A DNA stretch of 33,442 nucleotides, from contig DUNI01000110.1 of the NCBI GenBank assembly GCA_012839445.1, positions 1 to 33,442 on the forward strand. Reading direction: 5' to 3'. Shown piece after piece: positions 1 through 33,442 of the stretch (positions are counted from its first letter, which is position 1; each line of letters opens with the position of its first letter). The position numbers and the translations under genes are program-made. This stretch comes from Bacillota bacterium (lineage in GTDB: Bacteria > Bacillota > DTU030 > DUMP01). Below the pieces are notes generated by a model, which saw only the letters and a list, made by a program, of their open reading frames with translations, was not told the origin of the DNA and made no database searches.

Positions 1-233
1 ACGTGAAATCCATTGATAATGCTCTTCAGCGGGTAAAGCGTAAACTAGAGAAATATTTGGAAAAACGTGCCGAAGAACAGGTTGGTTGACTTTATCAATG
101 GTAAAAAACATGCAGTAATATAATACCTTGTCTAGGACCTAAAGTCAACCAACCTGTTCTTCGGCACGTTTTTCCAAATATTTCTCTAGTTTACGCTTTA
201 CCCGCTGAAGAGCATTATCAATGGATTTCACGT
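1..233. repeat. Terminal fold-back inverted repeat (arms 1-94 and 140-233, about 46 nt spacer); left arm duplicates the 3' end of sigH in opposite orientation
   Basis: Reverse complement of 1-94 equals 140-233 base for base; plus strand 2-89 re-encodes VKSIDNALQRVKRKLEKYLEKRAEEQVG-stop, the C-terminus of the minus-strand sigH. Confidence 0.95.
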
Positions 234-816
234 GTCGGTCAAGCTCCACTGCTATTTCTTGGTAACTTCGTCCTTCAAGATACGAAACCAACACTTGCCA
301 TTCCAGATCACTGAGAATCTCAGCCATCTTACTCTCGATATCATTGAACTCTTCCCGATTAATGACCAGTTCTTCCGGATCACTTATGTGAACTCCGGAG
401 ATAACATCCATTAAAGTTCGATCTGAATCCTCATCATAAATAGGTTTATTTAAAGATACGTATGAATTAAGAGGAATGTGTTTCTGTCGTGTGGCAGTTT
501 TGATCGCGGTAATTATCTGGCGGGTTACACAAAGCTCCGCAAATGCACGAAAGGAAGATAGCTTGTCAGCGCGGTAATCCCGCACTGCTTTGTAAAGACC
601 GATCATTCCCTCCTGAATAATGTCTTCCCTATCTGCTCCCACCAAGAAATACGAACGCGCCTTAGCCCGAACAAAATTCTTGTACTTATTAAGCAGGGCT
701 TCTAAGGCAACCTCACTACCATCACGGGCCTTGGATACCAGCTCCTCATCCTGGATCTCTGCTAGATCGCAGTACACTTCTTGTGCGGCACCCATGGTCA
801 CTAGCCTCGCCTCCAT
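145..816 (-). CDS. sigH: RNA polymerase sporulation sigma factor SigH
   Basis: ORF 223 aa with sigma-70 region 2 (EDIIQEGMIGLYKAVRDY) and region 4 HTH; adjacent to rlmB as in many Firmicutes. Confidence 0.93.
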   Translation of the reverse strand: MEARLVTMGAAQEVYCDLAEIQDEELVSKARDGSEVALEALLNKYKNFVRAKARSYFLVGADREDIIQEGMIGLYKAVRDYRADKLSSFRAFAELCVTRQIITAIKTATRQKHIPLNSYVSLNKPIYDEDSDRTLMDVISGVHISDPEELVINREEFNDIESKMAEILSDLEWQVLVSYLEGRSYQEIAVELDRHVKSIDNALQRVKRKLEKYLEKRAEEQVG

Positions 817-860
817 CCAACTAGGTTGCCATACTACTTTAGGGTTGTCCCAACGCTTAT

Positions 861-890
861 ATTATAGTCTTCTAACGCTTAGCCCGTCAA
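861..890 (-). promoter_or_regulatory. Candidate sigma-A promoter for sigH (TTGACG-18-TATAAT)
   Basis: Minus strand TTGACG (885-890) and TATAAT (861-866), 45 bp upstream of sigH. Confidence 0.6.
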
Positions 891-924
891 GCACGGCGGC
901 TATCTAACGGGTGGGTTTGGATTG

Positions 925-1692
925 TTAATGCGCTTGCATGCGCTGACGCACTACCTCATACAGCAACAACGAGGCAGCCACCGAAGTGTTTAGCGATGCT
1001 ACTTTCTCATCCATGGGAATACGCACTCTAAAATCGCACTCGCTAGCCAACAATCGCCCCAAACCTTTGTCTTCCCCTCCTACCACTAATACCAGTGGGC
1101 CAGTTAAGTCAGCCTCAAAATACAGCTGCTCACCTTGCATATCTGCTCCTGCTGCCCACAAACCCGCAGCTTTTAGATCCTGAAGACAACGGGTAAGATT
1201 TACCACCCGTGCTACTGGAATTTTATCCAACGCTCCTGCAGCAGCTTTTTCAGCTACTCCGGTAACGGGGGCAGCTCGGCGTACAGGGATAATAATCCCG
1301 TGGGCACCGGCGGCAGCTGCAGTTCTAGCAGCGGCACCTAAATTGCGCGGATCTTCTACGTGGGCCAACATCAGTACCAGCGGCGGCTCTCCTGCGGTTT
1401 TAGCCCGTGCTAAAATCTCCGGTATATCAACATAGGAACGCGGAGCCGTAAAAGCCACTACTCCTTGATGTTTGGCATTATCGGTAAGCTGATCCAGTTG
1501 TTGTCGGTTAGCGTTCTCTACCGGTATCCGACGTTCTTTAGCCAGCTTGCGGATAACAGCCAGATCACGTCCCCTTTGTGCCCCAATGAAAATCCGATTA
1601 AGGCCTCTGCCGGCCTTCAATGCACTTACCACCACATTTCGGCCCCAAATCAGTTCGTCTTGTCCCACTTGTGTCACCACCCTCGGCTCCAA
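925..1692 (-). CDS. rlmB: 23S rRNA (guanosine-2'-O-)-methyltransferase RlmB (TrmH/SpoU family)
   Basis: SpoU motifs: HVEDPRNLGAAARTAAAAG, GGEDKGL, RIPMDEKVASLNTSVAASLLLYE. Confidence 0.93.
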   Translation of the reverse strand: MEPRVVTQVGQDELIWGRNVVVSALKAGRGLNRIFIGAQRGRDLAVIRKLAKERRIPVENANRQQLDQLTDNAKHQGVVAFTAPRSYVDIPEILARAKTAGEPPLVLMLAHVEDPRNLGAAARTAAAAGAHGIIIPVRRAAPVTGVAEKAAAGALDKIPVARVVNLTRCLQDLKAAGLWAAGADMQGEQLYFEADLTGPLVLVVGGEDKGLGRLLASECDFRVRIPMDEKVASLNTSVAASLLLYEVVRQRMQAH

Positions 1693-1714
1693 CGCAGGTT
1701 GTCTTTGTACTTTC

Positions 1715-2410
1715 TTATTTTACGCCTGAACCAGAACCTCTATGACTTACAGTCGGCGCCCGACCGCAAGAAAAGCGACCTTCGTAACAAACGCCCTCGG
1801 TTTCACAGCTAGGCCCAGCCAAAGCAAACAGCACCGGTGCTACCTCTCGCACCAGTTTTCGCATTTCGCATGCTAACGCACGGATCTCCCATTGGGCCCG
1901 GTGGCAACAGCGCAAACAAAACAAATTATACAAACTACGACAATTAAAAGTAGCCACCAATTTTGTCTCACAGGCATTAGGGAGAACATAACGAGCATCC
2001 TCAGCCGGTACCACTTCCACCAACTCATTATACGCCTGTTGGATCGTAGCCATGGTTTCTAAAAACTTATCCTTGGCCGCCGGTTTATCACTAATGCTAG
2101 GCGGAATAATAAAATCAAATTGCTCTTCTCGCACATAACGTTGTGATTGCTGAGAGTAAGAAGCAATACGATGCCTTACCAGTTGGTGCGACAAAGAACG
2201 GCTTACGCCTTCAATGGCAAAGGTAAAGGTAACATGCTCTGTGGGTGACTCATGCCCACTTTGCACCAAATGCTTTAGGAGTTTGGCCACTTGTTCGTCG
2301 GTCATCCCTTCAAATAGGCCGGCTGCACCGGTGGCCGAATAACACAGCCGAGCCGCCGCAGCTACAGTACGTTCAGGATTGGGAGTGTGATTAAGCAGTT
2401 TTACCATCAT
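1715..2410 (-). CDS. thyX: FAD-dependent thymidylate synthase ThyX
   Basis: ThyX motif RHRX7S ([11 protein letters not shown]) and SQRYV; SD AAAGGAGG before ATG. Confidence 0.93.
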
Positions 2411-2433
2411 AGCTACCGCCTCCTTTAATTATT

Positions 2434-3870
2434 CTAATTATACCGCCAGCGAGGTCCAGCTGAAGTGTCTTCGAGAACAATGCCCAGTTCAGCCAGACGG
2501 TCGCGCACCCGATCAGCAGTAGCATAGTCTTTGCGTGCCCGAGCTTCCTGCCGAAGTTCGGCCACCAGCCGGACCAGACCATCCACCATAACCCTGTCCT
2601 GTCCTCCCTCATCTACACCGGTAAGGCCCAACACCTCACCTAAAGAAAGGAACAAATCGCGTCCTTTCGCCAACACTGCTGCCCGCTCGCCGGTTATATT
2701 TCCTGCCGCCAAATAGCTATTAAGATCTCGAGCCAGGTCAAACAAAACCCCTGACGCTTGGGCTGTGTTAAAATCGCTATCCATGGCAACTTCGAAAGCA
2801 CTCCGGTACTCAGCCAACTTACTTAAAAACTCACGTGCGTTCGATGACAAGTCCTGAGGCATCGCTGTTTCTTGGCCTGCTAACGCGCGATCAAGGTTTT
2901 CCTCCAAGTTGCGCAACCGTTCCCATCCACGCTGGGCGGCTGGCATATCCTCCATATTAAAATCTATCGGGCTACGATAATGAGTGGATAGCATGTAATA
3001 TCTTAAGGCCGGCCCTGGGTATTCTTTCACGATATCACGTACTCGGGTCACGTTACCCACTGACTTAGCCATCTTTTCGCCGCCCATATTAATAAACCCG
3101 TTATGCACCCAGTAGCGAGCAAAGGCAGTACCTGTAGCTGCTTCTGATTGAGCTATTTCATTTTCGTGGTGAGGAAACACTAAGTCTGATCCCCCACCGT
3201 GAAAATCAAAACCCGGTCCCAAGTATTTTAGTGACATAACAGAGCATTCGATATGCCATCCCGGTCTTCCGGGTCCCCAAGGACTGTCCCAAGCAGGCTC
3301 GCCTTCTTTCGATGCCTTCCAAAGGACAAAGTCCATAGGGTGATGTTTGCGGGCGTCCACCTCAACTCTGGCCCCGGCTTTTAAGTCCTCTAAACTACGT
3401 CCGGAAAGCTTACCATACTCGGGGAAACTCTCCACCGAATAATACACGTCACCATCTAATACATATGCGTTTCCCGTTTCTATTAGTTTTTCCACCATGG
3501 CAACGATATCAGGAATATGATCCGTGACCCGTGGATACACATCAGCCCTCTTAATGCCCAAGGCATCCATGTCATAAAAGTATTCTTTGATGTAACGGTC
3601 AGCTACCTCAAGAGCACTGATGCCTTCTTCATTGGCTCGTTTTATGATCTTGTCATCCACATCGGTAAAATTTTGGACGTAGCGAACTGAATAACCTTTA
3701 TAGGACAAATAGCGCCTAATAACATCCCAAACCAAATAAGGACGAGCGTTCCCTATATGGCAGTAGTTATAAGGAGTAACACCGCACACATAAATGCTCA
3801 CTTTACCCGGATCACGGGGGACAAATTCGCGTTCGCTCCTAGTCAAGGTATCATGCACCACAAGTGCCAT
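2434..3870 (-). CDS. cysS: Cysteinyl-tRNA synthetase
   Basis: HIGN motif (CHIGNARPYLVWDVIRRYL), KMAKS motif (GGEKMAKSVGN), GWHIECSVM; SD GAAAGGAG. Confidence 0.96.
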   Translation of the reverse strand: MALVVHDTLTRSEREFVPRDPGKVSIYVCGVTPYNYCHIGNARPYLVWDVIRRYLSYKGYSVRYVQNFTDVDDKIIKRANEEGISALEVADRYIKEYFYDMDALGIKRADVYPRVTDHIPDIVAMVEKLIETGNAYVLDGDVYYSVESFPEYGKLSGRSLEDLKAGARVEVDARKHHPMDFVLWKASKEGEPAWDSPWGPGRPGWHIECSVMSLKYLGPGFDFHGGGSDLVFPHHENEIAQSEAATGTAFARYWVHNGFINMGGEKMAKSVGNVTRVRDIVKEYPGPALRYYMLSTHYRSPIDFNMEDMPAAQRGWERLRNLEENLDRALAGQETAMPQDLSSNAREFLSKLAEYRSAFEVAMDSDFNTAQASGVLFDLARDLNSYLAAGNITGERAAVLAKGRDLFLSLGEVLGLTGVDEGGQDRVMVDGLVRLVAELRQEARARKDYATADRVRDRLAELGIVLEDTSAGPRWRYN

Positions 3871-3885
3871 CGGTCATTCTCCTTT

Positions 3886-5346
3886 CTAGACGTTGTGGAC
3901 GCCAAACTTCCGCGCTGTCTGTAAGCGGTCTTTAACACGTTCCCGTCCAAGAAGTGTAATTATCTGAAACATTTCCGGCCCTCGTAATCGTCCTGTGAGT
4001 GCTATCCGCAAAGGAAGGTATACACGCCGAGTGGTAAGATTTAGATCTTTGCACAACTGCCGCAGCTCCGAGCGGATATATGTCGCCTTAAACTCGGGCA
4101 AGTTGTCCATGCGTTCTTCAAAAGCAGCAAATACTGTTGGAACCTGTTCTTCTTTAAGCACCTGCCGCGCCCTCTTGTTTTGGGGCACCACCTTTGTTTG
4201 AAAGAAGAATGATGCTTTATCACTAATCTCGGCCACCTCGCTGAGCTCGCCCCGCATAGCATCAGCCAACTGCAAAAGCCAGACGCGCTCGTCAGGAGTG
4301 GGATCGTTAACATAACCTGCCTGTTGTAAATGTGGCAGTGCTAGTTCTAACACACGTTCTGGAGAACTCTTCTTTAGATAATAGGCGTTAACTTCGCGCA
4401 GCTTGTCAGGACTAAACATCACCGATTCTTTATTTACTTGTTCCAGCCGGAAATCCTGCCCTGCTTCTTGCAAGGAAAAAGTAGCCTTTCCCGGTTTCTC
4501 CCATCCCAGGAGAAGGAGAAAGTTCGCCATTGCTTCCGGTAAGTAGCCACGCTTACGGTATTCATCAACTGTATCTAGGCCAACGGTAGCCGACAAACGA
4601 CCCTCCTCGTCAGTAAGCGAAGGCAGATGAGCAAATTGTGGCGGTCTCCAGCCCAGCACCTCGTACAATAAAAGCTGCCGAGCTGTGTTAGCTAAATGCT
4701 CATCACCCCGAATTACATGGGTAATACCCATAAGATGGTCGTCAAGAACCACAGCAAAATTATACGTAGGTAAGCCGTCCGCCTTTACAATAATAAAGTC
4801 GGTCATGCGTTCACTGCTAAATTCCACCTGCCCCCGGATTAAATCAGTAAACTCGATCCTCTTTCCTCCCGGTACCCGAAAACGCACCACCGGCGTTCTT
4901 CCGTCGGTAGTCAGCCGAGCCCGGTCTTCGTCGGTCAGGTTGCGACATCGACCACTATAGCGTGGAGTCTCTCCATGCGACAACATTTCCCGCCGTTGTT
5001 CAGCCAGGTCCTCCTCGCTACAGAAGCACTGATAGGCAAACCCGTCGTCAATTAGCCGCTTCACAAAACGTGCGTACACATCGCACCGTTCTGACTGCCG
5101 GTAGGGGCTATAGGGGCCTTCCTTATCAGGACCTTCATCCCAGCTAATACCCAGCCAGGCAAGATCGGCCATAATTGACTCTTCGGCTTGAACCGAAGAA
5201 CGTTCCTGATCGATATCTTCGCTTCTTAAAATTAATGTGCCATCATAAGCTTGGGCAAACAGCCAGTTAAAAAGCGCTGTTCGCGCTCCTCCTAAATTTA
5301 ACAATCCGGTTGGGCTAGGTGCAAATCTAACACGCACTTGATTCAT
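3886..5346 (-). CDS. gltX: Glutamyl-tRNA synthetase (GluRS family, degenerate HIGH and KMSKS signatures)
   Basis: FAPSPTGLLNLGGARTALFNWLFA, GLPTYNFAVVLDDHLMGITHVIRGDEHLANTARQ; full-length 486 aa. Confidence 0.9.
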   Translation of the reverse strand: MNQVRVRFAPSPTGLLNLGGARTALFNWLFAQAYDGTLILRSEDIDQERSSVQAEESIMADLAWLGISWDEGPDKEGPYSPYRQSERCDVYARFVKRLIDDGFAYQCFCSEEDLAEQRREMLSHGETPRYSGRCRNLTDEDRARLTTDGRTPVVRFRVPGGKRIEFTDLIRGQVEFSSERMTDFIIVKADGLPTYNFAVVLDDHLMGITHVIRGDEHLANTARQLLLYEVLGWRPPQFAHLPSLTDEEGRLSATVGLDTVDEYRKRGYLPEAMANFLLLLGWEKPGKATFSLQEAGQDFRLEQVNKESVMFSPDKLREVNAYYLKKSSPERVLELALPHLQQAGYVNDPTPDERVWLLQLADAMRGELSEVAEISDKASFFFQTKVVPQNKRARQVLKEEQVPTVFAAFEERMDNLPEFKATYIRSELRQLCKDLNLTTRRVYLPLRIALTGRLRGPEMFQIITLLGRERVKDRLQTARKFGVHNV

Positions 5347-5425
5347 AAAAGTAGCGGCCTCCCTTGGGTCTAATCTTCTTCATTATACCATGCAGTTTGG
5401 TTTAGTAACAGACAAAGCCAAAAAA

Positions 5426-5451
5426 CGGCAGGCACTTCCAAGTACCTGCCG
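5426..5451 (-). terminator. Intrinsic terminator downstream of the RlpA-like gene
   Basis: Minus strand CGGCAGGTACTT/AAGTGCCTGCCG stem followed by TTTTTT. Confidence 0.85.
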
Positions 5452-5504
5452 GAAAATATGCACAAAATTTCAGCTGCCGGTTATTTATGTGCCTCAGTAG
5501 CGGT

Positions 5505-6320
5505 TTACTGTCTTATGACGGTTATCTGGACATCGGCTACTCCGGCCTCTTCCATGCCTATGGCTCTAGCAGCTGCCCGAGACAGATCGATGCCTCGCCC
5601 TGCTATGAAAGGACCGCGGTCGTTTATGCGTACAAGCACCGATTTGCCGGAGGCTGGATTAGTCACTAACACCAATGTCCCGAACGGCAAGGTTCGGTGA
5701 GCAGCAGTATATACTTCCTGATTATACACTTCTCCACTGGCCGTACGACGGCCATGAAATCTAGGCCCATACCAGGAAGCTCTAGCAGTAAGTGCTGTCT
5801 TACCTCGGCTAAACGTCTGCCATGCTTGCTCCGGTTCCAAGGGTTCAAGACCTAAACTAGCGCGGATATTGTTAGCCCAGTTAAGTGCCAAGTATGGAGC
5901 CGGGGTGTTATTAGCCTCAACGCTCCCTTTATCCACCGTAACCAACAACCTGGTCCCGGCTAGAACCACTACCTCTTGGTTCTCAAATCCAGGCAAGATA
6001 CTATTGGCATCTATACCCTCAGCCAAAGCTGCTCTTAATCTTGCCACTACCAACTCCCCTCGCTGCCAGGCATTGTAACCCCCGGCAGCTGTTCGGATCC
6101 GCAGCACTACAGAATTGTTCACCAATACCTCTACCAAATTCTGATCTTGGTCCTTACCCCAACGTAGCATTACCGGTTCGCATTGATTGCTACTTTTTCC
6201 TGGGGTTGTTACTGCTACCAGTGGCGCCTGCTTACCCCAAGTATGAATCGCAAAGCCAGACAAGAGTAAAGCTGCCATAAGGATACCCACGGTAACACCA
6301 AGATACGCCTTGGTTTTCAT
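5505..6320 (-). CDS. RlpA-like double-psi beta-barrel protein, secreted/anchored
   Basis: C-terminal ASWYGPRFHGRRTASGEVYN...LPFGTLVLVTNPASGKSVLVRINDRGPFIAGRGIDLSRAAARAIGM; N-terminal hydrophobic segment; SD AAAAGGAGG supports the ATG at 6320 rather than the ORF start at 6413. Confidence 0.85.
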   Translation of the reverse strand: MKTKAYLGVTVGILMAALLLSGFAIHTWGKQAPLVAVTTPGKSSNQCEPVMLRWGKDQDQNLVEVLVNNSVVLRIRTAAGGYNAWQRGELVVARLRAALAEGIDANSILPGFENQEVVVLAGTRLLVTVDKGSVEANNTPAPYLALNWANNIRASLGLEPLEPEQAWQTFSRGKTALTARASWYGPRFHGRRTASGEVYNQEVYTAAHRTLPFGTLVLVTNPASGKSVLVRINDRGPFIAGRGIDLSRAAARAIGMEEAGVADVQITVIRQ

Positions 6321-6366
6321 GGCTACCTCCTTTTGACACTGCCAAAACAATGTCAGTTTAAAAACA

Positions 6367-6393
6367 AAAATGTAGGACCGCAGCCTACATTTT
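6367..6393 (-). terminator. Intrinsic terminator downstream of ispF
   Basis: Minus strand AAAATGTAGG-CTGCGGT-CCTACATTTT followed by TGTTTTT. Confidence 0.85.
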
Positions 6394-6458
6394 AAGTATA
6401 ACCAAGGCGCCAACTTTTATACATTATTTGTTATGCCGGCTAAAACAGCCTGCTGCTC

Positions 6459-6935
6459 CTAATCCAGTAAACAAATGGCTTTAGCAGCAATACCCTCACC
6501 ACGTCCAGTAAAACCGAGCTTTTCGGTGGTAGTGGCTTTTACCGATACCTGAGCAGCTGTTACGTTCAACGCAGAGGCTATAGCCAAACGCATTTCCTCA
6601 ATATAAGGACTCAATTTAGGTCTCTGGGCAATCACCACGCTATCGACATTTACGATGCGGTAGCCCCTCTGACCGATAATCTCACCTACACGTTCCAAAA
6701 TTTTTCCACTCGATATTCCAGCCCATGTAGAATCCGTATCAGGGAAATGATAGCCCAGGTCATGCTCAGCTGCTGCCCCCAGTAAAGCATCGGCCACAGC
6801 ATGCAATAGTACATCGGCATCGGAATGCCCAGCTAACCCCAACTTATATGGAATTTTTACTCCGCCCAACACCAACGGGCGACCAACGGTAAAAGCGTGC
6901 ACATCAAAACCTATCCCTATGCGCATAAATGGCAC
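6459..6935 (-). CDS. ispF: 2-C-methyl-D-erythritol 2,4-cyclodiphosphate synthase
   Basis: RIGIGFDVHAF, GHSDADVLLHAVADALLGA. Confidence 0.97.
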   Translation of the reverse strand: MPFMRIGIGFDVHAFTVGRPLVLGGVKIPYKLGLAGHSDADVLLHAVADALLGAAAEHDLGYHFPDTDSTWAGISSGKILERVGEIIGQRGYRIVNVDSVVIAQRPKLSPYIEEMRLAIASALNVTAAQVSVKATTTEKLGFTGRGEGIAAKAICLLD

Positions 6936-6941
6936 CTTCCT

Positions 6942-7625
6942 TTATTTCCTAACGAGCAGTTCGGCCAACTTCAGGTCCAAAGATGTAGTTATTTTTATGT
7001 TTTGCTCGTCGCCAACAACCAGTTCCACCGGTAGACTCATCCATTCCACCAACATAGCATCATCGGTGCCGGTAAACCCTTCTTTGGCCGCCTTCTCATG
7101 GGCTTCTAAAATTATTGAACATACAAACGACTGAGGGGTTTGTACGGCAAAGAGGCAACTTCTGTCCGGTGATGAATGCACTAACCCATTGGAATCAGCC
7201 ACCTTGATGGTATCCTTCACCGGTAACGCCGGAGCAGCCGCTCCAGTACGCCGAGCAGCAGCTACCATCTGTCCGATAAGTTCACCGGTAATAAACGGCC
7301 GAGCAGCATCGTGGATCAAAACTATTTCAGTATTTTCGGGCAGCGCCTGTAGCCCCCGGTAAACAGATGCCTGTCGTGTGGATCCGCCTGTTACCACTGC
7401 TGTAAGCTTAGTAATTTCATACTGATCTTTTAATCGGTAACCGGTATCTTCCCAACCGGCTCCCACCACCAAAACAATGCCGTCTATTTTTGAATAATTA
7501 TTTAGCGTTTCCAATGAGTACACTACAAGTGGTTTACCGGCCAGTGACAGGTATTGTTTCGGTATTTTACTTCCCAGACGCCGACCGCTGCCAGCGGCAG
7601 TCACTATGGCATATGTTTTTCCCAC
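6942..7625 (-). CDS. ispD: 2-C-methyl-D-erythritol 4-phosphate cytidylyltransferase
   Basis: AIVTAAGSGRRLGSKIPKQYLSLAGKPL, HDAARPF; adjacent to ispF; GTG start. Confidence 0.96.
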   Translation of the reverse strand: MGKTYAIVTAAGSGRRLGSKIPKQYLSLAGKPLVVYSLETLNNYSKIDGIVLVVGAGWEDTGYRLKDQYEITKLTAVVTGGSTRQASVYRGLQALPENTEIVLIHDAARPFITGELIGQMVAAARRTGAAAPALPVKDTIKVADSNGLVHSSPDRSCLFAVQTPQSFVCSIILEAHEKAAKEGFTGTDDAMLVEWMSLPVELVVGDEQNIKITTSLDLKLAELLVRK

Positions 7626-7785
7626 AACATTATTCTCCTTTAAGCAACTCTTATTAGCGGTAATTCATGGTAGCCTACGAATAACAAAACCTATCCAATG
7701 GATGGATGAGGAAATTTTTCCTGCAAAGCAATTCGCCGAAAAACTACCTTAATCCTCCTTGATCGCCGCTAACTCAATAAAAAAA

Positions 7786-7801
7786 GCGACCTTGCGGCCG
7801 C
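7786..7801 (-). terminator. Intrinsic terminator downstream of the PIN/TRAM gene
   Basis: Minus strand GCGGCC-GCAA-GGTCGC followed by TTTTTTT. Confidence 0.75.
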
Positions 7802-7814
7802 CTTATCTACCATA

Positions 7815-8939
7815 TTACATTGCTTTTTCTACCGCTGCTTTCGGTTTAGCAAAAATCATTCTGCCGGCTGCCGTCTGTAGCACACTGGTCACCAGCACCC
7901 CAATGGTCTCGCCAATATGACGACGTCCACCGTCTATAACAATCATAGTGCCATCGTCCAAGTAAGCTACCCCTTGGCCAGTTTCCTTGCCATCTTTAAT
8001 CACATGCACTACCATTTCTTCGCCCGGTAAAACAACTGGTTTCACAGCATTAGCCAGCTCGTTAAGATTCAATACCTGAACACCCTGAAGTTCAGCCACT
8101 TTGTTCAGATTATAGTCGTTGGTAAGGATCTTACCCTTTAGATCCTGGCAAATACGCAGCAATTTGGAATCTACTTCAACCACATCATCATAATCCCTAT
8201 CGGAAATAATAACTTCTACATCCAATTCCTTTTGAATGCGGTTCAAAATATCTAAGCCTCGACGTCCTCGGTTCCGCTTGAGGGTATCCGACGAATCCGC
8301 AATATGACGCAGCTCCTGAAGAACAAAGTTAGGTATCACGAGCGGGCCTTCTAAGAAACCGCTTTTGACCACGTCGGCAATCCGTCCGTCAATAATTACA
8401 CTGGTATCTAAAACCTTAGGTGCAATTGCTCTGCCTTCCGGTTGTTCAGACGTCTTGTCCTTATCTTTATCACGGCCAAAACGTGGTAGTGCAGCTATAA
8501 ATCCCCATAGATCTTCTTTTTTCTTTACAGCTACATTCATGCCTACATAACCAAAAGCGATAATGGCCAGCACCGGAATAAACGGCCCTACCACCGGTAA
8601 GCGTCCAAAAGGCAAGCTAACTAAATTACCAATAAGTAAACCGGCTAATAAGCCTGCAAAACCGGCAACAATATCCGTAGTCGGCATCCTCTGCAGCCGG
8701 CACTCAATCCACTCCATTAACTTACTGAGTCGTCCAATTATAGGGGGAGCAAGAAAATAAAAAATAATTCCACCGGTAATCCCACCAAACACCAGCAAGC
8801 TAATATAAATCGATGCACTTAGGGTGATACCTAAGACCGTAGTCAACACAGGGACACCAATTAGCGCCAGTTCGTACCCAACGAAGATGCCCAAAAGTGC
8901 AAGGAAAGCCTGCATAAGTCCCCTAAACACCTGGCACAC
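7815..8939 (-). CDS. PIN/TRAM-domain membrane protein (YacL-like)
   Basis: N-terminal TM helices, PIN domain ([15 protein letters not shown]...[30 protein letters not shown]), C-terminal TRAM; start moved to GTG 8939 (SD AGGTGG) because a promoter lies inside the longer ORF 7815..9011. Confidence 0.88.
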
Positions 8940-8963
8940 CCCCTTTCCACCTCTTACTTTTAC

Positions 8964-8993
8964 AGTATAACGTACCTGATCATCTCTTGGCAA
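8964..8993 (-). promoter_or_regulatory. Candidate sigma-A promoter for PIN/TRAM-ispDF (TTGCCA-18-TATACT)
   Basis: Direct motif reading on the minus strand. Confidence 0.5.
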
Positions 8994-9116
8994 TGGATGG
9001 TTCGTCCCCAACTCTCTTTTTTCAGGTATTACTTTCTAGTATAATCGAGTAGATGGATTAATAAACCCCGATAAACTCATAGTATCAAATATGCTGGCAG
9101 CCGTAATAAAGCAAAA

Positions 9117-9141
9117 GGCGGTCAGAGCTCTGCTGACCACC
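9117..9141 (-). terminator. Intrinsic terminator downstream of carD
   Basis: Minus strand GGTGGTCAG-cagagct-CTGACCGCC followed by TTTTGCTTT. Confidence 0.75.
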
Positions 9142-9144
9142 GAT

Positions 9145-9639
9145 CTAGATTGCAGCTAACCGGTCTACAAGGTTTTCAGCCTCTTCCTCGTCGAGATCTT
9201 TGGCCAAAGCCAGCTCGCTCACTAAAATCTGCCGGGCACTATCGAGCATTTTCTTTTCACCACTGGAGAGACCTTTTTCCATATCCCGCTGTATTAGATT
9301 ACGCACCACTTCGGCCACCTCAAATGCACTGCCGCTTTTTATTTTCTCCATATTGGCCCGATAGCGGCGGTTCCAGTTGTTAGACATTTTGGTGCTTTCG
9401 CTGCGTAATATATCCAGCACTTTATCTGCGTCCTCGGCTGACATGACCTGCCTTAGTCCCACCTCTTCAGTTGAATCCGTAGGCACCATCACCCTCATGT
9501 CTCCGATTGGCATTCGCATAATGTAGTACTGGCGTTTTTCCCCTAAAAATTCCCGTTCTTCGATGACTTCAATCACCCCAGCTCCGTGCATGGGGTAGAC
9601 CACCTTGTCGCCTACTTTGAACATAGATCCGCCTCCCAC
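9145..9639 (-). CDS. CarD/CdnL family transcriptional regulator
   Basis: MFKVGDKVVYPMHGAGVIEVIEEREFLGEKRQYYIMRMPIGDMRVMVPTDS; true start is probably the internal ATG (MFKVGD) next to the SD. Confidence 0.94.
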   Translation of the reverse strand: MGGGSMFKVGDKVVYPMHGAGVIEVIEEREFLGEKRQYYIMRMPIGDMRVMVPTDSTEEVGLRQVMSAEDADKVLDILRSESTKMSNNWNRRYRANMEKIKSGSAFEVAEVVRNLIQRDMEKGLSSGEKKMLDSARQILVSELALAKDLDEEEAENLVDRLAAI

Positions 9640-9657
9640 AAACTACAATACATATAG

Positions 9658-9686
9658 ATGTTAGCACAACGAAAGGGTCGTGTCAA
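9658..9686 (-). promoter_or_regulatory. Candidate sigma-A promoter for carD (TTGACA-17-TAACAT)
   Basis: Direct motif reading on the minus strand. Confidence 0.6.
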
Positions 9687-9783
9687 GATTTAAATTATAT
9701 CACAGGCCCTAAAGTGTGTCAATTGATAACACAGGGTATAAACCCTGTCTAAAAGGTATTTGGTAACTGGTATGAAACCTGCG

Positions 9784-9812
9784 TTGACACATGGCCGAGC
9801 CAAAGATATAAT
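9784..9812 (+). promoter_or_regulatory. Perfect-consensus sigma-A promoter (TTGACA-17-TATAAT) for the plus-strand MazG-like gene
   Basis: TTGACA 9784-9789, TATAAT 9807-9812, spacer 17 nt. Confidence 0.8.
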
Positions 9813-9841
9813 GGGCTCAAGGAAGGGGTGGGGCCTTGGGC

Positions 9842-10237
9842 ATGAAGGATCTCATCTGTTTGGAATTTCAAGATTCCGTAAGTAAATGTCTTTTGCGACA
9901 CCGAAGTATTTTAGATGTTCTATCGAAGCTTCAAGAAGCTACCGCTCGGACAAACCGAGCCGTAGCTAAAAGCGTAACCTGCTGCGGATGTATCGAAATC
10001 CAAGGAAGTAAACAACGCATCCCAGCTGAAGCTAGTTTAGGTGAAGCAGATCGTTTTCTTTCCACCCACTTGGAAGGTGAGTTGTGTGTCAACTGCCGTG
10101 AACAAGTGGAGGAAGAACTTGGCACTATTCTTTTTTACTTAGCCGGGCTATGTAACCTATTGGACATCAGTCTTTACGATCTACTGGTTAAAGAGCAGAA
10201 GAAACTATATTCATTAGGTCCTTTTACTTTAAGCTAA
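9842..10237 (+). CDS. Conserved small protein with MazG-like helical segment and CCGC/CVNC cysteines
   Basis: VEEELGTILFYLAGLCNLLDISLYDLL resembles MazG-type ELGDxLxYLAxLxxxLxIxLxxLL; own promoter, SD AAGGAAGGGG and terminator; ATG 9842 preferred over TTG 9836. Confidence 0.75.
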   Translation: MKDLICLEFQDSVSKCLLRHRSILDVLSKLQEATARTNRAVAKSVTCCGCIEIQGSKQRIPAEASLGEADRFLSTHLEGELCVNCREQVEEELGTILFYLAGLCNLLDISLYDLLVKEQKKLYSLGPFTLS

Positions 10238-10242
10238 TACCT

Positions 10243-10278
10243 ATAAGAAACGCCTGGGAATTCCCAGGTATTTCTTAT
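10243..10278 (+). terminator. Hairpin terminator downstream of the plus-strand gene
   Basis: ATAAGAAA-cg-CCTGGGAA/TTCCCAGG-ta-TTTCTTAT, near-perfect 36 bp palindrome ending T-rich. Confidence 0.75.
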
Positions 10279-10400
10279 ATCTAGACCAACCACTCATAGC
10301 CTGTACTTAAATAAGTCTAAAGGAATAACAGTTATTATATTCGCTATAAGTAGGTAATTTCCTGCCGACACCTTGGTTTCCATCATTATTAGTTACATAT

Positions 10401-10688
10401 TTATATAACATGGTCTTGATCCACTTCAATTAGTTGAGCCACAGTTTTGTCCAAGGCCAACACCGTCTCCCCTACTTTTAGCACCAAGCTGGGAAACCGC
10501 TGCAATAAGGTCAGCTTTGTTCCCGGTAACACTCCTAAGCTCATAAGCTTATTTAAGTGCTCCGGAGAGGTAGCGCTTAAGGTTTTGACTACAGCCTCCT
10601 CAGCTGGCCTCATATCCACTACTGTCTTCATTCTACTTCTTTCTTGACGATGCCTTTCTTGGCGTCGTCCAGGTCCTAACCCTAACAT
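10401..10688 (-). CDS. feoA: FeoA-domain protein
   Basis: LNKLMSLGVLPGTKLTLLQRFPSLVLKVGETVLALDKTVAQLIEV; SD GGAAGGAG supports the first ATG. Confidence 0.85.
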   Translation of the reverse strand: MLGLGPGRRQERHRQERSRMKTVVDMRPAEEAVVKTLSATSPEHLNKLMSLGVLPGTKLTLLQRFPSLVLKVGETVLALDKTVAQLIEVDQDHVI

Positions 10689-10723
10689 TGGTCAGGACTC
10701 CTTCCTTTGAAATGTCGTTATTC

Positions 10724-12178
10724 TCATACCAGTCCCAATGCTATAAGGATAATATTTAAGAAAAAGCCGGCCCCAAAAGCAAACGGGAAAATAAAGCCTG
10801 CCATAGCCAAAGCTGTAACCGGCCCGCGTTCTTTCATCATTATTGAAAACTGGGCAATACAGGGAACAAACAGAGTCAATGTAGCTGCCGCCACCACCAA
10901 TTGTCTGGTGGTAAGAAGCTCCTGGGCTACTAAATCGTATAGACCTGCTGCTCCATAGTCTCGGCGGAAAAACCCAAATAAAAACATGGCTCCGGCCTCA
11001 TAGGGAAGGCCTATGAAAGTCACTAATCTACCCAAACCGGACACAGCATAATCAAATAAGCCGGTGATTTTTCCTAACCAAATTAGAACACTAGATAGTA
11101 CAAACATAGGCATTATTTCAAAGAAATACCACTGCACACGAGTCAAGGTTTTGGTAAGCACATTCCCTAATTGGGGTATGCGCAGCGGTGGCACCTCCAT
11201 ATAAAAGGTCGGACTTTGTCCGGGTAAAACTTGAGCTGCCAAATACCCCACCATGAGAAAAATTAAAAGTACAAAAGTAATCCAGATTACTAACGCCAAC
11301 GGTTTTCTCGAAAGCAACGAGAGAATTACACCTAGCTGAGCCGAACATGGTACCGCCAGTGCTAATAACAAGGTGGCAATAACCCGTTCTCTCTTGGTCT
11401 CCAAAGTACGCGTCACCAGCGTAGCCATGGAAGAGCAACCAAGCCCCAACGTAAGTGGTATTACCGCCCGACCTGAGAGCCCTATGACCTTACATAATCG
11501 ATCCACCAACAATGCTAACCGTGGCAGATAACCGCTGTCTTCTATTAGTGAGAATACAAGAAAAAAACAACCCACAATAGGAAGTATGATGGCTATTGCA
11601 TATCGTAATCCTAAAGTAATAATGCCGTATTCATGGGCCAGCAAATCTTGAATTATCGGCCAGGGAATATATTCTCTTACCAACGCATTAACCCAAGGAT
11701 TCAAATAGCCCTGAAATATGGTGCCCTCTATATAATCTACTACCGTGCCGGCACCAAAAACACCTACAAAACGGTAGAGGGCAAAGTACAATACCAAGAA
11801 AAGTACCGGTATCCCCATCGGCAAACGCATGGTAAGTTCCCCTAGAACATCTAACCACGTTTCACGTCGGAGTCTCTCTTTTATTACCACATCTTGAATC
11901 AGTTTGCTACCGGTCTTCTGTCGGCTTACAGCCACCACGTAGCTAATGGGCTTCGGGCTTAGGCTCCGAACTTCTTCTACCGTGGCATCAATTAGGCCCC
12001 AACGATCTCTACCTTCTTTTTTGCGGACCAAGACTGCAATATCTTGATCCCCCTGTAACAACAACATAGCAATAGAGTAACGCGACAGAGCGTAGTGGCC
12101 TCGCATAAGTCCGGTAATTTTTACAGCTCCCTGTTGTAACCACAGGGGATAGTCGATTTTAGGCCGCTGTGCGGACAA
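10724..12178 (-). CDS. feoB: FeoB membrane (permease) subunit lacking the G domain
   Basis: Gate-type segments (LTLGLGCSSMATLVTRTLETKRERVIATLLLALAVPCSAQLGV), TM-rich; TTG start with SD AGAAGGTGG inside the upstream gene. Confidence 0.88.
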   Translation of the reverse strand: MSAQRPKIDYPLWLQQGAVKITGLMRGHYALSRYSIAMLLLQGDQDIAVLVRKKEGRDRWGLIDATVEEVRSLSPKPISYVVAVSRQKTGSKLIQDVVIKERLRRETWLDVLGELTMRLPMGIPVLFLVLYFALYRFVGVFGAGTVVDYIEGTIFQGYLNPWVNALVREYIPWPIIQDLLAHEYGIITLGLRYAIAIILPIVGCFFLVFSLIEDSGYLPRLALLVDRLCKVIGLSGRAVIPLTLGLGCSSMATLVTRTLETKRERVIATLLLALAVPCSAQLGVILSLLSRKPLALVIWITFVLLIFLMVGYLAAQVLPGQSPTFYMEVPPLRIPQLGNVLTKTLTRVQWYFFEIMPMFVLSSVLIWLGKITGLFDYAVSGLGRLVTFIGLPYEAGAMFLFGFFRRDYGAAGLYDLVAQELLTTRQLVVAAATLTLFVPCIAQFSIMMKERGPVTALAMAGFIFPFAFGAGFFLNIILIALGLV

Positions 12179-12719
12179 GTTCAGCCACCTTCTTTCTTAA
12201 GTTTGCCATGCCTTCATTTAACACAGCCGCTGCCGCCACCACCGGTATTCCTAACCGTTGGCTCAGCAGATCACAATCTAGCCTTAAACCGATTCGGCGC
12301 GCTTCGTCCATCATGTTTATCAGTAAGATTAACGGCATCTCTGCTTCTATAAGCTGCAACGTCAGCGACAGCATACGCTCTAAATTACAAGCGTCCACCA
12401 CATGTATCACAACGCTGGGCTGTTCTTGTAATAACAGTTGTCGAGCCACTTTTTCTTCCTCTGTGATGGGCAACAGAGAATACATACCCGGAGTATCCAC
12501 CACCTCCATTTCTTCTTGAATAAAATACCCGCGTCCCCTGGCAACCTCTACGGTGGTACCGGGGTAATTGGATACCGTCACATAGAGCCCGGTCAAGCGG
12601 TTAAAAACCACACTCTTGCCTACATTGGGATTTCCCACCAGTACTGCCTTTCTTAAGGGAGACTGTCTTAGATTCTTTTTTGTTGATTTCTCCTTCTGCC
12701 AAAAGTAAAACCGGCGCAT
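12159..12719 (-). CDS. FeoB-type small GTPase (stand-alone G domain)
   Basis: G1 GNPNVGKS, G2 YPGTT, G3 DTPGMYSLLP, G4 NMMDEA; SD GGAGGGG. Confidence 0.9.
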   Translation of the reverse strand: MRRFYFWQKEKSTKKNLRQSPLRKAVLVGNPNVGKSVVFNRLTGLYVTVSNYPGTTVEVARGRGYFIQEEMEVVDTPGMYSLLPITEEEKVARQLLLQEQPSVVIHVVDACNLERMLSLTLQLIEAEMPLILLINMMDEARRIGLRLDCDLLSQRLGIPVVAAAAVLNEGMANLRKKVAELVRTAA

Positions 12720-12824
12720 TGCATCCCCTCCGCTGACAATAACAACTTGTTAATATATATGTCCGCCTTTGGGCAACAATCATTAAGGATATAACACCGT
12801 TAAGAACCTTTATGGGCATAGAAA

Positions 12825-12854
12825 AACCACGGAACTAAAAAGAGTCCCGTGGTT
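12825..12854 (-). terminator. Intrinsic terminator downstream of the RseC-family gene
   Basis: AACCACGGGACT/AGTTCCGTGGTT stem followed by TTTC. Confidence 0.75.
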
Positions 12855-12883
12855 GAATTTTTTTGGCCTAACAAAAGCCAAAT

Positions 12884-13324
12884 TTAGAGCACCCGCTCCA
12901 CCGAAGACAAGAAACGTCGGTCTTGCTCTAAGCTCTTATTTTTCCATCGCAGGAGCAAATAGGCTACCCCGAGAAAAACAGCGCCGAAAATAATACTGCC
13001 TCCTTGCTCACTGACCCCAATACGAGGCCCCTGCCAATGTCCTAAGAAAGCTCCGGTAATAAATGAAATCAAGGGCACCATATAAGCCCACACCGCCGCT
13101 AGGATAACACTGTTAGCCGGTGCTGATAGTTCCACCGTCTGTCCTATCGTTGCCTGGGCCGAGTTTAATGCCTCCACAATAATCTCCTTGGGCGGTTCCA
13201 GAACACTTCTTGCCCGCTGCTCCTGTTCGGAGCAGCGACCGCAATGGTTACAAGCTGTGGTTCGGCACACTTTTACCTTAGCCCTGTCGCCACATGTTTC
13301 TACTACCACGCCTATCCGACGCAT
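12884..13324 (-). CDS. SoxR-reducing system protein RseC family
   Basis: N-terminal Cys cluster CRTTACNHCGRCSEQ, two TM segments. Confidence 0.85.
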   Translation of the reverse strand: MRRIGVVVETCGDRAKVKVCRTTACNHCGRCSEQEQRARSVLEPPKEIIVEALNSAQATIGQTVELSAPANSVILAAVWAYMVPLISFITGAFLGHWQGPRIGVSEQGGSIIFGAVFLGVAYLLLRWKNKSLEQDRRFLSSVERVL

Positions 13325-13354
13325 ATACTCACCCTCTCCCTAAATCTGCTGTTA

Positions 13355-14716
13355 CTATCGTGGCAAAGCTATATCCAGGGCCTGGGACACGCTCTCCACA
13401 CCAAGTATAACGGATTTTGACTCTGCCGGCATGCTTTTGGCCTGCCTTTGGGGTACCAATATCTGGTGAAAGCCCAGCGACACGCTCTCTTTCAATCGCG
13501 CTCTTAAATGAGCTACACTTAATACCTCGCCGGTAAGCCCAATTTCACCGGCAGCCACACAGGTTCTTAAGGGTGCTCGGTTCCAAAAGCTGGAGGCGAT
13601 AGCCAAAGCCAAACCTAAGTCGGCAGCAGGATCATCCAGGCGCACTCCACCGGCCACATTAGCATAGACATCAAATGTAGCCAGGGGCAGCCCGGCCCGT
13701 TTTTCAAGCACTGCCAAGAGGGTAAGCAATCTACTAAGATCCACCCCACGGCCTACACGCCGTGGCGGTCCGCCAGCGGCGGGACTTACTAGTGCCTGTA
13801 CTTCCACTAGTAACGGCCGCGTCCCCTGGGTAGTGGCCACCACTACAGCCCCTGGAACAGGTTTAGTACGGTCGCTCAAAAAAAGCTGTGACGGATTAGT
13901 TACTTCTTTTAGACCGGACTGCTCCATGGTAAAAACAGCAATTTCATTAGTGGAGCCAAACCGGTTTTTCACTGCCCTTAGGATTCTATAAGCGCTCTTA
14001 CCTTCCCCTTCGAAGTAAAGCACTGTATCCACCATGTGCTCCAGGAGACGCGGACCAGCCAAGGCACCTTGCTTAGTCACATGTCCGGCAATAAATGTGC
14101 TTACTCCGTGTCCTTTAGCCAAATCAAGCAGTGCTGCCGTGCACTCCCTTATTTGGGCAATACTTCCCGGGGGTGAAGAACTGGTAGATAAAGACATGGT
14201 TTGAATGGAATCGATCACCAGTAAGAAGGGGCCTACTTCACGTACAGCTTCTTGCACCCGGTTTAGATCTGTTTCCGGCAACAATAGAAGTCGTTCAGTT
14301 ACTGCCCCCAGTCTCTCTGCCCGTAACCGAATTTGACGGGCCGATTCTTCTCCTGATACATAAAGAACCACGCCTCGCTCACGAGCCAAAGAGGCCGCTA
14401 ACGACAGTAACAAAGTAGACTTTCCGATGCCGGGATCTCCGCCTACCAAGACTAAGGATGCCGGTACAATACCGCCGCCAAGCACCCGGTCCAGCTCCGC
14501 TGAACCGGTACCCATGCGCCTAATATCTTCACTGGTAATAGCAGTAATGGGTTCCGGCCGGACAGTAGAAACAGGCGCAGCTCGCCGTGGAGCTTGGGCC
14601 TCCTGTCTTTCTTCTATCAAACTATTCCAGGCACCGCAATCCGGGCACCGTCCCAGCCACCTGTAGGCTATATAGCCACACTCCTGGCAACGAAAAGCTA
14701 CCTTATCCCGTGCCAC
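13355..14716 (-). CDS. radA: DNA repair protein RadA/Sms
   Basis: C4 zinc finger (CQECGYIAYRWLGRCPDCGAW), Walker A GGDPGIGKST, KNRFG motif, Lon-like C-terminus. Confidence 0.97.
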   Translation of the reverse strand: MARDKVAFRCQECGYIAYRWLGRCPDCGAWNSLIEERQEAQAPRRAAPVSTVRPEPITAITSEDIRRMGTGSAELDRVLGGGIVPASLVLVGGDPGIGKSTLLLSLAASLARERGVVLYVSGEESARQIRLRAERLGAVTERLLLLPETDLNRVQEAVREVGPFLLVIDSIQTMSLSTSSSPPGSIAQIRECTAALLDLAKGHGVSTFIAGHVTKQGALAGPRLLEHMVDTVLYFEGEGKSAYRILRAVKNRFGSTNEIAVFTMEQSGLKEVTNPSQLFLSDRTKPVPGAVVVATTQGTRPLLVEVQALVSPAAGGPPRRVGRGVDLSRLLTLLAVLEKRAGLPLATFDVYANVAGGVRLDDPAADLGLALAIASSFWNRAPLRTCVAAGEIGLTGEVLSVAHLRARLKESVSLGFHQILVPQRQAKSMPAESKSVILGVESVSQALDIALPR

Positions 14717-14771
14717 TATTCCTCTCCCTTTCTTGCTTTAATCTTCCTTTATCCCAGTTCGGAAAAAGTAA

Positions 14772-14798
14772 CCGCCGGCACCCTTCCAGGCCCGGCGG
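14772..14798 (-). terminator. Candidate intrinsic terminator between clpC and radA
   Basis: CCGCCGG/CCGGCGG stem followed on the minus strand by TTACTTTTT. Confidence 0.6.
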
Positions 14799-14816
14799 CC
14801 GTGCCCATTTCTTGGT

Positions 14817-17285
14817 TTATTGCTCCGTGTCAGCAGCCTTTGCTCCAGAATTGTTAAACACTATCTTATCATCCACGGCGTCAACTTCCACGATATCCCC
14901 AGCCTTGTATCTCCCAGCCAGCATTTCCTCCGACAGCGGATTCTCCAATAGTCTCGTTATAGCCCGTCTAAGGGGACGTGCACCAAACATAGGATCGAAA
15001 CCTTCTTTAGCCAAAACATCCTTGGCTGCCGAGCTAACTCTAAGGGTAAGCTTGCGCTCTTGCAATAAAGCAGACACTTCTTTAAGCATGATATCCACAA
15101 TAGAATGAAGATGCTCTTGACTTAAAGCATGGAACACTATGGTTTCGTCGATACGATTTAGGAATTCGGGTCGGAAAGTGCGTTTTAGCTCATCCAGTAC
15201 TCTGTCTTTCATCTCTTCGTGTTCACCGGCAACACCGGTACGAAAGCCTACAGTGGGCTCTCTACGCAACAATTCGGCTCCTACGTTTGAAGTCATGATC
15301 ACAACGGTATTGCGAAAATCGACAGTGCGACCCTGACCGTCGGTTAAGCGTCCGTCTTCCAGAACCTGCAACAGCACATTGAAAACTTCCGGATTTGCTT
15401 TTTCGATTTCATCAAACAGCACTACCGAATACGGGCGCCTTCGTACAGCTTCAGTAAGTTGCCCCGCTTCTTCGTATCCCACATAACCCGGCGGTGCGCC
15501 AATTAGTCTGGACACAGTATGACGCTCCATATACTCTGACATGTCAAGACGAACCATGGCTTCTTCCTCACCAAACATGGCTTCCGCCAAAGCACGAGCC
15601 AATTCCGTCTTGCCTACGCCAGTCGGGCCCAGAAAGATAAAGGAACCAATGGGTCGTTTAGGATCTTTCAGCCCTGCTCGCGCTCGGCGTACAGCTTTAG
15701 CCACTGCCGCTACGGCCTCGTCCTGCCCGATCACCCGTTTATGAAGTATATCTTCCAATTTCAGCAACCGCTCTGATTCCTCTTCCGCCAGACGTCGGAC
15801 TGGGATACCGGTCCAATCAGCCACCACATGTGCAATGTCGTCGGCCGTCACCTGAACACCGGATTTGCCTTTATCATCGAGCCATTCCTGGCGACTATCA
15901 TCTAGTTTCTGCCGCAGCTCCCGCTCTTTGTCACGCAAACGAGCAGCCTTCTCAAACTCTTGTGCCACCACCGCCGCTTCTTTCTCTTTGCGCACTTCTT
16001 CCACCTGATCCTCCAGATCTTTCACATCTGGTGGAGCCGCAAAAGTTGCTAACCGTACCCGCGACCCAGCCTCGTCAATAAGGTCTATCGCCTTATCAGG
16101 TAAAAATCGTTCAGTAATATAACGACTTGACAGCCGAACTGCAGCCTGCAAAGCGTCATCGGTATACTTCACCCGGTGGTGAGCTTCGTAACGGTCGCGT
16201 AATCCCTCTAAAATTTCCACAGTTTCATCGGGTGTGGGTTCACCTACTGTGATCGGTTGGAAACGGCGTTCCAAGGCAGCGTCTTTTTCAATGTATTTAC
16301 GGTACTCATTGAGCGTGGTAGCTCCCACACACTGCAATTCACCTCGGGCCAACGCCGGCTTAAGAATATTACTGGCGTCAATGGCACCTTCAGCTGCACC
16401 GGCTCCCACCACTGTATGCAATTCATCAATGAATAAGATCACATTACCTGCCTGACGAACCTCGTCCACTACCCGTTTTAAGCGCTCTTCAAACTCGCCG
16501 CGGTACTTAGTGCCGGCCACCACACCGGCTAGATCAAGAATAATTACACGCTTGTCTTTTAAGAGTTCAGGCACTGTGCCCTCTACAATATGTTGAGCCA
16601 AACCTTCTACAATGGCTGTTTTGCCTACGCCGGGCTCACCTATGATAGCTGGATTATTTTTTGTACGACGAGATAGAATCTGAATTACTCGTTCAATCTC
16701 TTTCGTTCGACCAATGACTGGGTCTAACTTCCCTTCACGAGCAAGATTCGTGAGATCGCGGCCTAAGGCATCTAGCGTAGGTGTGGATGATCTGCCACCG
16801 GCAGCTCGTCCCTTACTGCGTTTAGCATCACGAGGCTCGGTAGCACCGAGCAGTTTCAATACCTCTGCTCGCACCTTGTCTAGATCGGCTCCTAGATTCT
16901 CAAGCACCCGCGCAGCTACTCCTTCGCCTTCACGGATTAGCCCCAATAACAAATGCTCAGTACCAATATAATTAACACCCATACCATGAGCTTCTGCTAA
17001 GGCCAATTCAATTACTCGCTTGGCTCGTGGAGTAAGTGTAACTTCCCCCGGTGTAGGAGTCCCGGCACCGGGACCGATGATCTTCTCTACTTCCGCCCGC
17101 ACCTGGTTTAGTTGGATTCCTAATCCATTAAGGGCCTGTGCGGCTACCCCACTGCCTTCGCGAATCAAACCCAGCAGTAGATGCTCAGTACCTACATACG
17201 GATATTTTAACCGCTTTGCTTCTTCTTGTGCCAATATGATTACCTGTTGAGCTCGTTGAGTAAAACGTGCAAACATGAATTGCAC
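14817..17285 (-). CDS. clpC: ATP-dependent Clp protease ATP-binding subunit ClpC
   Basis: Two Clp_N repeats, two AAA+ modules ([20 protein letters not shown]), UVR region. Confidence 0.98.
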
Positions 17286-17296
17286 CTCCTATAGTA

Positions 17297-18361
17297 TTAT
17301 TGATTATTGTCTCCAGAAAGCTCCTCGCGCACTAAAGCAGCACGCTTTTGATCACGTTCCATTGGCGGCAGCGCATCTCCCGCCACCCGCTGGATAAACC
17401 CAGGACGGGTAATTACCAATAGTTTATTTAAGTTGACTAAATTAACTTGAGACAGTAAATTTAAGTTTACCCCCAAACGCACGTCAGATAAGAGCCGCAT
17501 GGCCTCCTCGCTGGTTAACAGCCGGGCATTAGTCAAAACACCATAGGCCCGCCAAACCATGTCCAACAAGCGGTCTCCCAACTCCTCATAGAGACGACCT
17601 CTGGCAGCGCGCTCCTGTTCAATGACCTGTCCTGAGAGAGCTTGGAGATTCTGAATAAGTTCCTCTTCAGAATGGTTCAAAGTCAACTGATTGGAAATTT
17701 GAAAGAAGTTTCCTAGGGCTTGAGTCCCTTCGCCATAAAGGCCACGCACCACCAACCCAAACTGGGCCAAAGTACCAAATACCTGGCTTGCCTGTTTAAG
17801 AAGTACCAATGCCGGCAAATGCAGCATAACCGACGCTCTCAGACCAGAACCCAGGTTCGTTGGACAAGAAGTTAAGAACCCCAGTTTATCATCAAAAGCA
17901 TACTCTAAATGTTGTTCCAGCGAATCGTCTAACCGGTTAGCTAATTCCCAAGCTTTGTCCAGATTTAATCCTGGCATTAGAACCTGCAACCGCTCATGAT
18001 CTTCTTCATTGATCATTATACTAACCGCTTCGTCATCTCTCAGTACTAGAGCTCGTTGTTTAGGCTCCTTAGTATGTTCCCGGCTCACTAAATGCTTTTC
18101 GATTAGTATCTGCTGCTCCAAAGATGATAGCCGGTCCATCTCCAACAACTGGTAACGCTTAGCTTCCGGTAAATGCTCTGAGGCCTGTCGTAACCGGGTT
18201 AAAGCCTGGCCCAGTTCCTCACTGCTGGCAGTAGACGGAAAAGGCAGATCTGCAAGGTTTCTGGCTAGACGAATCCTTGTGGATATCACCACATCGCTAT
18301 CGGGGCCCTGGCCAAGCCAGGCTGAGTTTGCTTGAGTAAATACTTTTTCCGGATCCACCAT
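17297..18361 (-). CDS. mcsB: Protein arginine kinase McsB
   Basis: STRIRLARNLADLPFP, INEEDHERLQ, TSCPTNLGSGLRASVMLHLPAL, RGLYGEGTQALGNFFQISNQ. Confidence 0.96.
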   Translation of the reverse strand: MVDPEKVFTQANSAWLGQGPDSDVVISTRIRLARNLADLPFPSTASSEELGQALTRLRQASEHLPEAKRYQLLEMDRLSSLEQQILIEKHLVSREHTKEPKQRALVLRDDEAVSIMINEEDHERLQVLMPGLNLDKAWELANRLDDSLEQHLEYAFDDKLGFLTSCPTNLGSGLRASVMLHLPALVLLKQASQVFGTLAQFGLVVRGLYGEGTQALGNFFQISNQLTLNHSEEELIQNLQALSGQVIEQERAARGRLYEELGDRLLDMVWRAYGVLTNARLLTSEEAMRLLSDVRLGVNLNLLSQVNLVNLNKLLVITRPGFIQRVAGDALPPMERDQKRAALVREELSGDNNQ

Positions 18362-18362
18362 A

Positions 18363-18896
18363 TTACTGCCCTCCCTTTAGCTTTTTCTCCAGCGCTTTAA
18401 TCTCATCGCGTAATTTAGCCGCTTGTTCAAAAGCTTCGCTAGCCACAGCTTCTTTCAACTGTCGCCTTAAGGCATCCAGATCATAGCGCAACCGGGCAGT
18501 TCCTCCATGCCGACGCGGCACTTTGCCAACGTGGCACACATCTCCTTGTAGGCGGCGAATAAGCGGATCCAACGGCTCTCGAAAAGTAGAATAGCAACGA
18601 GCGCATCCTAACCGGCCTCGTTCCCGAAAATCGCTGTAGGTCAATCCGCAACCGGGACACCGCTTAGCAGTGCCACCCGCCATCGAACCGGTAAAGCCCG
18701 GATGTTGATCCAGCAAGCTGGCAAAAAGACTGCCCAGGGAAAAATCAGGAAACGCAAAGGTAGGTCCAATAACAATATTCCATTCACCCCGCTCACGGGC
18801 ACACTGTTCACACAGATGCGCTTCGGTAGTATCTCCATTTACCATACGGCGTACATAGACCGTAGCTGGGTTTTTCTTGCAACAATCACATAACAT
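18363..18896 (-). CDS. mcsA: McsA, McsB activator (zinc fingers, UVR motif)
   Basis: MLCDCCKKNPATVYV...CEQC, CPGCGLTYSDFRERGRLGCARCY; SD GGAGG before ATG 18896. Confidence 0.93.
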   Translation of the reverse strand: MLCDCCKKNPATVYVRRMVNGDTTEAHLCEQCARERGEWNIVIGPTFAFPDFSLGSLFASLLDQHPGFTGSMAGGTAKRCPGCGLTYSDFRERGRLGCARCYSTFREPLDPLIRRLQGDVCHVGKVPRRHGGTARLRYDLDALRRQLKEAVASEAFEQAAKLRDEIKALEKKLKGGQ

Positions 18897-18926
18897 AACC
18901 ATCGCCTCCATATTTAGGCTTTGTAT

Positions 18927-19379
18927 CTAAATATTAGCCAGCAAAGCCAGCACCATACGTGCGCGTACACGATCGGCCACTGCCGGAGGAAGGCTCAAAA
19001 CCTCGTCCGACACTAGCAAATCCAAATGTCGTGATGCATCCTCGCTAAGCAACTCTGCTTGGTATAAGTGGTTCAAAATCTCTACTGCTTCTGCCTCCGA
19101 CACGATACCTGTGACTTGTTCAGCCAACCGATCCAGCAGGTCAGCTTCAGAAAGCCTCTCGATCCGGATAAAACCGCCGGCACCTCGACGGCTGATCACC
19201 CGGTACCCACGTTCCGGCACAAAACGAGTGGATAATACATATGTTACCTGCGACGGAACACAGGAAAAGTGATTCGCCAGTTCACTGCGCCTGATCTCTA
19301 TGAACCTTTCTTCGGCTTCTTCCAACATCACTTTAAGCCATCTTTCCATTTCATCTGCTAAAGACCACATTGTTATCAC
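18927..19379 (-). CDS. ctsR: Transcriptional repressor CtsR
   Basis: ELANHFSCVPSQVTYVLSTRFVPERGYRVISRRGAGGFIRI; first gene of ctsR-mcsA-mcsB-clpC. Confidence 0.96.
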   Translation of the reverse strand: MITMWSLADEMERWLKVMLEEAEERFIEIRRSELANHFSCVPSQVTYVLSTRFVPERGYRVISRRGAGGFIRIERLSEADLLDRLAEQVTGIVSEAEAVEILNHLYQAELLSEDASRHLDLLVSDEVLSLPPAVADRVRARMVLALLANI

Positions 19380-19385
19380 ACCCTG

Positions 19386-19402
19386 TTTGACTATCTTTGA
19401 CC
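19386..19402 (-). promoter_or_regulatory. CtsR operator
   Basis: Minus strand GGTCAAA-GAT-AGTCAAA, exact match to the known consensus (A/G)GTCAAANAN(A/G)GTCAAA. Confidence 0.93.
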
Positions 19403-19414
19403 TTTATTAATTAC

Positions 19415-19443
19415 ATTATACAATAATATGCAATAGTTGTGAA
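19415..19443 (-). promoter_or_regulatory. Sigma-A promoter of the ctsR operon (TTCACA-17-TATAAT)
   Basis: Motif reading; CtsR box lies just downstream of the -10. Confidence 0.75.
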
Positions 19444-19475
19444 GGGGTAATAGCAACTTTTAGCAAAAAAAATCC

Positions 19476-19506
19476 CCTGCCGGCTTATTGTCACCAATCC
19501 GGCAGG
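19476..19506 (-). terminator. Intrinsic terminator downstream of nagB
   Basis: CCTGCCGG/CCGGCAGG stem followed on the minus strand by GGATTTTTTTT. Confidence 0.9.
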
Positions 19507-19523
19507 AGTTATATTCTTTCTTC

Positions 19524-20252
19524 TTACCGTTTCCAGACACAGGCTGCTTCTTCATCTACAATCAGCAACACATTTGGATGGGCTTTAAGCGCTGACGCCG
19601 GTATATCAGTAGTGGGTTCTTCGTTAATAATGCGTTCTACAATCGGTGCTTTGCTCTTGCCACTGGCAATGACAAGAATCTCGCGCGCTGCCAAAACCGT
19701 GCCTATTCCCATGGAGATACCTTCGTTAGGAATACGGAATCCATCTGGGAAATAACCGGCATTGGCTTCCCGCGTGCTGTCCGCCAAACTTACCACATGG
19801 GTACGGCTGTCAAATGGCGTTCCCGGCTCATTAAAAGCAATATGCCCGTTTACCCCAAGTCCTAATATGGCCAGATCCAAGCCACCCTTAGCCGCTATGG
19901 CCGCTTCATAGCGAGCACATTCAGTTACTAGATCCGGCGCATTGCCTTGCAGGTGATCAAATCGATTTGTCAAGCCTACCGGGTCTATAAAATGGCGATG
20001 CAAGAAAAACCCAAAGCTATGTTCATCTTGCGGTGCAACATTGGCATACTCATCAAGGGCAAAGGGCCATAGGCGGCTAAAATCAGCCCTGCCCTCTTGA
20101 TGAGCCTTAACTAACCGTTTGTACATACCTATGGGGGTATTGCCGGTGGGCAAAGCCAGAACCAATTCAGGTTGCTCGACTACTTTTTCTAAAACAAATG
20201 CCGCTGCCCGTTCACTTAGGGCTTCATAATCAGCTACTACTTCCACTTTCAC
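19524..20252 (-). CDS. nagB: Glucosamine-6-phosphate deaminase
   Basis: LALPTGNTPIGMY, LDEYANV, LGLGVNGHIAFNEPGTPFDSRTHVV. Confidence 0.96.
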   Translation of the reverse strand: MKVEVVADYEALSERAAAFVLEKVVEQPELVLALPTGNTPIGMYKRLVKAHQEGRADFSRLWPFALDEYANVAPQDEHSFGFFLHRHFIDPVGLTNRFDHLQGNAPDLVTECARYEAAIAAKGGLDLAILGLGVNGHIAFNEPGTPFDSRTHVVSLADSTREANAGYFPDGFRIPNEGISMGIGTVLAAREILVIASGKSKAPIVERIINEEPTTDIPASALKAHPNVLLIVDEEAACVWKR

Positions 20253-20379
20253 TGAGCAAGACCTCCCTCAAAAACCCACGTTTTGAGAATTTGGTCTTAG
20301 TATAGCACAGCTAAAGAACAATGAACAATCATCAGCCCTAATATTTAGCATCTTGAACCAAACAAGGCCCGCATCTTCC

Positions 20380-20592
20380 CTAGCTAGCATTCTGCGTACG
20401 ACTGACTCGGTTCGGATTAGGTTCAAGGGGTTTGATGTAATAGGCCCGCTGGTAAAAAGTACAGCCACCAACATCATCTGAACACGGAAATTTACGCCCC
20501 ATGCCTTCTAAATCGCGTTCGCAATGATGATCACACAGATCGCAAATTCCCTGTCTAAGACCGCTGGTCTCGATAACGGTGCACTTCACCAT
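20380..20592 (-). CDS. Small Cys-rich protein (70 aa), putative metal-binding
   Basis: MVKCTVIETSGLRQGICDLCDHHCERDLEGMGRKFPCSDDVGGCTFYQRAYYIK; strong SD AAGGAGGT at 7 nt spacing. Confidence 0.7.
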   Translation of the reverse strand: MVKCTVIETSGLRQGICDLCDHHCERDLEGMGRKFPCSDDVGGCTFYQRAYYIKPLEPNPNRVSRTQNAS

Positions 20593-20668
20593 GCAGCACC
20601 TCCTTGTGTTTTACGGAGCAACTGATGCCGTCAGCACCAGCATAGCCGTCAAGCCTATAAACAAAAAA

Positions 20669-20727
20669 CCAACACAGTGCGGCCCGTCCTGCAACAATTG
20701 CTGCAGACACTGGACCAACTGTGTTGG
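20669..20727 (-). terminator. Intrinsic terminator/attenuator ahead of the Cys-rich gene
   Basis: CCAACACAGT/ACTGTGTTGG 10 bp perfect stem followed on the minus strand by TTTTTTG. Confidence 0.7.
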
Positions 20728-20850
20728 CTTAGAACACTCACAACTCTTTGAGGTGACCGGATCATAGGTCCTCACCCCTTAAGCATTTTTCCAACCACAC
20801 GCCTTACCCGTGTAATTAGTATATTCGCTTTGGCGGCCAAATTTCCTGCT

Positions 20851-20892
20851 GGGACAGGAGGTTTTTAGAAGGTAAAATTACCCTCCTGCCCC
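20851..20892 (-). terminator. Strong hairpin directly downstream of guaB (no clear T-run)
   Basis: GGGGCAGGAGG/CCTCCTGTCCC stem with one mismatch, 14 nt after the guaB stop. Confidence 0.5.
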
Positions 20893-20905
20893 TAGACCTG
20901 TTTTG

Positions 20906-22387
<1,482 letters not shown>

Positions 22388-22407
22388 CTATTATCCCCAA
22401 TTTACAC

Positions 22408-22446
22408 AAACAGGCCCGGTAGCAAATGCTACACCAAGGCCTGTTT
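22408..22446 (-). terminator. Hairpin between rex and guaB
   Basis: AAACAGGCC/GGCCTGTTT outer stem plus GTAGCA/TGCTAC inner stem. Confidence 0.55.
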
Positions 22447-22499
22447 TCGTTTAAGAATGGTTCTTTGCTGGCTATGTTTCAATGGCATCAACCTAGCCG

Positions 22500-23156
22500 T
22501 CAATCTCCTTCTTCTTCAAAGCCCAATTCTTGAATCCGAAAGGAAATTACCATAAGCCGATCGGCTAAATGTTCGTTTTCTAGAATCACCTCTGGTGGAA
22601 CTTTAATATCTACCGGGGCAAAGTTCCAAATAGCTTTGATGCCTGCTTGCACCATAGTGTCAGCCACCCCTTGGGCCGCTTCTTTGGGCACAGCAACAAT
22701 TCCGATATCAACATTATTAGTTCTGATAAAAGCTTCCAGCTTATCAATGTCCATAATATCACAATTGCGCAGCCCTAATCCAATAAGTTTAGGATTGATA
22801 TCAAATACTCCACGTAAGACAAAACCGCGCTTGCCAAAATTAGGATAATTGGCCAAAGCTTGGCCTAAGTTACCAGCCCCTACAATAACAAGACTATATT
22901 CCTGCTCCAGTCCGATAATACGGCCGATTTCTCGATATAAATCTTCAACTCGGTAGCCATATCCTTGCTGTCCGAATTCACCAAAATGGTTAAGATCCTG
23001 TCTAAGTTGGGAAGCAGAAATACCCATCATGTCGGCCAGTGTCTGGGACGATACCCGTTCTACCTTGCGCTCTACTAATTCACCCAGATAACGGAAGTAT
23101 TTGGGCAATCGTTTTATTACTACCATAGGAACACGCGCTTCTTTGGTATCCCTCAT
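22500..23156 (-). CDS. rex: Redox-sensing transcriptional repressor Rex
   Basis: Winged helix (SASQLRQDLNHFGEFGQQGYGY) and Rossmann fold (VIVGAGNLGQALANY). Confidence 0.97.
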   Translation of the reverse strand: MRDTKEARVPMVVIKRLPKYFRYLGELVERKVERVSSQTLADMMGISASQLRQDLNHFGEFGQQGYGYRVEDLYREIGRIIGLEQEYSLVIVGAGNLGQALANYPNFGKRGFVLRGVFDINPKLIGLGLRNCDIMDIDKLEAFIRTNNVDIGIVAVPKEAAQGVADTMVQAGIKAIWNFAPVDIKVPPEVILENEHLADRLMVISFRIQELGFEEEGD

Positions 23157-23193
23157 TCCGGTTGGCCCCCTTGATAATCTTTACATGTAATTA

Positions 23194-23221
23194 AGTTTAC
23201 CGCAACTGGTCATATTGTCAA
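23194..23221 (-). promoter_or_regulatory. Candidate sigma-A promoter of rex (TTGACA-16-TAAACT)
   Basis: Motif reading on the minus strand. Confidence 0.5.
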
Positions 23222-23340
23222 GTTTTCCATCAGGACACTATCCTCGGTGCCTGCTTCGCTTCTTGTGTTGGAATTATCTGTTATTATCATACCATTGGCA
23301 ATTGGGTTTGTAAAGCAATTTTTTAACTAACTTTCTTTCC

Positions 23341-24480
23341 TTACAACCATTCTACTTCCACCACTTTGCCTTGTTCTTTTAGTACAGCAACTAATTGCCT
23401 TACAGTTCCTGCTCGTAAATTCAGTCCCTGAGGCAAATCAGGGTTTTGATGAGCAGGATTAATCCGTAAGCCTGTAACAAACTTTATTTTATCTGAATCT
23501 GATAATAGCCGCGCCACTCGACTGGCACCATCGGCTCGGTTGGGAATCTCCCCGTCAGAAAGATATGCCAACGCCCGGTTCAAAGTGAGCATTCCCTCTG
23601 TAACCAAGTCAATACCCTCAATATGAGCACAAGGTGGAATTTCCGGATCATCGTATTCCAATTCCACTGTGAGCTGACGCCCAAGCTCTCGCGCGACAAT
23701 ATTCGCTGTGGTACCGCCACAGACAACCTTCTTGCCCGGATATTCCATAAGCTTGTCTACAGCTAAAGAATCCAGTTCCCTTAAGCGCGGTGGCCCAGTA
23801 AACATGATTAGCTGTCGGGGTAAACGGATCTCTACCGCAACCACTGTTGTGTCATCGCCTGGGCTCATAGTGTAGTAGGCAGAACACAAATCTAAAAACC
23901 GTTGTGCCACTTGGTGGGGGGCATTTTTTTGCCTTAGTATCTCTTTGAAATGCCCCTTCACGCCTTCCTCTCCTAACCCCAGTGGCAATATGCCCCCAAT
24001 CCCGGCATGAAGCACGCCATCGCTGATCAGAAGAAGGAAATCCCCAGCCATAAGCTCCAATTTACCCTCTTTAACATCACGGCCGGCCACAACTTTGTGC
24101 TCCGTGGGAAACGGCACCACCTGGCCACGACGCCATAGGAACACCGGCGGACTATCTAACAACACCACTCGAGCTAAACCATTCGCCTTTACCTGCAATA
24201 CAGCCAGAGTCGAATACGCTATTTGACGTTCACGACAAACAGGTAAGGTTTGAGCAATGGTATTAATAACTTCTTCCAGCGGCACTTTCCGTTCTAACAG
24301 CCCAGCGGCAATTTTTGTAGTCAAGGTGGCAAGAATGTTAGCTTTGACACCACTTCCTAAACCATCAGACAGCACCACAGTGGCCCGTTCAGGCGTTTTT
24401 ATCACTTCTACCTTGTCGCCACAAAGTTCTTCTCCTGCTTTGGCCAAGCTCCCCTGTGCCACTTCAGCTACCAATCGCAT
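23341..24480 (-). CDS. SpoIIE/PP2C-type serine phosphatase with additional C-terminal domain
   Basis: VVLSDGLGSGVKAN, LLLISDGVLHAG, SPGDDTTVVAVEI; overlaps the hydrogenase gene. Confidence 0.9.
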   Translation of the reverse strand: MRLVAEVAQGSLAKAGEELCGDKVEVIKTPERATVVLSDGLGSGVKANILATLTTKIAAGLLERKVPLEEVINTIAQTLPVCRERQIAYSTLAVLQVKANGLARVVLLDSPPVFLWRRGQVVPFPTEHKVVAGRDVKEGKLELMAGDFLLLISDGVLHAGIGGILPLGLGEEGVKGHFKEILRQKNAPHQVAQRFLDLCSAYYTMSPGDDTTVVAVEIRLPRQLIMFTGPPRLRELDSLAVDKLMEYPGKKVVCGGTTANIVARELGRQLTVELEYDDPEIPPCAHIEGIDLVTEGMLTLNRALAYLSDGEIPNRADGASRVARLLSDSDKIKFVTGLRINPAHQNPDLPQGLNLRAGTVRQLVAVLKEQGKVVEVEWL

Positions 24481-26212
24481 TACCCACGTCCTCCTTGCCC
24501 CGAGCTAGCTCAATCAGCTGGTGCAAAGTAGCCTTCGTCTCAGCCGTAGTCTCGCCCATGAGACTTGCTATCTCCTGCGCCGCTTTCATCTGCCTGGTGA
24601 TCACCTGTTCAGCACGTACCAAGGCTTCCTGCTTCATCTGTCGAGCTTCTTCTTTATCTCTTTCCAGGTTTGAAATGTCGTTAATGATACCTACAATCAA
24701 GCTGTAATCTTTTATCGGTAAAATGGTCTGTAAAGTTACGCGTTCACGATCCGGATAAACCACTCGTTTATCCACAATGGTTTCCTGTTCTTCCCAAGCC
24801 ATGGCAAAATTATTTGGATCAAAGAAATTACCCAGTGGTTGGCCTGTCACAGCATCGGCATCCAATGCAAACAGTTCCAAAGCCCGGGGGTTAACTTCTT
24901 GCACAATCAGGTTAGAATCAGTAACAATTACTGCACTGGAAGTGGAATTTACAATGGCAACTGCCAAAGATGAAATCTTCGATTTCATGTAGGGGATACA
25001 CATTTCCTCTTCAGCCCATCCTTGGTAAACAGCATATGCCTTTTCACGGCAAGAATCATAACCACAACCACCGCAGTTAGCCTCATCGGCCGGACGGGTT
25101 TTCCCGGTTCGAGCTAAAATAGCGGCAATGTCTTCAGGTGTGGGTTCTGGCAATTTCTGGCGCCGATCATGAAAGCTTCGTGTTAGCTGCAAACCCCTGA
25201 ACATCTCTTCAGGGAGCTCACATGAAGTTTTACCCTTGTTAGCACGATCAAAATATGCTTCCACCTTTAAACGGTTAGCTGCAGCACTCGTTCCTTGAGG
25301 CATGGCTGGGCCACCCACACAGCCACCGCTACAAACCATAGCTTCAATAAATCGCGGATTAATAGACCCGGCAGCTAGATCGTCGAAAGTGGCCAAACAT
25401 TCGTCTAAACCGTTCACCGCCAGAACACGACTACCCAAGTCTCTGGCAATACCTGCTGCCTGCAAAACTCCGCCTTCCACCGGAAAGGATCGTGCCGACA
25501 AGCTCCCGCCACCATACAACCTATTGTGGTTGCTCACGGTCATAGGTGCTATAGCTGCCTCTTCAAACCATTTTTCAAGTTCCGGAAAGGTGATAACTGC
25601 ATCTACAATGCCGGCAACTTCGCGCCTTCTTACCTCATCGATCTTAGCTATACAAGGCCCTACAAACACCACCTTGGTATCAGATCCATACCTTTTCTTA
25701 AGCATTAGGCCGTGGGTAGCCATGGGAGAAAAGCTGGGAGCCAGGTAAGGAATTAGGGCCGGATAATGTTTCTCAATTAAGTTCACCACTGCCGGACAGC
25801 AGGCTGAAATAAGCGGCTCTTTTCGACCTTCCAGCAACTCTTTGTATTCCCGGGCCACCACCTGGGCTCCTACGGCCGTCTCCTCAACCCAGCTAAATCC
25901 AAGAGCCCGAACCATAGATCCAAACGAATCCACCACCTGGCGCGGAAAAGCGGCAGGAAAGGACGGTGCAACACTCAGAGCTACTTTGCGCCCTTCGGCC
26001 AAAAAGTCCTTGGCACGCAGTAAATCACTATGAATCACTTTTGCCTGTTGGGGGCAAACCAATGTGCAACAACCACAGGCAATGCAACGCTCATCGATAA
26101 TATGTGCTTGGCCCAACCGAAACGAAATAGCCTTTACCGGGCAATGGCGTAGACAGCGGTGACAATCCTGGCAATCTGCCACTCGGGTGGTGATTACACT
26201 CATGGCCGACAT
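24464..26212 (-). CDS. Sensory-type (group C-like) [FeFe]-hydrogenase with 2x[4Fe-4S], H-cluster domain, extra Fe-S domain and PAS-like domain
   Basis: CQDCHRCLRHCP, CIACGCCTLVCP; L1 SACCPAVVNLIEKHYP; L2 VGPCIAKIDEV; L3 EAMVCSGGCVGG; CGGCGYDSCREKA...C; PAS-like SSAVIVTDSNLIVQEVNPRALELF. Confidence 0.92.
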   Translation of the reverse strand: MSAMSVITTRVADCQDCHRCLRHCPVKAISFRLGQAHIIDERCIACGCCTLVCPQQAKVIHSDLLRAKDFLAEGRKVALSVAPSFPAAFPRQVVDSFGSMVRALGFSWVEETAVGAQVVAREYKELLEGRKEPLISACCPAVVNLIEKHYPALIPYLAPSFSPMATHGLMLKKRYGSDTKVVFVGPCIAKIDEVRRREVAGIVDAVITFPELEKWFEEAAIAPMTVSNHNRLYGGGSLSARSFPVEGGVLQAAGIARDLGSRVLAVNGLDECLATFDDLAAGSINPRFIEAMVCSGGCVGGPAMPQGTSAAANRLKVEAYFDRANKGKTSCELPEEMFRGLQLTRSFHDRRQKLPEPTPEDIAAILARTGKTRPADEANCGGCGYDSCREKAYAVYQGWAEEEMCIPYMKSKISSLAVAIVNSTSSAVIVTDSNLIVQEVNPRALELFALDADAVTGQPLGNFFDPNNFAMAWEEQETIVDKRVVYPDRERVTLQTILPIKDYSLIVGIINDISNLERDKEEARQMKQEALVRAEQVITRQMKAAQEIASLMGETTAETKATLHQLIELARGKEDVGNAIGS

Positions 26213-26451
26213 CTCCTTAGAATCTTTTCTTGAAACAACTGAAAGACACCATCGCGCTGCACACCGGTAACCAGCTCATCGCCAATACGTACTACTACCC
26301 CTTTAGTACATTGTTCCTGACAGAAAGATCCTTCCAAGTATACCTGATCTTCTAAACCATAGGTAGCAATGAGATCTTGGAGAATCCTGATGACATCAGC
26401 CGAACCCTTCAAATGACATGCGCTCCCCACACAAACAGCTACCCGCAACAT
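26200..26451 (-). CDS. [2Fe-2S] thioredoxin-like ferredoxin (NuoE/HndA-like)
   Basis: MLRVAVCVGSACHLKGS...GSFCQEQC: Cx4C ... Cx3C ligand pattern; overlaps the hydrogenase start. Confidence 0.88.
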   Translation of the reverse strand: MLRVAVCVGSACHLKGSADVIRILQDLIATYGLEDQVYLEGSFCQEQCTKGVVVRIGDELVTGVQRDGVFQLFQEKILRRCRP

Positions 26452-26468
26452 TAGCACAGCCCCCAAGT

Positions 26469-26486
26469 TTGTCATTTCTATCACAA
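26469..26486. promoter_or_regulatory. Candidate Rex operator (TTGTGA-TAGAAA-TGACAA, minus strand)
   Basis: 18 bp site matching 11 of 12 half-site positions of TTGTGAN6TCACAA; abuts the candidate -10. Confidence 0.5.
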
Positions 26487-26514
26487 TGCTAACACGATTG
26501 CAACACTTTGTAAA
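26486..26514 (-). promoter_or_regulatory. Candidate promoter of the trx-Fd/hydrogenase/phosphatase operon (TTTACA-17-TAGCAT)
   Basis: Motif reading on the minus strand. Confidence 0.4.
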
Positions 26515-26573
26515 GCTCAAGTAGCAGTGAATTGGTAAGCCATTTTACTCTTTAATGGCATTATAAAGAAAAG

Positions 26574-26590
26574 CCGGCTATGATAGCCGG
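26574..26590 (-). terminator. Intrinsic terminator downstream of livF
   Basis: CCGGCTA-tca-TAGCCGG followed by CTTTTCTTT. Confidence 0.85.
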
Positions 26591-26623
26591 TCTTTGTTGT
26601 TACTCTCATGTTCCAATTTGATC

Positions 26624-27337
26624 CTAGCTCTCACCCAAATAGACCTTGCGTACGCGGTCGTCGGCCAGAAGCTCCTGACCGGTTCCGGAAAGAGCCACAC
26701 ACCCCGTTTCCAATACATAGCCGTAGTCAGCTAACTCCAAAGCTGCCTTAGCGTTTTGTTCAATAAGCAAAATTGTCATGCCTTCATTATTTATGCGATG
26801 AATAATGTTAAAAATATCCTGAACTAGTACTGGAGCCAATCCCAAGGACGGTTCATCCATCATCAGCAGCCGGGGTCTGGACATCAAGGCTCGACCCACA
26901 GCCAACATCTGTTGTTCTCCTCCGGATAAGGTGCCTGCCAGCTGATCTCGCCGCTCTTTTAACCGAGGAAACAGTGTGTTTACCCGCTCCATGTCTTCTT
27001 CGATTGCTTTATGATCATGACGAGCATAAGCACCCAAAACTAAGTTCTCGTGTACTGTAAGATCGGGGAAAACCCGCCGTCCCTCCGGAACCATGGTAAT
27101 ACCCTTCTTAATAATAGCGGTAGTTTTCTGCCCTACCAAACTCTCCCCACAAAAACTGATTTCCCCGTTTGAAGGCTTGACCAAGCCGCAGACAGTCCTT
27201 AAAGTAGTACTCTTACCGGCACCGTTGGCTCCAATTAGAGTTACAATCCTCCCTTCCGGCACCGATAAGTTGATCCCTTTCAAGGCGTGAATGCCACCGT
27301 AATGAACATTCAAATCCCTAATTTTAAGCATCGGCAC
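26624..27337 (-). CDS. livF: Branched-chain amino acid ABC transporter ATP-binding protein
   Basis: Walker A GANGAGKST, LSGGEQQMLAVGRALMSRPRLLMMDEPSLGLAP. Confidence 0.95.
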   Translation of the reverse strand: MPMLKIRDLNVHYGGIHALKGINLSVPEGRIVTLIGANGAGKSTTLRTVCGLVKPSNGEISFCGESLVGQKTTAIIKKGITMVPEGRRVFPDLTVHENLVLGAYARHDHKAIEEDMERVNTLFPRLKERRDQLAGTLSGGEQQMLAVGRALMSRPRLLMMDEPSLGLAPVLVQDIFNIIHRINNEGMTILLIEQNAKAALELADYGYVLETGCVALSGTGQELLADDRVRKVYLGES

Positions 27338-28094
27338 TCACCCCCAAATAAGCAGTAATCACCTTGCTATCGCGCTGAATGACAGCCGGCGGGCCCTCGG
27401 CAATGGTTTGGCCATAATCTAACACAATGATACGTTCACAAATGCCCATCACTACCCGCATCTGGTGTTCAATAAGCAAAATAGTAAGCCCAAATTCCCG
27501 ACGAATGCGCTGGATAAAATCCATTAAGTCCACTGTCTCAGCCGGATTCATCCCTGCCGCCGGTTCATCCAAAAGGAGTACCTTGGGCTCGGTAGCCAGC
27601 GCCCGTGCAATCTCCAACCGGCGTTGCTGGCCGTAAGGAAGGGAAGTTGCCTGTTCGTTAGCTACTGCCTCTAACTCCACTGCGGCCAACAGTTCTAGGG
27701 CCCGCTCGTGCATTTTAGCTTCTTGGCCCCAGTAACGGCCCAGGCCAAGGACCGCCTCCAAAGGCGATGCTCCTAAACGTAAATGTTGTGCTACCAGCAC
27801 GTTGTCAAGCACTGTTAGCGACCCAAATAACCTGATGTTTTGAAACGTGCGGGCGATACCCCTTTTAGTAATTACATCCGGTCGAAAACCGGTGATATCC
27901 TCATCGGCTAAATATACCTTGCCAGCTGTAGGCCTATAGACCCCGGTAATTATGTTAAACACTGTAGTCTTGCCGGCCCCGTTGGGACCGATCAACCCCA
28001 CCAGTTCTCCCTTTTCCAGATTCAAGTTAAAACTATTTACTGCCGTTAAACCGCCGAAGCGCATAGTTACCTCTTTAAGATCTAGCAGTGCCAT
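27324..28094 (-). CDS. livG: Branched-chain amino acid ABC transporter ATP-binding protein
   Basis: GPNGAGKTT, LPYGQQRRLEIARALATEPKVLLLDEPAAGMNPAE. Confidence 0.95.
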   Translation of the reverse strand: MALLDLKEVTMRFGGLTAVNSFNLNLEKGELVGLIGPNGAGKTTVFNIITGVYRPTAGKVYLADEDITGFRPDVITKRGIARTFQNIRLFGSLTVLDNVLVAQHLRLGASPLEAVLGLGRYWGQEAKMHERALELLAAVELEAVANEQATSLPYGQQRRLEIARALATEPKVLLLDEPAAGMNPAETVDLMDFIQRIRREFGLTILLIEHQMRVVMGICERIIVLDYGQTIAEGPPAVIQRDSKVITAYLGVSADA

Positions 28095-29167
28095 TATTGG
28101 GTCACCCCCTGTTTGGTCTGCCGGCGGCTATGGAGCAAGTCCCAGGAAAATTCCTTGTCTCCCATCAAACCGCGGTTATAAAACAGCGTGACCACAATAA
28201 GAAGCAGCGAAAACACTACCATACGCATGCCAGGGATGCCCGGCAAATGGATAGCTCCCAAAGTCAACGGAGATTCCACAAAACGCAAAATTTCCATTAG
28301 AGCAGTGACTATTGTAGCCGCAATAACTGTGCCGGTGATAGATCCCATGCCACCTAGAACCACCATCAGAAGTATCTGGAACGTAAGCGGCAGTTTGTAC
28401 ATCGCCGGGTCAATGCTGCCAATCAGACTGGCCTGTAACCCACCGCCAACCCCGGCCAAGAAAGCAGCCAGCACAAAGGCTAACATTTTGTGATAAAAGA
28501 CATTTATGCCCATGGCTTCCGCCGCTATCTCATCTTCACGGATAGCTTTTAGTGCCCGGCCATAACTGGAGTTTACCAAGCGAACCATAAGAAGAACTGT
28601 CAGGGCTGCATAGGCTGCCGTCCACCATAAATTGGTGTGACCGGGAATACTCTTTAGCCCCAGTGCACCGTTGGTGAGACCTTTAACATTGACGATAACA
28701 ACACGAATAATCTCGGCAAAACCAAGTGTGGCAATAGCTAAATAATCACCTTTAAGCCGCAGCACCGGTGCCCCAACTAACAAACCAAACAACGCTGCCA
28801 ATAATCCGGCCATAATGATTCCCACTAAGAACGGTACCTGGATCTTATCTAACGGAGCCACCAGCGGTACCATGAAGAAGTTCATTTGCTTGGCAGCCGG
28901 CGACATAACAAGTAGAGCCACCGTATAGGCTCCCACCGCCATAAAACCGGCATGGCCCAGGGAAAATTGCCCCGTAAAACCATTAACCAAGTTAAGGGCC
29001 AATCCTAAGCCTATGTTGATGGCACACAAATTCATGATCCGTACCGTGTACGGATTCCAAGGCGACACCAACCCAAACAAGCCCGTTTGAGCCCAAGCTA
29101 ATACCACTGCCAGCACCAGCACAGCTATTAAGGTATACAACAGATTATTGTTTCTATCCATAGTCAC
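28094..29167 (-). CDS. livM: Branched-chain amino acid ABC transporter permease
   Basis: GLALNLVNGFTGQFSLGHAGFMAVGAYT, RLKGDYLAIATLGFAEIIRV. Confidence 0.94.
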   Translation of the reverse strand: MTMDRNNNLLYTLIAVLVLAVVLAWAQTGLFGLVSPWNPYTVRIMNLCAINIGLGLALNLVNGFTGQFSLGHAGFMAVGAYTVALLVMSPAAKQMNFFMVPLVAPLDKIQVPFLVGIIMAGLLAALFGLLVGAPVLRLKGDYLAIATLGFAEIIRVVIVNVKGLTNGALGLKSIPGHTNLWWTAAYAALTVLLMVRLVNSSYGRALKAIREDEIAAEAMGINVFYHKMLAFVLAAFLAGVGGGLQASLIGSIDPAMYKLPLTFQILLMVVLGGMGSITGTVIAATIVTALMEILRFVESPLTLGAIHLPGIPGMRMVVFSLLLIVVTLFYNRGLMGDKEFSWDLLHSRRQTKQGVTQ

Positions 29168-30063
29168 ACCTTCTCTGCCACCCGCTCACCCAAAAGGCCT
29201 GTGGGACGGATGAGCAAAGTTAAAATCAAGAGTACGAAAGCAAAAGCATCCCGGTAGCCGGCCAGATCAGGGAAAAAAGCTACCAGCAAAATCTCACCTA
29301 CACCCAAAACAAAACCGCCGGCCACAGCACCGCTAATATTGCCAATCCCACCGATAACTGCAGCGATAAAGCACTTCAGTCCAGGCATAGCCCCCATGAG
29401 AGGATTGATTTGCGGAAACTTGAGTCCCCACATAAGTCCCCCCACAGCTGCTAGACTGGATCCCACCACAAAAGTAAAAGAAATTACTTGGTCCACATCA
29501 ATGGCCATCAGACGGGCCGTATCCAAATCGCGGGCTACAGCCCGCATAGCCATGCCTATACGTGTACGATAAAGCAAATGCATCAGTATCATCAACAAAG
29601 CAACTGTTACCAACGGAATAAACCAAACCAGATTAGGCACTGCCGTCTCACCAATGTGATTGATAGTAGCAAAAAACGGAGGAACATAGAAAGCCTTGGA
29701 GCGACCGCCAAATACTACCAACCCTAAATTTTGCAACAAAAAAGACACACCGATAGCAGATATAAGAACCGTAATACGTGGGGCATCCCGTAAAGGTCGG
29801 TAAGCCACGCGCTCAATAGTAACTCCCATCACTGTGGTTAGTATCACCGCCAGTATGAACACCAGCGGCCACGGCAAGCTAAATAAGAGCATGCCGTAAA
29901 AAGCCATATAGGTAGCTACCATCAGTAAATCACCATGGGCAAAATTCACTAACCGGATAATACCGTAAACCATGGTGTATCCAATAGCTATCAGTGCGTA
30001 TAGGCTGCCCAAAGATATACCGTTGGCCAGATGCTGCAAAAACTCAGTTAATGTCATGGTCAT
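29164..30063 (-). CDS. livH: Branched-chain amino acid ABC transporter permease
   Basis: GISLGSLYALIAIGYTMVYGIIRLVNFAHGDLLM. Confidence 0.95.
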   Translation of the reverse strand: MTMTLTEFLQHLANGISLGSLYALIAIGYTMVYGIIRLVNFAHGDLLMVATYMAFYGMLLFSLPWPLVFILAVILTTVMGVTIERVAYRPLRDAPRITVLISAIGVSFLLQNLGLVVFGGRSKAFYVPPFFATINHIGETAVPNLVWFIPLVTVALLMILMHLLYRTRIGMAMRAVARDLDTARLMAIDVDQVISFTFVVGSSLAAVGGLMWGLKFPQINPLMGAMPGLKCFIAAVIGGIGNISGAVAGGFVLGVGEILLVAFFPDLAGYRDAFAFVLLILTLLIRPTGLLGERVAEKV

Positions 30064-30084
30064 GCCTCACTTCATAAACGTCAA

Positions 30085-30113
30085 GGACAGCAGGGGCATA
30101 GCCCGCGCTGTCC
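30085..30113 (-). terminator. Intercistronic stem-loop between livK and livH (attenuator/mRNA stabiliser rather than full terminator)
   Basis: GGACAGC/GCTGTCC plus inner GGGC/GCCC, no T-run. Confidence 0.45.
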
Positions 30114-30123
30114 CCGCCTGACT

Positions 30124-31305
30124 TTAATTTGGTTCCACTGTGGTCAGATACTTAAACGCTCCGTCTTGTACCTGCAGGATAACAGCGCTCTTGGTGGCAT
30201 CACCATTTTCATCCAGAGTGATGGTACCGGTAACACCCTTGAAATCTGCCGTCTTAGCCAATGCATCGCGAATAGCCGTCGGTTCATAGGAGTCAGCCCG
30301 TTCAATGGCATCTAGAATAACCATGTAGGCGTCATAACCTAAAGCTGCAAACGCATTCGGTTCTGCATTGTATTTGTCCTTATAGGCATCAACAAATTCT
30401 TTAGCAGCTTCTGTGGGAGCAGCATCTACACTGTAGTGAGTAGATAAAGCGACACCTTCTACGTCTTTATCACCAATATTAATAAACTCCGGAGCTTCCC
30501 AGGTATCCCCGCCCATAAATGGAGCATCAATACCGAGACCCCGTGCCTGTTTGATCATGAGAGCACCGTCGTTGTAAGGTCCAGGAGCAAAAATAACATC
30601 AGGATTTAGTTTCTTGATACTGGTCAATTGAGCCGTAAAGTCTTGGTCGCCCTGCTGATAATCCAGCTCGGCCAAAACTGCTTCATCGTCACCGGTAAGT
30701 TTAATAAACGCTTCCTTAAAGTAGTTATTTAGACCCACCGAATAAGCATCGGCCACATTACGGACTATTACCGCCGTCTTGGCTCCCAGGTCCTCGTAAG
30801 CATATTGGGCCATAACACTGCCCTGGAAGGGGTCAATAAAGCAAACCCTAAAGTAATACGGATTATCCTTAGTCACTAACGGATTCGTGGGAGAGCACCC
30901 CACTGCCGGTATCTTCTCTTCCATAACAGTAGGCCCGGCAGCCATGGACAACGAGCTACCGTAACTGCCGATGATAGCTACTACCTTTTCTTTTTCGATT
31001 AAGCGGATCACAGCGTTGGCCGCCTCATTCTTGTCCGTCTTGTTGTCCACCAGAACCAGTTCCACTTTCTTCCCTAATACCTCGTCATGAAGATTATTGG
31101 CTAACTCAATGCCTTCCCAAGTCATCTGCCCGCCGGCAGCCGAATCGCCGGTCATAGGTTCAAACACACCGATCCGAATAACATCGCCTTCGGCCTCTGA
31201 ATCAGCCGGTCCTTCTTCTGCTGGCTTTGGTGCACAACCGGCAGTAAGTACTAACAACCCAATTAAGGCAAGTGTCAATAAACGCACTTTCTTATTTCCC
31301 ATCAC
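30124..31305 (-). CDS. Branched-chain amino acid (Liv-type) ABC transporter substrate-binding lipoprotein
   Basis: Lipobox LTAGC; periplasmic-binding fold IRIGVFEPMTGDSAAGGQMTWEGIELA. Confidence 0.94.
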   Translation of the reverse strand: MMGNKKVRLLTLALIGLLVLTAGCAPKPAEEGPADSEAEGDVIRIGVFEPMTGDSAAGGQMTWEGIELANNLHDEVLGKKVELVLVDNKTDKNEAANAVIRLIEKEKVVAIIGSYGSSLSMAAGPTVMEEKIPAVGCSPTNPLVTKDNPYYFRVCFIDPFQGSVMAQYAYEDLGAKTAVIVRNVADAYSVGLNNYFKEAFIKLTGDDEAVLAELDYQQGDQDFTAQLTSIKKLNPDVIFAPGPYNDGALMIKQARGLGIDAPFMGGDTWEAPEFINIGDKDVEGVALSTHYSVDAAPTEAAKEFVDAYKDKYNAEPNAFAALGYDAYMVILDAIERADSYEPTAIRDALAKTADFKGVTGTITLDENGDATKSAVILQVQDGAFKYLTTVEPN

Positions 31306-31509
31306 TCTTTTCCTCCCTTTACCAATAGTCCGGATATTGTCCTCCTACCAAACCCTAGCGAAAGCCCACCCACCCTCCTTCCGTTGCCTGTACGTGTACA
31401 AGTGTTCATGTGACATGGACATGACTATATATTTAGACATCAAAGCTCCAATTCCTGCTTCAGAAGGAACAAAGACTCAAAAAACATTTATTCAGTTACA
31501 AAAGCATAA

Positions 31510-31554
31510 AAAAGTAGCCTGCTGAATCTTTCTAGGATCCAGCAGGCTACTTTT
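31510..31554 (-). terminator. Intrinsic terminator downstream of the nitrilase-family gene
   Basis: AAAAGTAGCCTGCTG/CAGCAGGCTACTTTT 15 bp perfect stem followed on the minus strand by a T-run. Confidence 0.9.
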
Positions 31555-31622
31555 CAATCTGCCTAAGCTGCTTCTTTGGGGATTATAAAAAATGCAGACT
31601 AACAGTCCTCTTGTTCTACTTG

Positions 31623-32477
31623 TTACTTGAAATCGGCGTACAACTCACGACGAATATGGGTAAGTGCCGGTACATTTGTACGAACGCGCTCCAATTCAGC
31701 CGCACGGATTCTAGCCATAGCCCAACCCACACCTTCACCTGCACGGGCAATAACCGTGCCCCAAGGATCGATAATCATGGAATTACCAAAACAACTTTGT
31801 TCTTCCGGGTGCTTCCCAAATTGCCCCGGTGCTAAAACATAGGCTTGGTTTTCGATAGCCCGAGCTCGAAGAAGTACTTCCCAATGATCCTTGCCGGTAT
31901 ACAAAGTGAAAGCTGCTGGAATTGCAATAATGTCGGCTCCTTTAAACATTAAGGATCTATAAAGCTCAGGAAATCTCAAATCATAGCAAATGGACAATCC
32001 AATCTTACCCAGAGCAGTCTCTGCCACAACAGGTTCTTTTCCTGCTTCGATAGAAGCCGATTCTCTAGCATCAACCCTACCTGGTATTACCACATCGAAT
32101 AAATGTATTTTGTGGTACTTAGCTACAATTTCACCCTGCGGATTTATAACAAATGATGTGTTGTAGCACCTATCTTCCGGCCCCACCTCAAGAATGCTGC
32201 CACCGTGAATCCATATATTGTGCTTCACGGCTCTATCAGCCAAAGCCTTTGTTGTAGGTCCAGGAATCTCTTCTGCAGCTTGCTTCTTAAGTTCTGCTCT
32301 ACCCAAGAAATTAAAGTACTCTGGAAGAGCTACTAAATCCGCTCCGGCTGAAGCAGCTTCGTCTATTAGTTGTAGTGCCGTAGATAGATTAGCTTCCTTG
32401 TCTTCTTGTGTGTTCATCTGCAAAACAGCTACCTGGCAATCTTTAATCAATTTTGTAATCCCCCTTACTAATAACAA
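31623..32477 (-). CDS. Carbon-nitrogen hydrolase (nitrilase superfamily, omega-amidase/Nit2-like)
   Basis: Glu-Lys-Cys triad context: LPEYFNF, KYHKIHLFD, SICYDLRFPELYR; probable TTG start near 32447 after SD AAGGGGG. Confidence 0.9.
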   Translation of the reverse strand: MLLVRGITKLIKDCQVAVLQMNTQEDKEANLSTALQLIDEAASAGADLVALPEYFNFLGRAELKKQAAEEIPGPTTKALADRAVKHNIWIHGGSILEVGPEDRCYNTSFVINPQGEIVAKYHKIHLFDVVIPGRVDARESASIEAGKEPVVAETALGKIGLSICYDLRFPELYRSLMFKGADIIAIPAAFTLYTGKDHWEVLLRARAIENQAYVLAPGQFGKHPEEQSCFGNSMIIDPWGTVIARAGEGVGWAMARIRAAELERVRTNVPALTHIRRELYADFK

Positions 32478-32489
32478 ATGGGTATACCC

Positions 32490-33355
32490 TTAACCAAACA
32501 GAAGATTCGGCAACCATAAGGTTATAGCAGGTACATAAGTTAAAATAAACAAAGCCAGTAACAATGCTCCATAGAAAGGCAACACCGCTTGGATCGTTTC
32601 CTCAAAAGTAAGATTAGAAATGGTAGTCATTACATAAAGTCCCAACCCTACTGGAGGTGTAAGCATACCCAGCAGCGTACCTATTGTCATTACAACGCCA
32701 AAGTGAACTTGGTCTACGCCAACTTGATTGAGAATAGGTATTAAGATTGGTAAGAGAAACATTTTAATTGGAATACCTTCCATGACACAACCTAGGGCTA
32801 AAACAATGACATTTATTAGGAACAGTAAGAGGTATTTATTGGTGGTGATACTTAAAAGACCGGCACTAACTAAAGCAGGCAATCTTTCAACAGAAACTAT
32901 CCATCCCATAATCGAGCCTGTACCCACAAGAAACATGATCAATGCTGTGGAGAGTACGGAATCCCGGATTATTTGAGGTAAATCCTTTAGCCTTAAGTCT
33001 TTGTAAACAAACCCGACAATAGTGCAATACGTAACCGCTACAATGCCTGTTTCCGTAGGAGTAACAACTCCGCTTAGCATTCCCACTAGAATGATCACAG
33101 GAGCCAAGACGGCTAGATAACTATTCTTAAAGGACTTGACTAATCTAGCAAAGCTAAAGCGTTCCGGAGCTGGACATTTTACTTTCCCTGTTACTGCAAC
33201 TCGGTAGCAGTAAAACATTAGCAAAAAAGCGATAAATAAGCCTGGAATTATTCCAGCCGCAAACAATTTGGCTGTCGATACACCGGAAAGATAAGAGTGC
33301 AATATGAAAGGCACACTGGGAGGAATAATAGGGCCAATTATCGATGAAGCCAGTG
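32490..33355 (-). CDS. dctM: TRAP transporter large permease DctM, C-terminal part; 5' part missing at the contig-end junction
   Basis: Frame continues upstream of the listed ORF: LASSIIGPIIPPSVPFILHSYLSGVSTAKLF, a DctM signature; GTG 33314 is not the true start. Confidence 0.88.
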
Positions 33356-33442
33356 GACCGAGGCAGGGTATGACGAAAAGTTTGCTGCCGGTATTACACT
33401 GGCTTCATCGATAATTGGCCCTATTATTCCTCCCAGTGTGCC
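33310..33442. repeat. Terminal fold-back inverted repeat (arms 33310-33355 and 33397-33442, 41 nt spacer)
   Basis: 46 bp perfect reverse-complement arms; spacer and right arm encode EAGYDEKFAAGITLASSIIGPIIPPSV on the plus strand. Confidence 0.95.

Follow-up and report, generated by a model that had tools for sequence, protein, structure and literature searches.

Gene organization and upstream region

The DNA analyzed (hereafter, the window) is a stretch of 33,442 nucleotides from a Bacillota bacterium (contig DUNI01000110.1). Its minus strand carries three overlapping genes encoding a thioredoxin-like [2Fe-2S] protein in the position of HfsA (26200..26451; 83 aa counted from its ATG), an H-cluster protein, HydS (24464..26212; 582 aa), and a PP2C phosphatase (23341..24480; 379 aa). 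An earlier note made from the sequence alone had described three overlapping genes, and its overlaps of 13 nt (26200-26212) and 17 nt (24464-24480) were exact. The three-gene set was retained in close relatives at 66-81% identity, and the HydS and PP2C genes overlapped in 71 of 82 loci, indicating that the arrangement is not due to chance. The order of small protein, PAS-containing H-cluster protein, and phosphatase is that of hfsA-hfsB-hfsC. The first gene proved real and ends at 26200, but its start was moved inward from 26514, the outer limit of the span given in the earlier note. The predicted start is most likely the ATG at 26451, rather than 26514 or 26520, because a GGGGG ribosome-binding site lies just upstream and the protein has 83 aa in most close relatives; the N-terminal stretch added by the longer starts was unconserved among homologues.

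A sigma-A-like promoter (TTTACA-17-TAGCAT, with an extended TG) was predicted at 26486..26514 on the minus strand, and TTTACA with an A+T-rich -10 element was also found upstream in genomes G002, G004, and G009. A bidirectional terminator-like hairpin (26573..26591) lies between the module and the upstream branched-chain amino acid ABC operon. The next gene downstream, also on the minus strand, encodes the redox repressor Rex (22500..23156; NCBIfam NF003990, E 5e-94), and this linkage was shared by G002, G003, and G006.

Near the predicted transcription start lies an imperfect palindrome, TTGTGA-N6-TGACAA (26469..26486, minus strand), with one mismatch to TTGTGA-N6-TCACAA and the same position in six genomes. 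It is a candidate operator for Rex or another repressor. The published Rex consensus is TTGTGAANNNNTTCACAA (PMC6391272). The clostridial-type Rex operator TTGTTAAN4TTAACAA was not found in the window at three mismatches, and its matches in the hydABC locus were little above chance. TTGTGA-N6-TNACAA occurred exactly only once in the genome, close to chance expectation, so that only the positional conservation across six genomes counts as evidence for the palindrome.

Domain content of the encoded proteins

The small protein matched 2Fe-2S_thioredx (PF01257) at E 8e-5, just below the Pfam cut-off, yet the four cluster cysteines of its Cx4C...Cx3C pattern were invariant across 91 homologues, which upholds the thioredoxin-like [2Fe-2S] identity first proposed for it.

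HydS comprises two [4Fe-4S] domains, an H-domain (residues 76-302), an FeS motif (C380-C405), a PAS domain (418-515), and a C-terminal helix (532-567). Pfam matches were Fe_hyd_lg_C (5e-55), FeS (PF04060; 1.5e-8), PAS (2e-6), and Fer4 pairs. The H-cluster ligands C139, C187, C294, and C298 were invariant in 92 HydS homologues. The C-terminal Cx2Cx4Cx16C motif, characteristic of groups C and D, precedes the PAS domain, and its cysteines (C380, C383, C388, and C405) were invariant in 16 aligned HydS proteins. Majority identity was highest in the C-terminal tail (0.78), followed by the H-domain (0.61) and the PAS domain (0.52). A maturase, HydF, is encoded in the genome.

In a tree of 80 H-domains, HydS grouped with PAS- and phosphatase-linked proteins, away from the group A, B, and D-like proteins of its own genome. 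The separating branches had moderate support (SH-aLRT 88-90), and the phylogenetic check suggested earlier thus did not place HydS with group A. Members of a sister clade carry the same H-module as part of a sigma-54 activator or a histidine kinase and thus joined to an output. NCBIfam scores were 207.6 bits against a cut-off of 450 for group B1 and 131.1 against 406 for group A; together with the tree, these rule out HydS as a catalytic group A or B hydrogenase. From its position outside groups A and B, its Cx2Cx4Cx16C motif, and its PAS domain, we predict that HydS belongs to the "phosphatase-linked (putative)" group C3 of HydDB, as a new member.

Residues C299 and M497 (CpI numbering) are often lost in sensory enzymes. 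Both positions are kept in HydS, as Cys138 and Met292; among related HydS proteins, Cys occupies the first position in 67/92 and Met the second in 11/92. The M353 position is Gly in HydS and in 91 of the 92 homologues. Alteration of C299, M353, and M497 is a reported trend for sensory group C rather than a strict definition, and HydS is altered at M353 only.

The phosphatase begins at the first strand of its catalytic fold, with no N-terminal regulatory domain. Its SpoIIE-type PP2C catalytic domain (23842..24480, minus strand; residues 1-213) matched SpoIIE (PF07228) at 9e-17, and when the predicted structure (pLDDT 88) was compared with the PDB, the top hit was 5mqh, a SpoIIE phosphatase domain (E 7e-15). 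Metal-binding residues D22, D39/G40, D154, and D209/D210 were invariant in all full-length homologues and aligned with those of the genome's own SpoIIE. The loss of active-site residues that the earlier note had named as a possible refutation was thus not observed, and a dead phosphatase is rejected. By alignment, the protein is a SpoIIE/RsbU-type PPM phosphatase with an intact predicted metal site.

The remainder of the protein, about residues 214-379 (~160 aa; 23341..23841, minus strand), forms an alpha/beta, Rossmann-like domain with the motifs GPP, CGGTT, PP, TEG, and NPAHQ. This corresponds to the uncharacterized C-terminus of roughly 150 aa noticed earlier, which is real (about residues 221-379): it had no Pfam match, and its fold was predicted confidently (pLDDT 91). 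Neither a PDB sequence-profile search (best E 0.05) nor a Foldseek search against PDB folds (best E 4e-3) gave a significant match. HydS was encoded directly upstream of 29 of 30 phosphatases found through this domain, the single exception (L178, in G017) lying near DUF3810, peptidase C26, and HflX-like genes. The C-terminal domain marks the HydS-phosphatase system. In three genomes of one genus, it occurs alone, encoded immediately after the gene for a group A hydrogenase. It is conceivable, though we hold this tentatively, that the domain is a previously undescribed hydrogenase-targeting module and that the unit is an H2-gated phosphatase with an electron-bifurcating or ferredoxin hydrogenase as its direct substrate. 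Were the domain to target hydrogenase, the system would exert post-translational feedback on H2 production, not sigma-factor control.

We give similarly limited credence to a second possibility, that the C-terminal domain serves as a second sensor, rather than as an adaptor, and binds a nucleotide (NAD(P)H or ATP/ADP), so that the phosphatase would integrate H2 and the nucleotide pool. The Rossmann-like layout, the glycine-rich loops GPP and CGGTT, and a weak resemblance in structure to folds that bind nucleotides or flavins are consistent with this, as is a local, 39-column likeness to the nucleotide-binding domain NBD_C (PF17042) around GGTT; PF17042 was touched by 3 of 53 members of the domain, at E about 0.07 or worse. 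However, every match was below significance (HHalign probability 11% for NBD_C, as well as the Foldseek result), and an adaptor would account equally well for the copy that stands alone next to a group A hydrogenase.

A proposed H2-gated phosphatase and its possible target

The earlier statement that no kinase, anti-sigma, or anti-anti-sigma gene lies nearby holds for the window: its scanned genes included none for a Ser/Thr kinase, an anti-sigma factor, or a STAS protein, and the sole kinase-like gene encodes the arginine kinase McsB (17297..18361). It does not extend to relatives, whose neighbours were informative. Among 48 loci with full context, a catalytic hydrogenase lay within 7.5 kb and on the same strand as the module in 41; within the same distance, AdhE was encoded in 18/48, an APH-fold kinase in 17/48, and Rex in 14/48. 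The module described here lies apart from any catalytic hydrogenase, with Rex next to it and no hfsD. Other H-cluster proteins of this genome are encoded on contigs 10, 90, and 202, the catalytic HydABC being on contig 202 (L036).

Gene order, gene coupling, domain content, conserved active sites, tree placement, and the association between HydS and the C-terminal domain are directly supported. We propose that the three genes form a single translationally coupled signaling unit, a split RsbU/SpoIIE sensor-phosphatase with a group C [FeFe]-hydrogenase as its sensor. The H-cluster of HydS would read H2, or the ferredoxin/H2 redox state, and the thioredoxin-like [2Fe-2S] protein would probably carry electrons to or from HydS. 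The C-terminal FeS cluster and, after it, the PAS domain could then relay the state of HydS to the highly conserved C-terminal helix, which may dock in trans on the phosphatase and set its activity; the phosphatase C-terminal domain may direct or further tune the enzyme. As a target, the strongest candidate would be the catalytic hydrogenase partnered with the module (here HydABC), or else some other component of the H2/ethanol redox circuit. Rex may act in parallel at the level of transcription, in response to NADH, and may also be a repressor of the operon. What we infer here is that HydS senses H2, that it controls the phosphatase in trans, and which protein the phosphatase acts on. Invariant metal and cluster residues, placement outside groups A and B, the output fusions in the sister clade, the conserved HydS tail, the gene overlap, the near-exclusive occurrence of the C-terminal domain with HydS, the frequent catalytic hydrogenase neighbours, the STAS results given below, and the presence of HydF all support the sensor-phosphatase model. 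On the most likely reading, which we consider somewhat probable, the module works as an H2-gated phosphatase of split, RsbU-like design whose target is not a STAS protein and could plausibly be the partner hydrogenase.

Genetic data from related systems bear on this model. In its favour, Thermoanaerobacterium saccharolyticum strains that have lost hfsC or hfsD shift flux to lactate, those that have lost hfsA or hfsB do the reverse, and hydrogenase activity rises when hfsB is lost (PMC5707799). Deletion of hfsC slightly reduced hfsD expression, which speaks against the phosphatase model (PMC5707799). In T. thermosaccharolyticum, overexpression of hfsD alone, without hfsC, restores the ethanologen phenotype, so that HfsD does not strictly require the phosphatase in order to function (PMC11837493). 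The H2 response of Ruminococcus albus, at least partly transcriptional, also counts against the model (PMC6776011), as do the position of the present module away from a catalytic hydrogenase and the lack of a convincing homologue of the APH-fold kinase in this genome. As an opposing kinase encoded elsewhere in the genome, an APH-fold protein gave just a weak match (E 0.004).

A regulator of transcription, with Rex the most obvious choice, might instead be the substrate of the phosphatase; H2 sensing would then tune NADH-dependent repression, with the APH-fold kinase of gut Clostridia as the opposing kinase. Rex adjoins the module in the window and in the three genomes named above, the counts for Rex, AdhE, and APH-fold kinase in relatives fit such a circuit, and transcription of the R. 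albus cluster is H2-dependent (PMC6776011). We nevertheless regard this as unlikely: Rex is linked to the module less often than catalytic hydrogenase (14 versus 41 of 48 loci), it responds to NADH already, and the transcriptional effects are explicable by Rex itself.

Classical partner switching, in which the phosphatase would act on a STAS anti-anti-sigma factor held by an RsbW-like kinase and the output would be a sigma factor, appears quite improbable. The catalytic domain is SpoIIE-like, and characterized bacterial phosphatases of SpoIIE type act on STAS proteins (PMC11418112). The kinase here would be SpoIIAB or the RsbW/SpoIIAB-like ATPase whose gene adjoins that of the group D-like H-cluster protein on contig 90. 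However, no cognate STAS or RsbW-like kinase gene is linked to the phosphatase in the window, and the only STAS gene found in this genome is SpoIIAA-like and sits beside a SpoIIAB-like gene. The complete genome G003 likewise has one STAS gene, adjoining a SpoIIAB-like gene. In G047, a 98% complete genome with the module, no STAS match was found, and in the Bacteroidales genome G072, which also carries it, the sole match lies within a 590-aa frame. Because the only STAS protein here is SpoIIAA-like and G047 carries the module but yielded no match to STAS, a textbook anti-anti-sigma target is unlikely.

That HydS is an accessory catalytic subunit, with HfsA-HydS a working hydrogenase and the phosphatase incidental, seems very improbable: the retained Cys and Met, and the possibility raised of HfsABC hydrogenase activity without HfsD (PMC13277313), are set against the near-universal Gly at M353, the PAS domain and conserved tail throughout the set, the frequent overlap with the phosphatase gene, and the sister-clade fusions to transcription activators and histidine kinases.

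Comparison with known systems

HydDB group C3 likewise consists of H-cluster proteins linked to a Ser/Thr phosphatase and proposed as H2 sensors, with a role listed in 2016 as undetermined (PMC5037454). Unlike that description, HydS keeps the Cys and Met that correspond to C299 and M497, lies away from a catalytic hydrogenase, and has Rex next to its module. The missing STAS partner, the recurring catalytic hydrogenase neighbour, and the occurrence of the HydS-following domain alone beside a hydrogenase in one genus narrow the role of group C3 to a concrete, testable prediction.

The hydS cluster of R. albus (PMC6776011) also combines an H-cluster and PAS sensor with a Ser/Thr phosphatase, in the setting of H2/ethanol metabolism. 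That cluster has adhE and ferredoxin hydrogenase, and gut relatives in the present comparison have the APH-fold kinase, whereas the window lacks all three. H2 sensing and the choice of flux among H2, acetate, lactate, and ethanol in fermentative anaerobes bear on rumen methane work.

Among characterized sensory proteins, TmHydS of Thermotoga maritima (group C; PMC10055695) resembles HydS in having a PAS domain and Gly at the M353 position, but it has Ala and Ser where HydS has Cys138 and Met292. TamHydS of Thermoanaerobacter mathranii (group D; PMC8163306) has no PAS domain. Both share with HydS two N-terminal [4Fe-4S] motifs, the H-domain, and the C-terminal Cx2Cx4Cx16C motif. The phosphatase described here shares its metal site and SpoIIE-type catalytic fold with RsbU/SpoIIE PPM phosphatases but lacks an N-terminal regulatory domain of its own, carries the extra C-terminal domain, and has no STAS substrate encoded nearby.

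The hfsABCD locus of T. saccharolyticum (PMC5707799, PMC11837493) shares the order of small protein, PAS H-cluster protein, and serine phosphatase. Here, no hfsD follows and HydABC is on another contig; the likeness is one of gene order and product type. Mutations in hfsB raise ethanol yield, which makes such systems relevant to biofuel strains. The resemblance to phosphatase-linked group C hydrogenases and hfs loci put forward in the earlier note thus agrees with both the HydDB C3 features and the gene order. Systems of this type have been described before; added here are the close association of the phosphatase C-terminal domain with HydS, the context counts, the STAS results, the retained Cys and Met, and the palindrome.

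Organization of the module and a candidate operator

The module comprises three overlapping minus-strand genes that encode, in order of transcription, a thioredoxin-like [2Fe-2S] protein (26451..26200), the H-cluster protein HydS (26212..24464), and a SpoIIE-type phosphatase (24480..23341). ORF coordinates confirmed the overlaps of 13 nt (small protein/HydS) and 17 nt (HydS/phosphatase) described in an earlier note. The small-protein gene named there is present, but its start had been placed too far upstream, since a GGGGG ribosome-binding site and an ATG at 26451 yield an 83-aa protein, the length also found in three compared genomes (G002, G004, and G009), and the additional N-terminal residues from the earlier start are not conserved. 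The four cluster cysteines of this protein are invariant among 91 homologues. A related thioredoxin-like [2Fe-2S] domain ends this genome's group A hydrogenase subunit (L036, 11026-13017).

Next downstream, on the same strand as the module, comes the gene for the redox repressor Rex (22500..23156), and IMP dehydrogenase follows it. On the upstream side, a hairpin (26573-26591) resembling a two-way terminator lies between the module and a branched-chain amino acid ABC operon. The promoter region contains an imperfect palindrome of 18 bp, TTGTGATAGAAATGACAA (26469-26486), which covers the last part of the -10 element and the stretch just past it; its position upstream of the module is kept in six genomes, while the surrounding promoter sequence diverges. 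The palindrome is similar to a Rex consensus from the literature, TTGTGAANNNNTTCACAA (PMC6391272), and Rex binding is put forward as a proposal only. Elsewhere in the window, FeoB appears to be encoded by two overlapping genes (10724-12719; GTPase domain, 12159..12719; membrane Gate domain, 10724..12178), through either a natural split or a frameshift. CtsR-McsA-McsB with an 822-aa ORF in the ClpC position (14817-19379) form a heat-shock protein-arginine kinase operon that has no relation to the module.

HydS and its relatives

HydS carries two [4Fe-4S] motifs, an H-domain, and a PAS domain, together with a C-terminal helix and a C-terminal Cx2Cx4Cx16C motif like that described in groups C and D (PMC8163306). 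Its scores against the family models for groups A and B were far under the cut-offs. A tree was built from 80 H-domains, with this genome's own H-cluster proteins among them; HydS grouped there with PAS/phosphatase-linked proteins, apart from the groups holding the genome's group A (contigs 10 and 202), B-like (contig 90), and D-like (contig 90) proteins. Key branches were moderately supported (SH-aLRT 88-90). Six of the nine sister-clade members are sigma-54 activator fusions (L020, L021, L024, L025, L028, and L029) and three bear histidine-kinase (HisKA) parts (L023, L026, and L027). The nearest kin of HydS thus attach the same H-module to signalling outputs, which supports a sensory role for HydS. 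In the sigma-54 fusions, a group C-like H-cluster protein is joined directly to AAA+ and Fis-type HTH domains, and no PAS domain was matched at the cut-off applied; the fusions are apparently one-component H2-responsive transcription activators and fall outside the HydDB C1-C3 types.

Sensory enzymes have altered C299, M353, and M497 (CpI numbering), according to work on TmHydS and TamHydS (PMC10055695, PMC8163306). The M353 position is glycine in HydS and in 91/92 relatives. HydS retains the other two residues; Cys at C299 is kept in 67 of the 92 relatives, so its loss is not general in this subgroup, and Met at M497 in 11. This HydS may turn over H2 better than TmHydS does. The genome encodes the HydF maturase.

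Phosphatase domains and possible targets

None of the phosphatase active-site residues is lost: D22, D39-G40, D154, and D209-D210 are invariant among homologues, and the metal-site residues align with the genome's own SpoIIE. The catalytic-domain model is structurally similar to the phosphatase domain of SpoIIE (5mqh, E 7e-15). In SpoIIE-type enzymes, a helical switch mediates the action of regulatory regions (PMC5468089, PMC11418112, PMC12088040), whereas here the catalytic domain starts at residue 1 and lacks an N-terminal regulatory region to provide such input. The HydS C-terminal helix (residues 532-567) has a mean majority identity of 0.78, versus 0.52 for PAS and 0.61 for the H-domain, and the HydS and phosphatase genes overlap in 71/82 loci. 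The simplest reading, we infer from these sequences, is a sensor split from its phosphatase, with the HydS helix docking on the enzyme.

The uncharacterised C-terminal domain noted earlier proved real: residues 214-379 gave a confident alpha/beta model (pLDDT 91) with conserved GPP, CGGTT, PP, TEG, and NPAHQ motifs, no Pfam match, and no significant sequence or fold match in the PDB. A profile search with this domain only, using an alignment of HydS-linked copies, found it in 76/250 genomes of the phylum. The domain marks the HydS system, as HydS lies directly upstream in 29 of the best 30 loci. The exception (L178, 7587-8726, in G017) neighbours DUF3810, peptidase C26, and HflX-like genes. 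One genus also has, in three genomes (L174-L176), a free-standing gene for the domain (~160 aa) directly after NuoE-HydB-HydA of a group A hydrogenase, which suggests that the domain works with the catalytic hydrogenase.

Effects of hfs deletions in T. saccharolyticum fit a scheme in which HydS would restrain the phosphatase and the phosphatase would favour a partner hydrogenase: hfsC and hfsD deletions behave alike, hfsA and hfsB deletions have opposite effects, and hfsB deletion raises hydrogenase activity (PMC5707799). Against this scheme, hfsD overexpression was effective without hfsC in T. thermosaccharolyticum (PMC11837493), and the R. albus response is at least partly transcriptional (PMC6776011). 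Cross-talk may occur, since contig 90 encodes a second RsbW-like ATPase beside the group D-like sensor, with PHP-like and DRTGG-like genes (the latter labelled by eye, without a family match); no STAS gene linked to this ATPase and sensor was found. The small DRTGG-like proteins could be kinase substrates. STAS proteins are the substrates of characterised SpoIIE/RsbU-type phosphatases (PMC11418112), but a dedicated STAS target is unlikely here, since this genome (92% complete) has a single STAS gene, adjoining a SpoIIAB-like gene, the complete genome G003 also has one, and none was found in module-bearing G047 (98% complete).

Comparison with known systems

Of 48 full-context loci, chosen by HydS and over-representing gut Clostridia, 41 had a catalytic hydrogenase on the same strand no more than 7.5 kb away; other neighbours were AdhE (18), an APH-fold kinase (17), Rex (14), and HydB/NuoF (12). 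The typical gut order, Rex-AdhE-kinase-two thioredoxin-like proteins-HydS-PP2C-HydA, agrees with the Ruminococcus albus cluster (PMC6776011). The ~250-aa APH-fold kinase recurs between the AdhE and thioredoxin-like genes in gut Clostridia (L066-L134) and is a candidate opposing kinase. At L132, a locus with this gut-type arrangement, the hydrogenase after the module is group B by NCBIfam, an assignment shared with HfsD (PMC8924675). Rex follows the module in the window, G002, G003, and G006, unlike in the same-class genome G009 (HydS 68% identical), where NuoE-HydB-HydA follows; this genome's HydABC lies away from the module, on contig 202.

The observation and interpretation of the earlier note hold, and the type of system is already known from HydDB C3 and the hfs operon. 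To what was known, this analysis adds the recognition of the phosphatase C-terminal domain as specific to HydS and, in one genus, linked to a hydrogenase; observations that speak against a STAS target; the active-site residues that HydS has kept; a sister clade with sigma-54 fusions; and a module layout linked to Rex and detached from the catalytic hydrogenase.
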